60,747 bases of DNA from NCBI GenBank assembly GCA_030531495.1, contig JAUNNJ010000003.1:14065-74811 (forward strand), read 5' to 3'. Positions 1 through 60,747 of the stretch are shown here, in pieces. The notes under the pieces are model-generated. The model searched no databases. It was not told the origin of the DNA and saw nothing but the letters and a program-made list of their open reading frames with translations. The stretch comes from Bacteroidales bacterium. Its GTDB lineage: Bacteria > Bacteroidota > Bacteroidia > Bacteroidales > Muribaculaceae. Both the position numbers and the translations under genes were made by a program. Position 1 is the first letter of the stretch. Every line of letters starts with the position of its first letter.

Positions 1-168
1 ATGTTTGATATTGGTGAATATGTAGTTTATGGTAATAAGGGTGTTTGTAAAATAAGGGTGAACTGTGTCTTTATGCCATTTGCAAAAAAATCTCAGATGA
101 CTATTCAAGAGTGGCAAAAAACTTGCGTATGTGCAATTTTGGGGCGGATTTTTCGTTATTATAGATGA
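1..168 (+). pseudogene. CarD-like N-terminal remnant
   Basis: A 55-codon reading frame runs from the first base of the window to TGA at 166-168. Its first 18 residues (MFDIGEYVVYGNKGVCKI) match the start of CarD/CdnL family RNA-polymerase-binding proteins, but the remaining ~37 residues do not, and the family is normally about 160 residues or longer. I read it as a remnant cut by a deletion or rearrangement. The window opens exactly at the ATG, so nothing upstream can be judged. The rest of the frame is probably non-coding leader of the next gene. Confidence 0.5.
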
Positions 169-175
169 TATTGGT

Positions 176-183
176 TAACTTTG
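176..183 (+). promoter_or_regulatory. TAnnTTTG -7 element of the T9SS cargo gene
   Basis: TAACTTTG lies six bases before the ATG at 190. In Bacteroidota the start of transcription is a few bases past this element, so the mRNA would be leaderless or nearly so. Confidence 0.6.
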
Positions 184-189
184 CATGAT

Positions 190-1554
190 ATGAAAATTAA
201 ATATCTCTTTATAGTAATTGCTGTTTTGGCTTCGCTGTTGGCGCAAGCTCAGGTGTCGTTTGTGGGCAGCACTCGCGACGTCTACGACTTTGTGCCTGAA
301 AAAAATACGGGGCTAAACCACATTTTCGTGCTTTATAATACGCAAGGCGTGGGCATGACCTATGATGCCACATCGGCCGACAAGGTGGTGTGGTATGGCT
401 ATGGAAGTCAAGGCGGTGGCTATGCCGAAGAAATTTCGGGCATCGTGACTGAAGGGCGCAAAACCACACTCCCTCAAGTGGTGCCTGGCAAAGGCTATAT
501 CATTGAAGAAGGTACCAAGCGCACTTATGTGTGGGTAATTAATTATGCCGACCATTATTTGCAGTTCAATAATATTGCGCCACTTGCGCCTGAAGACTGC
601 AACTCTACTGTGATAAATGTTGACTGTAAGGCTGAGGAAATTCCATATTTCACAATCACAGGTGTGAGAAAGGTACTGAGCCGTGAAATCAAGTTGGCGT
701 ATCGCACCCTCGTTTGGGACGAGGCAGCCGTACAATGGCAGCAAGTCGACACCACAAAAGTGCTGCCATCGGTGAAGTCGCAAATCGTGATTCCCGCACC
801 GTTGTGCAACACATCGTTCAATATCAGCGGCGACTGTTTCCTCAAATTTTGGAAAGAAGATGTAGAGATGGAAAGCAATTCCTACACCACGATAGCCGTG
901 GATGTTCGCACCACAGCCATTAAGCAAAAGCGTATGGATGGCACTGACGACGAGGATGACGACGGCAAGAACAAAAATGACGGAGGCGATGATGAAGAAC
1001 TCGGTGGATCTGCTCCTGCCACTGTCGTTTTCAAGGCTTATTGCACCGACGCTGTCGACCACAAAGAGTGGCAAAAGGCACTCGACGAGGATTTCCAAAG
1101 CATTGAGGCTCGCTTCAACGACGAGGAAATAGAGCAGACATTTACCACCACCGGCACTTCATACTGGCGCTTTGTGGGCACAAATATGCAAGGTGGATGC
1201 GAAGTGTACGGACCTACTTACACCGTGCATATTGGCGAAAGTGAACTGGTTTGTCCAAATGTGTTCTCGCCAGGCTCAACCGAAGGAACGGGCGACATTT
1301 GGCGCGTGAAATACAAATCGTTGGTAGAGTTCCACTGTACGATTTTCAACACTTGGGGCAACAAGGTGTTTGAATTCAGTGACCCAGAACAGGGTTGGGA
1401 TGGCAAATATCACGGTAAATATGTGTCGACAGGTGTTTATTACTATGTGATTCAGGCCCGTGGTGCCGACGACAAGGTGTACAAGCTCAGTGGCGACATC
1501 AACATTTTGAAATACAAAAAAAGAACCAATGGTGGCACCACCATTCTTGAATAG
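190..1554 (+). CDS. Secreted protein with gliding-motility/T9SS type-B C-terminal domain
   Basis: The protein has 454 residues when started at the ATG that gives MKIKYLFIVIAVLASLLAQAQ, a clear Sec signal peptide. A TTG three codons upstream is possible but would spoil the signal. The last ~90 residues (VCPNVFSPGSTEGTGDIWRV ... STGVYYYVIQARG ... GDINILK) have the pattern of the gliding motility-associated C-terminal domain (CHU_C/TIGR04131), a type IX secretion sorting domain, so export across the outer membrane is expected. The middle has a strongly acidic linker (DGTDDEDDDGKNKNDGGDDEE, about residues 247-267). The ~240-residue N-terminal part is not recognised. No T9SS machinery is encoded here. 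A strong hairpin terminator follows. Confidence 0.8.
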   Translation: MKIKYLFIVIAVLASLLAQAQVSFVGSTRDVYDFVPEKNTGLNHIFVLYNTQGVGMTYDATSADKVVWYGYGSQGGGYAEEISGIVTEGRKTTLPQVVPGKGYIIEEGTKRTYVWVINYADHYLQFNNIAPLAPEDCNSTVINVDCKAEEIPYFTITGVRKVLSREIKLAYRTLVWDEAAVQWQQVDTTKVLPSVKSQIVIPAPLCNTSFNISGDCFLKFWKEDVEMESNSYTTIAVDVRTTAIKQKRMDGTDDEDDDGKNKNDGGDDEELGGSAPATVVFKAYCTDAVDHKEWQKALDEDFQSIEARFNDEEIEQTFTTTGTSYWRFVGTNMQGGCEVYGPTYTVHIGESELVCPNVFSPGSTEGTGDIWRVKYKSLVEFHCTIFNTWGNKVFEFSDPEQGWDGKYHGKYVSTGVYYYVIQARGADDKVYKLSGDINILKYKKRTNGGTTILE

Positions 1555-1577
1555 CAATGACAATAGAATCATAAAGG

Positions 1578-1621
1578 AGCGGCCTTGATAGTAAGCACTG
1601 TCGAGGCCGCTTATTTTTTTT
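1578..1621 (+). terminator. Rho-independent terminator after the T9SS cargo gene
   Basis: AGCGGCCTTGATAGT pairs with ACTGTCGAGGCCGCT and is followed by a run of T (TTATTTTTTTT). Confidence 0.85.
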
Positions 1622-1663
1622 GGGCGTATGTACAATGCCCCGTGTTGCTTTTAAATATCGGGG

Positions 1664-1894
1664 ATGCTCTTGGAGCGCATAGCAAACGCAAAGTCTATAC
1701 CTTATTTCATCCGTGATAACCAGTCGATGATAAATAAGATGGACTATTATAATGCATTGGATAACCTTGTGAAATTGACTTCAATGTGTGATAGTAAAAA
1801 GGCTAACGAAATGCAAAGAAACCCTATATACTACTTGTGCGAGGAGTTGAAAAAGATTATTGGTTTTAAGCATTATTTTGTAAAGTTGAGTTGA
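1664..1894 (+). CDS. Small hypothetical protein
   Basis: A 76-codon frame, mostly hydrophilic and helical-looking (…MDYYNALDNLVKLTSMC…YLCEELKKIIGF…). I do not recognise it. No TAnnTTTG element is close upstream, and its 3' end overlaps by 22 bases the end of a convergent gene that is better supported. It may be a gene fragment or a chance frame. The start is arbitrary; the internal ATG giving MINKMDYYN is equally possible. Confidence 0.25.
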   Translation: MLLERIANAKSIPYFIRDNQSMINKMDYYNALDNLVKLTSMCDSKKANEMQRNPIYYLCEELKKIIGFKHYFVKLS

Positions 1895-2115
1895 TATACA
1901 TAATCTCCAACTTGGTTTGGCTCAATTCTTGAGTGGGTTTCAGGAGTTGAAAAAGATTGTTTAGAAACTATGAATTTTTCAGGTATTCCATTTGGAAATG
2001 CATCGCACCCTCCATCTTTCACACCATTAAAATATTTGCAGAATATACATTTTGATAAAAGCCATCTCTTGCCATCTTCCCAAGAGTCCAAGCCTATGTT
2101 TTCAGTATTGACCAT
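1873..2115 (-). CDS. Small CxxC / CxAFPxGIP-type protein
   Basis: About 80 residues from the ATG giving MVNTENIG; a longer TTG start lies upstream but overlaps the promoter. The core CIFCKYF…GGCDAFPNGIPEKF resembles a family of small bacterial proteins carrying CxxCxxF…CxAFPxGIP, often followed by a conserved C-terminal GD…FE segment; here the tail is divergent. The three Cys residues suggest metal or disulfide binding. Function is unknown. It is monocistronic, with TATATTTG 15 bases before the ATG. Confidence 0.6.
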   Translation of the reverse strand: MVNTENIGLDSWEDGKRWLLSKCIFCKYFNGVKDGGCDAFPNGIPEKFIVSKQSFSTPETHSRIEPNQVGDYVYQLNFTK

Positions 2116-2130
2116 AAATTGACTTTTTTG

Positions 2131-2138
2131 CAAATATA
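2131..2138 (-). promoter_or_regulatory. -7 element of the small Cys protein gene
   Basis: TATATTTG on the minus strand, 15 bases before the ATG at 2115. This is what supports the shorter start for that gene. Confidence 0.5.
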
Positions 2139-2387
2139 GTTATTTTTGTTGAAAATCGCTTGTAGCGAGATGTGATTGTTTTATTTGTGGACGATTCTAC
2201 AAATGAGGCAATCTCTCGTTGCATGCGAAATATGGGGGGGTATCGCAGCTGGTATGGTGTGAGGGTGAATGAATCCTTGCTTGGAACACCACACTCATCG
2301 AGCGCATTCGTAGCTTTCTTTCCTTTTTGCTTTCAATAAAATTGCAATAGAAAACTTTTGGAGTGAACAAATGCCGTGAAAATTTCG

Positions 2388-2395
2388 TAAATTTG
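2388..2395 (+). promoter_or_regulatory. -7 element of uvrA
   Basis: TAAATTTG lies six bases before the uvrA ATG at 2402, the same spacing as in the gene at 190, again implying a leaderless transcript. It also shows that translation cannot begin at the upstream in-frame ATG at 2363. Confidence 0.6.
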
Positions 2396-2401
2396 CAAAT
2401 T

Positions 2402-5239
2402 ATGATTTTCAACGGGAAAGAAACTGAATGTGTAAGTGTGCTTGGAGCACGCGTTCACAACTTAAAAAACATTGATGTTGATATTCCTCACTACAAGCTC
2501 ACGGTGATTACAGGTTTGAGTGGTAGTGGCAAATCGTCGTTGGCTTTCGATACGATTTTCGCGGAAGGACAGCGTCGATATCTGGAAACTTTTTCTGCGT
2601 ACGCGCGGAATATGCTGGGCGTGCTCGAGCGTCCCGACGTCGACAAGATTACGGGGCTCAGTCCTGTGATTTCGATAGGGCAGAAAACCACCAACAAGAA
2701 TCCTCGCTCCACTGTGGGGACTTCTACAGAGGTGTACGACTATCTGCGTCTGCTCTTTGCCCGCGCAGCTGACGCTGTGAGTTACACTTCAGGCGAGCGT
2801 ATGGTGAAATATTCCGTTGAAAAAATTCTTTCCTTAATTCTTGAAAAGTTTGAAGGTAGGAAAATCTATATTTTAGCCCCGCTCGTAAAGAATCGTAAAG
2901 GACACTATAAGGACCTCTTTGAGCAATATCGCAAGAAAGGGTATATCCATGTGCGTGTCGATGGCGAATTGCGTGAAATCACATTCGGCATGAAGCTCGA
3001 CCGCTACAAAAACCACACTGTGGAATTGGTAATCGATCGGCTGAAGGTGGCTCGGAAAGACGAAAAGCGCCTCAAAGACACTGTGGAACTGGCATTCCGT
3101 CAAGGAAAAGACCAATTGCTCATTCTGGATGCCGAAACCGAAGAAATTTCATACTACAGCAAGACGCTGATGGACCCGTCTACAGGTCTGTCGTATCTTG
3201 ATCCCGCTCCACATAATTTCTCTTTCAACTCTCCTCAGGGCGCTTGCCATAAGTGCAAGGGCTTAGGTTATGTGAATCTCATCGACCGCGAGAAAATTAT
3301 GCCCGACATGTCGCTCTCGATTAAGGAAGGGGGAGTGCTGCCTTTGGGTAAATACAAGAATTCGCTTGTGTTTTGGCAAATAGCGGCCATTTGTGAGAAA
3401 TATGGTTGTGATATCAACACGCCATTGTCGCAACTACCTGAAGAGGCCCTCGACGACATTATGAACGGCACCGACGAGCGTCTGAATATCAAAACCGAAA
3501 CGCTGAGCACAAGCAACTATTTCCTCACCTACGACGGCTTGGTGAAATATATCGAACTCCAGCAAGATGAAACGGCTGGAGCGAAGGCACAGAAGTGGGC
3601 AGGGCAGTTTTTTTCGCGCCAAGTGTGTCCGGAATGTGGCGGCGCGCGTCTCAACAAGGAGGCATTGCACTTCTTTATCAACGGGAAGAATATAGCCCAA
3701 TTGGCCAGCATGGACATTGCTGATTTGCGCGATTGGCTTGCCGATTTGCACAATCACATGGAGCCAAAACAGTGGAAAATCGCCGATGAAATCGTGAAAG
3801 AAATCCTCAGCCGCCTCAATTTTATGCTCGAAGTGGGGTTGGACTATGTTTCGCTGAATCGCTCGTCGGCATCGCTTTCGGGTGGCGAAAGTCAACGCAT
3901 TCGTTTGGCCACACAGATTGGCTCGCAGTTGGTGAATGTGCTTTACATTCTCGACGAGCCAAGTATCGGCTTGCATCAGCGCGATAGCGAACGACTCATC
4001 TCTTCGCTCAAGAAACTCCGCGACGAGGGAAACACCGTAATTGTGGTGGAGCACGACAAAGACATGATGCTTCATGCCGATTATATTGTCGATATAGGTC
4101 CAAAAGCGGGCCGTAGAGGCGGTAATGTTGTGTTTGCGGGCACACCTAAGCAAATGCTGAAAGAAAGCACGCTCACGGCCGATTATTTGAGCGGAGTAAA
4201 GAAGATTGAGATTCCAAAACAGCGACGCACAGGCAACGGTCACGTGATAAAACTTCGTGGTTGCATCGGTCACAACCTTAAGAGTGTGGATGTGGATTTC
4301 CCATTGGGCACTTTTATTTGCGTTACGGGTGTGTCGGGAAGTGGTAAGTCGTCGTTGGTGAATGCCACACTTCAGCCCATCATTAGCCAAAAGCTTTATC
4401 GCTCCCTCACCGAGCCGCTTCCGTATGCAAGTGTGGAGGGGCTGGAACATATCGACAAGGTGGTGACCGTTGACCAATCGCCACTGGGGCGCACACCACG
4501 CTCCAATCCGGCCACATACACAGGCGTGTTTACCGACATTCGCAATTTGTTTGTTGGATTGCCTGAATCCAAGATTCGTGGATACAAGCCTGGGCGCTTC
4601 TCTTTCAACGCTAAGGGCGGCAGATGTGAGGTCTGTAGCGGCAATGGTTACAAGAGTGTGGAAATGAATTTTCTGCCCGATGTACTCGTGCCATGTGAGG
4701 CATGTGGCGGAAAACGCTACAATAGAGAGACTTTAGAGGTGAAATTCAAAGGAAAATCGATTGCTGATGTCCTCGACATGACGATAAATCAAGCCGTAGA
4801 GTTTTTTGATTCAATTCCCGCGATTCTCAACAAGATAAAAGTACTGCAAGAAGTAGGGTTGGGGTATATCAAACTCGGTCAGCCGTCGAGCACTCTTTCG
4901 GGTGGCGAATGCCAACGAGTGAAACTCGCTGCCGAGCTTTCAAAAAGAGACACAGGAAAAACTTTGTATATTCTTGATGAACCAACAACCGGCCTCCATT
5001 TCGAAGATATTAAGATACTTTTGTCGGTACTTGATAAATTGGTCCAAAAGCGAAATACTGTAATTACCACAGATCACAATTTGGATGTGATTAAGTGTGC
5101 CGATTATATCATAGATCTTGGTCCTGAAGGTGGACGAAACGGTGGAGAAATCGTAGCAACTGGCACTCCAGAAGAGGTGGCAGAAAACAAAAAATCGATT
5201 ACAGCGCGATTCCTCAAAAAAGAACTATCAGAAAAATAA
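2402..5239 (+). CDS. uvrA: UvrABC system protein A
   Basis: This is the DNA-damage recognition ATPase of nucleotide excision repair; it works as a dimer, loads UvrB and acts in the cytoplasm. The 945 residues match the family length (~940). There are two ABC modules with Walker A GLSGSGKSSL near residue 35 and GVSGSGKSSL near 640, signature LSGGESQRI and LSGGECQRV, and Walker B ILDEPS/ILDEPT. Zinc modules CHKCKGLGY, CPECGGARL, CEVCSGNGY and CEACGGKRY are intact. The start at 2402 is set by the promoter six bases upstream. The gene is alone, with a terminator downstream. It could be an extra UvrA paralogue; that cannot be settled without the genome. Confidence 0.95.
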   Translation: MIFNGKETECVSVLGARVHNLKNIDVDIPHYKLTVITGLSGSGKSSLAFDTIFAEGQRRYLETFSAYARNMLGVLERPDVDKITGLSPVISIGQKTTNKNPRSTVGTSTEVYDYLRLLFARAADAVSYTSGERMVKYSVEKILSLILEKFEGRKIYILAPLVKNRKGHYKDLFEQYRKKGYIHVRVDGELREITFGMKLDRYKNHTVELVIDRLKVARKDEKRLKDTVELAFRQGKDQLLILDAETEEISYYSKTLMDPSTGLSYLDPAPHNFSFNSPQGACHKCKGLGYVNLIDREKIMPDMSLSIKEGGVLPLGKYKNSLVFWQIAAICEKYGCDINTPLSQLPEEALDDIMNGTDERLNIKTETLSTSNYFLTYDGLVKYIELQQDETAGAKAQKWAGQFFSRQVCPECGGARLNKEALHFFINGKNIAQLASMDIADLRDWLADLHNHMEPKQWKIADEIVKEILSRLNFMLEVGLDYVSLNRSSASLSGGESQRIRLATQIGSQLVNVLYILDEPSIGLHQRDSERLISSLKKLRDEGNTVIVVEHDKDMMLHADYIVDIGPKAGRRGGNVVFAGTPKQMLKESTLTADYLSGVKKIEIPKQRRTGNGHVIKLRGCIGHNLKSVDVDFPLGTFICVTGVSGSGKSSLVNATLQPIISQKLYRSLTEPLPYASVEGLEHIDKVVTVDQSPLGRTPRSNPATYTGVFTDIRNLFVGLPESKIRGYKPGRFSFNAKGGRCEVCSGNGYKSVEMNFLPDVLVPCEACGGKRYNRETLEVKFKGKSIADVLDMTINQAVEFFDSIPAILNKIKVLQEVGLGYIKLGQPSSTLSGGECQRVKLAAELSKRDTGKTLYILDEPTTGLHFEDIKILLSVLDKLVQKRNTVITTDHNLDVIKCADYIIDLGPEGGRNGGEIVATGTPEEVAENKKSITARFLKKELSEK

Positions 5240-5330
5240 CACGATTTTATCGTCAGAAAAATCAAAATTCACCGATTTTTGCGTGGATTTGGGCAAAATT
5301 ATGGCTTGAAATGCGCAAATAATGTGAGAG

Positions 5331-5365
5331 ATGCCTCGTTTTAGTATATAAAACGGGGCATTTTC
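5331..5365 (+). terminator. Terminator after uvrA
   Basis: ATGCCTCGTTTTA pairs with TAAAACGGGGCAT and is followed by TTTTC. Confidence 0.75.
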
Positions 5366-5414
5366 AATTTTTCTGAAAAGAATTCCTGTTTACATATTTG
5401 TATATCACATTTAG

Positions 5415-5456
5415 AGGCGTAACTTAATTGTTTATCAAAAGGTTACGCCTTTATTT
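5415..5456 (+). terminator. Second hairpin terminator downstream of uvrA
   Basis: AGGCGTAAC pairs with GTTACGCCT around a 19-base loop and is followed by TTATTT. Two terminators in a row without a gene between them suggest a back-up, or a short untranslated RNA ending here. Confidence 0.6.
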
Positions 5457-6070
5457 CTGTACATCGTCAACTGCTTGAGAATTGATTAGAATTTAATTTT
5501 GTGAACGATTTACTTATCTGGTGAAAAATATTGGCAAGAAAATGAGTTGAGCGAAACAATCGCAGAAAATGGTAAAAATACCGCCGAAAATTTGGGAATT
5601 CAAATTTGTAAATACTGCGATTAGTTCGCGATTGCACATCATGCTTTGCGAAATTAAACACGATATTTCCGTTTGTATTGCGATTTACAATCCTGTTGCA
5701 GGTGTGTTGTATTATGTAATTTGCGATTGAATCGTTTACATTTGAGTTAATATTAGGTGTTAACACTTAGTAACAAATAATGTAATTAGCTAAAAGCCAA
5801 TATATTATGTATGTATTATTAAAGTTATGATATAATAGGTGTTTGTTAGGTACGGTGTGTTTTCCTATGGTTGTGGTATTGCAAGTATGTAAATATATTG
5901 AAAGCCAATAATATAGCATATAAAGCATAAAGTAATTGGTTAATATGGTGATAGAGATCATGTTTTGTATTTCTAAACAGTCTGTTTTGAGAATAAAATC
6001 GCTTGTCGTATCGGTTTATAATCCGATATTTACTGTTTACAAAATTATTATTTAGATTTACGTCAATAAA

Positions 6071-6084
6071 TTTGTATTTACAAA
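6071..6084. promoter_or_regulatory. Candidate operator of the XRE regulator
   Basis: TTTGTATTTACAAA, a near-perfect inverted repeat in the -33 region of the TACATTTG promoter at 6095. Half-sites GTTTACAAA (6035) and GTTTGTAAC (6131, abutting the ATG) flank it. The placement suits autorepression by the HTH protein; this is inferred from position and symmetry only. Confidence 0.4.
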
Positions 6085-6094
6085 TAATTGTTTA

Positions 6095-6102
6095 TACATT
6101 TG
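6095..6102 (+). promoter_or_regulatory. -7 element of the XRE regulator gene
   Basis: TACATTTG, 38 bases before the ATG at 6141. Confidence 0.5.
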
Positions 6103-6140
6103 CAAACTCAATTTTTTATAGATTTTTACTGTTTGTAACT

Positions 6141-6686
6141 ATGGACATTGTTTCTCGCTTAAAATTCTTTTTAAGTCACAACGGAATTACGAATTCTACA
6201 TTTGCCGATACATGCGACATCCCCCGTCCTACTCTATCGCAATTGCTCAATGGACGTAATAAAAAAGTGAGTGACGAACTGATTACAAAAATTCATACAG
6301 CTTATCCTGCACTTAATATTATGTGGTTGATGTTTGGCGATGGTGATATGTTTGTTCCAAATGCGAAATCCATTCCCTCGCCTGCTGCTGCTCAACCCTC
6401 TGAGAATTTAGAATTTTCTGCGGCTTCGGAGGTTGGTCACGATTCTCAATCGGGCACTATGACCTCTATTTCTTTCGGAGATGACGATGTTTCATATCCA
6501 ACAGCCGAACCTGCTCCTATGCCTGCAGCTGCTTTGTCGGCAGCTTTGCAAAGCATGGCAAAGAAAACGTCTAAACCGATGGTTGAAAAGGGCTCAAATG
6601 CGCCCGTTGGGCGTCGTGTCACTTCTATCATGGTATTCTATAGTGATAACAGTTTCGAGGAGTTTATACCTCATGGCTCACGCTGA
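6141..6686 (+). CDS. XRE-family helix-turn-helix regulator
   Basis: 181 residues from the ATG giving MDIVSRLKFF; the frame is open further upstream but runs into the promoter. Residues ~1-70 form a Cro/CI-like HTH (FADTCDIPRPTLSQLLNGRN … ITKIHTAYPALNIMWLMFGDGDMF), a common Bacteroidota XRE type. A long Ala/Pro/Ser-rich linker follows, and then a short tail, VGRRVTSIMVFYSDNSFEEF, that looks like a small C-terminal motif. There is no LexA-type peptidase domain, so it is not a classical SOS-cleaved repressor. The regulon is unknown; repeated half-sites upstream suggest autoregulation. It is monocistronic with a terminator downstream. Confidence 0.8.
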   Translation: MDIVSRLKFFLSHNGITNSTFADTCDIPRPTLSQLLNGRNKKVSDELITKIHTAYPALNIMWLMFGDGDMFVPNAKSIPSPAAAQPSENLEFSAASEVGHDSQSGTMTSISFGDDDVSYPTAEPAPMPAAALSAALQSMAKKTSKPMVEKGSNAPVGRRVTSIMVFYSDNSFEEFIPHGSR

Positions 6687-6746
6687 TAATCCTCTGTGTC
6701 CATAGATATAGAATTGAGTAATCTTTTTTACCGATATAATCGAAGA

Positions 6747-6780
6747 AATGGCCCATAAGCGATGATGCTTGTGGGCCATT
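6747..6780. terminator. Bidirectional terminator between the XRE and MBL genes
   Basis: AATGGCCCATAAGC pairs with GCTTGTGGGCCATT, with TTATTG after it on the plus strand; it lies between convergent genes. Confidence 0.8.
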
Positions 6781-6852
6781 TTATTGTGGATCGGGGTGGA
6801 ATAATCGGTTGGTTCCGGCACCCGCATGAGTTATTGGTTTTCTGTTGTTGCT

Positions 6853-7788
6853 TTATTTGGGGGAGGTAAATACAACTTCAAGTCCGTCTTCTGCCTTTTT
6901 CAGCGGTGGTGGCAACTGTTCATTGGCAGGATGCAGACCTGCCGCCATATGTGTGATGTATACAGGCTGCCCTGCGGGAGGGTTGTAGCGTTTGGTTTCT
7001 TTCAGCACCTTCACTGTTTGTGCTACAGTGCCAACGCTTGAGTGCGCGAAAATTCTGAAATCATCCTTGTGTCCTACGCCCATTGTGGCTTCCATAATCA
7101 AGGCTGTGATGGGTTTCCCCGGCTTGTGCTTGTCAATACCGGTAAAGCGCGCTGCCACGCCTGGTATGCCACTTGTGTCGGTTGCGTATAGTAGCCTGAC
7201 GCCACCTTTCTCTATGAGGTAGATGAGCGATTGCTCAAGAAGATAATTTGTCGGGTGGTTGGCAGGAAGTGCGGTGATTGTGATATCGCCAATTCTGACC
7301 GAAGAGCAAGTGGCTATCGGTATGATAGTGGGCATGGGTAAATTGTTCTCCTTCGCCGCCTTTTGAAATGCTTGCGATGCGATATCATACCAGGTGTTAC
7401 TCAAATAAACAGTCTTTATGCCCATTTTTAGGGCCGTGGCTGGCTCGAAATGGTCGCTGTGGGAGTGAGTGTAGAAGATAGTGTCGGGACGCTCAGACGG
7501 CACCATATCGAGCACAGTTTCCGTTAAGTCGATAAAAAACTTGTTGTCGACAATGATGCTGCTTCTTCGGCGATAGTTAGGAGCGTCTTTGCTCATATTT
7601 TTCCCTGCCGCACCAGTACCTAAAAAATGCACGGAAAGGTCATGTGCGGAGGCGGTGTTTTCAGTCACGGTTGATGCCCACGACTTGCTTGTTGCCGCTG
7701 CCATTCCGCCGATTGCAGCCATCCCAAGAAATTTTCTTCTGTTCACGCTTTGAGAGAATAATTGTTTTTTACACTTCCATTGCGCCAA
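6853..7788 (-). CDS. Exported metallo-beta-lactamase-fold hydrolase
   Basis: 311 residues. The N-terminus holds a twin-arginine-like signal ([20 protein letters not shown]), suggesting export of a folded metalloenzyme to the periplasm. The MBL metal site [10 protein letters not shown] is present, with a later HP/HS pattern; substrate is unknown. PhnP-like or lactonase-like roles are possible, as the [12 protein letters not shown] start is common to RNase Z/PhnP-like folds. The start overlaps the end of pyrD by 20 bases, so it is probably the last gene of the pyrK-pyrD operon; a link to pyrimidines is not implied by the sequence. Confidence 0.75.
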
Positions 7789-8680
7789 TCAGTTCGCGTA
7801 CGCTCTCCATATTGTGGCGTTTGAGATAGTCCTCTATGTAGTCGATTGCCTTCACTGTCACTTGTGGGTCGACAAAGTTGGCCGTACCAATTTCCACTGC
7901 AGTGGCACCTGCAAGGAGAAATTCAATGGCGTCGCGTCCGTTCATAATGCCTCCAAGGCCTACCACAGGCACTTTCACGGCTTTTGCCACTTGCCACACC
8001 ATTCTCACTGCGATAGGACGGATGCAAGGGCCCGACAGACCGCCGGTGATGGTGGAAAGCATAGGACGGCGTCTTTCCACATCGATAGCCATGCCCAGGA
8101 ATGTATTGGTAAGCGACACTGCATCAGCACCTGCGGCTTCCACAGCGCGGGCAATTTCGGTGACATCGGTCACATTTGGCGTGAGTTTCACTATCATAGT
8201 GCCGTCGTAGGCTTTGCGTACGGCGCTTGTCACGCTTTCTGCTCCACTGCAAGTGGTGCCAAAGCCCATTCCGCCTTGTTTTACGTTTGGGCAGGAAATG
8301 TTGATTTCTACGGCTGCCACTTTGTCGAGCGGGTTGAGTTTTTCGCAAACGGCCACATAGTCATCTACGCTTGAACCGCTCACATTCACTATCACTCGCG
8401 TGTCAAGGTCTTTGATGCGAGGATAGATGTTCTCAATAAAGTAGTCAACGCCTTTATTTTGCAAGCCAACGGCGTTAAGCATGCCGCTTGGGGTTTCGGC
8501 CATACGGGGATATGGATTTCCTTCGCGGTGGTGAAGGGTTGTACCTTTTACGATGATTCCACCCAGACGGTTTAAATCGATAAAATCGGCGAATTCTTCG
8601 CCATATCCAAAGGTTCCCGATGCAGTCATAATCGGGTTTTTCAACTTCAGTTTTCCTATTTCAACGCTTAAATCTACCAT
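7769..8680 (-). CDS. pyrD: Dihydroorotate dehydrogenase, catalytic subunit (class 1B)
   Basis: 303 residues; oxidises dihydroorotate to orotate in pyrimidine synthesis in the cytoplasm. The FMN barrel motifs are clear: [15 protein letters not shown] near the N-terminus, the catalytic-Cys loop [22 protein letters not shown], and phosphate-binding [13 protein letters not shown]. Its neighbour PyrK marks it as the NAD-linked class 1B enzyme. The ATG overlaps the pyrK stop region by 7 bases, so the two are translationally coupled. Confidence 0.95.
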
Positions 8681-9435
8681 TTCAATCGATTGATATTAAA
8701 TACTGGACCTTCTTTACATACACACACATGACCACTGTCGGCAGTGTCCTCCACGCAGCATAGGCAAGCTCCAAGGCCGCAAGCCATCATGTTTTCAAGC
8801 GACACTTCGCAGTCGATACCTTTGCTTTTGGCAATGTTTGCCACAGCCTTCATCATTGGTAGAGGACCGCAGCAAGCAATGTGGTCTACAGTTGAGTTGA
8901 GCACTGAATGTTGGGTTACGAATCCTTGTTCGCCCTCAGAACCGTCTTCTGTCGAAACAAACACATCGCCCCAGCGCTTGAATTCATCGAGGAGCAGCAA
9001 ATCGCTGGCAGAGCGTGCGCCGAGGAGAAATCTCGCTTTTTTGCCAAGTTTGTTGAGCACTTTTCCCAATTGGAGCAATGGCGCCACGCCTACACCGCCA
9101 CCGATAAGTAGCATTTCGCCGTCAAATGTGGTGCTGAATCCATTGCCAAGTGGCATCACAAGGTTGAGCTTTTCGCCAGTCTGGGTTTCCAATAGAGCGG
9201 CTGTGCCATCGCCTGCGCGGCGTACGAGCAGCCATAGATGATTGTTTGCTTCATCTATGTGGCAAATGGAGATGGGACGACGTAGGAAAGTGGTTTTGGA
9301 ATTGGGTACTTCCACCTGGACAAACTGTCCAGGATGGGTATCTGGCATAGTGCCTGATGAGGGTGTGAGTTTGAGCAATCCGTAAAGAGGTGAGATGCTC
9401 ACATTTTCGCTCACAATGAAATCCATTTCTGTCAT
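8674..9435 (-). CDS. pyrK: Dihydroorotate dehydrogenase, electron transfer subunit
   Basis: 253 residues. This FAD and [2Fe-2S] subunit passes electrons from dihydroorotate dehydrogenase to NAD+. Seen: FAD-binding RRPISIC near residue 55, the nucleotide-binding [10 protein letters not shown], and a C-terminal iron-sulfur cluster motif [12 protein letters not shown]…CVCKEGPVF with four Cys ligands. It is the first gene of a minus-strand operon with pyrD and the MBL gene; TAAATTTG lies about 29 bases before the ATG. Confidence 0.95.
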
Positions 9436-9464
9436 TTTGTTAGAGCATAATTGTTGATGTTCTA

Positions 9465-9472
9465 CAAATTTA
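9465..9472 (-). promoter_or_regulatory. -7 element of the pyrK operon
   Basis: TAAATTTG on the minus strand, divergent from the esterase promoter at 9505. Confidence 0.5.
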
Positions 9473-9504
9473 CGAAATTGTTTTCATTCATTTTCAAAAT
9501 TCTT

Positions 9505-9512
9505 TAACTTTG
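9505..9512 (+). promoter_or_regulatory. -7 element of the esterase gene
   Basis: TAACTTTG, 31 bases before the ATG at 9544. Confidence 0.5.
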
Positions 9513-9543
9513 TGGTTGTTAAAATTATAAATTTACAGAATTG

Positions 9544-10434
9544 ATGACTATAATAAATAAACTGAGAAAGTACATTTTGATGTTTGTGGTGATGGTATCA
9601 CCATTTGTTATGGCTTATGCCGAGTCGCTCGACTCGTTGTATCGTGGTGGCGCAAAGGTTGTTGATTTGTGGCCAGAAGGCGCTCCTCACGACAATGGCA
9701 TCGATTATCTGAATCCCGATTTAGAGACAAAACGCATTTATAAGCCGCAGATGCATGTGTTCACGGTGAAGTCGAAAACACCCACCAAGGCAGTGATTTT
9801 AATGCCTGGTGGAGCGTATGAGGTTTTGGCGGTGTATAAAGAGGGATTCATGTGGAAGCAATTTTTCAATCGCGAAAAGGTGGCGACGATAGTGCTCACT
9901 TACCGTACGCCAAACGGCCATCACGAAGTGCCTGCCGAAGATGTGTATCAGGCTATGCGCTTGGTGAAGCAGCACGCCGAGGAATGGAACATCGACACCA
10001 CACAAATAGGTGTGATGGGGTTCAGCGCTGGCGGTCACTTGGCTTCCACCGTGGCAACTCATGCACCTTCTGATGTGTGGCCAGCTTTCCAGATTCTATT
10101 CTATCCAGTGATTTCGATGAGCGATGAACTTACTCACAAGCAATCGCGCAACAATTTGTTAGGGAATAACGACACTCCAGAACTTCGCGAATATTACAGC
10201 AATGAATTGCAAGTGAAGCCGTTCACACCTCGTGCCTATATCATTGCCGCCGACAACGACAAAGTGGTGCCTGTGATGAATTCTATCAAATATTACGAGG
10301 CCCTGAAAAAATATAAGATTCCGGCAGAGATGCATATTTTTCCAAGTGGAGGCCATGGCTTTGGCATATATCCGAGCTTTAAATACCATGAGGCTTTGAT
10401 GAAAACGCTCTCCGATTGGTTGCATACTTTTTAA
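9544..10434 (+). CDS. Secreted alpha/beta hydrolase, BD-FAE/acetylxylan-esterase-like
   Basis: 296 residues with a signal peptide (…YILMFVVMVSPFVMAYA). The nucleophile motif GFSAGGHLAS, an Asp in AADNDKVVP and a His in GGHGFGIY form the expected catalytic triad. The PGGAYEVLA oxyanion-loop region is typical of bifunctional deacetylase/feruloyl esterases. It probably removes acetyl or feruloyl groups from plant polysaccharides in the periplasm or outside the cell. No polysaccharide-utilisation genes lie next to it. The ATG at 9544 is preferred over the TTG before it. Confidence 0.85.
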   Translation: MTIINKLRKYILMFVVMVSPFVMAYAESLDSLYRGGAKVVDLWPEGAPHDNGIDYLNPDLETKRIYKPQMHVFTVKSKTPTKAVILMPGGAYEVLAVYKEGFMWKQFFNREKVATIVLTYRTPNGHHEVPAEDVYQAMRLVKQHAEEWNIDTTQIGVMGFSAGGHLASTVATHAPSDVWPAFQILFYPVISMSDELTHKQSRNNLLGNNDTPELREYYSNELQVKPFTPRAYIIAADNDKVVPVMNSIKYYEALKKYKIPAEMHIFPSGGHGFGIYPSFKYHEALMKTLSDWLHTF

Positions 10435-10440
10435 AAATAT

Positions 10441-10478
10441 AAAGAATCCACAAGCGCCCCTTGTGGATTCTTTGTTTA
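10441..10478. terminator. Bidirectional terminator
   Basis: AAAGAATCCACAAG pairs with CTTGTGGATTCTTT, with T-rich flanks on both strands, between convergent genes. Confidence 0.85.
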
Positions 10479-10489
10479 TGATGCGATGC

Positions 10490-11038
10490 CTATAATAGGC
10501 AGTAATTGGCGTGCTTCAGCGTTTTGCTAACAAATATTCCCAACTTGTGTGCCATCAGAAGATTGACAGCAGATACGATGCTTCCAATACCGATGGCAAT
10601 TATTATGCCCCAAAGAGGGTATGCCAGCCAAATTGAGTGCATCATCATAGCGCAATAGGGCATAAGCAAAATGGAACTGATAAGGCCGGGAATGTAGCCG
10701 CGGAGTGCAACAGCTTGTGCTATATGAATCAAAGTGTGGACAGTGAATGCGCCAAACACTCCAATCCAAATCCACATCATTACGGAATTGCCCAGGAGGC
10801 TCAAGAGTAGGAGTGTGGTCATCAACACGATGAGGAATTCTTCCGCCACTGCTATGCCGAAAGCCACATTGTTCAACTCTGTGAGGTGGTTCATTATTCT
10901 TTGGGCTCTTGGGAATTTCGCTATTACACGATCGTAGTTGTTCTTTATCCAGCGTCGCTGAATAATCATCTCTTCAGCCTCGTGGATGAGAAAAACTAAC
11001 GGGAATCCCAATATTAGTAATGCAGATAATGCGCTCAT
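10490..11038 (-). CDS. HXXEE-domain membrane protein
   Basis: 182 residues, with five or six hydrophobic segments. The motif FLIHEAEEMI near residue 20 is the defining HxxEE of the HXXEE family (PF13787), and a second set, FGIAVAEEF and HTLIHIAQA, supplies the other conserved acidic/His residues. The function of the family is not known; the buried Glu/His suggest an intramembrane metal site or enzyme (inference). It follows the LeuA-like gene by 91 bases on the same strand and could be cotranscribed. Confidence 0.8.
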   Translation of the reverse strand: MSALSALLILGFPLVFLIHEAEEMIIQRRWIKNNYDRVIAKFPRAQRIMNHLTELNNVAFGIAVAEEFLIVLMTTLLLLSLLGNSVMMWIWIGVFGAFTVHTLIHIAQAVALRGYIPGLISSILLMPYCAMMMHSIWLAYPLWGIIIAIGIGSIVSAVNLLMAHKLGIFVSKTLKHANYCLL

Positions 11039-11129
11039 TTCTTTTCTGTTTTTTGTTGATTAGACGGGCTAATTTGGCGAAAGGTTGCATTGGGACTAAA
11101 AAAACTTTCCTCCAATCGATGCCGGTTAT

Positions 11130-12710
11130 TTATTTCTGCATACCTTCAATGATGTTGAGCATCTTGATGGTGGCTTGGAATGCTGCCTCTATCTGGTCCA
11201 CTTCAAGTCCTCTTGTCTTGATGACATGGCCATTGTAGTTCCAGGTGATGTTGGTCATCACGAGTGCATCGGTGCTTCCGTGGGGCGGGATGCTCACGGT
11301 ATAATTGGTGAGTCGAGGCATTTCGCGTCGCATATTATCCTTGTAAATTTTCTTGATAGCTTTGATAAACGCATCAAATTGGCCATCACCATAGGCACTT
11401 TGCTCGTATTCTTTGCCGTTCACTTCCAATTTCACAGTGGCAGTGGGATGCAATCCGTGCGACATGTTGAGTGAGTAATTCACGATTTTCACCTTTGTGA
11501 TGTCGGTATCGTGCTTCACGATATCTGCCACGATGTAGGGGAGGTCGTCTTGTGTGACGATTTCTTTCTTGTCGCCCAACTGCACGATTCTTTCTGTCAC
11601 TTTCTGCACATATTTTTTGCCTAACTGGATGCCCAATTCCAGCAAGTTTTCATTAATGCTGGCCTCTCCAGAAAGTTTGCCCAGTGCATATTCGCGTTTT
11701 CGTCCGAAGCGTTCGGGGAGCAGATTGTTGTAGTATAGTTCGTTTTTGCGGTCGCCGTCGGCATGAAGACCTGCAGTTTGTGTAAACACATTTTCGCCAA
11801 TGATTGGCTCGTTTTGTGCCACCACCACGCCAGAGAACGATTCCACAATGTGGCTCACGGTGTAGATTTGCTTTTCGTCGATGCCTGTGGTCATATGTAG
11901 CATATCGTGCACCATAGGCACCACAGAAGCCAATGGCGCGTTGCCAGCACGCTCACCCAAGCCATTGATGGTGCAGTGTATGCCCTTGATGCCCACAAGG
12001 CCTGCTGCAAAGGCATTGCTGGTGGCGAGGTCGTAGTCGTTGTGGGCGTGGAAGTCGAAATGGAGGCAAGGGTAGCGATTCACCATACGCTTGCAGTATT
12101 CATACACTTGGTTTGGATTCATGATGCCAAGTGTGTCGGCGAGCATATAGCGTTCGATTGGCAGTTCTTTCAGCGTGTCCATCAGCTTGTAGACGTAATG
12201 CTTCGAAACGCGTACGCCATTCGACCAGTCTTCAAGATATAGATTCACCTTCAGCCCTTTAGAGTGAGCAAGATTCACTTCTTTCACAATATCGGAGCAA
12301 TGCTCTTCAAGGGTTTTGCCAAGTTGAAGGCTACAGTGCCTTTCCGAGCCTTTCACCAGGAAATTAATCACCTTACCGCCGGCCCTCTTTACCCAATCCA
12401 CCGATTTTCCACCATCAATGAAGCCGAGAATCTCAATGCGGTCGAGCATGTTATTATCTGCAGCCCATTGGCAGATGGATTTTGCCGATTCAAATTCTCC
12501 AATCGACACATGGCAACTGCCAATCTCAATGCGCGGAACGCGAAGATTCGTGAGCACCATGCGCGTAATACTCAGTTTTTCTGCCGTAGAAAAACTCACA
12601 CCAGATGTCTGCTCGCCATCACGGAGTGTGGTGTCGAGAAGTTCAATATGCCCAATTGCCTCGTTGGGCTTTGGACGAGTGTCAAGTATTTTGCCGAAAA
12701 GTGAACTCAT
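11130..12710 (-). CDS. 2-isopropylmalate/citramalate synthase family protein
   Basis: 526 residues. HMGL-like barrel with LLDTTLRDGEQTSGVSF (residues ~23-39), the metal ligands FHAHNDYDLA and the second signature INGLGERAGNAPL, then a C-terminal LeuA-type allosteric domain (HPTATVKLEVNGKEYEQSAYGDG…). It condenses acetyl-CoA with a 2-oxo acid for Leu or Ile synthesis; the acceptor (2-oxoisovalerate or pyruvate) cannot be settled from sequence. No leuBCD genes are adjacent, so it is probably a second LeuA paralogue or a CimA. Promoter TAACTTTG at 12730-12737. Confidence 0.85.
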   Translation of the reverse strand: MSSLFGKILDTRPKPNEAIGHIELLDTTLRDGEQTSGVSFSTAEKLSITRMVLTNLRVPRIEIGSCHVSIGEFESAKSICQWAADNNMLDRIEILGFIDGGKSVDWVKRAGGKVINFLVKGSERHCSLQLGKTLEEHCSDIVKEVNLAHSKGLKVNLYLEDWSNGVRVSKHYVYKLMDTLKELPIERYMLADTLGIMNPNQVYEYCKRMVNRYPCLHFDFHAHNDYDLATSNAFAAGLVGIKGIHCTINGLGERAGNAPLASVVPMVHDMLHMTTGIDEKQIYTVSHIVESFSGVVVAQNEPIIGENVFTQTAGLHADGDRKNELYYNNLLPERFGRKREYALGKLSGEASINENLLELGIQLGKKYVQKVTERIVQLGDKKEIVTQDDLPYIVADIVKHDTDITKVKIVNYSLNMSHGLHPTATVKLEVNGKEYEQSAYGDGQFDAFIKAIKKIYKDNMRREMPRLTNYTVSIPPHGSTDALVMTNITWNYNGHVIKTRGLEVDQIEAAFQATIKMLNIIEGMQK

Positions 12711-12729
12711 TTAAATCTAAATCTGTTCG

Positions 12730-12737
12730 CAAAGTTA
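12730..12737 (-). promoter_or_regulatory. -7 element of the LeuA-like gene
   Basis: TAACTTTG on the minus strand, 19 bases before the ATG at 12710. Confidence 0.5.
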
Positions 12738-12920
12738 CCAAAAATCAGCAAACTACACCAAGAAACCACCATTTTTTAGGAGTCCACCGTTTTTTGTAGG
12801 GTTGTTAGCTGCTTGTTTGCGAAGGCGCTGAACTGTTTTATAGCAATTTTCGAAACGAATATGCTACGTTTATATAATTATATGTGTGTTGACATTGTAG
12901 TGCAAGAATACCCCCAGGAA

Positions 12921-13319
12921 TTATTTCACCACGGGTTGTCCGGCGCCAGTCCAACCTTGGTAACCGGTGTTGAGTTCCACCACTTGATAGCCTTTGCTGC
13001 TCAGGATGTCGGCAGCTTTCTTGCTGCGTCGTCCGCTGCGGCAGTAGAGTGCCACGGTCTTGTCTTTGGCAAGTGCCTGTTCTGCTTTTTGCTCAAATCC
13101 GTCGGCAAGCACATCGATGTTGAGCGCACCTTCAATGTGGCCTTCTGCGTATTCTTCTGCAGTGCGTACGTCGAGGCGTGTGACAGTGCTGTCGCTAATC
13201 ACTTCCGCAAATTTTGTCACTTCCACCGATTCGTACGCCTTGTCGCCAGCATTGGCCTTGCATCCAGCCAAAGCGAGTATCGCAGAGAATAATCCCATAA
13301 TAATCTTTTTTTTCATCAT
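12921..13319 (-). CDS. Rhodanese-domain lipoprotein
   Basis: 132 residues. Signal peptide with lipobox LALAGC, so it is lipid-anchored in the periplasm. A single rhodanese domain (VTRLDVRTAEEYAEGHIEGA … VALYCRSGRRSKKAADIL) keeps the active-site Cys in CRSGRR; it probably carries persulfide sulfur or serves thiol redox. It is monocistronic, with TAAATTTG at 13369-13376 (minus). Confidence 0.88.
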   Translation of the reverse strand: MMKKKIIMGLFSAILALAGCKANAGDKAYESVEVTKFAEVISDSTVTRLDVRTAEEYAEGHIEGALNIDVLADGFEQKAEQALAKDKTVALYCRSGRRSKKAADILSSKGYQVVELNTGYQGWTGAGQPVVK

Positions 13320-13368
13320 TAATCACAATTTTCAGGGCGTTTTGCCGCTTTGTCACTTTTTTGTTTCT

Positions 13369-13376
13369 CAAATTTA
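13369..13376 (-). promoter_or_regulatory. -7 element of the rhodanese gene
   Basis: TAAATTTG on the minus strand, 49 bases before the ATG at 13319. Confidence 0.45.
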
Positions 13377-13531
13377 GCGAAAAATCACGTGATCAGCAAT
13401 TATTTTTGGATGATTTTTCTTTTCATGGCAAAAAGTCGCTTTTATTGGCATTCATTTTGCTTCATCCCTTCGTCGAGAAACATGGCATATTGCCTACCGT
13501 ATTTTTTTTAACCTTATAAAACAAAAAGCAA

Positions 13532-15212
13532 ATGACTGATACGACTCAAACGATTCTTTCTCTAAAGAGTGATGAAGTAAGTATTAAAGTATTTCCTTAA
13601 TTCTCGCCAGTACCACGGTTTTGAACTGCCGGAGTATTACAATTTCGATGCGGTTCTCCAATTTGTGAAAGACACTGTAGCAGACAAGCTTTATGAGGAG
13701 TGCATCAATCAAAACCCTGCTAATGTGACTGATGTGAATCTTGACATTTTGCTCAACAAAGACGGGCATTACGCCGTGCGCCCGATGATGCTCGCCAATC
13801 CTTATCTGTATTATTTTCTGGTCAGAGAGTTGGCTACTAATTGGGATGCCATCAAAAATTGTTTCTCCAAGTATCGAGTGCCCGATATTGAGGCGTGTTC
13901 TGTTCCTGTCGTGAGAAATTTTAATGAAAAGTTTTTCAACTCCACTACAGTGTTTAGCTGGTGGCGCAATATGGAGCGTAAGTCGGTGGAATTGTCGCTC
14001 GACTATCGCTATATGTTTGTGACCGACATTACCAATTGTTACGGCACCATCATCCCTCAATCCATTGATTGGGCTTTGGCGCTTAAAGACACGGCGTTTG
14101 AAACCGATAGCAACAAAGCGTTGTCCACCAACATTAAAACTCTCCTCGGTGCCATGCAGAAGGGACACAACATTGGTATACCGCAAGGTAGTGCTGTATT
14201 TGATTTTGTAGCAGAAATAGTGTTGGGCTATTCCGACCTGTTGCTTTATGAAACCATTAAGGCCGATCCTGAAATCACAGCCGACTACAAGATTTTGCGC
14301 TATCGCGACGACTATCGTGTGTTCTGTAACGACAAGGACCAGCTGGAGCATATTTTCTACCACCTTCAGGAAGTGCTCGAATCGCTCAATTTCCGAATGA
14401 ATAGCAAAAAAACGAAGATGAGCGATTCCATCATCACCGATTCCATCAAACCGGAGAAGCTGGATTATATCTACAACACGCCCATTGTTAATAAAGACTG
14501 GTGTGCGTTCCGTGGCTTAGAGAAGCATTTGCTCTACATTCTGATGTTCTCTCGTCGTCATCCTAACTGTGGCTATCTGAAAGTGTTGCTCAATGATTTC
14601 GACAAGCGGGTAATCGAAACACTGAAGCCCCGTAGGGTAGAATTAATATCATCATTGGATTTGTCGCAACTCTTCTGTGATTCAGACAATGAATCGAATG
14701 ATGAACCGGAAGAAGATAAGCAGGAAAAAGCCCCTGAACCAAGATACATTGAGCGCCCTGGCAGAATCGTGGAGAGCGTACGTGCACTCGCGGCAATAGC
14801 CACACAAATTGCAGTTGAAAATGTGTCGTCGGTTCCCTACGCACTGCGTGTGGTTAGCCGAATGGTGAATTCTGTGACGGATGAGGCTGAAAAATGGAGT
14901 ATTTTTATGAGTGTGGTGAGAAAACTCAGGAAATTGCCTAATTCAAACTATACTCAACTTTGGTTGCAGCATATCACCTACCAAGTGGAGCGTATTCAAG
15001 GCGTTGCGCCTTATCCGATGCGCCTTTGTCAATTGGTGTCGGGGAAAGATGTGGATGTGTGGAACAACTCTTGGCTTATGCCACAACTCACCGAAGGGTT
15101 CCCAATCGAAACAGTTGCCGACCGTGAGAAACTCAAAAAGCTTACACCTGTGATTGAGTTTGTGGAGCGTTACACCTACGATTCGGATGTGGAACCGGAA
15201 GAAGGCGAGTAA
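13532..15212 (+). pseudogene. UG/Abi-like (defence-type) reverse transcriptase with an N-terminal frameshift
   Basis: The main frame is open from after TAA 13578 to 15212. It encodes RT motifs: Asp in YMFVTDITNCYGTI, NIGIPQGSAVFDFV, and the catalytic YRDD in LRYRDDYRVF, then a helical C-terminal region of ~250 residues with an acidic stretch (DNESNDEPEEDKQEKAPEP). There is no intron maturase or retron-type end; it resembles the Abi/UG ('DRT') reverse transcriptases linked to phage defence, subtype not assigned. The ATG at 13532 opens another frame (MTDTTQTILSLKSDEVSIK…) that stops at 13598-13600. A +1 shift near 13586-13590 joins it to YFLNSRQYHGFELPEYYNF, giving 559 residues. The only in-frame start after the break is GTG 13665, which would lose the conserved N-terminal segment. 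It may be a pseudogene, a programmed shift or a sequencing error. Confidence 0.8.
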
Positions 15213-15267
15213 AGCGTTTTAACCCAGAAAACTTCGTGTCGTCGGGTGATAAATGAAGAATAATTTG

Positions 15268-15275
15268 TAAATTTG
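15268..15275 (+). promoter_or_regulatory. -7 element upstream of the HAD gene
   Basis: TAAATTTG, about 75 bases before the HAD ATG, but on the upstream side of the terminator-like hairpin at 15296. Confidence 0.4.
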
Positions 15276-15295
15276 TCTTGTCAAAAGATATTTTA

Positions 15296-15330
15296 GCCAG
15301 AGCACTACATCTTGTGGCACTCTGGCTTTT
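15296..15330 (+). terminator. Terminator-like hairpin between the RT and HAD genes
   Basis: GCCAGAG plus CAC pairs with GTG plus CTCTGGC, with a 3-base bulge, followed by TTTT. It either ends the RT transcript or, as it lies inside the presumed HAD 5' leader, works as an attenuator. Confidence 0.6.
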
Positions 15331-15350
15331 GCTTGAAAACTTTTACGATT

Positions 15351-16415
15351 ATGAAAAAGAAAATATTATCACTAGTAAGTATTGTTGCCCTTGCTCTTCC
15401 ATCTGTGATGGTGGCCGAAACGCGCGATGAAATCGCAAAAATTGGGCAAAATGTGGGCGTTGAAGGCAAGTTCTGTTATTGGTCAGAGGGTAGTGTGCCA
15501 TTGGCTAAGCTCAAGAGTTTTGTGGAAAATGTCACCAATCCTTCAAGCGATGGATTTGTGCCTCAGTCCGATCGTGTGGCTGTGTTTGATCTCGACGGCA
15601 CCCTCGTGTGCGAAACCGCTCCTTCGTATTTTGAATGGATGATGTATTTGCACCGCGTGTTTGATGACCCTACTTTCAAACCCACGAAAGAACAACTTGC
15701 CACTGCTGAAATCATCAAGAAGGCTGTATATGCTCGTTCGGTGCCTGGCGATATGATGTGGACCGAAGCCATTGCGCAAAATGATGTGTTTGCCGGGATG
15801 ACTCCAGAGCAGTATCGCAACTACACGCTCGATTTTATGAAGGCACCTGTAGAAGGAATGAAAAACCTTCAGTGGGGTGAAGCTATCTATTTGCCAATGG
15901 CAGAGGTGGTTGGCTATCTTGCTGCAAACGGATTTACCACTTATGTAATCTCTGGTAGCGAACGCCAAGTAACTCGTGTATATACAGAAGGGGCTTTGGC
16001 GTTTGGCCGAAACCACATTATTGGCTCCGACATTCATACCTATGCCACCACCCAGGGCGAAAAAGAAGGCTGGGACTATTCATTCAAGCCAACCGACGAC
16101 GTGATTCGTGGCGCAATGTATGTGAAAAATTTGAAAATGAACAAGGTAAGTGCCATCGTGCGCGAAATCGGTTTCAAGCCAATTTTGGCTTTCGGCAATT
16201 CGTCGGGCGATTTTAGTATGTTTGAGTATTCCGTTGTGAAAAACCGTTATCCAAGTATGGCATTCTGCGTGCTTGCCGATGATGTGGTGCGTGAATATGG
16301 CAATCCTGCTAAGGCAGCGAAGATGAAAGCTTCGTGCGATGAGAAAAACTGGGTAACCATTTCAATGAAAGATGATTTCAAAACCATTTACGGCGAGAAG
16401 GTAACCAAGGAATAA
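15351..16415 (+). CDS. Secreted HAD-superfamily phosphatase
   Basis: 354 residues from the ATG giving MKKKILSLVSIVALALPSVMVA, a signal peptide; the periplasm is expected. HAD motif I is VAVFDLDGTLV (~residue 80), motif II YVISGSERQ and motif IV FGNSSGDFSMFEY. A helical cap lies between motifs I and II. It resembles HAD/PSP-like nonspecific periplasmic phosphatases of Bacteroidota; substrate unknown. It is monocistronic, with a hairpin in its leader and a strong terminator after it. Confidence 0.85.
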   Translation: MKKKILSLVSIVALALPSVMVAETRDEIAKIGQNVGVEGKFCYWSEGSVPLAKLKSFVENVTNPSSDGFVPQSDRVAVFDLDGTLVCETAPSYFEWMMYLHRVFDDPTFKPTKEQLATAEIIKKAVYARSVPGDMMWTEAIAQNDVFAGMTPEQYRNYTLDFMKAPVEGMKNLQWGEAIYLPMAEVVGYLAANGFTTYVISGSERQVTRVYTEGALAFGRNHIIGSDIHTYATTQGEKEGWDYSFKPTDDVIRGAMYVKNLKMNKVSAIVREIGFKPILAFGNSSGDFSMFEYSVVKNRYPSMAFCVLADDVVREYGNPAKAAKMKASCDEKNWVTISMKDDFKTIYGEKVTKE

Positions 16416-16440
16416 TTCCGTCAAAATCTTAAGTAAGATA

Positions 16441-16484
16441 AAAGTGCCGACGATTGCAATTTAGCTTCGTCGGCATTTCTTTTG
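16441..16484 (+). terminator. Terminator of the HAD gene
   Basis: AAAGTGCCGACGA pairs with TCGTCGGCATTTCTTTT. Confidence 0.85.
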
Positions 16485-16493
16485 GTGGTATAG

Positions 16494-16530
16494 TAAAAAA
16501 AACGCTCCAGAAGAAAATCTTCCAGAGCGT
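16494..16530 (-). terminator. Terminator of rpoD
   Basis: On the minus strand ACGCTCTGGAAGA pairs with TCTTCTGGAGCGT and is followed by a run of eight T. Confidence 0.85.
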
Positions 16531-16555
16531 GTAAATCTTTGATTTTTGGAACGGG

Positions 16556-17413
16556 TTATCCCAAATATGACTTAAGAAGTTTACTCTTTTGGCCTTTAAG
16601 ACGGCGGATAGCCTTCTCCTTGATTTGGCGTACGCGTTCGCGAGTGAGGTCGAACTTAGCACCAATTTCTTCAAGCGTCATTTCTTGGCAACCAATACCG
16701 AAGAACATCTTCAAAATGTCGCGTTCGCGAGGATTCAGTTGTTCAAGGGCGCGATTCACTTCCTTAGAAAGTGATTCTTGGTTAAGTGAAGAGTCGGCCA
16801 TTGGAGAATCTTCGTTAGGAAGCACGTCGAGCAGACTGTTGTCTTCACCATCAACGAATGGAGCGTCGACCGATACGTGGCGGCCTGAAACCTTCATTGT
16901 GTCGGCAATCTTTTCAACGGGCACGTCGAGTTGCTCAGCCAATTCTGCTGGTGAAGGACGGCGTTCGTTTTCTTGCTCGAAACGTTGAAGTGCCTTACCA
17001 ATCTTGTTGAGCGAACCCACCTGGTTGAGAGGAAGACGCACGATGCGCGATTGCTCTGCCAATGCTTGGAGAATGGATTGACGAATCCACCATACAGCGT
17101 AAGAGATGAACTTGAAGCCGCGAGTTTCATCGAATTTCTGGGCTGCCTTGATGAGGCCGAGATTACCTTCGTCAATCAAGTCGGGAAGACTCAATCCTTG
17201 GTTTTGATACTGTTTTGCCACAGATACTACAAATCGGAGATTCGCGCTTACAAGTTTGTCGAGGGCTGCCTGATCACCTTGTTTAATCTTTTGAGCGAGT
17301 TCCACTTCTTCGTCTACGGTGATAAGGTCCTTGCGGCCAATTTCCTGCAAGTACTTATCGAGAGAAGCGCTCTCGCGATTGGTGATCGACTTTGTAATCT
17401 TAAGTTGTCTCAT
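16556..17413 (-). CDS. rpoD: RNA polymerase sigma-70 factor, primary (RpoD)
   Basis: 285 residues, the normal short length of the Bacteroidota housekeeping sigma, which has no region 1.1. Region 1.2 ([23 protein letters not shown]), 2.1-2.4 (…[39 protein letters not shown]), region 3 and the 4.2 helix-turn-helix ([27 protein letters not shown]) are all intact. It recognises the TAnnTTTG-type promoters seen in this window. Its own promoter, TAACTTTG (17440-17447, minus), lies 26 bases before the ATG. Compare the paralogue at 18393. Confidence 0.95.
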
Positions 17414-17439
17414 TTATTGAAAATAGAGTTTTGAGCTTG

Positions 17440-17447
17440 CAAAGTTA
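17440..17447 (-). promoter_or_regulatory. -7 element of rpoD
   Basis: TAACTTTG on the minus strand, 26 bases before the rpoD ATG. Confidence 0.5.
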
Positions 17448-17486
17448 CAAAAAAATATTTATATTATAAGGCACAAAGCCTAAATA

Positions 17487-18251
17487 TTATTCACTTTCCA
17501 CTAAATAATACAATTCGCCACCAGATAATAGCGCATTCTTTGATGGCACATATTTGAGTTGCACATAGAAATCTGGGTCACCGAAAGTGAAAACGAATCC
17601 GTCGCAAGTGAGCTTTCCGTCTACCACCACACCCTCTTTGTCTTCTTGGTTTTCTGGGTCGCGAGAAAACCACCTGCTCATGCCCGACAGTGATATTTTG
17701 CCATCAGCCACCTCAAGGATGTCGGGGCTGTCGGAGAAATGGTTCACAATATAAATGTCGCCATCATAAGAATCCCCGTTTTCACCATAGGCATCTCTGA
17801 GTTTGTGCCCATTTTTATCAAGTCGGGAAATGGTGATTTGGTCACCGTTCTTATTGCCAAACACCAATTTCTTTTGCTTAAATGTGGCGATTTGGTCAAT
17901 GCAATTGTATGTGATTTTTTTGAAATCCTTTTTTAGATAGTAACATTCTTCTCCTCGCCATTCCCATTTATACCAATTAGTTTTATAGGGCATAAAAGAG
18001 GAAGCACCACATTCCTCGAGCACTGTGTCGCCTTTCTTGATGGTCTGTTCTGCAATTCTTGCCGACTTTAGCGACGGACGCAGGTAGGCTTTAGCATCGA
18101 CAATTGCTTCATACACGTTCACAGGCTGTGTTTTACTCGTGCCGCGGAGCTCTTTTGCTATGATATTTTTTTCCGCCGGCGTGATACGCTCAGCCAATGT
18201 AAAAGTCTTAGTCGCGATAGCAAGTGATAAGATGAGTAGAAATTTCTTCAT
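17487..18251 (-). CDS. Secreted hypothetical protein with SH3-like segment
   Basis: 254 residues with a signal peptide (MKKFLLILSLAIATKTFTLA). Residues ~45-110 (VDAKAYLRPSLKSARIAEQTIKKGDTVLEEC … WYKWEWRGEECYYLKKD) have the spacing of a bacterial SH3-like domain. The C-terminal half (KKLVFGNKNGDQITISRLDKNG…) looks like a beta-rich domain reporting a scalar reading and is not recognised. It lies between two sigma-factor genes on the same strand, preceded by the second sigma gene's terminator. No TAnnTTTG is obvious upstream. Function unknown. Confidence 0.65.
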   Translation of the reverse strand: MKKFLLILSLAIATKTFTLAERITPAEKNIIAKELRGTSKTQPVNVYEAIVDAKAYLRPSLKSARIAEQTIKKGDTVLEECGASSFMPYKTNWYKWEWRGEECYYLKKDFKKITYNCIDQIATFKQKKLVFGNKNGDQITISRLDKNGHKLRDAYGENGDSYDGDIYIVNHFSDSPDILEVADGKISLSGMSRWFSRDPENQEDKEGVVVDGKLTCDGFVFTFGDPDFYVQLKYVPSKNALLSGGELYYLVESE

Positions 18252-18272
18252 ATTTCTTTGTCTGTCGTGTAA

Positions 18273-18331
18273 TTATAAAAAGGGCAGGACGGTGATTACT
18301 ATAATGTGTGTTCATAGTATCATCGTCCTGC
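18273..18331 (-). terminator. Terminator of the second sigma gene
   Basis: A long stem (GCAGGACG…ATAGTATCA type, 18284-18302 with 18314-18331) with one mismatch and one bulge; on the minus strand it is followed by CCCTTTTTA. Confidence 0.8.
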
Positions 18332-18392
18332 TTCACATATTTATTAACTCAAAAATCAGCAGTTTAGTATGTGCTGTGCATCAATCTTTCTT

Positions 18393-19253
18393 CTATTGGC
18401 AGATGAAAGGCACCAAATTCGAACTTTTGCTTCCGCGAAGTCGGCGGATGGCGCGTTCCTTGATTTGGCGTACGCGCTCGCGGGTCAAATCGTAGATGAC
18501 GCCTATTTCCTCGAGGCTTTTCTGTGGGCCATCAATGCCAAATGCCATACAGAGAATGCCTTTTTCACGGCTTGTGAGTTGTGCGAGTGAGCGGTGTATC
18601 TCTTTCGAGAGGTCTTCTCTTTGAAGAGTTGAATCGGTTGACGGCTCGTCGTCATTCGAAAGTACGTCAAGCAGGCTGTTGCTGTCGTCCTTTTCCGAGA
18701 ATGGTGCGTCCATCGACAGCGACTTCCCGTTAGCGCTCATTGAGCTTTGAATTTTGTCGACCGACAAGTCGAGGATTTCAGCCAATTCGTCTTGCGAAGG
18801 GTAGCGTTCGTGCTGTTGCTCAAAGGCAGTGATGGCTTTGTTGATGCTGTTGATGGTGCCCACCTGATTCATAGGAAGGCGCACCAAGCGCGATTGCTCT
18901 GCCACGGCTTGCAGAATGGATTGGCGAATCCACCACACTGCGTAGGAGATGAATTTAAAGCCAAAAGTGTCGTCAAACTTTTGCGCAGCCTTGATGAGAC
19001 CGATGTTGCCCTCGTTAATCAAGTCGCACAAGCTCAATCCCTTGTTCTGGTATTGCTTAGCCACCGACACCACAAAGCGTAAATTGGCAGTAATCAATCG
19101 TTCAGAGGCCTTTTGGTCGCCTTGCTTGATTCTTTGAGCGAGTTCCACTTCCTCATCCATCGTAATCATCTCTATTCTGCTGATTTCTTGCAAATAGGTG
19201 TCAAGAATAGGTTCGCGTACGGTGATTGAGTTTCCGATTTTAAGTTGTCGCAT
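18393..19253 (-). CDS. Second RpoD-like sigma-70 factor (group 1/2 paralogue)
   Basis: 286 residues, alignable end to end with the RpoD encoded at 16556. Region 2.3-2.4 ([31 protein letters not shown]) and the 4.2 helix ([18 protein letters not shown]) are nearly identical, so it should read a similar promoter. Differences collect in region 3 (TINSINKAITAFEQQHERYPSQ), the acidic linker and the extreme C-terminus (GSKSSNLVPFICQ). It is likely an alternative or stationary-phase/stress sigma acting in the cytoplasm, inferred from its paralogy. It has no clear TAnnTTTG in the 80 bases upstream, unlike rpoD. Confidence 0.9.
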   Translation of the reverse strand: MRQLKIGNSITVREPILDTYLQEISRIEMITMDEEVELAQRIKQGDQKASERLITANLRFVVSVAKQYQNKGLSLCDLINEGNIGLIKAAQKFDDTFGFKFISYAVWWIRQSILQAVAEQSRLVRLPMNQVGTINSINKAITAFEQQHERYPSQDELAEILDLSVDKIQSSMSANGKSLSMDAPFSEKDDSNSLLDVLSNDDEPSTDSTLQREDLSKEIHRSLAQLTSREKGILCMAFGIDGPQKSLEEIGVIYDLTRERVRQIKERAIRRLRGSKSSNLVPFICQ

Positions 19254-19475
19254 TCTGAAATTAAAAATTTAAAGTTAAAAGTATAACGATGTGTTCTCTC
19301 TGCAATACCCACTTGCGTGGATACTGCCATACTCGTTACCATTTTGAGGTTGTGTCAGGTAAGCCTTTTTGTTTTTCTTGATTTATATTATCACTCTTCT
19401 TAATAGATTGTGCTTCGACACTCCTGTGTTTTGGTATCCATATATTAATGTGCATAAACCGTGCCAAACCACGAA

Positions 19476-19708
19476 TTCTCAAGAAAAAAATCAAGAAAAA
19501 ATATCAAGAATTAAGTCAAGAATTAAGGAATTAAAGAATTAAGGAATGTTTGGGATTTATGTGTGACTATCAATTAAACCAAAAACAAATTCTTTAATTC
19601 CTGAATTCTTGATTTTTATTGTGTGATTCTTTTGTGCTGCATTGGTGAACACTTGCAAATATCACTATTCTGTTATAATTTTATACCCAATTCATAACAC
19701 TAACGAAA
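19476..19708. repeat. AT-rich repeat block left of the GxxExxY gene
   Basis: Several TCAAGAA and GAATTAAGG units (19476-19546) run on one strand, then a pyrimidine-rich copy in opposite sense (19588-19617, TTCTTTAATTCCTGAATTC). No protein frame. Its 38-base core at 19577-19614 recurs on the right at 20269-20306 with two mismatches. Confidence 0.65.
19577..19614. repeat. Direct repeat flanking the GxxExxY gene, left copy
   Basis: 38 bases beginning AACCAAAAACAAATTC and ending CTTGATT; the right copy differs at two positions. Confidence 0.75.
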
Positions 19709-20098
19709 ATGATATATCCAGAAGAAAGTAACAAGATTATTGAACTTGCCTACCAGCTGCATAACGAATTGGGCTGTGGTTTTAAAGAAAAAGTATATCA
19801 AGATGCATTTGAAGTCATTCTAAAAGAGAATGGCATCCCTTACGAGCGAGAGAAACATATACAGGTTGTCTTTCATGGTGTGACACTGAAGCATGATTTT
19901 TATTACGACTTTTTGCTTTGGGGAAAGATTGGCGTGGAATTTAAGACCCACTCCGAGATTATTGGAGAGTTTGAGTCACAACTAATAAATTATCTTCACG
20001 TAGGGAAACACAAACTTGGAGTAGTGCTAAACTTCGGCACAAAGAGTCTTGAATATCGTTGGCTCGTGAACAAAAAAATATTAAATTCAAAAATTTAA
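19709..20098 (+). CDS. GxxExxY family protein (PD-(D/E)XK-like)
   Basis: 129 residues. It has the family hallmarks: N-terminal helix ELAYQLHNELGCGFKEKVYQDAFEVIL, then YEREKHIQVVFHG…FYYDFLLWGKIGVEFKT and LINYLHVGKHKLGVVLNFG. In the family (PF13366) the residue pattern suggests a PD-(D/E)XK nuclease fold; here the beta-hairpin HDFYYDFLLWGKIGVEFKT keeps the D…E-x-K spacing. Biological role is unknown. It is an orphan between direct repeats and non-coding AT-rich DNA, a setting I also see around the four-helix gene at 58392. Confidence 0.85.
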   Translation: MIYPEESNKIIELAYQLHNELGCGFKEKVYQDAFEVILKENGIPYEREKHIQVVFHGVTLKHDFYYDFLLWGKIGVEFKTHSEIIGEFESQLINYLHVGKHKLGVVLNFGTKSLEYRWLVNKKILNSKI

Positions 20099-20268
20099 AT
20101 TATCTGGTTTGTTTATAGGATAATGGTCAAGAATTGAAGAATTCTTCTTTGTTTTTTTGCCATTAAATAAATTCCTTAATTCTTTAATTCTTGATAAAAC
20201 TTTCAAGAAACCCAAAGCGAACTTTGAAATTCATGAATCTTCGCTATTCGCTGGCCCTATAATATAAC

Positions 20269-20306
20269 AACCAAAAATAAACTCTTTAATTCCTGAATTC
20301 TTGATT
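20269..20306. repeat. Direct repeat flanking the GxxExxY gene, right copy
   Basis: Same 38-base repeat as at 19577, 36 of 38 positions identical by eye, 692 bases further on. Two further partial relatives lie at 20127-20151 and 20170-20196. Confidence 0.75.
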
Positions 20307-20340
20307 GCTTATATATATCGTGATGGTGATTGAAAAAAGA

Positions 20341-20367
20341 AACGCCGGAGTGGGGTACTCCGGCGTT
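20341..20367 (-). terminator. Terminator of the HtrA gene
   Basis: AACGCCGGAGT pairs with ACTCCGGCGTT; on the minus strand it is followed by TCTTTTTTC. Confidence 0.85.
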
Positions 20368-20390
20368 AGCTTTAGTATGTGGAGAATAGA

Positions 20391-21917
20391 TTATTCTTCT
20401 TCGTCTGCGATGTTTACTGCAATGTATACCTTGCGACCGGTTTCATAGAAGCCCTTGATTACCATTACCTTGTCGGCATCTTTCGACTTCATGATAGTAT
20501 TGTAGATTTCTTCCACATCGTCGCTGCTGTTCACGGCTTGGTCGTTGATAGCGGTGATTACGAGGCCATTCTTGATGCCATTAGCCTTAAACTTACCATC
20601 CTTCAATGCAGTCACCTTCACACCGTTAGAGATGTTGAGCTCTTCCTTGTCCTTGCTGCTGAGTGCCATGAATGCACAGCCGAGTGAAGTGAAGTCGCTG
20701 CTCTTAGTGATGCTGGTAGTGCCTTGGTCGTTCTTGAATGTAACGGTGGTATTCTTAAGTTTGTTGTCGCGGTAGTAGCTGATTGTAGCTTTGTCGCCTG
20801 GGCGGAGTTTGCTCATCTGTTCTTGCAATTCACCACTGTTCTTCACGTCAGCGCCGTTGAGTTTCACAATCACATCGCCTTCCTTGATACCTGCTTCCAT
20901 GGCAGCTCCGTCATCGCTCACCTTAGCCACATAGATACCACTCTTGGTAGCTGTAATCTTGTGCTCTTTTGCCTTTTCAGCGTTGAGTTCTTCGTAGCTG
21001 ATGCCGAGCACTGCACGTTGCACTGTACCGTATTGCTTCAAGTCGGTCACGATTTTCTTCACGATGTTGCTTGGCACTGCGAATGAAATACCAGCATAGT
21101 TGCCAGTCTGTGAATAAATCATAGTGTTGATACCGATGAGGTCGCCGTTGGTGTTCACGAGTGCGCCACCACTGTTGCCGGGGTTCACAGCTGCATCATG
21201 TTGGATAAATGATTTGATACCCACGTTGCCTTCGTTCACGCCACGGCCTTTGGCGCTGATGATACCGGCTGTCACACTTGAGTTAAAACCGAATGGGTTG
21301 CCCACTGCAATTGCCCATTCGCCCACTTTCACGTCGTCGCTGTTGCCAAACACAATAGGTTCAAGGTTTTTTCCCTTTTCTGGAGTGATTTTGATAAGTG
21401 CCAAATCGGTATTGGCATCGGTGCCAATCACGCGAGCGCTGTATTCATCGTTGTTGTTAAGGGTCACTGTAAGTTTGTCTGCGCCATCCACCACGTGGTT
21501 GTTGGTCACGATATAGCCGTCGGCGCTGATGATTACGCCAGAGCCCGAACCGCGCAGTTGAGGTTTACCCTCGCTTTTCTGTTTTGGCTGTTGTTGCTTG
21601 CGTTGTTGTCCACCCATACCAGGGCCGAAGAAGAATTCGAATGGGTCAAAACCGCCCCAGTCTTGATATTGTTGTTGACGCGCATTGGCGTAATTTTTAA
21701 TTGAAACCACAGAGTTGATGGTGTGTTCTGCCACTTCTGTGAAGTCGGGATGTCCGGCCAAGCCTCTCGTTGCAGTTTTCACAAAGCCTTCTGCCTGTTC
21801 TTCTGAAGAGATAAACTGATCGTTGATAGTCGCTTTTGTCACACCGAAAGCGGTGGTAGCACTCAGTAAAACTGAACTCGCAATTGTCGCGAATGCTAAT
21901 TTTCTGCTCTTTTTCAT
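20391..21917 (-). CDS. Periplasmic serine protease, DegP/DegQ (HtrA) family
   Basis: 508 residues: envelope quality-control protease/chaperone. Signal peptide or anchor at the N-terminus (LAFATIASSVLLSATTAFG). Catalytic triad His141 (TNNHVV), Asp171 (TDLALI) and Ser249 (NPGNSGGALV). A Gly/Gln/Lys-rich loop precedes the protease core (residues ~98-122). Two PDZ domains follow; the second begins near GVKVTALKDGKFKANGIKNGLVI. The promoter TACTTTTG (21987-21994, minus) is ~70 bases upstream and a perfect terminator lies after it. Confidence 0.95.
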   Translation of the reverse strand: MKKSRKLAFATIASSVLLSATTAFGVTKATINDQFISSEEQAEGFVKTATRGLAGHPDFTEVAEHTINSVVSIKNYANARQQQYQDWGGFDPFEFFFGPGMGGQQRKQQQPKQKSEGKPQLRGSGSGVIISADGYIVTNNHVVDGADKLTVTLNNNDEYSARVIGTDANTDLALIKITPEKGKNLEPIVFGNSDDVKVGEWAIAVGNPFGFNSSVTAGIISAKGRGVNEGNVGIKSFIQHDAAVNPGNSGGALVNTNGDLIGINTMIYSQTGNYAGISFAVPSNIVKKIVTDLKQYGTVQRAVLGISYEELNAEKAKEHKITATKSGIYVAKVSDDGAAMEAGIKEGDVIVKLNGADVKNSGELQEQMSKLRPGDKATISYYRDNKLKNTTVTFKNDQGTTSITKSSDFTSLGCAFMALSSKDKEELNISNGVKVTALKDGKFKANGIKNGLVITAINDQAVNSSDDVEEIYNTIMKSKDADKVMVIKGFYETGRKVYIAVNIADEEE

Positions 21918-21986
21918 ATTAGATATGTTAAATTGTTTCTGTATTTAAAATTTGAATAGTTAAAATTTAACTTTTAAAAAGTTGCC

Positions 21987-21994
21987 CAAAAGTA
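21987..21994 (-). promoter_or_regulatory. -7 element of the HtrA gene
   Basis: TACTTTTG on the minus strand, with a ~60-base AT-rich leader. I see nothing else in the 330 bases between this gene and the divergent lipoprotein gene apart from the promoter at 22214. Confidence 0.45.
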
Positions 21995-22213
21995 CATCAA
22001 TAATTCAAATTGTCAATACCTTTTGGCGTGTTTTTAAACTAAATTAATACTCTAAACACCACTTTTTATATTCATTAAGCGAAACGCCTTGTTTTTTTCA
22101 CATTACTGCACATTGCATCAATGCATGAAGATGCTACAGCTCTCAGTGGTATAAAGGGGATATATTGTAAGTTTTTTATTATATTATTTAATGTGGGAAT
22201 AAAGAATTTTTAC

Positions 22214-22221
22214 TAATTTTG
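22214..22221 (+). promoter_or_regulatory. -7 element of the trypsin-like lipoprotein gene
   Basis: TAATTTTG, 27 bases before the ATG at 22249. Confidence 0.5.
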
Positions 22222-22248
22222 GTCACAAATAAATATATCGACAGCAAT

Positions 22249-23316
22249 ATGAAGAAAATATTAGGCATCGGTGTCATGTTATTGCTTTTGCTAAGTGCTT
22301 GCACTAAGACTCCTGAACAATTATATGAGGAGCAAAAGTCGGGTGTGGTGATGGTCATCAACAAGTATTACTATGAAATGAAATTACCATCGGGCTACAC
22401 TTTGTATTTTACAGGTCTTGATGAAGACGGCGATATTGAAGGCTTCACCGAAAATGTGGAAGATGTGAAAAAAGAACCAGCCATTAGTTTCGGTACGGCA
22501 TTCTTTATTGACGACAAAGGTAGTCTGCTCACCAACCGCCACGTGGCTTCGCCTCCAATCGACAAGGATCTTGTGAAGGAGAAGTTTGCAGCCATTATGT
22601 CGGCATTGCAACAGCGTGCCGGCGAATATATGGAGGAATTGCGTGTGGCATATGCCCAGGCCGAGGAAGAGGCTAACAGCATTGCTGGCTATGACGAATA
22701 TGGTGATTTGGTGACTACCGACGAAAATCGCCTGCGTGAACTCGCAGCAGCAGCCGAGCAGATGGAGAAGGAATACAACGAGGCTCAAGAGGCTGTAGAA
22801 ATGCTGGAACAGATTAAGGACCCTCGCGGAATTGTTATTAATCCCGTATGTGAATTGGGTATCGCTCTTGAAGGCTCAAGTCCAAAAGACGAATACGATT
22901 TCCTTAAAAAGCACCCCTGTCGTGTGATTCGCACATCGGGCGCTCAGGAAGTGGATTTGGCATTGCTCAAACTCACCAATGGAGCCACTCCGTCGAATGC
23001 CTATATTTTCGACGCGTTTGCAGCTAAAGACAATCTGGGCATCAGCGATCCGCTTTACATGATTGGCTACAATGCCGGTGTGGAATTGAGCTACACGAAA
23101 CGGGGCATTCTTTCCCAGCTCACAGAAGGCAGGGTTACGCAGCAGCCCGATGGCGAACGTGTGCTATATGATATAGCCACTGTGCAAGGGTCGAGTGGAA
23201 GCCCAGTGCTCAATGCAAAAGGCGAATTGGTGGCAGTGAATTTTGCTAAATACGCAAAAAGCGACAATTTCAATCTCGGAATTCCTTTGAAAGCTATCCG
23301 TGATTTCTTGAAATGA
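22249..23316 (+). CDS. Trypsin-like serine protease lipoprotein
   Basis: 355 residues from MKKILGIGVMLLLLLSACTK (lipobox LLSAC). S1C-type chymotrypsin core: His in LLTNRHVASP (~98), Asp in EVDLALLKL, Ser in VQGSSGSPVLNAKG (~318). Between the His and Asp motifs lies an insert of about 100 residues that is strongly coiled-coil (LQQRAGEYMEELRVAYAQAEEEA … AAAEQMEKEYNEAQEAVEMLEQI). No PDZ domain. It is divergently transcribed from the HtrA gene and likely a periplasmic stress protease or scaffold; the insert is the unusual part. Confidence 0.85.
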   Translation: MKKILGIGVMLLLLLSACTKTPEQLYEEQKSGVVMVINKYYYEMKLPSGYTLYFTGLDEDGDIEGFTENVEDVKKEPAISFGTAFFIDDKGSLLTNRHVASPPIDKDLVKEKFAAIMSALQQRAGEYMEELRVAYAQAEEEANSIAGYDEYGDLVTTDENRLRELAAAAEQMEKEYNEAQEAVEMLEQIKDPRGIVINPVCELGIALEGSSPKDEYDFLKKHPCRVIRTSGAQEVDLALLKLTNGATPSNAYIFDAFAAKDNLGISDPLYMIGYNAGVELSYTKRGILSQLTEGRVTQQPDGERVLYDIATVQGSSGSPVLNAKGELVAVNFAKYAKSDNFNLGIPLKAIRDFLK

Positions 23317-23371
23317 TTCCCTATGTAGGACGTAAATTACGCCTATAAGGAAAAAAATCACTATCTTTGCA

Positions 23372-23379
23372 CATAAATT
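23372..23379 (+). promoter_or_regulatory. -7 element of rnpB
   Basis: TATCTTTG, placed about 5 bases before the predicted 5' end of the RNA at the P1 helix. Confidence 0.6.
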
Positions 23380-23383
23380 AAAA

Positions 23384-23765
23384 AAACAGTATGGCGGTCT
23401 GTCGCTCGTGTTTCCTTGCTTCGGCGGGGAATATCGAGAGGAAAGTCCGGGCAACATAGAGCATCACACTTCTTAACGGGAAGCTGGGGGCGACTTTAGG
23501 GTTAAGGTGACAGAAAATTACCGCCCTCATTTCGGTGAGGGTAAGGGTGAAAAGGCGAGGTAAGAGCTCACCGGGCATCATGGCGACATGGTGTGCCGCA
23601 CTACCTGTGAGTTGCAAGGTCAAGTATATCGGCATTTAAGGGTTGCTCGCCCATTGTCGAGGGGTAGACTGCTATATCGGCATGGCAACATGTCGGACAG
23701 ATAAATGACAGACGGTCGCGCTTCATGGGTGCGGCTACATAACCCGGCTTATAGCTGTACTGTTT
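23384..23765 (+). ncRNA. rnpB: RNase P RNA
   Basis: Bacterial type A RNase P RNA. Seen: the conserved 5' block GAGGAAAGTCCGGGC, ACAGAAA, the GGGTGAAAAGGCGAGG…AGAGCTCACCG block, GATAAATGACAG, and the 3' AACCCGGCTTATA. The ends are set by helix P1, where AAACAGTATGGC at 23384-23395 pairs with GCTGTACTGTTT at 23754-23765 (two G-U pairs). A T-run with pyrimidine tract follows. It is the ribozyme that matures tRNA 5' ends. Confidence 0.95.
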
Positions 23766-23837
23766 TTTCTTTTTTTTCTTGCTTATAAACCACGTTTCTC
23801 CCAGAGAGCACGACGTATTCAACAATATAACCTAATC

Positions 23838-25175
23838 ATGTCAGAAACCAAGCCATCATTTTTTCAGTCGATAATTGAAGCTGGCACAAAGGCATATCGC
23901 TTTTGCACCCACGATGTGTGGAATGTGGATGATGCTGGGCGTGTTTCCAAAATTGTGAAGGCAGCAAACTTGGCGGTGAGGTGTTTCTTCAACCAAGAGG
24001 TGCAGGAGCGCGCTTGCGCACTAACTTACCGTACTGTTTTGGCTGTAGTCCCGGCTCTGGCAATGCTGTTTGCCATTGCTCGTGGTTTCGGATTTCAGAA
24101 TCTGGTGCATGGTCAGTTGATGTCGTATTTTCCCTCACAGCGTAAAGCCCTTGAGTCGGCACTCTCGTTTGTCGACCGCTATCTTTCGCATGCCAGCGAA
24201 GGCGCTTTTGTGGGCATCGGCTTGATTGTTTTGCTCTACACTCTCATAATGCTTATCAGTAGCGTGGAAAGCTCGTTCAATAAAGTTTGGGGCATAGCCC
24301 ACGGTCGTCCATTCTACAGAAAAGTCACCGACTACACCGCGCTTTTCGTCTTCATTCCAGTGTTGATGATATGCTCTGCGGGTCTCACGTTATTCATGTC
24401 GTCTATGGTACAGGATGCGTTGCCTGTGGCGTTCTCTCCAGTGGTTTCGGTGGTGCTCGACTGTGTTCCCATCCTCCTCGTATGGCTGATGTTCACATTT
24501 GCTTTTTGGCTTTTGCCTCACACGAAGGTAAATTTCCGTTACGCTTTCATTTCGGGCATGGTGTTTGGCTCGTTGTTTTTCCTCGTGCAATGGATATTTG
24601 TGGAAGGGCAGATGCTTGTTTCAAGTTATAACGCCATCTATGGCAGTTTCGCATTTTTGCCACTTCTGCTGTTCTGGATGCAGATTTCGTGGATGCTTGT
24701 GCTGATGGGCGCTGTGATGACCTATTCGCTCCAGAATATCTATGGGTTCAACTATAGCCATCACGACGATGTGGAAAGCATATCCGATGCCTATTACGAC
24801 GAAATCACCATCATGTCGCTGGCGGTAGTCGTGAAGCGGTTCCAAGAGCAGGAGTCGCCACTCACAAAAGACGATCTGGCAGGAGGACAATATAAAATTC
24901 CTATTGTTTTGGTCAACCGTGTGCTCAAGCGCCTAATGAAGGCAGGACTCGTTTCCGAAGTGAAGCACACAGAAGGCACAGAAGCCTATCAGCCAGCTTT
25001 CGCAATCCACAAAATGACATTGAAGGAAGTGAAACGTAGGTTGTCGGCGGTAGGTAGCAGCCGGTTCCTTTCGGTTGCTGACCAGCAGTTTTCCGCATCG
25101 TATGCCAAGATGGCAAAAGCCGACGAATCGGTCTTGGTAGGCGATTTACTAAAAAACGATAAATCAGAAAAATAG
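23838..25175 (+). CDS. YihY/BrkB-family membrane protein
   Basis: 445 residues. Six hydrophobic spans in the first ~310 residues with the family's early conserved patch ERACALTYRTVLAVVPALAMLFAI, then a soluble C-terminal part (~residues 320-445) that looks like a winged helix (LTKDDLAGGQYKIPIVLVNRVLKRLMKAGLV). The family was once misnamed RNase BN; its real function is not established. It follows rnpB by ~70 bases and is 4 bases from ridA, so the two are one operon. Confidence 0.88.
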   Translation: MSETKPSFFQSIIEAGTKAYRFCTHDVWNVDDAGRVSKIVKAANLAVRCFFNQEVQERACALTYRTVLAVVPALAMLFAIARGFGFQNLVHGQLMSYFPSQRKALESALSFVDRYLSHASEGAFVGIGLIVLLYTLIMLISSVESSFNKVWGIAHGRPFYRKVTDYTALFVFIPVLMICSAGLTLFMSSMVQDALPVAFSPVVSVVLDCVPILLVWLMFTFAFWLLPHTKVNFRYAFISGMVFGSLFFLVQWIFVEGQMLVSSYNAIYGSFAFLPLLLFWMQISWMLVLMGAVMTYSLQNIYGFNYSHHDDVESISDAYYDEITIMSLAVVVKRFQEQESPLTKDDLAGGQYKIPIVLVNRVLKRLMKAGLVSEVKHTEGTEAYQPAFAIHKMTLKEVKRRLSAVGSSRFLSVADQQFSASYAKMAKADESVLVGDLLKNDKSEK

Positions 25176-25179
25176 TGAT

Positions 25180-25557
25180 ATGAAACAGAAAATTTCAGCA
25201 AAGAATGCGCCTCAAGAAATCGGTGCTTACAGCAATGCCATCAAGGTGGGTAATATGATTTTCGTGTCGGGCCAGTTGCCCGTTAATCCCGAAACCGGGC
25301 AGATTCCAGAAGGCATCCAAGCGCAGACCATGCAGGTGATTGAGAATGTGCGCAACATCCTTGCCGATGCTGGTGCCACTCTCGACAATGTGGTGAAAAC
25401 CACTGTGATTCTTTCTGAAATGTATCTTTTCAGCGAGATGAACGAAATCTACGCGCGTGAATTCAAGGAACCATACCCCGCACGCACCAGCATGGCGGTG
25501 AAAGAAATTCCGCAAAACACCCTCATCCAATTTGATGTAATAGCGGTAATCGAATAA
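25180..25557 (+). CDS. ridA: RidA family enamine/imine deaminase
   Basis: 125 residues, full length. It hydrolyses reactive 2-aminoacrylate formed by PLP enzymes. Seen: IGAYSNAIKVGNMIFVSGQLP, a central ENVRNILADAGATLDNVVKTTVIL, and the active-site Arg in YPARTSMAVKEIP. Its start is 4 bases after the yihY stop. Cytoplasmic. Confidence 0.93.
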   Translation: MKQKISAKNAPQEIGAYSNAIKVGNMIFVSGQLPVNPETGQIPEGIQAQTMQVIENVRNILADAGATLDNVVKTTVILSEMYLFSEMNEIYAREFKEPYPARTSMAVKEIPQNTLIQFDVIAVIE

Positions 25558-25682
25558 AATCGAGAAAATTACCGCCAATCTCCTCGCTATACTCAAAAGT
25601 CCCAACCGCCTCGTTTCCCTGTCGCCCTGGGGGCGCGAACAAATGTATCGCATGAAAATTTTGAAATTACAGACAAATTCGC

Positions 25683-25690
25683 TACTTTTG
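25683..25690 (+). promoter_or_regulatory. -7 element of the TPR sensor-like gene
   Basis: TACTTTTG, only ten bases before the ATG at 25701, giving a leader of a few bases at most. Confidence 0.55.
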
Positions 25691-25700
25691 CTCTATAGGA

Positions 25701-27332
25701 ATGAAACAGTGGTTCTCCATATTGATTTTATTAGTGCTTACCTGTGCGATTAATTCGTGCGGAAGGCATGCCGACCGTGTGTCGCTCGTAGGCATCGATT
25801 CGCTTATTATGCAAAATCCCGACAGCGCTTGTGAGCTGCTGGCGGCATATACTGCCGACTCGCTCACAACCGACGACGACCGTGCCTACCATGCGCTGCT
25901 CACCACCATCGCCCACTATAAGGCCTATCGTCCTGCCACCTCCGACAGTATCATCAACATTGCCGTAAACCACTACGACCACGACGGTGCCAACCCCGAC
26001 CACCGTATGCGCTCCCTCCTGTATAAAGGGTGTGTAATGGAAGAGCTGGGCGATAATAAAGCCGCAATGCGCTGCTACAAAGAGGCTCAATATGCTTGCC
26101 CTGGACACGACAATTTCCACAAAGGGTTTATACATTTCCGAATCAGCGGCATTTATAAATCCACCCTCAAACATCAAGAGGCGATAAAGCATTTGAAACT
26201 TGCCGCTCAAAATTTCCCTATAGAAAATCAGTATCTCCCATTTTGCTACGATCAGTTAGGCAAACTCTATATCACCCTAAATGTAGATAGCGCCGTTGAG
26301 TATATACAAAAGAGCATACATATTGCTCAAAATTCTGGGGATTCTACAACGATTTTCAAAAAGTATATCGATTTTGCACACGTCTACTATTTGAAAAAAG
26401 AATACTCCAAATCTATAAATTTCGCGCATAAATCTATACGAAATTTTACTTCAGATTTTAAAGAAAGCGACGCATACTATATTGCATGCCAATCTTACTT
26501 GAAATTACATGAAATAGATTCAGCAAAAAACATTCTGAATCAAGCACCTCCCGCTCAAACTCAAGCAGATTCTCTGCAAATGCTCTCATGTCTTACATAT
26601 TTAGCAAATGCAACACACGACTTCGCTCATTCTCAAGAATATACTTTGAAGTGCGACACCATCAACACTTCCATTGATTCCATGTTGACCGACAATAGCA
26701 TTATTGCCATAGAAAACGAAGTGGATTTGGAACATGAGCAGAAACTGAATAGCCAGCGTGTGAAGTGGATGGCTATCATGGGTGCAGTGGGCTTGATTGT
26801 GATTTTGTGCCTTGTGTTTAAATCCCGACGCAACAAGCAATTCGCTAAGAAGTTGCAGCAGGAGGTGAATTCGCTTAAGCAAAACATGGCAACTTCGTTT
26901 GAAGAACTTGAAGCTCTCAAGCAAAAAGGAGAGGAAGATGGTCAGCAAGTGGAGCAAATCATTTCGTCGATCGATACAAGCCTTGAATGCTACTCTGAAG
27001 TGATGGGCAATTTGCTAAATCACTATAAAACTACATCCACAGAGAAAAATAAGAAAATCCACGAAATGTTTGATGAGGAATTCTTTTCGCGACTGCACCG
27101 CTACATCAACATTCGCTACAACAATCTTGTGGAAAAATTACAACAAGGCGACTTCAAGTTGAAAGCAGAAGAAATCAATATCATCTGCCTTGAACTTTCC
27201 AAATTCCCTAATGCCATCATTTGGGTGTACTCAAATTGCGACAGACCTCGCAGCATTCATCTCAAGAAAAAATTGATAGCAGAGAAAGTAAATCACTCTA
27301 AATCAATAGCCGACATACCACAAAACATTTAA
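25701..27332 (+). CDS. TPR lipoprotein/transmembrane regulator-like protein
   Basis: 543 residues. N-terminal signal with lipobox-like AINSC (~residue 20). Residues ~20-320 are helical TPR-like repeats (SLLYKGCVMEELGDNKAAMRCYKEAQ … HLKLAAQNFP … YCYDQLGKLYITL-type units). One transmembrane helix (WMAIMGAVGLIVILCLVF, ~355-372), a coiled coil (AKKLQQEVNSLKQNMATSFEELEALKQK), then a ~120-residue cytoplasmic tail ending in a helical segment (LKAEEINIICLELSKFPNAI). The layout is that of one-component envelope regulators of Bacteroidota (TPR outside, effector inside). The tail resembles a degenerate HTH but I cannot name it. It lies upstream of the serpin modules. Confidence 0.7.
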   Translation: MKQWFSILILLVLTCAINSCGRHADRVSLVGIDSLIMQNPDSACELLAAYTADSLTTDDDRAYHALLTTIAHYKAYRPATSDSIINIAVNHYDHDGANPDHRMRSLLYKGCVMEELGDNKAAMRCYKEAQYACPGHDNFHKGFIHFRISGIYKSTLKHQEAIKHLKLAAQNFPIENQYLPFCYDQLGKLYITLNVDSAVEYIQKSIHIAQNSGDSTTIFKKYIDFAHVYYLKKEYSKSINFAHKSIRNFTSDFKESDAYYIACQSYLKLHEIDSAKNILNQAPPAQTQADSLQMLSCLTYLANATHDFAHSQEYTLKCDTINTSIDSMLTDNSIIAIENEVDLEHEQKLNSQRVKWMAIMGAVGLIVILCLVFKSRRNKQFAKKLQQEVNSLKQNMATSFEELEALKQKGEEDGQQVEQIISSIDTSLECYSEVMGNLLNHYKTTSTEKNKKIHEMFDEEFFSRLHRYINIRYNNLVEKLQQGDFKLKAEEINIICLELSKFPNAIIWVYSNCDRPRSIHLKKKLIAEKVNHSKSIADIPQNI

Positions 27333-27350
27333 AAAAGTCATAAAAAAGCG

Positions 27351-27383
27351 CGCATGTAGTTAATTACCAGCTAATTAAATGCG
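27351..27383 (+). terminator. Possible terminator of the TPR gene
   Basis: CGCAT…TTAATT pairs with AATTAA…ATGCG with a 4-base bulge; weakly T-rich after it. Confidence 0.35.
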
Positions 27384-27540
27384 TTATACATTTTTAACAA
27401 CCGTCCCTTTTGTTTGCAATCGTTTGATTACCAAATGATTAGCTGTAATAATACTCGTGAATAATTGAAAGTTCTGATTATCAATAAGATACGGATAAAG
27501 ATAATACACGAGTTTTTTGGAATAGTTTTTGTTTATTTGG

Positions 27541-27548
27541 TAATTTTG
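27541..27548 (+). promoter_or_regulatory. Orphan -7-like element
   Basis: TAATTTTG followed by no convincing reading frame before the duplicated unit starts at ~27619; the 465 bases between the TPR gene and the small lipoprotein hold otherwise only the start of the duplication. Confidence 0.3.
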
Positions 27549-27738
27549 CATAGTCCAACAATTCAAATTAATGAATCCCGATATTAAATATTAACATTTG
27601 ATTCTAATGAATTTTCCGAGTTAAGGTTATTGGTGCCCTGGTGGTAAAAATAGTTAATGCTTAGGTAATCGGTGTGAAAAATGTTTAGGATTGTGGATAA
27701 CGCTGGCACTGGCTGTCGCATGTGAGAATGGTGATTTG

Positions 27739-27746
27739 TATTTTTG
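27739..27746 (+). promoter_or_regulatory. -7 element, unit 1
   Basis: TATTTTTG, 51 bases before the ATG at 27798; the same element recurs in unit 2. Confidence 0.45.
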
Positions 27747-27797
27747 CCCGCAAAATGAATTACCAACCCCATTTGCTGATAAAAAATTATAACAGTG

Positions 27798-28223
27798 ATG
27801 AAAATGAATACAAACATTTATATGAAGAAGTTGCTCAATTCTTGCTCTATCATCTGCGCATGCGCGGCGATAGCATTCTCTTCATGCAACAGCGATACCC
27901 CGGACGATGTTAATTACAAACGCGTCATTATAATAAGAAATTCAGGAAATAGTCTGCCGCATCTATATGAACCAGTTGTCGCTTATGAAGCAGCGTCTTC
28001 CACTATCTCCATCAACTTTGGTGTTCAGCCAATAGGCTATCATACGGTTACGATTTCGAATCCTTATGCCGATGTTGACTATTATGCAACATCTTCGGTT
28101 GCAAAGTTTCCCCTTGTAGTGGACGGAAAAAGCGACTATTCTATTTCCATCGAAACTGCTGAAGGAAATGTATTTCAAGGAGTCCTTCAGGCAAGTGAGT
28201 ATGCAGACATAATAGAGAATTAG
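27798..28223 (+). CDS. Small lipoprotein, DUF3244-like beta-sandwich (unit 1)
   Basis: 141 residues from ATG 27798, or 133 from ATG 27822 (MKKLLNSCSIICACAAIAFSSC), which has the more typical lipobox. The mature part (VNYKRVIIIRNSGN … STISINFGVQPIGYHTVTISNP … GKSDYSISIETAEGNVFQGVL) has the strand pattern of the DUF3244 family of small secreted Bacteroidales proteins; that match is by pattern only. It is 35 bases upstream of serpin 1 and repeated in unit 2, so it is probably a functional partner of the serpin. Confidence 0.7.
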   Translation: MKMNTNIYMKKLLNSCSIICACAAIAFSSCNSDTPDDVNYKRVIIIRNSGNSLPHLYEPVVAYEAASSTISINFGVQPIGYHTVTISNPYADVDYYATSSVAKFPLVVDGKSDYSISIETAEGNVFQGVLQASEYADIIEN

Positions 28224-28258
28224 AACATCATTTATCACTCATCAAAAAAATAGACAAT

Positions 28259-29512
28259 ATGAAAAAAACATTTCTTTACAGCTCTATCATTTGTGCATGC
28301 GCGATGATGGCATTTACCTCCTGCAACAATAGCGACGAGCCTAATGTTGAGAACGAGAAGCCTGCACAATATAGTATCCAGCTTACGGCACCACAGCAAA
28401 AGGTGCTGAGCCAGAGTAACGATTTCGCCTTCGATGTGCTCAAAACCATCAACAATGAAGATGGCAATGTGTTCGTGTCGCCCTACAGCCTCGGACAAGC
28501 TATCGGCATGCTCGCTAATGGCGCCGAAGGACAAACTTACGATGAAATTGCTGCAGTGCTAAAAATTGGTGATGGAACCTCATTGGACGATATCAACAAC
28601 TATTATGCAGACATGAACACCGCTCTAACGAGCATCAAGTGCTCATCGCAATTTGCTGTTGCCAATTCGCTGTGGACGAACAAAAGACACAACATTCTGG
28701 ACATCTACAAATCCGATATGAAGAGTCACTTTGGTGCGAAGGTTGAAAGTCTCGACTTCTCCGACAGCAAATCTTTTGCGCTAATCAATGATTGGGTTAC
28801 CGAGCAGACTGCAGGCCTTATTCCAAGCATTGTAGACAAATGCAGTGTGGGTGCAGATGCCGCCATGCTCATTAATAGTGTGTACTTCAAAGGGCTTTGG
28901 AGTTATTTCAAAAAGGAAAAAACGCATGACGATATTTTCCGCAACCAGTTCGACCGCAACGAAAAAGTGAAAATGATGAAATCGGCAGAGGCTCTTTTTA
29001 ACGGATGCACTACCGACGACGAACTTGCTGTGGAATTTGACTACGGAGGCAAGGCTTTCCAATTGATGGTAATTATGCCCAAAAAACAGAAAATCAACGA
29101 ATACATCGCATCGTTCAACGGTGCGAAATATACGGAACTGCTTTCGTATATGAAACAGAGTCGTGCCGTAGCGTCTTTACCAAAGTTTAAACAGACCTAC
29201 AATAATAATTTAAAGGCTCCACTCGAAAAAATGGGCATTTTAAGAGCATTTGGCGACGCTGCACAATTTCCGAAAATTTCAGAACATGATGGATTGTGCG
29301 TGACCGACGTGCTTCAGAAAACCACAATTGAGGTGAATGAAGAAGGCTCAGTTGCGGCAGCTGTCACAAGGGTAGATTATGGAGACACCTCTCCTGGATT
29401 CCTTCCGAAAGAATTCACTATCGACCATCCGTTTATCTATCTGATTAAGGAACGCACCACTGGTGCTATCCTCTTTATCGGCAAGGTCCAAAGCATGGCA
29501 GGCATGCAATAA
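28259..29512 (+). CDS. Serpin-family protease inhibitor lipoprotein (unit 1)
   Basis: 417 residues. Lipobox AFTSC at residue 22, then CNNSDEPNVENEK, an acidic stretch like those that send Bacteroidota lipoproteins to the cell surface. Serpin signatures: NVFVSPYSLGQAIGMLANGAEGQT, FAVANSLWTNK, MLINSVYFKGLW, FQLMVIMP, hinge VNEEGSVAAAV, and C-terminal DHPFIYLIKERTTGAILFIGKV. The alanine-rich hinge argues for an inhibitory serpin. Counting from the hinge Glu, the scissile P1 would be about Thr in GDTSPG. Likely traps host or microbial serine/cysteine proteases at the cell surface. Confidence 0.92.
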   Translation: MKKTFLYSSIICACAMMAFTSCNNSDEPNVENEKPAQYSIQLTAPQQKVLSQSNDFAFDVLKTINNEDGNVFVSPYSLGQAIGMLANGAEGQTYDEIAAVLKIGDGTSLDDINNYYADMNTALTSIKCSSQFAVANSLWTNKRHNILDIYKSDMKSHFGAKVESLDFSDSKSFALINDWVTEQTAGLIPSIVDKCSVGADAAMLINSVYFKGLWSYFKKEKTHDDIFRNQFDRNEKVKMMKSAEALFNGCTTDDELAVEFDYGGKAFQLMVIMPKKQKINEYIASFNGAKYTELLSYMKQSRAVASLPKFKQTYNNNLKAPLEKMGILRAFGDAAQFPKISEHDGLCVTDVLQKTTIEVNEEGSVAAAVTRVDYGDTSPGFLPKEFTIDHPFIYLIKERTTGAILFIGKVQSMAGMQ

Positions 29513-29690
29513 GTGCAACAATTTCCCTTAGAAGGTACATCAGGGCATGGATAAGATTTTAGTTGATCATAGTTAATGTTATTGGTGCCCTGGTGGTAAA
29601 AATAGTTAATGCTTAGGTAATCGGTGTGAAAAATGTTTAGGATTGTGGATAACGCTGGCACTGGCTGTCGCATGTGAGAATGGTGATTTG

Positions 29691-29698
29691 TATTTTTG
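29691..29698 (+). promoter_or_regulatory. -7 element, unit 2
   Basis: TATTTTTG, same context as at 27739. Confidence 0.45.
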
Positions 29699-29749
29699 CC
29701 CGCAAAATGAATTACCAACCCCATTTGCTGATAAAAAATTATAACAGTG

Positions 29750-30175
29750 ATGAAAATGAATACAAACATTTATATGAAGAAGTTGCTCAATTATTGCTCT
29801 ATCATCTGCGCATGCGCGGCGGTGGCATTCTCTTCATGCAACAGCGATAACTCGGCCGATGTTAATTACAAACGTGTCATTATTATAAGAAATTCGGGAA
29901 ATAGTCTGCCTCATCTATATGAACCTGTTGTTGTTTATGAAACAACGTCCTCTATTATTTCCATCAATTTTGGCGTTCAGCCAATAGGCTATCATACGGT
30001 TACGATTTCAAATCCTTATGCTGATGTTGATTATTATGCAACATCTTCGGTTGCAAAGTTCCCCCTTGTGGTGGACGGAAAAAGCGACTATTCTATCTCC
30101 ATCGAAACTGCTGAAGGAAATGTATTTCAAGGGGTCCTTCAGGCAAGTGAATATGCAGACATAGTAGAGAATTAG
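29750..30175 (+). CDS. Small lipoprotein, DUF3244-like (unit 2)
   Basis: 141 residues, a close copy of the protein at 27798 with about ten substitutions by eye (for example SC to YC in the signal, TPDD to NSAD after the lipobox Cys, AYEAASSTI to VYETTSSII, and IIEN to IVEN at the end). Same lipobox and strand pattern. The changes leave the fold residues intact, so both copies should be functional. Confidence 0.7.
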   Translation: MKMNTNIYMKKLLNYCSIICACAAVAFSSCNSDNSADVNYKRVIIIRNSGNSLPHLYEPVVVYETTSSIISINFGVQPIGYHTVTISNPYADVDYYATSSVAKFPLVVDGKSDYSISIETAEGNVFQGVLQASEYADIVEN

Positions 30176-30210
30176 AACATCATTTATCACTCATCAAAAA
30201 AATAGACAAT

Positions 30211-31467
30211 ATGAAAAAAACATTTCTTTACAGCTCTATCATTTGTGCATGCGCGATGATGGCATTTACCTCCTGCAACAATAGCGACGAGCCTAATGTT
30301 GAGAACGAGAAGCCTGCACAATATAGTATCCAGCTAACGGCTCCACAGCAAAAGGTGCTAAGCCAAAGTAACGATTTCGCTTTCGACGTGCTCAAAACCA
30401 TCAACAAAGAAGATGGCAATGTATTCGTTTCGCCATACAGTCTCGGACAAGTGCTTGCTATGCTCGCTAATGGTGCAGAAGGACAAACATACGATGAAAT
30501 TGCAACAGTGCTAAAAATTGGCGACGGCACTTCATTGGACGATATCAACAGCTATTACTCAACGATGAACAGCACGCTCACCACAATTAATAGCTCTGCA
30601 AAATTCATGGTTGCCAATTCGCTTTGGCTCAACAAGAATTACAATGTTTTAGAAAGCTACAAGACTGACATGAAGTCGTTCTTTAATGCTAAGGTTGAAA
30701 CATTGGACTTCTCCGACAGGAAAACTGTGGACCTTATCAATAATTGGGTGAAAGAATCGACCAACGGCCTTATCCCAGGCATTGTTGATGAGGTAGATCC
30801 AGTTTTTGATTGTGCATGGCTTCTTAATAGTTTGTATTTCAGGGGATTTTGGAAATACTTTCCCAAAAAGAATACCTATGACGACACTTTCTACAATAAG
30901 CAGAACAATGGTGAAAAGGTGAAGATGATGAAGTCGGACGAGTGTTATCTGAACGGGTGCATCACCAAAGAAGAGTTGGCGTTAGAGCTCACTTATGGCG
31001 GCGAGGCGTTCCAAATGATGGTGATTATGCCGAAGAGCGAAAGAATCAACGACTATATCAATGCACTTAATGGAGAAAAGTATGCCCAAGTTCTTTCTCA
31101 AATGACCAAAAATGAATCTGAAGTGATTATGCCCAAGTTCAAGAGCATATACAATAATGATTTTAAAGACGCTCTTAGAGCAATGGGGATGTCGAGAGTG
31201 TTGTCAGACAATGCTCAGCTTGGGAAAATGACAACAGTCAAAAATGTACACCTTTCAAAGATCCTTCAAAACACTTCAATTGAGGTGAATGAAGAAGGCA
31301 CGATTGCTGTTGCCACAACAGGAGGGAAGGTGACAGGCGTTATTGATGATATCCCTCAAATTATTAAGTATGTTATCGACCGTCCGTTTATCTATCTGAT
31401 TAGGGAACGCACCACTGGTGCTATCCTCTTCATCGGCAAGGTCCAAAGCATGGCAGGCATGCAATAA
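30211..31467 (+). CDS. Serpin-family protease inhibitor lipoprotein (unit 2)
   Basis: 418 residues, paralogue of serpin 1. The first 65 residues and the last ~20 are identical to serpin 1, but the middle is only about half identical (for example ESYKTDMKSFFNAKVETLDF, VDPVFDCAWLLNSLYFRGFW). The hinge is VNEEGTIAVATT, less canonical (Val and Thr in place of Ala), and the reactive loop is entirely different: GGKVTGVIDDIPQ, with P1 near Val by counting. It still carries the breach and C-terminal strands. Probably same location and mode of action as serpin 1 but a different target protease. Confidence 0.92.
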   Translation: MKKTFLYSSIICACAMMAFTSCNNSDEPNVENEKPAQYSIQLTAPQQKVLSQSNDFAFDVLKTINKEDGNVFVSPYSLGQVLAMLANGAEGQTYDEIATVLKIGDGTSLDDINSYYSTMNSTLTTINSSAKFMVANSLWLNKNYNVLESYKTDMKSFFNAKVETLDFSDRKTVDLINNWVKESTNGLIPGIVDEVDPVFDCAWLLNSLYFRGFWKYFPKKNTYDDTFYNKQNNGEKVKMMKSDECYLNGCITKEELALELTYGGEAFQMMVIMPKSERINDYINALNGEKYAQVLSQMTKNESEVIMPKFKSIYNNDFKDALRAMGMSRVLSDNAQLGKMTTVKNVHLSKILQNTSIEVNEEGTIAVATTGGKVTGVIDDIPQIIKYVIDRPFIYLIRERTTGAILFIGKVQSMAGMQ

Positions 31468-31505
31468 TACATAATGTTTTTTTAAGGAAGTAGTTTTATA
31501 GGCGA

Positions 31506-31539
31506 GGGGCTGTGCCAAAAGTGGCATGGTCCCTTTTTC
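31506..31539 (+). terminator. Terminator after serpin 2
   Basis: GGGGCTGTGCCA pairs with TGGCATGGTCCC and is followed by TTTTTC. Confidence 0.8.
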
Positions 31540-31640
31540 TGCACCTCCAAAACTGCTACATGGAAAACAGGTGGGGATAGTTATCTCATGTTGATTACGT
31601 TTCTCACAAACACAGAACTTGGGAATGTGACGAAGATGTT

Positions 31641-31731
31641 TTGTAGGGACGCTTGGCTCAAGCGTCCGCTTTGCATGTGGTTGGTTGTCAATTTATTAGA
31701 TACCGGACGCTCGAGCCGAGCGTCCCTACAA
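31641..31731. mobile_element. MITE/REP-like 91-base inverted-repeat element
   Basis: Terminal arms of 27 bases (31641-31667 and 31705-31731) begin TTGTAGGGACGC and end with the reverse complement, with two mismatches. Each arm is itself a small palindrome (GGACGCT…AGCGTCC), so the element folds as a double hairpin. It holds no reading frame. The remaining DNA of the 435-base gap between serpin 2 and folC shows nothing else I can name. Confidence 0.75.
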
Positions 31732-31902
31732 CATTGTGTGTGAAGCATTTTGAATACAACTACACAAAAAGAGTTGTCATTCCTATTTTTCGTACCCAGT
31801 TTATTCGTTCTTGTAGACCTGTGTGACTATCAAACATCTATCAAGGACGCAAATTCGCACTATCCCCACCTTTTTCCGCTGGGCCGTTTTCGGATGGTTC
31901 GT

Positions 31903-33177
31903 CTATTTCAAGGCTTCTGCCAGCACATACATGCTGCCGCCGATGTACACGAGGTCGTGAGTCTCTGCCGCAGCTATCGCCATGTTTTTAGCCTTGTCCA
32001 CTGTTGTATAGCACTTGCCGTGTAAACCATGGGCTGCTGCTTTTTTTTGCAGTTCTTCAGCTTTCATAGCCCTTGGGGTGGATGCCTGTGTGAAATAGTA
32101 GGTAGCATCTTTGGGCAGCATTTCCAGCACCTTGTCCACATCTTTGTCGGCCATGAACCCCATCACCATGTGCAATGATTCGTAGTCTTCATTTTTCAGT
32201 TGCTCGGTAATATAGGCGAATGCCCCAACATTGTGGCCAGAGTCGCAAATCACCCGAGGGTTTTCTCCGATGGTTTGCCATCTGCCAATCAGCCCTGTGT
32301 TCCTCACCACATTCGCAAAGCCATTCTTCACCGCCTCGTCTGAAATCTCAACGCCTAAGCCCTTCAAAGCCTTAACGGCTGCGAGCACAGTGTTGCTGTT
32401 CTTTATTTGGTATTCGCCCCCAAGTTCGTTGACGAGGGTTTCATAATCCCTTGTTTCGATGACGCAGTGTCCGCCCACGCTCTTGCCGCTTATCACCTCT
32501 GGACTGTCTTGGGCGAAAACGATGGGGGAGTGCACCGCCGCTGCTTTTGCTTCGAATGTGGCACGAACTTCACCCTCGGCTTCGCCTATCACTGAAGGAA
32601 TCCCCGCTTTGATGATTCCAGCTTTTTCTGTGGCAATTTCTGCAGGTGTATTGCCAAGAAACTGTGTGTGGTCAATGGAAATATTGGTGATCACACTCAA
32701 AATAGGGGTGATGATATTGGTGCTATCGAGCCGTCCGCCCAATCCCACTTCCACGACGGCAAAATCCACATTCTGCTTTTTAAAATACTCAAAAGCCAAA
32801 GTGGAGGTGAGTTCAAAAAATGAGGGGTGGCCTTCGTACCCCGATTTCAGATGGCGTTCGGTAAAATCAACCACGGCTTGCTCGCTGATTTTCTCGCCAT
32901 TCACTCTGATTCGTTCTCTAAAATCCACAATGTGTGGCGAGGTGTACAGCCCCACCTTGTAGCCTTGCATTTGCAGAATGCTGGCAATGAGATGGCTGGT
33001 CGAGCCTTTACCATTGGTGCCGGCTATGTGGATGCATTTATAGGCGCGGTGTGGATTTCCCGCCAAATCATCAAGGTCTTGGCTTGTTTGTAAACCTGGT
33101 TTATACCCGTCACCGCCTTGTCGTTCAAATGCAGGCAACTGGTTGTATAAGAAATCGATAGTGTCGTTGTAGTTCAT
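31903..33177 (-). CDS. folC: Folylpolyglutamate synthase / dihydrofolate synthase
   Basis: 424 residues, cytoplasmic. It adds glutamate to dihydropteroate or folates with ATP. Seen: P-loop HIAGTNGKGSTSHL near residue 49, LYTSPHIVDFRERIRVNG, the Mur-ligase central motif FAVVEVGLGGRLDSTNI, ISIDHTQFLG, and the C-terminal ICDSGHNVGAF. The start is 7 bases before the chromate-transporter stop, so it is the last gene of a three-gene minus-strand operon. Confidence 0.93.
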   Translation of the reverse strand: MNYNDTIDFLYNQLPAFERQGGDGYKPGLQTSQDLDDLAGNPHRAYKCIHIAGTNGKGSTSHLIASILQMQGYKVGLYTSPHIVDFRERIRVNGEKISEQAVVDFTERHLKSGYEGHPSFFELTSTLAFEYFKKQNVDFAVVEVGLGGRLDSTNIITPILSVITNISIDHTQFLGNTPAEIATEKAGIIKAGIPSVIGEAEGEVRATFEAKAAAVHSPIVFAQDSPEVISGKSVGGHCVIETRDYETLVNELGGEYQIKNSNTVLAAVKALKGLGVEISDEAVKNGFANVVRNTGLIGRWQTIGENPRVICDSGHNVGAFAYITEQLKNEDYESLHMVMGFMADKDVDKVLEMLPKDATYYFTQASTPRAMKAEELQKKAAAHGLHGKCYTTVDKAKNMAIAAAETHDLVYIGGSMYVLAEALK

Positions 33178-33183
33178 TGATGC

Positions 33184-33735
33184 CTAAAAGATGAAATAAC
33201 CAATGATTCCGGCTGCTATTATCACCAGAATTGGATGAATTTTTGTGAAATATACGGTGCCGAGCGAAGCCAAACAAATGGCCACGCTTTTTATCACTTC
33301 CATTGAAGTGCTGCCGAAGTTTTCCTTGTTCATTAAGAGCAACGCAGCTGAAGCTATCAATCCCACCACCACAGGACGAAGCCCCATAAACGAGCCTTTT
33401 ATCACTGCACTTTCCTGATGGCGGGCAATGAAATGGCTGGCGCAGAGCACGAGCACAAATGGGGGAAGTACCACCGTGAATGTAGCCACAATCGAACCAA
33501 TCACGCTGCCTGTGGCCACATAGCCGATGTACGTGGCACTGTTGATGCCAATAGGCCCTGGCGTCATTTGCGATATAGCCACGATGTCGGTGAAAGTTTG
33601 GCTGGTGATTGTGGGGCACCAGTCGTTGCCCACCACCAGACGCTGAATGAGCGAAAGCATGGCGTAGCCTCCACCAAAACCGAACAGGCCGATTTGAAGA
33701 TATGCCCAGATGAGGCGCAAGTAAGTGGTCAGCAT
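33184..33735 (-). CDS. Chromate-transporter (ChrA-type) family protein, second subunit
   Basis: 183 residues from the ATG at 33735 (MLTTYLRLIWAYL). A longer in-frame start at 33840 lies inside the previous gene and is rejected: a strong Shine-Dalgarno-like AAAGGAGG sits 7 bases before this ATG, rare in this window. Half-size CHR domain with FGFGGGYAMLSLIQ, and ISQMTPGPIGINSATYIG; about five membrane spans. The split two-gene form is common in Bacteroidota. Substrate in gut bacteria is unproven; the name is by family. Confidence 0.88.
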   Translation of the reverse strand: MLTTYLRLIWAYLQIGLFGFGGGYAMLSLIQRLVVGNDWCPTITSQTFTDIVAISQMTPGPIGINSATYIGYVATGSVIGSIVATFTVVLPPFVLVLCASHFIARHQESAVIKGSFMGLRPVVVGLIASAALLLMNKENFGSTSMEVIKSVAICLASLGTVYFTKIHPILVIIAAGIIGYFIF

Positions 33736-34325
33736 TTCTTTTCCTCCTTTCTTTGTGTCATTTGGTGGCGAGTGAAATAGAGGTAGCCGCCCAATGCTCC
33801 GAGAATGATGAATACCACAGGGTTTGAAATCACGGGCCATCCCGAATAGATGAGCAGTGCCACGGCAATAGGAATAATCACCGTCTTCAGATTGATGCCC
33901 GCCGATTTTGCTGTAGTAATCACTGGGGCTATAATCAACGCCACCACCGCAGGGCGTATGCCCTTGAATATGGCGGTGAGGGTGGGGTCGTTCTTGATGG
34001 TGTCGGGGGTGAGAAATATGGCAATCATCAAAATGATGATGAAAGAGGGCAGAATGGTGCCCAATGCCGCTGCCACACTGCCTTTTATGCCTCTTAATCT
34101 GTCGCCAATCACCGTGCTGATATTCACTGCCAATATGCCCGGCATTGATTGTGCAATGGCCAACAAGTCAAGGAATTCCTCTTCTTCAATCCAGTGGTGC
34201 TTGTCCACGATTTCGCGTTGAATGATAGATATCATTGCCCATCCACCGCCAAAGGTGAAACTTCCAATTTTGAAGAAAGTGGAAAAGAGTTGCAGATATA
34301 TGTTGTCTTTTAATTTCATTACCAT
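33729..34325 (-). CDS. Chromate-transporter (ChrA-type) family protein, first subunit
   Basis: About 198 residues from the ATG at 34325 (MVMKLKDN; ATG 34319 is also possible); a frame running to 34370 would start upstream of the promoter TAATTTTG at 34344-34351. CHR domain with SFTFGGGWAMISIIQ and IAQSMPGILAVNISTVIG, five or so spans. It overlaps the next subunit's start by 7 bases; the two halves probably form a heterodimer in the inner membrane. Confidence 0.88.
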   Translation of the reverse strand: MVMKLKDNIYLQLFSTFFKIGSFTFGGGWAMISIIQREIVDKHHWIEEEEFLDLLAIAQSMPGILAVNISTVIGDRLRGIKGSVAAALGTILPSFIIILMIAIFLTPDTIKNDPTLTAIFKGIRPAVVALIIAPVITTAKSAGINLKTVIIPIAVALLIYSGWPVISNPVVFIILGALGGYLYFTRHQMTQRKEEKKC

Positions 34326-34343
34326 TTGTTGTGAAACTGAGTG

Positions 34344-34351
34344 CAAAATTA
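34344..34351 (-). promoter_or_regulatory. -7 element of the chrA-chrA-folC operon
   Basis: TAATTTTG on the minus strand, 18 bases before ATG 34325. Confidence 0.5.
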
Positions 34352-34416
34352 CAGATATTTTTTCGAACATTGGTTTTTTCCAAATTCTTATTGATGGTAA
34401 TTGCCTTAAAAATTCT

Positions 34417-34424
34417 TATCTTTG
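34417..34424 (+). promoter_or_regulatory. -7 element of the BamA-like gene
   Basis: TATCTTTG; leader of ~85 bases to the ATG at 34517. Confidence 0.4.
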
Positions 34425-34516
34425 CATGAAATTTTATTCAATAATGATTGTCTTAGGGTTTTGTTTTTCGTATAGAACCTTTATTTCTCATTTTGGTATA
34501 ATTTTTTAGAATATTG

Positions 34517-35680
34517 ATGAAGCAATTTTTTATAGCGCTAAGTTTTCTTTTGTTGGCATCGAATATGGGTGTGGAAGCTGCCACTGCAGTTGCCTCCGAT
34601 TCTCTTGTTGCCGACACTGTGGCTTCTGCGCCTGTAAAAAAAACGTTCTTCCAAAAGGTGTGGGACTATTTTTCGCTTGATGGTGGCCATTCTGAAAGCA
34701 CCAACACATTTAGTGTGATAGGTGGACCGTATTATGAGTCGACTTCTGGATTGGCATTGTCGGTGGTTGGCGCCGCCTCATTTCGCATGAATGGATGCGA
34801 CAGTTTGAGCCAGCTCTCTAATGCCCAACTCGCTGTGACATACACCACCAACAATTTCTGGTCGCTGGTGCTGAGAAATAATGTTCTCTTTCCCAACGAC
34901 TCTCGACTGATTACACAAGTCGATTTCGAATACCAACCATCATATTTTTGGGGTATGGGATTTGACAATGGCGACAATCCGGCCAACAAAATGATGCAGA
35001 AAAAGTATTTGGCAAGTGTTGAGGCAGAATTGCTTTTCAGCATAGGCAGCAGTTTGAAGTTAGGTCCTAAGGTTAGGTGGGATTACGTGAATAGCGACAC
35101 CATCGCCAATCCTTTATTGCTTGAAGGACAAGACCTCGTTCTTCGCAATTACGGCTTGGGCTTTGCCATTGAATACGATTCTCGCGATTTGATTACCGAT
35201 GCCACCACAGGTTGCTATCTATATTTGGGACAGACTTTCCGCCCTAAATTCCTTTGGAATCATTATGCATTCTCAACCACCGATTTCAAGGCAAGTTACT
35301 ATCATCCGCTCTGGCGCGACTGCACACTTGCTGCCGACTTCAATGCAATGTTTAATTTCGGCAATCCTTCGTGGGCGATGATGGCACAAGTGGGCGACTC
35401 CCATCGTATGCGTGGCTATTACACAGGCCGTTATCGCGATAAGCACATGCTAAATGCACAGGTGGAATTGCGTCAGCACATCTGGGGGCGGCATGGCGTC
35501 GTTCTTTGGGCTGGTGGCGGAAATGTTTTCCATAATTCCGATGGATTTAAGCATTTTTTGCCTAACTTTGGCGTTGGATATCGTTTTGCCTTCCGTAGGC
35601 GTATGAATATTAGGTTAGACTTCGGCTTCGCTAAGTCGGGGCAAACTGGTTTTATGTTTGGTTTAAATGAAGCTTTTTAA
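34517..35680 (+). CDS. BamA/TamA-like outer-membrane beta-barrel protein
   Basis: 387 residues with a signal peptide (MKQFFIALSFLLLASNMGVEA). The barrel is recognisable from alternating strands and the Omp85 sequence MRGYYTGRYRDKHMLNAQVELRQHIWGRHG (residues ~297-326, the RGxxxGRYRD motif), ending in FGFAKSGQTGFMFGLNEAF with an aromatic last residue. POTRA domains are absent or very short, so it is a barrel-only Omp85 relative, probably not BamA itself. Its stop overlaps the next gene's start by 14 bases. Confidence 0.82.
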   Translation: MKQFFIALSFLLLASNMGVEAATAVASDSLVADTVASAPVKKTFFQKVWDYFSLDGGHSESTNTFSVIGGPYYESTSGLALSVVGAASFRMNGCDSLSQLSNAQLAVTYTTNNFWSLVLRNNVLFPNDSRLITQVDFEYQPSYFWGMGFDNGDNPANKMMQKKYLASVEAELLFSIGSSLKLGPKVRWDYVNSDTIANPLLLEGQDLVLRNYGLGFAIEYDSRDLITDATTGCYLYLGQTFRPKFLWNHYAFSTTDFKASYYHPLWRDCTLAADFNAMFNFGNPSWAMMAQVGDSHRMRGYYTGRYRDKHMLNAQVELRQHIWGRHGVVLWAGGGNVFHNSDGFKHFLPNFGVGYRFAFRRRMNIRLDFGFAKSGQTGFMFGLNEAF

Positions 35681-37379
35681 GAAATTATTTCACATATTCA
35701 AGAATCAGCAAATTGTGTTCTGGACATTTTTGGCAATGTTGATTTTGCCAAATGTGCTGATGTTTTTCACCGAATCCACTTCCACGATAGTTCGCGTGTC
35801 GAGCATCGTATTGCCATTAGGGCTCTATTGGCTGGCTTTCACACTCAGTTCAAAACCCGGCAAAGTGTTCTGGTGGCTTTTCTTCTTTGTGTTTGTCGAC
35901 GCTTTCCAGATTGTGCTGCTTTACCTCTATGGTGAGTCGCCCATTGCTGTGGATATGTTCCTCAACCTCACCACCACCAATCCTACCGAAACCACCGAAC
36001 TGCTTTCTAATTTGCTTCCAGCTGTGCTTTTTGTGATAGTTCTTTATGTGGGTGGTATGATAGTTGCAGTCCTTTCCATTATGAACAAGGAGATTTTGCA
36101 ACAATCTTTCCGTAAATTTCAGCGAAAAATTGCCTATGGTGTTGTTGCTGTGGGAATTGTCTTGGTTGGCGCCTCATACATTGTCGATAAGAAATTCCAG
36201 GCAGAAGACGATATTTTCCCCATCAATGGATGTTACAACTTGGCGCTGTCGATCGACCGTGCTACCAAGACTTTCAACTACGATAAGAATGTGAAAGATT
36301 TCACCTATAATGCCACTTGCACACACCCCGATAGCATTCCTGAAGTGTATGTGCTCGTGATTGGTGAAACTGCACGTGCCGACAATTTTGGCATCTACGG
36401 ATATAGTCGCAACACCACACCATTGCTTGGCGCTATGGGCACCGATGTGGTGGCATATTTCGACGCTATCACTATGAGCAACACCACCCACAAGAGTGTT
36501 CCGCTGCTGCTTACCGCTGTAGGTAGCGAAGATGATTTCGATGGCATCTACAATCAGAAAGGCATTGTCACAGCATTTAAAGAGGCTGGCTATTCTACAG
36601 CGTTCTACAGCTGCCAGCGTCGCAATCACTCCATTATCGATTTTCTTGGTTGTGAAGCAGAAGAGGTCGTGTATCTGAAAGATAACCTTTCGTTGATGGC
36701 GCAACTGCCCGATGAAGCGCTTGTGGGCCAACTGAAGAAGCGCCTTGCCAAGCACAAGAGCGGTAAGTTGTTCGTACTGCTTCACTGTTATGGCTCTCAC
36801 TTCAACTATTACGATCGCTACGAGCGAAAAGGTGCTTTCTATACTCCCGACGAAATACCATCGGCAAGTAACAAGTATCGCGACAATATGGTGAACGCCT
36901 ACGACAACAGTATTCGTCACACCGATATCCTTTTGGCCGGTGTAATCAATGCGTTGAAGGATACGCACATAGCTTCTGCCATATGCTATGTGAGCGACCA
37001 TGGTGAAGATATCTTCGATGATTCCCGTCAGCGTTTCCTCCATTCGTCGCCAATTCCTACTTATTACCAACTTCGTGTGCCTTTCATCATGTGGGCATCT
37101 CAAGAATTTAAGTCCACATATCCCGAAAAGTGGCAATCTATTGTTGCAAATCAGAAAATTCCAATTTCTACCAACCGTGTCACTTTCCATACTATGCTTG
37201 ACCTTGGCGGCGTTGCCACACCTTCGTTTAAAGCCGATGCAGCACTGGGCAACAGTGCATTTAAGCAATTGCCCCGTCGCTATGTGAACGACCACGATGA
37301 ATATCGTCCGATGAACGACTGTGGATTGAAAGACCTTGATGCAGAGCAGTTCAAAGCACACCACCTCCAATTCCCATAA
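35667..37379 (+). CDS. Phosphoethanolamine transferase (EptA-like, sulfatase superfamily)
   Basis: 570 residues. About five N-terminal transmembrane segments, then a periplasmic alkaline-phosphatase-fold domain. Seen: VIGETARADNFGIYGYSRNTTP (metal-binding Glu), the nucleophile Thr in SNTTHKSVP, FYSCQRRNHSI, and YVSDHGED with metal ligands, plus HCYGSHFNYYDRY. It transfers phosphoethanolamine to lipid A or another envelope sugar and may confer cationic-peptide resistance. Overlap with the barrel gene and a 4-base gap to the GNAT gene point to one operon. Confidence 0.9.
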   Translation: MKLFKKLFHIFKNQQIVFWTFLAMLILPNVLMFFTESTSTIVRVSSIVLPLGLYWLAFTLSSKPGKVFWWLFFFVFVDAFQIVLLYLYGESPIAVDMFLNLTTTNPTETTELLSNLLPAVLFVIVLYVGGMIVAVLSIMNKEILQQSFRKFQRKIAYGVVAVGIVLVGASYIVDKKFQAEDDIFPINGCYNLALSIDRATKTFNYDKNVKDFTYNATCTHPDSIPEVYVLVIGETARADNFGIYGYSRNTTPLLGAMGTDVVAYFDAITMSNTTHKSVPLLLTAVGSEDDFDGIYNQKGIVTAFKEAGYSTAFYSCQRRNHSIIDFLGCEAEEVVYLKDNLSLMAQLPDEALVGQLKKRLAKHKSGKLFVLLHCYGSHFNYYDRYERKGAFYTPDEIPSASNKYRDNMVNAYDNSIRHTDILLAGVINALKDTHIASAICYVSDHGEDIFDDSRQRFLHSSPIPTYYQLRVPFIMWASQEFKSTYPEKWQSIVANQKIPISTNRVTFHTMLDLGGVATPSFKADAALGNSAFKQLPRRYVNDHDEYRPMNDCGLKDLDAEQFKAHHLQFP

Positions 37380-37383
37380 TCTT

Positions 37384-37977
37384 ATGGAAGATAAAATCAC
37401 TTTGCGGCCAGCCAACGAAGCCGACGCTCCTTTTGTAGCGATGGTCATCTCTGAAGCACTCGACGACGATATTATGGAACTTTACGAACAGTCGGGCAAC
37501 CGAATTCCAGAATCGCGTCGTGAGCGTATGGATTTCATCGAAACTGTAGTTAACAATCCCGACAATCTCTACACTTGGCACCACGCCACTATGGCTGTGA
37601 ACGCCGAAGGCGTAGCTGTGGGTGCGTTGTTGGCATATCCAGGCGATGACTACACCCGCCGTCGCGAAGTGTCTTTCCGTTTGTTTGCTTCATTTATAAA
37701 AAATTCATTCGACCCCGACAAGATGGATGCCGAGACCAAGCCCGGCGAATACTATCTCGATAGCCTCGCAGTGCTGCCTTCACATAGGGGTAGGGGAATT
37801 GGCCGAATGCTTTTGCAAGCCGGTATCGACAAGGCGAATTCTCTTGGCCGTCCAGCAATTCTTGCTTGTGCTCCCGAAAATCTTGGAGCAAAGCACCTTT
37901 ACGAATCTCTGGGCTTCAAAGAAACCTACATCTACTCCCTCTTCGGCCACCCATACCACCGTATGCTCCACCCCTAA
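37384..37977 (+). CDS. GNAT-family N-acetyltransferase
   Basis: 197 residues from the ATG giving MEDKITLRPANEADAPFVAMV; the longer in-frame start lies inside the previous gene. GNAT motif A is DSLAVLPSHRGRGIGRMLLQ (acetyl-CoA pyrophosphate loop RGRGIG), and the C-terminal segment AKHLYESLGFKETYIYSLFGH is typical. It starts 4 bases after the transferase stop, so it is the last gene of the operon. Substrate unknown. Confidence 0.88.
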   Translation: MEDKITLRPANEADAPFVAMVISEALDDDIMELYEQSGNRIPESRRERMDFIETVVNNPDNLYTWHHATMAVNAEGVAVGALLAYPGDDYTRRREVSFRLFASFIKNSFDPDKMDAETKPGEYYLDSLAVLPSHRGRGIGRMLLQAGIDKANSLGRPAILACAPENLGAKHLYESLGFKETYIYSLFGHPYHRMLHP

Positions 37978-38171
37978 TCACTCATTACCTTTATCCCAAA
38001 AAATCCATTAGGGACAAATGGCTATCTTTTGCTCACATAGGCCCCCCTATGCTCGCTCAATATAGCGCAAATCCTGACACCATGATAATCTAAAACCTTA
38101 TCCATGTCTTAAAGAACTTTTGGGGTTTATCACTTCTCTGAGTAATATCTCCTTTCCTCAAAAGAACCACA
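37978..38171. other. Intergenic, no gene seen
   Basis: Nearly 200 bases between convergent genes; no reading frame, repeat or promoter element was seen apart from the terminator that follows. Confidence 0.4.
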
Positions 38172-38207
38172 AAAAAGGCAGAACATTCATAAGAATGCAC
38201 TGCCTTG
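38172..38207 (-). terminator. Terminator of the BspA-like gene
   Basis: On the minus strand AAGGCAGTGCATTC pairs with GAATGTTCTGCCTT followed by TTTTG. Confidence 0.75.
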
Positions 38208-38232
38208 AAGTATTAAAAGGGAATTGTGTTCC

Positions 38233-39923
38233 TTATTCGATTGGGAGAATTGTTTTATAGTTCTTCCAAGGCTTGGTGTTCTGATAGCGCTCCAACGATT
38301 GTGCAGGCACATAGAGTGGCACCTTCTTTTCGCTGTCGCTCTTCAAAGCAGGTGGAGTGGTGGCCAAAACCACAATCTTCTGCAAATTCTTATTCTTTTC
38401 CACCATCTTTTTATCAATCACTTGCACGGTGCTTGGAATGGTGAGGCTCAGCAGATTGCAGTTGTCGAGCGCACTTTCTTCAATGATTTTCAGACCTTCG
38501 TTAAGAGTGATACTTGTCATGCTGTGACATTCGTTGAACGCTTTGTACGACAAAGTAATAACACTACCAGGCACTACCACGTCATCAAGCGATTTACAGT
38601 TACGGAACGCTTCTTTTCCAATGCTGCGGAGGCCTTCTGGGAATTTGATGATGCGCAACGATTCGCAGTCGCGGAATGCATCTTGACCAATGTCGGTCAG
38701 CGATGCTGGCAAATCCACTTGCACCATCTTTTTGCAACCTTTGAATGTGCCTTTTCTCACTTCGGTCAAGCCTTCAGGGAGCACGAAAGATGTGATTGAA
38801 GAGCATCCACTGAATGCTTCATCGCCAATGGCTTTAAGTGTAGCGGCAAAACTGATGTTCGACAGATTCGAGCATCCACTGAATGCGCCGGCACCGATAG
38901 TGGTGGTGGATTCTGGAAGGTAGACCTTCTCACGCCACTTCCTGAAAAAGCATATTTGTCGATAAGTGTCACACCTTCTGGTACTTTCACATCGCCGCCA
39001 CGACCCGTTGGGAAGATGGTGAGAGTGGCGCCATGGTTGGTATACAACACTCCATCAACAGACGAATAAACTGGGTGTCCGTTTTCCACATTGATGCTGG
39101 TGAGTGTTGGTATTGAACCGATGCTGCCTTCCAAATTCAGCGATGCAGGAATGTCGAGGCGGGTGAGCTTTGTGTTGGAGAATGCTCTTTCACCCACTGT
39201 GCGCAGATTCTCAGGGAAGCGGATGTCGCGAATAGGGCAGTATCTGAATGCTTCCGAACCAATCTCTCTCAGTGTGCGAGGAAGGTAAACATTTGGAAGT
39301 TCGGAACAGCTGTAAAACGCCTGTCTGCCGATTCTTTCCAACCCATCTGGGAGGTCGACACGGCGAAGGTGTCGGCAGCTATAGAATGCTTCGTCGTCGA
39401 TGAAGCGTACGCCGCGTGGCATCATCACGTCTTCCAAATTGCTGCAGCCGGAAAATGCTTTTTTGCGAATGCAGTTGGTCCATTCTGGAAGCACTATTGA
39501 ACGGAGTGCTGAGCAATTATAAAACATATAATCGCCAATTTCCTCGCGTGTTGAACGATAACCTGAATAATAACTTCCACCGCTCACAATGCGTGCACGC
39601 GACAAGTCGAGGTCTACATAATTGTCAATCGAGCGGTCGTTGCTGTCGTAGCAGCTACCTCGTGAGCAAAGTTTTCTCAATACTGCGATGTCTTCACCAT
39701 TAATCTCGCCATCGATGATGACCATTCGGGCATAGCGCATTTCGCGTTCCGTGATTTTTTCACGCAAGCGGCCAGGATAGCCTGCACGAATGTCCAACAC
39801 GTCGGAATAACCGCGGCGGTAATAACTATCAGAACTTGTTCTACCATAGGCCTGTGCCATAGCTGGAATAGAGCATGCAAGAGTGGCTGCACAGAGTAGA
39901 ATTGTGACTAATTTTTTTTTCAT
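38233..39923 (-). pseudogene. BspA-like leucine-rich-repeat protein with a frameshift
   Basis: A signal peptide (MKKKLVTILLCAATLACSIPAMA) opens at ATG 39923. The frame encodes repeats of the LRR_5 (TpLRR) type (MFYNCSALRSIVLPEW, FSGCSNLEDVMMPRG, FYSCRHLRRVDLPDG). Near 38925-38932 the repeats break: the first frame reads FSGSGVRRSTFQNPPPLS and continues without repeats, while the other frame resumes VYLPESTTTIGAGAFSGCSNL and runs on to 38233 with a Lys-rich end and ILPIE. One missing base in AGAAGG explains it. The whole would be about 563 residues, exported and probably surface-exposed, with adhesion or host binding as the family role. Confidence 0.82.
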
Positions 39924-39963
39924 AGATAATATGGTTGAATCTGTTTTGTTTATTTTATATGTG

Positions 39964-39971
39964 CAAATATA
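39964..39971 (-). promoter_or_regulatory. -7 element of the BspA-like gene
   Basis: TATATTTG on the minus strand, 40 bases before the ATG at 39923. Confidence 0.45.
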
Positions 39972-40102
39972 CAAAAAATTTAGCAACAACCTACATCACT
40001 ACCTATAAATGGGGATTTTAATCACTTGTTGTTAACAACTAATGCTTATTGCGGCTTCCAATTTACCATATTTTGGTGATTTCTCACCATCGTATTTAGC
40101 CA

Positions 40103-40110
40103 TAATTTTG
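40103..40110 (+). promoter_or_regulatory. -7 element of the porin gene
   Basis: TAATTTTG, 48 bases before the ATG at 40159, probable promoter of the porin-imelysin-oxidoreductase operon. Confidence 0.45.
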
Positions 40111-40158
40111 CATAGAAATTTTAAGTCATTATTAATCATAAGAAACAACGTTTTTTCA

Positions 40159-41463
40159 ATGCAGATTATTTCAACTTTTAAGTATGCTGTTGCTATTGTA
40201 GCGAGTTCATTCATGCTCCCAACGTTTGCACAGTCGGTGTCTGCCGATACTGTAAGCGCACCGAAAAAAGTGAGTCGTCTCACTCTTGGTGGCTATGGTG
40301 AAGCTGTGGCGAGCCGAATGTTCTATAGCAATAACTATAAGCGCTACACCGATGCTTCTAAATATAAGAATGCTAAGAGTTTTGGCCAGTTCGATTTGCC
40401 TCATGTCGTGTTTTTTGTTGGATACGACTTTGGCAAAGGTTGGTCGATGGGCAGCGAAATTGAATTTGAGCATGGAGGTACCGAAAGTGCCATAGAAATT
40501 GAAGAGGAGGAAACAGGGGAATACGAGAGCGAAATCGAACGCGGTGGCGAAATCGCGCTTGAACAATTTTGGATTCAAAAAACGTTTTCTTCTAAATTCA
40601 ACCTTCGCTTAGGCCACATGGTGGTTCCTGTGGGTGAAACAAATTATGCCCATATGCCAACTGAATTCTTTACAGTATTCCGGCCTGAAGGGGAAAACAC
40701 AATATTTCCATGTACATGGCATGAAACTGGTATTGAAGCCTTTGGACGTATTGGCGATTTCCGATACGAGGTGATGGCTATTGCCGGTCTTGATGCCGAC
40801 CGCTTTGGCAATAAGGGATGGATTCACGGTGGCGCAGGCTCTCCTTACGAATTCAAGATGGCCACATGCTATGCCGGAGTGCTCCGTATCGACAACTATT
40901 CTATCAAAGGCCTTCGTTTGAGCGCAAGTGGCTATGTAGGAAATAGTGCCACCAACACACTGAATGCCACAGGAAAGTATGACGACTTGAAAGGAACTGT
41001 GGCTATCGGCACATTTGGATTTCTCTACAACGACCACAATGTGATTGCTCGTGGTAATTTTGATTATGGACATTTGTCAAACTCTTTGGAAATTACCAAT
41101 GCCAATATCGCTTCGAGAAAAGACTCTCCATCGCCAAAAACCAGCATCGCCTCCGATGCCATCGCTATGGGGTGTGAAGTGGGCTACAACATATTCTCTT
41201 TGAGCAAGAAACTCACTTCGGCTGACCAACGCTTCTATGTGTTTGGACGCTATGATTACTACGACTCAATGTATAAGACTGTGGCAAATATGACTGATGA
41301 ACCACAATGGGGACGTCAGAAAATCACTTTTGGTGTCAACTATTTCCCAATGAAGGAAATCGTGATTAAAGGAGAGTGGAGTAATCGATTGTTCAAGTCA
41401 CAGTTCAACAACGAGCCAACCATTAGTCTGGGCGTGTGCTATAATGGCTTATTCCGTTTATAA
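40159..41463 (+). CDS. Outer-membrane porin-like protein
   Basis: 434 residues from the ATG giving MQIISTFKYAVAIVASSFMLPTFAQ, a signal peptide. The rest is strand-rich with amphipathic repeats (FNLRLGHMVVPVGETNYAHMP, RYEVMAIAGLD, VIARGNFDYGHL) and ends FQ-type …SLGVCYNGLFRL. It resembles the phosphate-selective-porin-like proteins of Bacteroidota. An acidic loop (EIEEEETGEYESEIERGGEI, residues ~114-133) is unusual. It overlaps or abuts the imelysin gene (22 bases), and may feed the imelysin and di-haem oxidoreductase encoded next. Confidence 0.78.
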   Translation: MQIISTFKYAVAIVASSFMLPTFAQSVSADTVSAPKKVSRLTLGGYGEAVASRMFYSNNYKRYTDASKYKNAKSFGQFDLPHVVFFVGYDFGKGWSMGSEIEFEHGGTESAIEIEEEETGEYESEIERGGEIALEQFWIQKTFSSKFNLRLGHMVVPVGETNYAHMPTEFFTVFRPEGENTIFPCTWHETGIEAFGRIGDFRYEVMAIAGLDADRFGNKGWIHGGAGSPYEFKMATCYAGVLRIDNYSIKGLRLSASGYVGNSATNTLNATGKYDDLKGTVAIGTFGFLYNDHNVIARGNFDYGHLSNSLEITNANIASRKDSPSPKTSIASDAIAMGCEVGYNIFSLSKKLTSADQRFYVFGRYDYYDSMYKTVANMTDEPQWGRQKITFGVNYFPMKEIVIKGEWSNRLFKSQFNNEPTISLGVCYNGLFRL

Positions 41464-41485
41464 AATCATCTACAAATATAACATT

Positions 41486-42640
41486 ATGAATTTGAAAAGT
41501 TTAATTAAAAAAAGTGTAGTGGTTCTTTCGATGGTCACAGTGTTGCTTTCGTGTAGCGAAAGTAAAAATAACGATGAGCCAAGCGACGGCTCATTAAGTG
41601 CAGAAAAGAAAGCTATTGTCGCGCAGTATGTCAACAAGGTAGTGATTCCCACCTACAAATCGTTGGCTGACGCTTCTATGGATTTGGCAAATCTTTGTGC
41701 CGAATTGAAAGAAAAGCCCACACAGGAAAATGTGAAAAAAGTATGCGATAAATGGATTGAAGCACGTAAATATTGGGAATTGACGGAAGCCTTCCTTTAT
41801 GGAGCGGCAAAGGATTACAACATTGACCCACACATCGATTCTTGGCCTTTGCAAAAGAGTAAGCTCGACCAAACGCTCTCTAATGCAGATTTGATTGCAG
41901 AACTTGATGCAGATGGGGCTGCGGCCGATGGATTCGCTTCGTTGGGTTATGGTCTTTTGGGCTTTCATGCCGTGGAATATGTGATTTTCCGTGATGGGCA
42001 ACCAAGAAATGTGAATGACATCACTCCTAACGAACTCATCTATAATGCTGCTGTGGCAGAAGACCTTGCATGGCAAACCGTTCGCCTTGAGGCTGCATGG
42101 GCAGGTGTTGACAATGTTACCGTTGAGAAACAAAAAATTTTGGAAGATAATGAACTGGAGCCGAGTGCCAACTATGGTGAGATGATGATTCTTGCCGGTG
42201 AAAAAGGCAATAGTAATTATAAAACACAGATTGCTGCAATGGTGCAAATGCTTCAAGGAGCGAGTGATATTAGCGACGAGGTGGGCAATACTAAAATTAC
42301 CGACCCTGTTAATTCCGGCAATGTTCTTGATGTGGAATCTTGGTATTCTTGGAATTCAATCGACGATTTCACCGACAATATCCGTAGCGTGAGAAATGTA
42401 TATTATGGCTCTCTGGATGGCACAGTCCACGCCAATTCCATCGCTTATTATTTGAAAAAAGTGAATTCAGCAGCCGATTCTAAGGTGCGCACCGCTCTCG
42501 ATAATGCTCTGAAAGAAGTGGCTACTATGCCCGCACCATTCCGCAACCATCTCACAGCGGCAGAAACCAAGAAGGCTGTTGATGCCTGCAACGAACTGAT
42601 GAGCGCCCTGGATGAGGCTATTACTGAAATTTTAAAATAA
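41486..42640 (+). CDS. Imelysin-family (M75) lipoprotein
   Basis: 384 residues from the ATG giving MNLKSLIKKSVVVLSMVTVLLSC; the lipobox LLSC is followed by SESKNNDEPSDG. The helical imelysin fold is clear with the conserved GFHAVEYVIFRDGQ motif (GxHxxE; residues ~152-165) and the C-terminal ETKKAVDACNELMSALDEAI. Family members are surface or periplasmic iron-regulated proteins thought to bind iron or haem. It lies between the porin and the di-haem oxidoreductase. Confidence 0.9.
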   Translation: MNLKSLIKKSVVVLSMVTVLLSCSESKNNDEPSDGSLSAEKKAIVAQYVNKVVIPTYKSLADASMDLANLCAELKEKPTQENVKKVCDKWIEARKYWELTEAFLYGAAKDYNIDPHIDSWPLQKSKLDQTLSNADLIAELDADGAAADGFASLGYGLLGFHAVEYVIFRDGQPRNVNDITPNELIYNAAVAEDLAWQTVRLEAAWAGVDNVTVEKQKILEDNELEPSANYGEMMILAGEKGNSNYKTQIAAMVQMLQGASDISDEVGNTKITDPVNSGNVLDVESWYSWNSIDDFTDNIRSVRNVYYGSLDGTVHANSIAYYLKKVNSAADSKVRTALDNALKEVATMPAPFRNHLTAAETKKAVDACNELMSALDEAITEILK

Positions 42641-42643
42641 CGC

Positions 42644-44254
42644 ATGATGATTTATTTGAATAAATACACTTTTATTTCGGCATTGGCGGCAATGCTGTTG
42701 CCATCGTGTGCCGACAACGGTACAAATGAAGAAGGCGGAGTGACGCCTGTATATGCCGAGGATTATTACACTGGTGGGGAATTGGGCACTACTTTCAACA
42801 CCACAGCATCGGCCTACGAGCAATTCACCCCTGCAGTGGAGAAACAAGGTCTTGTGGCGTCGTTTAAACGTGGCGAGCGAATTTTTGAGGCTCCGTTTGA
42901 TACCGAATCCAATCCTTCCCAGCCTATGCGAGGCCTTGGACCACTTTGGATAAGAACGAGTTGCATTGCCTGCCATCCAAGTTATGGTCATGGACAGCGC
43001 CAAACATCCTACAATTCCAACCGAATTGGCAATGGCTATTTGTTGGTACTCACAGATGAAAACGACACCTATTTGTCGTCGCTCACTGGTATGCCACAAA
43101 CTCAGGCTTCAGCTCCTTTCAAGGCTCCAATCGATGAGAAAAAAATTAAGATTGATTGGCTTCCCTACACCGATGAATGGGGCAACAAATTCCCTGATGG
43201 AGAGACCTATAGCCTTATTTATCCAGAGGTGACAATCCCTCAAGAAGCATTCTATGTCCCATTGCAAGTAGGTGGAAAGGATATCGCTTATTCTCAGTTG
43301 CGTTGCCGCCTTGAAAGCACGATTGGCTTGTATGGAACAGGCTTGTTAGATGCGTTGACCGACGAGGATATCCGTGCGCAATATCTTGCCGAGGAAAAAG
43401 CGGGTGTGCCATTGAATCCTTCTATTTGGGCTAATGGTGATTTCACAAGCTATTATACCAACGCGTTGCAGGGTGATGGAACAAAATTTGTTCGCCGTTA
43501 CACCTATGCGTTGTCGAGAGGTAATCTGCAAGATGGAGCTGGTGCAAATGCCATTTGGAACATTACGAATGTGACTCGTAGTGATCGCCGCTATCACTAT
43601 ATGACTGATGCCTATGCAAAAGTAGCTTCTAAGGACCCAGATGTGCAATCAGCATTCTATAAGTATTACCCAGAATGGAATAAAACTGGCAATCCTGAAT
43701 CTGATATTTACAATTATTTGATGAATAAAGAGTTGCCAGTGGAGATGACCGATGATGAATACATCGACTTGATGGCTTGGCATCGTGGCTTGGCCGTTCC
43801 TGCTGCTCGCGACGTGAACAGCGCAGATTTCCAAAAGGGAAAGAAACTCTTCACCGAGATTGGTTGTGCATATTGCCACCGTCCATCATGGACTACCGGC
43901 GCAGATGAAATTCGCGACCCAAACAATTTCTTCGTAGGGGCAAAAGCTCAAACCTTACCGCGCTATCCTTTCCAAAAGATTTGGCCTTACACAGACATGG
44001 TGCAACATCGCTTGTTTATGGTCAATGATATTCGCACAGGATGGTGTCGCACCACTCCGCTGTGGGGTAGAGGCTTGAGCAGGCTCTGTACTGGCGCCGA
44101 CGATCGTATGCACGATTGTCGTGCACGCACTGTGGTTGAAGCTATCATGTGGCATGGCGCAGCAAAGAGCGATGCTCGCAAGTCGGTTGAAAAATTCCGT
44201 AATCTTTCGAAGTCGGACCGCGATGCAGTAGTGGAATTTATTAATTCTATTTAA
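42644..44254 (+). CDS. Di-haem oxidoreductase (DHOR) family protein
   Basis: 536 residues, with a signal/lipobox LLPSC at ~residue 22. Two haem-attachment motifs: CIACH (~residue 107) and CAYCH (~406). Body and C-terminal pattern (LRGLGPLWIRTSC, GGKDIAYSQLRCRLEST, HRLFMVNDIRTGWCRTTPLWGRGL, HGAAKSDARKSVEKFRNL) fit DHOR (PF06537), distantly similar to cytochrome c peroxidases. It starts 4 bases after the imelysin stop and needs cytochrome c maturation, which the next gene supplies. Confidence 0.9.
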   Translation: MMIYLNKYTFISALAAMLLPSCADNGTNEEGGVTPVYAEDYYTGGELGTTFNTTASAYEQFTPAVEKQGLVASFKRGERIFEAPFDTESNPSQPMRGLGPLWIRTSCIACHPSYGHGQRQTSYNSNRIGNGYLLVLTDENDTYLSSLTGMPQTQASAPFKAPIDEKKIKIDWLPYTDEWGNKFPDGETYSLIYPEVTIPQEAFYVPLQVGGKDIAYSQLRCRLESTIGLYGTGLLDALTDEDIRAQYLAEEKAGVPLNPSIWANGDFTSYYTNALQGDGTKFVRRYTYALSRGNLQDGAGANAIWNITNVTRSDRRYHYMTDAYAKVASKDPDVQSAFYKYYPEWNKTGNPESDIYNYLMNKELPVEMTDDEYIDLMAWHRGLAVPAARDVNSADFQKGKKLFTEIGCAYCHRPSWTTGADEIRDPNNFFVGAKAQTLPRYPFQKIWPYTDMVQHRLFMVNDIRTGWCRTTPLWGRGLSRLCTGADDRMHDCRARTVVEAIMWHGAAKSDARKSVEKFRNLSKSDRDAVVEFINSI

Positions 44255-44272
44255 TCAATTGATATCATACGA

Positions 44273-44319
44273 GTCGCTATGGGTGGCGTTGAATGACCCA
44301 TAGCGACATTTATTTCTTT
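44273..44319 (+). terminator. Perfect hairpin and T-tract ending at the ccsBA start
   Basis: GTCGCTATGGGT (44273-44284) pairs perfectly with ACCCATAGCGAC (44296-44307), loop GGCGTTGAATG, then ATTTATTTCTTT immediately before ATG 44320. It looks like an intrinsic terminator between the oxidoreductase and ccsBA. Confidence 0.75.
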
Positions 44320-46515
44320 ATGAAAACTCTTAAAAGTATATCTTTCGTCGGGCTGATTTTGATATTGCTCGTTTTGGCTGTCGCCACCGTGGTGGAGAAG
44401 CTCTGCGGCACGAATGTGGCACGCTTGTTCGTCTACGATTCGTGGGCATTTTTTGCCTTGTGGATGGTCGTTGCTGTGAGTGCCCTGGCATATATCTTAA
44501 AAAATAAAATGCGTTTTTCATCATTGTTGTTTCATTTCTCTTTGTTGTTCATTCTGGCTGGGGCTGCTATCACATGGCTGTTTGCGCAGCACGGGAAAAT
44601 TCGTTTGGAACAAGGGAAACAATCCTCCACATGTTTGACTGCTGATGGTGGCAGTTTTCAATTGCCCTTCCATTTGATGCTTAAAGAGTTTAAAATTGAT
44701 TATTATCCTGGCACTTCCGCACCGATTGACTTTGTCAGTATGTTGCAAGTGACTGAAGACAGGCACACAGAAATGGGGCAAGTGTCGATGAATCATATTT
44801 TCTCGTATGAAGGATATCGTTTTTGCCAGAATGGTTATGACCCAGAGCAGAATGCCACTGTTCTTTCTGTATCTTGCGACCCTTGTGGAATAGGGGTTAC
44901 TTATAGTGGCTATCTGTTGCTGTTCTTGTCATGTTTGTGGCTGATGATTGATAAAAATGGGCGTTTCCGTACATTACTTCGTTCGGGAGTTTTGAAAGGT
45001 GGTGCATTAGCGCTTTGTGCATTTGCCTCCTTAACGTCTGAGGCTACTCCACGCGCGTTGCCAAAAGATGTGGCTGAGCAGATGGGGGGTATTGTAATCT
45101 TGCACAACGACAGGATGAGCACTTTCCAAACTTTTGCTCGCGATTTCACAAAAAAGCTCTGCGGCAGCAATTCCTACAAGGGGCTCAGTGCCATGCAGGT
45201 GGTCACTGGTTGGATGTTTTATTACGACGACTGGAAGCGTGAACCCATGATTAAGATAAAGAGTGGGGAAGTGCGCCGCATTTTGAATGTCGAGACCAAA
45301 ATGGTGTCGATGGCCGATTTCATCAATCCCGAAAAAGGATATCTTCTCGATGAGGAACTGAAGCAGATGATGCATGGTGAGGCGGTTGCCGATGCAAAAG
45401 GTGTGCAGCAAGCCGATGAGAAGTTTCAGATTGCTACGACGGTGGCAACAGGGAGTGCAATCAAGATATTTCCAGTGAAGAATAAAGGTCAGTTGGCTTG
45501 GTATTCTCAGGTGTCGGACGACATTCCCGGAGATATCGATGAAAACAAGTTGATTTTTGTTAGCAAGGGACTGAACTATTTGAATGAATTGGTAGTGAAG
45601 CAAGATTGGAAAAATTGTATAAAGTTCATTGATAAATTCAAAGCATATCAGGCGAAAGAAGTTGGTGAAGATATGCCAAGTGCAAGTCGTCTGAATGCCG
45701 AAATATGGTTTAATTCTTTAGACTGCACTTTAGTGTTAGGCATAGCGTCGTTGCTCATCGGCATTGTGGTTTTCTTCTTCTCTACACGAAAGGTGGCTCA
45801 AGGAAAAACTCTTCCCAATCGGCTGGTGGTGTCGCTATATATAATAGGTGTGATTTTCTTTGTATTTCTAACTGTGTATTTAGCACTGCTATGGTATGTT
45901 TCTGGGCATATACCGATGAGCAACGGACCCGAAACAATGCTTCTGATGGCGTGGCTTTCATATTTGATGATGCTGTGCTTTGCCCGACGCTTCACACTGT
46001 GTTTGCCATTCGGATTTTTGGTGTCAGGACTCACTATGATGGTGGCGATGATGGGTGAAACCAATCCTGTCATCACACCTCTCATGCCTGTGCTTCAGTC
46101 GCCATTACTCTCCATTCATGTGGCTGTGATTATGATGGCATATGCGCTGTTGGCTTTCTTGATGTTTAATGGTGTGATGGCTTTAATGCTTCGTGCCCAT
46201 GCCGAACAGGTACAAAGATTATATGTGGTAGGGCAGATGTTGCTCGTTCCGGCTGTGCTCCTGTTGGCTATCGGCATATTTGTGGGTGCTATCTGGGCAA
46301 ATGTGTCGTGGGGAAATTATTGGAGTTGGGACCCGAAAGAAACATGGGCACTTATCACATTTATTGTCTATTCAATGGCATTGCACACCAAGTCGCTTTC
46401 CCTATTCGGACGTCCGATGTTTTTCCATGTGTTTTGCGTGTGTGCATTCCTGAGCGTGCTTATCACCTATTTCGGAGTGAACTTCATACTTGGGGGGATG
46501 CACAGCTACGCATAG
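44320..46515 (+). CDS. Fused cytochrome c biogenesis protein CcsBA
   Basis: 731 residues from ATG 44320 (MKTLKSISFVGLILILLVLA). A start at 44293 (MTHSDIYFF…) is rejected because it lies inside the hairpin stem. Layout: N-terminal ResB/CcsB-like half with several membrane spans and a large periplasmic part, then a CcsA half with the WWD haem-handling motif WGNYWSWDPKETWALITFIVYSMALH (~residues 669-694) and conserved His residues (including HAEQVQ, ALHTKS). It carries haem to apocytochromes in the system II pathway, so it can mature the two-haem oxidoreductase encoded next to it. Confidence 0.93.
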   Translation: MKTLKSISFVGLILILLVLAVATVVEKLCGTNVARLFVYDSWAFFALWMVVAVSALAYILKNKMRFSSLLFHFSLLFILAGAAITWLFAQHGKIRLEQGKQSSTCLTADGGSFQLPFHLMLKEFKIDYYPGTSAPIDFVSMLQVTEDRHTEMGQVSMNHIFSYEGYRFCQNGYDPEQNATVLSVSCDPCGIGVTYSGYLLLFLSCLWLMIDKNGRFRTLLRSGVLKGGALALCAFASLTSEATPRALPKDVAEQMGGIVILHNDRMSTFQTFARDFTKKLCGSNSYKGLSAMQVVTGWMFYYDDWKREPMIKIKSGEVRRILNVETKMVSMADFINPEKGYLLDEELKQMMHGEAVADAKGVQQADEKFQIATTVATGSAIKIFPVKNKGQLAWYSQVSDDIPGDIDENKLIFVSKGLNYLNELVVKQDWKNCIKFIDKFKAYQAKEVGEDMPSASRLNAEIWFNSLDCTLVLGIASLLIGIVVFFFSTRKVAQGKTLPNRLVVSLYIIGVIFFVFLTVYLALLWYVSGHIPMSNGPETMLLMAWLSYLMMLCFARRFTLCLPFGFLVSGLTMMVAMMGETNPVITPLMPVLQSPLLSIHVAVIMMAYALLAFLMFNGVMALMLRAHAEQVQRLYVVGQMLLVPAVLLLAIGIFVGAIWANVSWGNYWSWDPKETWALITFIVYSMALHTKSLSLFGRPMFFHVFCVCAFLSVLITYFGVNFILGGMHSYA

Positions 46516-46592
46516 CGGTTTCGCAAAAAGTCGGTAGCTGTATGATGATAAAATACCAAATAGTTGGTATTTGGCATTTGGGTCAAATTTAG

Positions 46593-46600
46593 TAATTTTG
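46593..46600 (+). promoter_or_regulatory. -7 element of the hemerythrin-LuxR pair
   Basis: TAATTTTG, 18 bases before ATG 46619; a small palindrome AAATACCAA…TTGGTATTT (46551-46572) lies just upstream in the -33 region and is a possible operator. Confidence 0.5.
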
Positions 46601-46618
46601 CATTCGGTAAATTTCATC

Positions 46619-47329
46619 ATGCTTATGGCGATTGACAACAAATATAAAGGTTCTGACAGACTTTCTGATCTCATCGACGACAACTTCAAACTTTTGATGG
46701 TGATGAGCCGTTTCGGCATCTCGCTCGGATTTGGAGAAAAAACGGTGGAGGAGGTGTGTAATAGCGAAAATGTGGATTGCAACACTTTCCTTGCTGTGGC
46801 CAACTTTATCAGTAGCGAGCAGGCCTCTTTCAGTGTCGAGGAGCTGCCCCAGTTGTCAATCCATTCGTTGATGGACTATTTAAAGAATGCACACGTATAT
46901 TTCCTTGATTTCGTTTTACCTATGCTTCGCCGAAAACTGATTGAAGCAATTGATTGCTCGCGAGAGGATAATGTGGCATTCCTGATTCTGAAATTCTTCG
47001 ATGGATTCGTCAACGAAGTGCGTGAGCACATGCAGTATGAAAACGAACAAGTGTTCGTGTATGTGGATTCGTTGCTCGAAGGCAAGTTGAGCAGCAAATT
47101 CAATATCGCCAAATTTGCAAGCCATCATTCAAAAATCGATGAAAGATTGAAGGAACTCAAAGGTATCATCACAAAATATTATAACGAAAGTAGTGATAAC
47201 TTGCTTTTGAGCGCCACCTTGTTCGATATTTACAGTTGCGAGCAGGATTTGGCTTCACACAACCTTGTGGAGGATTGTCTGTTTGTTCCTGCTGTTATGC
47301 ATGTAGAAAAGGAGTTGCGAAATGAATAG
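46619..47329 (+). CDS. Hemerythrin-domain protein, RIC/ScdA-like
   Basis: 236 residues from ATG 46619 (a second ATG at 46625 is possible). Residues ~8-55 (SDRLSDLIDDNFKLLMVMSRFGISLGFGEKTVEEVC) look like the ScdA/RIC N-terminal domain but the usual CC pair is lost. Then a four-helix hemerythrin-like domain with His/Glu ligands: SIHSLMDYLKNAHVYF, HMQYENEQVFVYV, FASHHSKIDERLKEL, and DLASHNLVEDCLFVPAV. RIC/YtfE-type proteins bind a di-iron site and act in nitric oxide or iron-sulfur repair. It overlaps the LuxR gene by 8 bases. Confidence 0.85.
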   Translation: MLMAIDNKYKGSDRLSDLIDDNFKLLMVMSRFGISLGFGEKTVEEVCNSENVDCNTFLAVANFISSEQASFSVEELPQLSIHSLMDYLKNAHVYFLDFVLPMLRRKLIEAIDCSREDNVAFLILKFFDGFVNEVREHMQYENEQVFVYVDSLLEGKLSSKFNIAKFASHHSKIDERLKELKGIITKYYNESSDNLLLSATLFDIYSCEQDLASHNLVEDCLFVPAVMHVEKELRNE

Positions 47330-47933
47330 TGATTTATCTACATATCGCTTTGTGGTAGCCGACAATTCGTTCATTGTGAGAAATGGACTTGTGTCGGTGC
47401 TGCGTCATATACCAGGACTGGCAGCCACGGCCTTTGATGTGAAAACGCAGGAATCGCTTCGCAATTATGTGGCAATGCATCATCCCGATGTTGTATTAGT
47501 CAATCCTATGTTCGACGGCTTATTCGATGTGAAAGCGTTCAAGGCAGAATTTAAAGACGAAGATATTCGCTACGTGGCCCTCTCAAGCACGATGGTCGAC
47601 CAGAATGTGCTCTCGGAATACGACGAGCACTTCTCCCTCTACGACAATCCCGACGACATCTATGAAAAAATCAAAAAAGTACTGGTGGAGGAAAAGCCTG
47701 TAGAGGTGCATACTACCGACAGCCTCAGTAACCGCGAAAAGGAAATTATCGTGTGTGTGGTGAAAGGATTGACCAACAAAGAGATTGCCGACATGCTTTG
47801 CCTCTCAATCCACACAGTAATCACTCACCGACGCAACATCAGCAACAAACTGCAGATTCGCTCCACTGCAGGCCTCACAATCTACGCCATCGTAAACAAA
47901 CTCGTCGACATCAAAGACGTAAAAGACATGTAA
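47322..47933 (+). CDS. LuxR/NarL-type regulator with degenerate receiver
   Basis: 203 residues. N-terminal receiver-like fold (STYRFVVADNSFIVRNGLVSVL, then HHPDVVLVNPMF), but the phosphoacceptor Asp expected at the end of the third strand is Asn (N61 in VLVNPM), so it is probably not phosphorylated. C-terminal GerE/LuxR HTH is standard: SNREKEIIVCVVKGLTNKEIADMLCLSIHTVITHRRNISNKL. Overlapping start with the hemerythrin gene (8 bases) argues for a direct functional link, perhaps signalling O2 or NO state. Confidence 0.88.
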   Translation: MNSDLSTYRFVVADNSFIVRNGLVSVLRHIPGLAATAFDVKTQESLRNYVAMHHPDVVLVNPMFDGLFDVKAFKAEFKDEDIRYVALSSTMVDQNVLSEYDEHFSLYDNPDDIYEKIKKVLVEEKPVEVHTTDSLSNREKEIIVCVVKGLTNKEIADMLCLSIHTVITHRRNISNKLQIRSTAGLTIYAIVNKLVDIKDVKDM

Positions 47934-47945
47934 CCGCACCTGTAT

Positions 47946-48422
47946 TTACACGGTCACACTGTATTCGTGCTTGATTTCTTCCATTACAAATGTGCTCTCG
48001 AGCGATGCGATATTATCGTGGCGGCCTAATGAGTTTAGCAGAAACTGCTGGTAAGAACGCATGTCGGGTGATTGCACCCTCAGCATGAAGTCAAATGAAC
48101 CGCTGATATTGTAGCACTCTGTCACTTCTGGCATCTCAAGCACCTGTTTCTTAAATGCAATGGCCCGTTCGGTGTTGATGTGGCGCAATTTTACCGAGCA
48201 AAACACCGTGAATCCCTTGTTGAGTTTCTGGGCATTGAGTATGGTGGCATACTGCGTGATGTAGCCAGTGCGCTCAAGCCGTTTCACACGTTCGTAGGTC
48301 GGAGTAGTTGACAAGTGTACTTTGGCTGCAAGTTCTTTGTTGGTCAAACGGGCCTCGTGTTGCAGCACGCGCAGTATCTCCTTGTCTTTTTCGTCAAGAG
48401 CGTATTCTGTATTTCTTGCCAT
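47946..48422 (-). CDS. Lrp/AsnC-family transcriptional regulator
   Basis: 158 residues. N-terminal winged HTH (LDEKDKEILRVLQHEARLTNKELAAKVHLSTTPTYERVKRLERTGYI) and a C-terminal RAM/AsnC ligand domain (VLEMPEVTECYNISGSFDFMLRVQSPDMRSYQQFL). Amino-acid-responsive regulator. It is divergent from the metY gene across 131 bases, so it may control it. Promoter TACATTTG (48463-48470, minus). Confidence 0.93.
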   Translation of the reverse strand: MARNTEYALDEKDKEILRVLQHEARLTNKELAAKVHLSTTPTYERVKRLERTGYITQYATILNAQKLNKGFTVFCSVKLRHINTERAIAFKKQVLEMPEVTECYNISGSFDFMLRVQSPDMRSYQQFLLNSLGRHDNIASLESTFVMEEIKHEYSVTV

Positions 48423-48462
48423 TTTTTATTGATTTTTAGAAGAATGTTCTATAATTATTGTG

Positions 48463-48470
48463 CAAATGTA
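48463..48470 (-). promoter_or_regulatory. -7 element of the Lrp gene
   Basis: TACATTTG on the minus strand, 40 bases before the ATG. Confidence 0.45.
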
Positions 48471-48521
48471 TGAATATCTTCTTTATTTCGCAAGCAGATT
48501 GCGATAAATGTCCTTTGGGTA

Positions 48522-48529
48522 TAATTTTG
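48522..48529 (+). promoter_or_regulatory. -7 element of metY
   Basis: TAATTTTG (within TATAATTTTG), 24 bases before the metY ATG. Confidence 0.5.
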
Positions 48530-48553
48530 CGCTCATAAAAAATACTTAAGATT

Positions 48554-49855
48554 ATGGCAGAAAATAACACTTCAAAAAAACTTCACATCGAAACATTGGC
48601 ATTACACGTGGGACAAGAACAGGCCGATCCCGCTACCGACTCTCGTGCTGTGCCTATTTATCAGACAACATCATACGTTTTCCACAACTCACAGCATGCT
48701 GCCGACCGATTTGGGCTGCGCGACGCTGGTAATATCTACGGTCGCTTAACAAATTCCACTCAGGGAGTGCTTGAAGAGCGTCTTGCAGCACTTGAGGGTG
48801 GTGTGGCAGCTCTTGCTGTGGCAAGTGGCGTTGCTGCTATTACCTATACGTTGCAGAATGTGTGTCTGGCAGGCGACCATATTGTTGCTGCCAATAATAT
48901 ATATGGTGGGTCATACAATCTCATCACTCACACTCTTGCCACACAAGGTGTGACAAACACCATTGTCAACATCAATGACATTGACGCTTTGGAAGCTGCT
49001 ATCCAACCGAATACCAAGGTGATTTTTGCCGAGACTTTTGGCAATCCCAACTCCGATGTAACTAATCTTGATGCAATTGCCCAGGTGGCTCATCGTCATG
49101 GCATTCTGTTTGTTGTTGATAATACATTTGGCACCCCGTGCCTGATTCGTCCGTTGGAGCATGGTGCCGATGTTGTTGTTCATTCGGCAACAAAGTTCAT
49201 TGGCGGTCATGGTAGTTCGCTCGGCGGTATAATCGTTGATGGTGGCAAGTTCGATTTCAAGGCTCATGCCGACCGCTATCCCACCATCGCTCAGCCCAAT
49301 CCATCCTATCATGGGGCTGTGTTTGCCGATGTTGCTGGTGCTGCAGCTTTTGTAACACGCATTCGCGCCGTCATGTTACGCGACACAGGTGCCTGTATCT
49401 CTCCTTTCAACGCATGGATATTGCTGCAAGGCGTTGAGTCGTTGCCATTGCGCATCGAGCGTCATGTTTACAACACGCTCAAAGTGGTTGAATACCTGAA
49501 CAAGCATCCTAAGGTGACAAAGGTGAATCATCCTTCGTTACCTGACCATCCCGACAATGCGCTCTACAACAAGTATTTCCCGCAAGGCGGCGGAAGTATT
49601 TTTACTTTTGAAATTTCAGGAGGCGAAAAAGAGGCATGGGCGTTTATCGACTCGCTCAAGATTTTCTCTTTGCTTGCCAATGTGGCCGATGTCAAGTCTC
49701 TTGTTATCCATCCTTACACCACCACTCACTCACAGTTGTCGCCAGAGGAACTTGCCGACCAGCACATCACACCGGCAACAATTAGACTGAGCATTGGTGT
49801 CGAGCACATCGACGACATCATTGCCGACCTTGATCAGGCTTTTGGGAAGTTATAA
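48554..49855 (+). CDS. metY: O-acetylhomoserine aminocarboxypropyltransferase (sulfhydrylase)
   Basis: 433 residues; a PLP enzyme that makes homocysteine from O-acetylhomoserine and sulfide in the cytoplasm. Seen: THVGQ-like ALHVGQEQADPATDSRAVPIYQTTSYVF, NIYGRLTNSTQGVLEERLAALEGG, PLP lysine in HSATKFIGGHGSS, and VESLPLRIERHV. The length (~430) is that of MetY rather than MetB/MetC (~390). It may be controlled by the divergent Lrp protein. Confidence 0.93.
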   Translation: MAENNTSKKLHIETLALHVGQEQADPATDSRAVPIYQTTSYVFHNSQHAADRFGLRDAGNIYGRLTNSTQGVLEERLAALEGGVAALAVASGVAAITYTLQNVCLAGDHIVAANNIYGGSYNLITHTLATQGVTNTIVNINDIDALEAAIQPNTKVIFAETFGNPNSDVTNLDAIAQVAHRHGILFVVDNTFGTPCLIRPLEHGADVVVHSATKFIGGHGSSLGGIIVDGGKFDFKAHADRYPTIAQPNPSYHGAVFADVAGAAAFVTRIRAVMLRDTGACISPFNAWILLQGVESLPLRIERHVYNTLKVVEYLNKHPKVTKVNHPSLPDHPDNALYNKYFPQGGGSIFTFEISGGEKEAWAFIDSLKIFSLLANVADVKSLVIHPYTTTHSQLSPEELADQHITPATIRLSIGVEHIDDIIADLDQAFGKL

Positions 49856-50003
49856 CTTAGAAAGTATGTTAACTCAGAAAGTTCATTCGGGCATGGATAA
49901 ACTGAATCTTGGTCAATAAGATTCTTACTAATAGCTTGTATTACAGATTTTATTTGTAATTTGTCCCTCTGTATCAAAAGTGATAGAGACCCCATACTTG
50001 ATT

Positions 50004-51992
50004 ATGAAAATGAAGAAACTCCTATTATTAGTAGCTGGTGGGCTAAGTTCTGTCTTTTGTGGCGCCCAAGAAGTGGCGTTGCCTGATAGCTCACTTTCGG
50101 CAGGACTTGATGAGGTGGTTGTGACAAGTTCTGCGTCATTGCGCCGTTTGAGCGGTGCCACCAATGGGGTCTATATCACGCAGAAGGAGCTGTTTCGGGC
50201 AGCATGCTGCAATCTTGGTGAAAGTTTCACGACCAATCCTTCGGTAGATGTGAACTACAATGATGCCGCTACAGGAGCCAAGCAAATCAAACTGCTGGGG
50301 CTCTCGGGCACCTATGTCCAGATGCTTACAGAAAATATGCCTGGTTTTCGTGGCGCTGCGACCCCTTTTGCTTTGGGTTATGTGTCTGGCACGTGGATGA
50401 AAGGTATCAGCGTGTCGAAGGGTGCGGCAAGTGTCAAAAATGGCTATGAATCAATAACGGGGCAGATTGATGTGGAATATCTCAAGCCCGATGACGAGAA
50501 AAAGGTGCACATTAACCTTTATGGGGATATTCAAGGACGAATAGAGGCTAATGCTGATGCTAACTTCCATCTATCAAACACGTTGTCAACCAATGTTCTG
50601 GCTCATTATGAGAATCGATTAAGCAATCATGATGGCAACCATGATGGGTTTGTCGACATGCCCAAGGTGCAGCAAGGTAATTTCTCTAACCGTTGGAAAC
50701 TCAAGAGCGACAGCTACATTATGCATGCCGGGGTGTCTTTTTTGAAGGAAGCACGTAACAGTGGACAGACCGAACACACCATGATTCAGCATGATATGCC
50801 GCTCTATAAAATAGAGATTAACACCGACCGCTATGAGGGTTACATGAAGCATGCTTTTATCCTCAACCCCGAGAAGCAAATGAATGTCGCTTTCCTTGCC
50901 AATGCCTCGTTGCACAAGCAGGAGGCTATGTATGGGGCTCGTGGCTACAAAGGATATGACGTGAATCAGAAGAATCTCTATGCACAGCTGATGTATGAGG
51001 CAACGTTTGGCAACAATGCCATCAGCATTGGTAGCAGCATTTCCCATGACTACCTCAAGCAAGCCTACCAGATGGGTGGTGAAGTTAATCCGCTGATAAA
51101 AGATGTGGAAAAGGAAACAGTCCCTGGAGCCTATGTACAATATACCTACACATTAGGAACTAAGCTCACGGCAATGGCAGGCGTGCGTTGGGACAATAGT
51201 TCCCTCTACGGGAACTTTGTCACTCCTCGTGCCCATGTTAAGTATCAGCCTGTCAGCTGGTTCAGTACTCGCTTGTCGGCTGGCAAGGGCTACCGTACTG
51301 TGCATGCACTCGCCGAGAACCACAATCTGCTTGCCAGCGGCCGTCAACTCTTTGTTGAGAATTTGGGGCAGGAGGAGGCTTGGAACTATGGAGCTACAAC
51401 CGCATTCTTGATTCCACTTGGCGAACGTATTCTCAAGTTGAATGCAGAGTATTATTACACCACCTTCACCAACCAAGCTATTATCGACTACGATAGTGAC
51501 GCCTCACGTATATGGATACATGATCTTCTGGGCAAGTCGCGCAGTCACGTCTTTCAGGTGGGTGCCAACTACGTGCCTTTGGAAGGGCTTGACATTATGC
51601 TGGCTTACCGCTTCAACGATGTGAAATGCACTTATGGCGGTGTGCTGATGACCAAGCCGCTCACATCGCGCTACAAGGCTCTGCTCTGCATGTCATACAA
51701 GTTGCAACCGTTGGAATTATGGCAGTTCGACTTTACCATGCAACTCAATGGTGGAGGTCGCCTTCCAGGCGACTTGGGCCACTACAAGGCGTTTGAACAA
51801 ATGTCGGCACAAGTAACCCGTTTCTTCCGTTACTTTGATATCTATCTGGGCGGTGAGAATTTGACCAATTTCAAGCAAAAGAACCCTATCATTAATGCAT
51901 CCACACCATGGTCATCATTATTTGAACCCACATTGGTTTACGGCCCTGTTGAGGGAGCGATGGCATATGTAGGTATTCGTGTAAAACTATAA
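50004..51992 (+). CDS. TonB-dependent outer-membrane receptor
   Basis: 662 residues from ATG 50004 (MKMKKLLLLVAGGLSSVFCGAQ, a signal peptide). There is no N-terminal carboxypeptidase-like repeat, so it is a classical plug-and-barrel receptor: LDEVVVTSSASLRRLSGATNG, then plug GESFTTNPSVDVNYNDAATGAKQIKLLGLSG, and a barrel ending YVGIRVKL. Residues ~199-210 hold NRLSNHDGNHDG, with His/Asp that could bind a metal. The HMA gene 22 bases downstream suggests that its substrate is a metal or metal complex (copper or zinc; inference). Confidence 0.92.
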   Translation: MKMKKLLLLVAGGLSSVFCGAQEVALPDSSLSAGLDEVVVTSSASLRRLSGATNGVYITQKELFRAACCNLGESFTTNPSVDVNYNDAATGAKQIKLLGLSGTYVQMLTENMPGFRGAATPFALGYVSGTWMKGISVSKGAASVKNGYESITGQIDVEYLKPDDEKKVHINLYGDIQGRIEANADANFHLSNTLSTNVLAHYENRLSNHDGNHDGFVDMPKVQQGNFSNRWKLKSDSYIMHAGVSFLKEARNSGQTEHTMIQHDMPLYKIEINTDRYEGYMKHAFILNPEKQMNVAFLANASLHKQEAMYGARGYKGYDVNQKNLYAQLMYEATFGNNAISIGSSISHDYLKQAYQMGGEVNPLIKDVEKETVPGAYVQYTYTLGTKLTAMAGVRWDNSSLYGNFVTPRAHVKYQPVSWFSTRLSAGKGYRTVHALAENHNLLASGRQLFVENLGQEEAWNYGATTAFLIPLGERILKLNAEYYYTTFTNQAIIDYDSDASRIWIHDLLGKSRSHVFQVGANYVPLEGLDIMLAYRFNDVKCTYGGVLMTKPLTSRYKALLCMSYKLQPLELWQFDFTMQLNGGGRLPGDLGHYKAFEQMSAQVTRFFRYFDIYLGGENLTNFKQKNPIINASTPWSSLFEPTLVYGPVEGAMAYVGIRVKL

Positions 51993-52014
51993 CATTTAAC
52001 AACTATATTCGATA

Positions 52015-52401
52015 ATGAAAAAATTATTTTTAATCGCTATGATTACCTTGGTTTCGGTGGTAGCCAGTGCCAAGGACATCAAAACTGTTTATCTCACCAC
52101 TGACCCCGTCATGCACTGCAACTCATGCGAGGTGAGAATTAAAGAGAATCTTAAGTATGTAAAGGGCATCAAGTCTATTAAAACCGACGTGGCTACTCAA
52201 ACGGTAACGGTTACTTATGATGCCGACAAAACAACAGTACAAAAAATAAAAGATTCGCTCAAGAAAATTCAATATGTTGCCACCGAGAAAGAGCCTGCCT
52301 TTTGTGATGCTGCAAATAAAACCTGTGATGGAAAGCAAGAAGGCTGTTGTCAGTCTGGTGCAAAACAGCAGAGCAAAGGTTGCAGTCACGGCTGCAAATA
52401 A
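52015..52401 (+). CDS. Periplasmic heavy-metal-associated (HMA) protein with Cys-rich tail
   Basis: 128 residues. Signal peptide (MKKLFLIAMITLVSVVASA), an HMA fold with metal motif MHCNSC (~residues 31-36; the usual MxCxxC), and a C-terminal ~35-residue tail with eight Cys (CDAANKTCDGKQEGCC…GCSHGC). It probably binds soft metal ions (Cu+, Zn2+) in the periplasm and may hand them over to or from the TonB receptor encoded next to it. The Cys-rich end is not part of the usual HMA chaperone and resembles a metallothionein-like sponge (inference). Confidence 0.88.
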   Translation: MKKLFLIAMITLVSVVASAKDIKTVYLTTDPVMHCNSCEVRIKENLKYVKGIKSIKTDVATQTVTVTYDADKTTVQKIKDSLKKIQYVATEKEPAFCDAANKTCDGKQEGCCQSGAKQQSKGCSHGCK

Positions 52402-52715
52402 GCACCATAAACTCTAAAAAAACATTTTCGGTCATAGTCTCCATCAAAGCGTGCTTTGTTGGGGACTGTCGTATATTAGCCATACAAACACGTCTTTCCA
52501 GCTCCAGACTCGTCGAGAAAAAAGAGGAGAACGACCGCAACAGGCCAGAAGCCCCCGACGAGATGCATTGATAGTGAAGAGAGAACTGAAGACCCGATAT
52601 GTGAGCGCAAGAATCTGAACACAGACTTTTGTGGTGCAAAAAATAGAGTTGATAGCCGAAACTTCCAACTCTGGTGGGCGCCAACCGAGTATCGTTGTGT
52701 CTCGTTTTGACGGTG

Positions 52716-52723
52716 CAAAGTTA
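52716..52723 (-). promoter_or_regulatory. Minus-strand -7-like element of a lost or non-coding transcript
   Basis: TAACTTTG followed by GCACCGTC on the minus strand; no surviving gene is found behind it. Confidence 0.4.
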
Positions 52724-52928
52724 CAAAAAAAGTTGTTAAACCATACGATTACGAAAAAATGCATTCGTGGAGAAAGTACATTCATAAAAGACTACTCTTT
52801 TAGTTTTTGACTTAAATGGGTGTGTTGATTCGATTCGAATCGGATAAAGTAGGTGTTTTTTTATATCACTATTGTGTCAATCTTGGATTCGTGGGTAGTG
52901 AAAACTTGGCGCAAATTTTAATATTTCG

Positions 52929-52936
52929 TAAATTTG
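52929..52936 (+). promoter_or_regulatory. -7 element of the glutaminase gene
   Basis: TAAATTTG, 36 bases before the ATG at 52973. Confidence 0.5.
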
Positions 52937-52972
52937 AAAAGTTAAAAACAAAATTTGCATCATAAATTAACG

Positions 52973-55504
52973 ATGAAAAAAACTATCATTACAGCACTCG
53001 CAGTAGCAAGTTTGTTGGTTTGCTCTAACCACGCCACTGCTAAGGACAATTTTTTTGAGCCAGTGGCAAAGAATAGCCTTCGATTGCCATCTGTGCCATT
53101 GTTGGTGTCGGACCCTTATTTCTCTGTATGGTCGGCAAGTGATAATCTGATGGATAAAACTTCAGAGCATTGGTGCTCTGAAGCCCGTCCGCTGATTGGC
53201 GCCTTGCGTGTAGACGGCAAAGTGTACAGATTCTTGGGTATGGATAAGCTCGCCCTTGAATCAGTGGTGCCAATGACCGACGAAGTGCTTTGGGAAGGTG
53301 CAGTGATGCGTAGCAAGCCAAGTGGCGACTGGCAGTCGCTCAACTACGACGACAGCCAATGGAAACGCGAAACTGCAGCTTTCGGCAGCAAGGGTGAGTA
53401 TCCCCGCGTAAATTCTCCGTGGGGTGGCAACAACACTGATATATACGTGCGCCGCACTTTCAATGTCGATGATGTTGACAACTTTGGCGACCTCTATTTC
53501 GTATATTCGCACGACGATGATTTCGACATCTATCTCAATGGTGAAAAACTCGTCGGTGGCGGCGGCTGGGGACTTGGGTTCAAGCACAAACTCACTCCCG
53601 AACAAAAGAAACTGCTGAAGAAAGGTAAGAATGTGATAGCAGCTCACGTGCACAATGGCTCGGGTGGGGCATATCTCGATATGGGTCTCTTCAAGGAAAA
53701 GACAGGAACTGTTCGTTTTGATACTCCTGCAGTTCAGAAGTCGTGCACAGTAATGGCTACATCCACTTACTATACATTTGCTTGTGGACCTGTTGAGCTC
53801 GACTTGGTGTTTACAGCTCCCCAACTTTACGATAATCTTGATTTGCTCTCAACACCTATCAACTATATCAGTTACCAGGTGCGTGCAACCGACAAGAAGA
53901 GTCACGATGTGCAAATTTATTTTGAAACCACTCCAGAGATGGGTGTGCGTGAAGAGTCACAATCCACAAAAGCTTCAGCTTTTAGCAAAAATGGCATCAA
54001 CTACGCAATGGGCGGTACTATCAATCAGCCAATCTGCGATCGTGCAGGCGACCAGATTTGCATCGACTGGGGCTATATGTATGTAGCTGGCCGTGAGGGC
54101 TTGAACCGCAAAGTTGGCCTTGGTGACTATTACAAAATGAAGAAAGACTTTATCAACAATGGCACGATTGAAGCAGGAGGTGAAGATGTCGTTACACATA
54201 ATAGTCGCCTTTATCCTGCTATGTCGTACTGCGAAGACCTCGGCACAGTGAGTAAGGCAAATGCAGAAAGCGGCTACATGATGGTGGGCTATGACGACGT
54301 ATATTCCATCAAATACCTCTACAAACTCCGCAAAGGCTACTGGGCACACGATGGCAAGGTTTCCATTACCGATGCTTTTGAAAAACTTTCAGCTAACTAC
54401 AGCAACATCATGAACGCTTGTCGCAAAGTGGATGCGGAAATTTATGGCGATGGTCTGAAAGCAGGTGGCGTGAAGTATGCCGAGTTGCTTGCAGGCAGTT
54501 ATCGTCAGGTGATGAGCGCTCACAAACTTTTCACCGACGAAGATGGCAACCTCCTCTGGTTCTCTAAGGAAAACAATTCAAATGGTAGTGTCAACACCGT
54601 CGACCTTACATATCCATCTGCGCCTTTGTTCTTGGCATATAACCCTGAACTTCAAAAGGCGATGATGACCAGCATTTTCGAATATTCTCGTTCTGGCCGC
54701 TGGACTAAGCCTTTTGCTGCCCACGATATGGGTACTTACCCAATCGCAAATGGCCAGACCTACAATGGCGATATGCCTGTGGAAGAAAGCGGCAATATGG
54801 TGATTCTTGCAGCGGCCATAGCAAAGGCGGAAGGCAATGCCGACTATGCTCACAAATATTGGGATATCATCACCCAATGGACCGACTATTTAGTGGAAAA
54901 TGGTCTCGATCCTACCAACCAGTTGTGTACCGACGACTTTGCTGGCCACTGGGCGCACAATGCCAACCTTTCTGTGAAGGCTGTTATGGGTGTTCAGGCC
55001 TATGCAGAATTGGCTAAGATGCAAGGCATGAATGATGTGGCTGCAAAATATGCTGCAAAGGCAAAAGAAATGGCAGACAAGTGGAAAGAGATGGCAGCCG
55101 ATGGCGATCACTATCGCCTCGCATTCGACCGTCCCGACACATGGAGCCAAAAATACAATATGGTTTGGGATGTGATGTGGAACACCGGTTTGTTTGGCGA
55201 TGTGCCTGCTACTGAACTGAAATATTATCTCACCAAGCAAAACACCTACGGCTTGCCTCTCGACTGCCGCCGAGAATATTCAAAGAACGACTGGATTATG
55301 TGGACCGCAGCTATGGCCGATGATTTGGCAACATTCCAGGCCTTGACCGACCCAGTTCATAAATATGTGAACGAAACCACTTCTCGTGTGCCTATCAGCG
55401 ACTGGCACCACACCGACAGTGGTCAATGGGTAAGTTTTCGTGCCCGCTCAGTGATTGGTGGCTACTGGATGCAAGTCCTCAAAGACAAGACTCGCAAGAA
55501 ATAA
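52973..55504 (+). CDS. GtaA-family secreted glutaminase (DUF5127/DUF4965/DUF1793)
   Basis: 843 residues from the ATG giving MKKTIITALAVASLLVCSNHATA, a signal peptide. The family architecture is visible: an N-terminal domain starting LRLPSVPLLVSDPYFSVWSASDNLMDKTSEHW, an inserted ~100-residue beta-sandwich (NTDIYVRRTFNVDDVDNFGDLYFVYSHDDDFDIYLNG … NVIAAHVHNGSGGAYLDMGL) of sugar-binding/PA14-like type, and a C-terminal alpha-toroid domain (AHDMGTYPIANGQTYNGDMPVEESGNMVI … DDFAGHWAHNANLSVKAV). Fungal and bacterial relatives release ammonia from glutamine; the enzyme is likely periplasmic. Monocistronic with a terminator. Confidence 0.88.
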   Translation: MKKTIITALAVASLLVCSNHATAKDNFFEPVAKNSLRLPSVPLLVSDPYFSVWSASDNLMDKTSEHWCSEARPLIGALRVDGKVYRFLGMDKLALESVVPMTDEVLWEGAVMRSKPSGDWQSLNYDDSQWKRETAAFGSKGEYPRVNSPWGGNNTDIYVRRTFNVDDVDNFGDLYFVYSHDDDFDIYLNGEKLVGGGGWGLGFKHKLTPEQKKLLKKGKNVIAAHVHNGSGGAYLDMGLFKEKTGTVRFDTPAVQKSCTVMATSTYYTFACGPVELDLVFTAPQLYDNLDLLSTPINYISYQVRATDKKSHDVQIYFETTPEMGVREESQSTKASAFSKNGINYAMGGTINQPICDRAGDQICIDWGYMYVAGREGLNRKVGLGDYYKMKKDFINNGTIEAGGEDVVTHNSRLYPAMSYCEDLGTVSKANAESGYMMVGYDDVYSIKYLYKLRKGYWAHDGKVSITDAFEKLSANYSNIMNACRKVDAEIYGDGLKAGGVKYAELLAGSYRQVMSAHKLFTDEDGNLLWFSKENNSNGSVNTVDLTYPSAPLFLAYNPELQKAMMTSIFEYSRSGRWTKPFAAHDMGTYPIANGQTYNGDMPVEESGNMVILAAAIAKAEGNADYAHKYWDIITQWTDYLVENGLDPTNQLCTDDFAGHWAHNANLSVKAVMGVQAYAELAKMQGMNDVAAKYAAKAKEMADKWKEMAADGDHYRLAFDRPDTWSQKYNMVWDVMWNTGLFGDVPATELKYYLTKQNTYGLPLDCRREYSKNDWIMWTAAMADDLATFQALTDPVHKYVNETTSRVPISDWHHTDSGQWVSFRARSVIGGYWMQVLKDKTRKK

Positions 55505-55532
55505 TATAAAAGATATATTTTTGACATGCTTG

Positions 55533-55563
55533 AGCCCTGGAAGTGACGCTTTCAGGGCTTTTT
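55533..55563 (+). terminator. Terminator of the glutaminase gene
   Basis: AGCCCTGGAAG pairs with CTTTCAGGGCT followed by TTTTTC. Confidence 0.8.
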
Positions 55564-55599
55564 CTGTGGCTGGATTGCCAATAAGTAGAAATCTTTTGC

Positions 55600-55607
55600 T
55601 ACCTTTG
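55600..55607 (+). promoter_or_regulatory. -7 element of the small hypothetical gene
   Basis: TACCTTTG; leader of ~115 bases to ATG 55731 with GC-rich segments (GCACGCCAACCGAG, ATGCCGCGGTGG). Confidence 0.4.
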
Positions 55608-55730
55608 TGCCATTAGCACACAAAGTGCTATGCATCTATAGAGTTTGCTCCCTTCCGAAGCACGCCAACCGAGTATTTATGCCGCGGTGGTCCAATGATG
55701 CGATTGTATAACAATAAAAACAAATTTCAC

Positions 55731-56129
55731 ATGAACATTCTTTGGCAATCTGTCGATTCGAATCGTGGTGGGAGCATCAGTTTCTCGCTTGAAGTAAATG
55801 CTTCTAAATCATTATCAACCAATCCTTTCTTTCGTCATGTCCATTCCAGATGGCTCACATTGCAAAACCGCGTGTGGCTTCGTCGTCGTCTGCATCGCTT
55901 ATGTATGAAATATGGAGTGGGAGGGTGGTCAATATCCAAGCGTGGCGGTCATTATGTTAGTCCTGAAGGAAAAGGCTACAACGAGCCGAGTTTGCAGCTC
56001 GAAATCTTAGAAATCAACTCAGGAAAGCTTTTTGCGTTTGCCGAGTCGCTATGCACCCAATTCCATCAGCGCTCCGTTCTCATCCACGACTATAATACCG
56101 CCAAATTCACCCGCATCACACCCTCTTAG
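55731..56129 (+). CDS. Conserved-looking small protein
   Basis: 132 residues from ATG 55731 (MNILWQSVDSNRGGSISF); ATGs at 55695 and 55698 are in frame but look like leader. The body has a Trp/Arg-rich first half (WLTLQNRVWLRRRLHRLCMK) and a hydrophobic second half (PSLQLEILEINSGKLFAFAESLCTQFHQRSVLIHDYNTAKFTRI) that has the feel of small Bacteroidales proteins of unknown function. No signal peptide. I do not know its function. Confidence 0.5.
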   Translation: MNILWQSVDSNRGGSISFSLEVNASKSLSTNPFFRHVHSRWLTLQNRVWLRRRLHRLCMKYGVGGWSISKRGGHYVSPEGKGYNEPSLQLEILEINSGKLFAFAESLCTQFHQRSVLIHDYNTAKFTRITPS

Positions 56130-56311
56130 GTCATCCACAAAAATAGGCACACAGAAGCTTTCTCGCTTTGTTTTTGCCCCGCTGTTTTGTTAACAAATGT
56201 AACAATTTTGTGAAAAGTGGGCATAAATGTATTTTTTAAGACTATGCCTGATTTAGAATATTAATAAATTTTAATAGGGATTAATGCTTTGGTATTCTGC
56301 TTGTTTTTGTG

Positions 56312-56319
56312 TAATTTTG
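56312..56319 (+). promoter_or_regulatory. -7 element of the etfBA operon
   Basis: TAATTTTG, 92 bases before the etfB ATG; the leader contains a small hairpin (CGTTTCA with TGAGACG, 56334-56362). Confidence 0.5.
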
Positions 56320-56411
56320 CATAGTTTTTGTGCCGTTTCAGACAATCTCCTCGTTTGAGACGATGCTACGACTCTGAAATATTGACTTAAAATTATAATA
56401 AACAACAAATT

Positions 56412-57290
56412 ATGAGTTTGAATATCATTGTGCTGGCTAAGCAGGTACCCGATACCCGCAATGTTGGCAAAGATGCTATGAAGGCCGACGGTACTATCAA
56501 CCGCGCAGCACTTCCAGCTATCTTCAACCCTGAAGATTTAAACGCATTGGAGCAAGCCCTTCGCTTGAAGGAGCAACATCCTGGTTCAACTATCGGTATG
56601 CTTACTATGGGTCCTCCACGTGCAGGTGAAATTATTCGTCAAGGTTTGTACCGTGGCGCCGATACTGGCTGGTTGCTTACCGACCGCCTTTTCGCTGGTG
56701 CCGATACATTGGCAACAAGCTATGCACTCGCAACCGCAATTAAGAAAATCAGCGCTGAAAAGCCTGTTGATATCGTGATTGGTGGTCGTCAGGCTATCGA
56801 TGGCGACACTGCTCAAGTAGGCCCTCAAGTAGCTCAAAAACTTGGCCTTAACCAAGTTACTTATGCAGAAGAAATTCTCAAGGTAGAAAACGGCGTGGCT
56901 ACTATCCGCCGTATGATTGATGGCGGTGTCGAAACCGTTGAAGCTCCACTCCCAGTTGTTATTACTGTCAATGGTAGTGCTGCTCCTTGCCGTCCTTGCA
57001 ACGCAAAGTTGGTGATGAAGTACAAATATGCTACTTGCCCAATGGAGCGCACAGGTGAAGAACCTTGGAAGGCTCTCTACGACGAACGTCCTTACCTCAC
57101 TCTCAACGAATGGAGCGTGGCCGACGTCGATGGCGACCCACAACAATGCGGTTTGAGCGGTTCACCAACTAAGGTGAAAACCGTTAAGAACATTGTGTTC
57201 CAAGCAAAGGAAAGCAAAACTCTCACTGGCAGCGACGAAGATATCGCTGGCTTGATTGAAGAATTATTGGAAGATAAAATTATTGGTTAA
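56412..57290 (+). CDS. etfB: Electron transfer flavoprotein, beta subunit
   Basis: 292 residues. It forms the EtfAB heterodimer that takes electrons from acyl-CoA dehydrogenases. Seen: N-terminal NIIVLAKQVPDTRNV, ATIFNPEDLNALEQALRLKE-like core, IVIGGRQAIDGDTAQVGPQVAQKLGL (AMP/FAD-proximal), and PVVITVNGSAAPCRPCNAKLVMKYK. Followed by etfA after 15 bases and, beyond a ~600-base interruption, by an acyl-CoA dehydrogenase. Confidence 0.95.
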   Translation: MSLNIIVLAKQVPDTRNVGKDAMKADGTINRAALPAIFNPEDLNALEQALRLKEQHPGSTIGMLTMGPPRAGEIIRQGLYRGADTGWLLTDRLFAGADTLATSYALATAIKKISAEKPVDIVIGGRQAIDGDTAQVGPQVAQKLGLNQVTYAEEILKVENGVATIRRMIDGGVETVEAPLPVVITVNGSAAPCRPCNAKLVMKYKYATCPMERTGEEPWKALYDERPYLTLNEWSVADVDGDPQQCGLSGSPTKVKTVKNIVFQAKESKTLTGSDEDIAGLIEELLEDKIIG

Positions 57291-57305
57291 TAGTAGTAGA
57301 CAACA

Positions 57306-58328
57306 ATGAATAACGTATTTGTATATTGCGAGATTGAAGGCACTACTGTTGCCGAAGTATCTCAAGAATTGCTCACCAAGGGCCGCAAGTTGGCTAACGA
57401 GCTTGGTGTAGATCTCGAAGCTGTTGTAGCAGGTACAGATATCAAGGGTAAGGTGGAAGACCAGATCCTCCCTTATGGTGTTGACAAACTCCATGTTTTC
57501 GACGCTGAAGGTTTGTTCCCTTACACTTCTGCTCCTCACACATCTGTTTTGGTAAATCTTTTCAAGGAAGAACAACCACAAATCTGCCTTATGGGTGCTA
57601 CCGTAATTGGTCGCGACCTTGGCCCTCGCGTTTCTTCTTCACTCTTCAGCGGTCTTACCGCCGACTGTACCGAACTTGAAATCGGTGAATACGATGATGT
57701 GAAGACTAAGAAGCACTACGACAATCTGCTCTATCAGATTCGTCCTGCTTTCGGTGGTAACATCGTTGCTACTATCGTTAACCCTGAAAACCGTCCTCAA
57801 ATGGCAACTGTTCGCTCTGGCGTGATGCAGAAGGCTGTTTACGAAGGCAAGGCTAAGGGTGAAGTTGTATATCCAGAAGTTGCTAAATATGTTCCTACCA
57901 CCGATTTCGTGGTTAAGGTTATCGACCGCCACGTAGAAGCTGCTAAGCACAACCTCAAGGGTGCTTCTATCGTAGTGGCTGGTGGCTATGGTGTAGGTAG
58001 CAAGGAAGGTTTCGACCAACTCTTCGTTCTCGCTAAAGAACTCCACGGCGAAGTTGGTGCTTCTCGTGCAGCAGTTGACGCAGGTTGGGTTGATGGCGAC
58101 CGCCAAGTTGGCCAAACAGGTGTTACCGTGCATCCTAAGGTGTATATCGCTTGCGGTATCTCTGGCCAAATTCAGCACATCGCTGGTATGCAAGATGCTG
58201 GTATCATCATCTCAATTAACAACGACCCAGATGCTCCTATCAACAAGATTGCAGACTATGTGATCAACGGCACTGTGGAAGAAGTGGTTCCAAAACTCAT
58301 TAAGTATTACAAGCAAAATTCGAAGTAA
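57306..58328 (+). CDS. etfA: Electron transfer flavoprotein, alpha subunit
   Basis: 340 residues. The C-terminal FAD-binding block is complete: IVVAGGYGVGSKEGFDQLFVLAKELHGEVGASRAAVDAGWVDGDRQVGQTG, then KVYIACGISGQIQHIAGMQDAGIIISINNDPDAPIN. Partner of EtfB; 15-base gap. The natural next gene of the operon is the acyl-CoA dehydrogenase at 58927, now separated by the inserted four-helix pseudogene. Confidence 0.95.
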   Translation: MNNVFVYCEIEGTTVAEVSQELLTKGRKLANELGVDLEAVVAGTDIKGKVEDQILPYGVDKLHVFDAEGLFPYTSAPHTSVLVNLFKEEQPQICLMGATVIGRDLGPRVSSSLFSGLTADCTELEIGEYDDVKTKKHYDNLLYQIRPAFGGNIVATIVNPENRPQMATVRSGVMQKAVYEGKAKGEVVYPEVAKYVPTTDFVVKVIDRHVEAAKHNLKGASIVVAGGYGVGSKEGFDQLFVLAKELHGEVGASRAAVDAGWVDGDRQVGQTGVTVHPKVYIACGISGQIQHIAGMQDAGIIISINNDPDAPINKIADYVINGTVEEVVPKLIKYYKQNSK

Positions 58329-58335
58329 TCACTTA

Positions 58336-58384
58336 ATACAGGGAGTTAAGGAGTAAAGAAGTTAAAGAAGTAAAGACGTCACCT
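58336..58384. repeat. Left purine-rich repeat of the four-helix insert
   Basis: GAGTTAAGGAGTAAAGAAG and GTTAAAGAAGTAAAGAC: short AAGAAGTTA-like units on the plus strand, inverted relative to 58819-58865. Confidence 0.6.
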
Positions 58385-58391
58385 TTGTTCA

Positions 58392-58781
58392 ATGGCAGTT
58401 ACCTACAGCTTTGAGAATCTTCAAGTGTGGCAAAAAGCTCATTCTTTTGTGCTTTTGGTTTATAAAGTAACGCGTCATTTCCCGAGTGATGAAAAATATG
58501 GGCTTACTTCTCAATTTCGTAGAGCTGCAATTTCAATTGAAGCAAATATTGCCTAAGGTTACAAGAAAATCGGTAAATCTGACAAGTTGCGTTTTTTTAA
58601 TATTGCGCAAGGCAGTTTGGAGGAATGTAGAGATTATAACATTCTGTCAAAAGATTTAGGTTTTCTGCAGTCTGGCGAATTTGAAATCTTGCACACTTTA
58701 CTTGAAGAAGTCAGTAACCTTCTAAACGGGTATTGTAAAGCAGTTCTCAACAATGCTGCAGTGTCAAAGAATGAGATATAA
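58392..58781 (+). pseudogene. Four-helix-bundle (23S rRNA IVS-type) protein, nonsense mutation
   Basis: The frame MAVTYSFENLQVWQKAHSFV … GLTSQFRRAAISIEANIA, stop, GYKKIGKSDKLRFFNIAQGS … LEECRDYNILS … LEEVSNLLNGYCKAVLN is an intact S23/IVS four-helix-bundle protein of 129 codons, interrupted only by TAA at 58554-58556 where the family has the Glu of ANIAEGY. One G-to-T change (GAA to TAA) accounts for it. It sits between etfA and the acyl-CoA dehydrogenase, flanked by inverted repeats. The family's role is unknown. Confidence 0.88.
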
Positions 58782-58818
58782 GAGTTTTTGTATATTTGTT
58801 TCAAACAATGAGACATTT

Positions 58819-58865
58819 GTCTTAACTTCTTGACTTCATAACTTGATAACTTCTTCTTGATTCTT
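58819..58865. repeat. Right pyrimidine-rich repeat of the four-helix insert
   Basis: GTCTTAACTTCTTGACTTC and AACTTGATAACTTCTTCTTGA, roughly the inverse of the left block; both end in GAC/GTC. Confidence 0.6.
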
Positions 58866-58926
58866 GCTCCTTGTTTTGGGTAAAAAGAAATATTTAATTA
58901 AAGAATAAAAGCTAAATTAAACAGTT

Positions 58927-60660
58927 ATGGCTAATTACTATACTGATCATCCAGAAATTGAATTCCACTTGAGCCATCCGCTCATGAAGCGAATCGTTGA
59001 TCTTAAGGAACGCAATTACGAAGATAAAGACAAGTTTGCCGATGCTCCTGTATGCTACGAGGACGCTATCGAAAACTATAAGCGAATTCTCGACATCACT
59101 GGTGATGTGGCTGCTAACATCATCGAACCAAATTCTGAAGCTGTCGACCTCGAAGGTCCACACTTGGAAAATGGCCGCATGATTTATGCAAGCAAGACTT
59201 ATGAAAACCTCGACGCCACTCGCAAGGCTGGTCTCTGGGGCGTTTCTATGCCTCGCCGTTATGGTGGTTTGAACTTGCCTAACACCACTTTCTCTATGTT
59301 GAGCGAAATCATTTCAGCTGCTGATGCAGGCTTCCAAAATGTTTGGAGCCTCCAAAGCTGTATCGACACGCTCTACGAATTTGGTAGCGAAGAACAACGC
59401 CAAAAATATATTCCACGCATCTCTGAAGGCGAAACCATGTCAATGGACCTTACCGAACCAGATGCAGGTTCCGACCTCCAACGCGTAATGCTTAAGGCCA
59501 CTTTTGATGAAGAAAACAACTGCTGGCGCCTCAATGGTGTGAAGCGCTTCATCACCAATGGCGACTCCGACATCCACCTGGTGCTCGCTCGCTCTGAAGA
59601 AGGCACTAAGGACGGTCGTGGTCTTTCTATGTTCATCTACGACAAGCGCGACGGCGGTGTAGATGTTCGTCACATCGAACACAAACTCGGTATCCATGGC
59701 TCTCCAACTTGCGAGCTTACCTACAAGAACGCAAAGGCAGAACTCTGCGGTAGCACTCGTCTTGGCCTTATCAAGTATGTGATGGCTTTGATGAATGGCG
59801 CTCGTCTCGGTATCGCAGCACAATCTGTTGGTGTTGAACAAGAAGCTTACAACGAAGCACTTGCTTATGCTAAGGAACGTGCTCAGTTCGGTAAGAAGAT
59901 TATCAACTTCCCAGCAGTTTACGATATGCTCAGCCGCATGAAGGCTAAACTCGATGCCGGTCGTTCAATACTTTATCAAACCGCTCGCTACGTAGATATC
60001 TACAAAGCACTTGAAGACATCGCTCGCGACCGTACGCTCACTCCTGAAGAACGTAAGGAAATGAAGCTCTACTCTCGTCTTGCTGATGCTTTCACACCAC
60101 TCGCTAAGGGTATGAACTCGGAATACGCTAACCAAAATGCTTACGACGCAATTTCGGTTCACGGTGGTTCTGGTTTCATCATGGAATACAAGTGCCAACG
60201 TCTCTTCCGCGATGCTCGCATCTTCTCTATCTACGAAGGTACCACTCAGCTCCAAGTTGTTGCTGCAATTCGCTATGTGACCAACGGCACTTACCTCGGT
60301 ATCATCAAGGAAATGCTCGAAAAGGAAGTAGCTCCTGAATTCCAAGCATTGAAAGACCGCGTGGCTAAGATGGTTGAAAAGTATGAAGATGCTGTCAACT
60401 ATGTGAAGGAAGCTGGCAACAACGACCTCCACGACTTCTTGGCTCGTCGCCTCTATGAAATGACTGCAGAAATCATCATGTCGCTTCTCATCCTCGACGA
60501 TGCAACTCGTGCACCAGAACTCTTCGCTAAGAGCGCAAATGTTTATGTTCGCTACGCAGAAGGCACTGTTGCCGGACACTATGCTTACATCAAGGAATTC
60601 AAGGCTGAAGACCTCGCTGATTTCCTCGCTGCAGCTCCAGAAGAAGCTCCTGCTGAATAA
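58927..60660 (+). CDS. Acyl-CoA dehydrogenase
   Basis: 577 residues; oxidises an acyl-CoA and passes electrons to the EtfAB encoded upstream. Seen: MDLTEPDAGSDLQRVMLKATF, an FAD-side DAISVHGGSGFIMEYKCQRLFRD, and the catalytic Glu of IYEGTTQLQ (SIYEGTTQLQ near residue 438), plus KERAQFGKKIINFPAVYDML. A C-terminal ~125-residue helical extension (DRVAKMVEKYEDAVNYVK …) makes it longer than short-chain (~380) enzymes. It could be an anaerobic butyryl-type or branched-chain enzyme; substrate cannot be told from sequence. Confidence 0.93.
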   Translation: MANYYTDHPEIEFHLSHPLMKRIVDLKERNYEDKDKFADAPVCYEDAIENYKRILDITGDVAANIIEPNSEAVDLEGPHLENGRMIYASKTYENLDATRKAGLWGVSMPRRYGGLNLPNTTFSMLSEIISAADAGFQNVWSLQSCIDTLYEFGSEEQRQKYIPRISEGETMSMDLTEPDAGSDLQRVMLKATFDEENNCWRLNGVKRFITNGDSDIHLVLARSEEGTKDGRGLSMFIYDKRDGGVDVRHIEHKLGIHGSPTCELTYKNAKAELCGSTRLGLIKYVMALMNGARLGIAAQSVGVEQEAYNEALAYAKERAQFGKKIINFPAVYDMLSRMKAKLDAGRSILYQTARYVDIYKALEDIARDRTLTPEERKEMKLYSRLADAFTPLAKGMNSEYANQNAYDAISVHGGSGFIMEYKCQRLFRDARIFSIYEGTTQLQVVAAIRYVTNGTYLGIIKEMLEKEVAPEFQALKDRVAKMVEKYEDAVNYVKEAGNNDLHDFLARRLYEMTAEIIMSLLILDDATRAPELFAKSANVYVRYAEGTVAGHYAYIKEFKAEDLADFLAAAPEEAPAE

Positions 60661-60693
60661 TCCAGCTTAATAATTAATTAAGCCAAATAAATA

Positions 60694-60731
60694 AGGGATG
60701 TCACCCAACTCGGTGGCATCCCTATTTTTTT
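60694..60731 (+). terminator. Terminator of the acyl-CoA dehydrogenase gene
   Basis: AGGGATG…CACC pairs with GGTG…CATCCCT and is followed by ATTTTTTT. Confidence 0.85.
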
Positions 60732-60747
60732 GCTTTTAGAAATCCCT

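What the first reader, a model, noticed from the sequence alone, without database searches (positions are those of the whole stretch)
13532..15212. Defence-type reverse transcriptase broken by a single +1 shift at codon ~19
The YRDD-containing RT is open for ~545 codons, but its conserved N-terminal segment YFLNSRQYHGFELPEYYNF has no in-frame start; the ATG 13532 frame supplies the missing start and a +1 step near 13586-13590 joins the two. The rest of the gene is intact, which is unexpected for an old pseudogene. It could be a switch, a programmed shift, a recent loss, or an assembly error. No companion genes are adjacent, as for one-gene RT defence systems.
Basis: partly seen in the sequence, partly recalled or inferred. 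Interest (0 to 1): 0.8.

Follow-up and report, generated by a model that had tools for sequence, protein, structure and literature searches.

The report
Recently broken Abi-P2 phage-defence reverse transcriptase
A gut bacterium's one-gene anti-phage enzyme (an Abi-P2 type reverse transcriptase) carries a short repeat near its start that throws the reading frame off, so this copy is most likely a recently lost version of a known defence gene rather than a new mechanism.

Summary
The RT is real and is an Abi-P2 polymerase: PADLOC AbiP2 E 2.2e-151, next family 2.2e-35; solved Abi-P2 7r08 E 8.7e-54. Its frame (13581-15212) has no ATG/GTG/TTG before GTG 13665. A syntenic sister copy, 88% identical, reads in one frame from the equivalent of ATG 13532. 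So do 17 of 17 fetched homologues with a readable 5' end. The lesion is not one base at 13586-13590: the window is 4 nt longer than the sister where a 4-mer stands twice (13575-13583). The body looks undecayed: 73 of 73 invariant residues kept, dN/dS 0.125, lineage changes 14 versus 14. The equivalent of the priming Tyr61 is encoded at 13635-13637, upstream of GTG 13665, so a canonical internal start would lose it. Two other species of the genus keep only internally deleted remnants, so loss recurs. Best reading: recent natural loss of function. An artefact cannot be excluded without reads; a programmed shift has no support from homologues. Largely ordinary.

The parts
13532..13600 (+). 5' piece of the Abi-P2 gene: ATG frame, 22 codons then TAA 13598-13600
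   Evidence: 15 of 16 first residues equal to the sister gene L007
13575..13583 (+). site of the lesion: a 4-mer standing twice in tandem, the window being 4 nt longer here than the syntenic sister
13581..15212 (+). body of the Abi-P2 reverse transcriptase, open frame without a canonical start before 13665
13635..13637 (+). codon for the tyrosine that aligns with the protein-priming Tyr61 of Abi-P2 (7r08)
   Evidence: alignment; Y61F inactive in PMC9508834; Tyr in 17 of 17 homologues
13626..13628 (+). in-frame CTG, the only near-cognate start (of CTG, ATT, ATC, ATA) between the in-frame stop and the priming tyrosine
13665..13667 (+). GTG, first canonical in-frame start of the RT body, downstream of the priming tyrosine
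14301..14312 (+). catalytic YRDD (residues 238-241 of the body read from 13590)
   Evidence: YRDD, FRDD or YVDD in the 16 homologues that reach this place
12921..13319 (-). upstream neighbour: rhodanese-domain protein, divergent
   Evidence: also beside the RT in G041 and G043
15345..16415 (+). downstream neighbour: HAD-like hydrolase
   Evidence: same order in L007

Best explanation
An Abi-P2 polymerase gene of a Muribaculaceae bacterium has recently been knocked out by a 4-nt tandem duplication after codon 16. Translation from the native ATG 13532 stops after 22 codons. A protein begun at any canonical start in the RT frame (GTG 13665 or later) would lack the conserved N-terminal segment with the tyrosine that primes DNA synthesis, so it should be dead as a protein-primed polymerase. 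Shown here: family, frame break, intact homologues, position of the tyrosine, absence of visible decay in the body. Inferred: that the lesion is a real mutation in the cells and that the product is inactive. The working enzyme, by analogy with Abi-P2 of E. coli prophage EC30, would make DNA without template, primed from its own tyrosine, as part of abortive infection.
For: AbiP2 profile over residues 1-532, E 2.2e-151; 7r08 E 8.7e-54; P2-EC30 RT aligned over the full length at 27.8%. Sister gene with the same neighbours in one frame. 17 of 17 homologues with a readable 5' end continuous. 73 of 73 invariant residues kept. dN/dS 0.125; lineage changes 14 vs 14 with 33 unresolved. Priming Tyr between the break and GTG 13665. 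Loss recurs in the genus: of five genomes of 101 with recognisable Abi-P2 sequence, two have an intact frame (G041, G043), the window's is broken, and two keep only remnants with the RT domain deleted (G017, G009).
Against: No reads and no second strain of this species were available, so the lesion rests on one draft MAG (78% complete, 144 contigs). Strong conservation of the body could also mean that the gene is still expressed by recoding. Priming loss is inferred from one in vitro study of a homologue about 28% identical, whose authors note its limits for the in vivo case.
Confidence: 0.78

Rival explanations
1. The extra 4 nt are an assembly or strain-mixture artefact; the gene in most cells is continuous.
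For: Draft MAG; no reads. A second frame break lies on the same contig (BspA-like LRR gene near 38.93 kb).
Against: Frame breaks are rare in the sampled part of this assembly: 1 frame-split and 3 stop-only among 105 comparable sister ORFs, plus this RT, which that test cannot see. A 4-nt tandem repeat is not a typical homopolymer error (general knowledge).
Confidence: 0.14
2. The gene is still expressed at a low level by +1 recoding between 13581 and 13597, or by restart at the near-cognate CTG 13626, which would keep the priming tyrosine.
For: Body conserved. The two frames overlap over 17 nt that include a Pro codon before the stop, a site where a P-site slip is imaginable (sequence; inference). 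CTG 13626 lies upstream of the tyrosine.
Against: No other copy examined has the break: 17 of 17 homologues are continuous. No unusual downstream structure (z -0.26). A recent loss leaves the same conservation.
Confidence: 0.06
3. The tandem 4-mer is an on/off switch: gain and loss of the repeat toggles a costly suicide enzyme in the population.
For: Two tandem copies of a 4-mer can in principle revert (general knowledge).
Against: Only two copies; tandem 4-mers are common, 245 start positions in the window or about 4 per kb. The sister DNA has no such pair here; the other homologues were compared as proteins only.
Confidence: 0.02

Closest known systems
Abi-P2 reverse transcriptase of E. coli P2-like prophages (P2-EC30; PDB 7r08; PMC9508834)
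   Same: Best family by far; full-length alignment, catalytic DD, priming tyrosine in the LPxYxxF segment; one gene.
   Different: About 28% identity to P2-EC30; here it lies between rhodanese and HAD genes, with no phage gene recognised among the neighbours scanned with Pfam (no dedicated prophage search was run); reading frame broken after codon 16.
Intact Abi-P2 homologues of Muribaculaceae (L007, L003, L008-L019, L020, L022, L023)
   Same: Same N-terminal pattern; L007 is syntenic and 88% identical.
   Different: All 17 have one continuous frame over their readable length (L020 and L023 run off contig ends); only the window copy is broken.
AbiK, DRT4 and UG14 type RTs
   Same: Share the RT domain; significant profile hits.
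   Different: Scores far below AbiP2 (best E per group 2.2e-35 to 9.3e-21 versus 2.2e-151).

Membership tests
Abi-P2 | Sequence match to the family profile over nearly its whole length | tested here: met
   PDLC03744 E 2.2e-151, profile 18-485 of 489
Abi-P2 | RT palm with catalytic aspartates | tested here: met
   RVT_1 above its cut-off; DD at residues 240-241 of the body, present in the 16 homologues that reach this place
Abi-P2 | C-terminal helical domain in place of a thumb | tested here: inconclusive
   Profile match runs through the C-terminus but the 7r08 alignment there is weak, i-Evalue 0.95; no structure predicted
Abi-P2 | Priming tyrosine in the N-terminal loop (Tyr61) | tested here: met
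   Codon present at 13635-13637 and aligned with Tyr61, but upstream of every canonical start in its frame
Abi-P2 | One continuous open reading frame | tested here: not met
   Broken in the window; continuous in 17 of 17 homologues. By descent a family member, by state a broken copy
Abi-P2 | Trimer and template-independent, protein-primed DNA synthesis | not testable with these tools
   biochemistry
Abi-P2 | Protection against phage | not testable with these tools
   needs a phage assay
Programmed +1 frameshifting | The two-frame layout is conserved in homologues | tested here: not met
   17 of 17 homologues in one frame
Programmed +1 frameshifting | Stimulatory structure or signal near the shift | tested here: inconclusive
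   No unusual fold downstream, z -0.26; other stimulators not tested

The most novel reading that the evidence does not exclude
The short repeat turns a suicidal Abi polymerase into a low-output or reversible allele: recoding in the 17-nt frame overlap, restart at CTG, or loss of the repeat in rare cells still gives active enzyme, so the population keeps the defence at low cost.
Probability: 0.06. Interest if true: 0.6.

Novelty: new member of a known kind. Interest (0 to 1): 0.25.

Why it matters
It documents natural loss of a single-gene Abi-P2 defence in a Muribaculaceae lineage whose sister species keeps an intact copy in the same place, within a genus where two further species keep only remnants. 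It shows why such a break should not be bypassed by a canonical internal start: the priming tyrosine lies in the lost piece. Gene callers would probably start the gene at GTG 13665 (inference), and a defence survey would then count it as active when it probably is not.

Tried and rejected
Rejected: GTG 13665 as the native start. Homologues begin about 40 or more residues earlier and the conserved LPxYxxF segment lies upstream of it. Rejected: a companion-gene system. The rhodanese gene was found in 83 of 101 genus genomes; of the 30 loci returned (L032-L061, about 1.5 kb flanks), 3 have the RT beside it: the window, its sister and G043. It was not seen within the fetched flanks of the family homologues. 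Rejected: old pseudogene.

Led nowhere: viral contigs had no pattern match. Genome contigs gave one locus, the sister. Promoter and terminator scans were uninformative. The chance fold of the 5' region was ordinary. Of the paper searches only PMC9508834 was opened; the other papers were seen as listings with the start of the abstract.

Limits: one search read several loci on the wrong strand (those whose gene lies on the minus strand), so only its plus-strand rows count; one search repeats the reading with the right strands. L021 starts at a contig end and shows no 5' end; L002 and L007, and L013 and L024, are the same genes. The frame-break census compared 105 of 323 sister ORFs; it is blind to breaks within about the first tenth of a gene and scored this RT itself as not broken. 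Its three stop-only cases in the window's genome were not examined one by one. In the reverse direction it compared 103 of 686 ORFs: 92 intact, 8 stop-only and 3 frame-split, one of which is the BspA-like gene that is broken in the window. Column invariance was counted on 14 homologues; L013, L020 and L023 were left out of that count (L020 and L023 are cut by contig ends; L013 has an insertion). In one search, 33 of 61 differing residues could not be assigned to a lineage. The genus hit G026 (25% identity) was not classified; it looks like a different RT.

The odds of the readings were left as they were; interest was raised from 0.22 to 0.25.

Full report
Observation. The RT frame runs from 13581 to the stop at 15210-15212, 543 codons. 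It follows TAA 13578-13580, and its first ATG/GTG/TTG is GTG 13665. An open run of 540 codons is not chance (about 4e-14 at this composition). ATG 13532 opens a 22-codon frame ending at TAA 13598-13600.

Identity. Of 57 PADLOC families matched at E 0.01, AbiP2 is far ahead (E 2.2e-151, residues 1-532 on profile 18-485 of 489; second RT_UG14 2.2e-35). Pfam gives RVT_1. The best solved relative is 7r08, E 8.7e-54. That table names it only 'Reverse transcriptase'; that it is Abi-P2 of E. coli prophage EC30 I take from recall together with PMC9508834, whose residues Tyr46 and Tyr61 are tyrosines at those numbers in the chain. In the phage collection 6 records match; the RTs of P2-EC30, P2-EC58 and pro147 align over the full length at 28-29%. 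PADLOC, PDB and phage results agree on the family. PMC11077055 (start of the abstract in the listing) says that AbiA, AbiK and Abi-P2 mediate defence against phages.

Relatives. In the genus, 6 of 101 genomes (window's own included) have a hit at E 0.001. Three are near full length: the window's genome, G041 (89%) and G043 (57%). Two (G017, G009) are remnants, see below, and G026 (25%) was not classified. In a 397-genome sample of the family, 18 have a hit at 1e-30, own genome included. G041 carries the record found in genome contigs (JAKSMA010000079.1, Muribaculaceae bacterium, horse faeces). Its gene order around the RT is the same: an HMGL/LeuA-domain enzyme (CimA-like is my recall), rhodanese, RT, HAD, sigma factor. 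In that copy one frame runs from the ATG equivalent to 13532 to the end. Of the fetched homologues whose 5' end lies on the contig, 17 of 17 read in one frame from an upstream ATG through the conserved segment (L021 begins at a contig end and cannot be judged).

The lesion. Window and sister differ by 4 nt at 13575-13583, where a 4-mer stands twice in the window. This is the only indel between ATG 13532 and the stop whose length is not a multiple of three (the other two total 9 nt). Tandem 4-mers by themselves are common, 245 start positions in the window, so the repeat alone signals nothing; the comparison does.

Is the rest decaying? Not visibly. The window keeps 73 of 73 residues that are invariant in 14 homologues. 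Pairwise dN/dS to the sister is 0.125; four neighbouring genes give 0.013 to 0.223. With G043 as outgroup, 14 amino-acid changes fall on the window lineage and 14 on the sister lineage, 33 unresolved. Loss must be recent relative to the split, or function persists.

Why an internal start should not rescue it. PMC9508834 (outline with abstract, passages and section 21 seen) reports that Abi-P2 Y61F makes no DNA while Y46F is normal in vitro; the authors add that host factors and limits of the assay must be considered. In the alignment residue 1 of the window body aligns with residue 46 and residue 16 with residue 61. Residue 16 is the tyrosine of the LPxYxxF segment, Tyr in 17 of 17 homologues, codon 13635-13637. 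It lies upstream of GTG 13665. The only near-cognate codon (CTG, ATT, ATC or ATA) between the in-frame stop and this tyrosine is CTG 13626. Starting at GTG 13665 or beyond should give a polymerase without its primer (inference).

Loss recurs in the genus. In G017 and G009 the Abi-P2 gene is reduced to short open frames of 134 and 119 residues: the N-terminal piece is followed directly by the last 75-95 residues, with the whole RT domain gone. The deletions end at different places and both leave an open frame; the two products are 43% identical, and G009 lacks the priming tyrosine. A search with the 134-residue form found it in no other of 101 genus genomes, and in a 394-genome family sample only longer Abi-P2 genes, plus short open frames in G332 (84 codons, near a contig start) and G302 (88 codons, N-terminal part only), which I did not examine.

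Artefact? In 105 of 323 sister ORFs comparable with the sampled part of the window's genome, 101 were intact, 3 had a stop only and 1 was frame-split. So the assembly is not riddled with frameshifts, though two breaks (this and a BspA-like LRR gene near 38.93 kb) lie on one contig. The test is blind to breaks in about the first tenth of a gene. Without reads the artefact remains open at about one in seven (judgement).

Recoding or switch? No homologue examined has the two-frame layout; the 100 nt downstream fold like shuffles (z -0.26); two copies of a 4-mer are a weak switch. These stay as low-probability readings.

Verdict. A member by descent of the known Abi-P2 family, in a broken state, most likely by recent natural mutation. 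Mostly ordinary; the position of the priming tyrosine makes the loss-of-function inference sharper than usual.

Noticed in passing
L004:1492-1896 (minus strand; G017) and L005:1381-1740 (plus strand; G009): Two other species of the genus have RT-less 'mini Abi-P2' open frames (134 and 119 aa): the N-terminal segment followed directly by the C-terminal end, 43% identical to each other, with different deletion junctions and both still open. Decay remnants, or possibly a small protein kept for its own sake; no other example of this layout seen in 101 genus and 394 family genomes.
   Followed up: partly
38233-39989 (minus strand): A second frame break on the same contig: a BspA-type LRR_5 protein gene split into two overlapping pieces near 38.93 kb; the sister genome (L084) has it as one 585-aa frame.
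   Followed up: partly
14364-14611: A 248-nt run identical to the sister inside an RT gene whose other 150-nt bins are mostly 79-94% identical, suggesting recombination between the lineages; but longer identical runs occur nearby (413 nt at 16248-16660), so it is not unusual for this contig.
   Followed up: partly
27795-31467: A duplicated pair: a 142-aa protein without a Pfam match (copies 93% identical) followed by a serpin (copies 65% identical, first 60 residues identical), i.e. two tandem serpin modules in a gut bacterium.
   Followed up: partly
16556-17413 and 18393-19253 (minus strand): Two sigma-70 family genes, 66% identical, with one gene between them; the sister has the same pair, the second cut by the end of the locus.
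   Followed up: partly
L013 (G302): An Abi-P2 homologue with an open frame of 660 codons, longer than the others owing to extra sequence between query residues 380 and 392.
   Followed up: no
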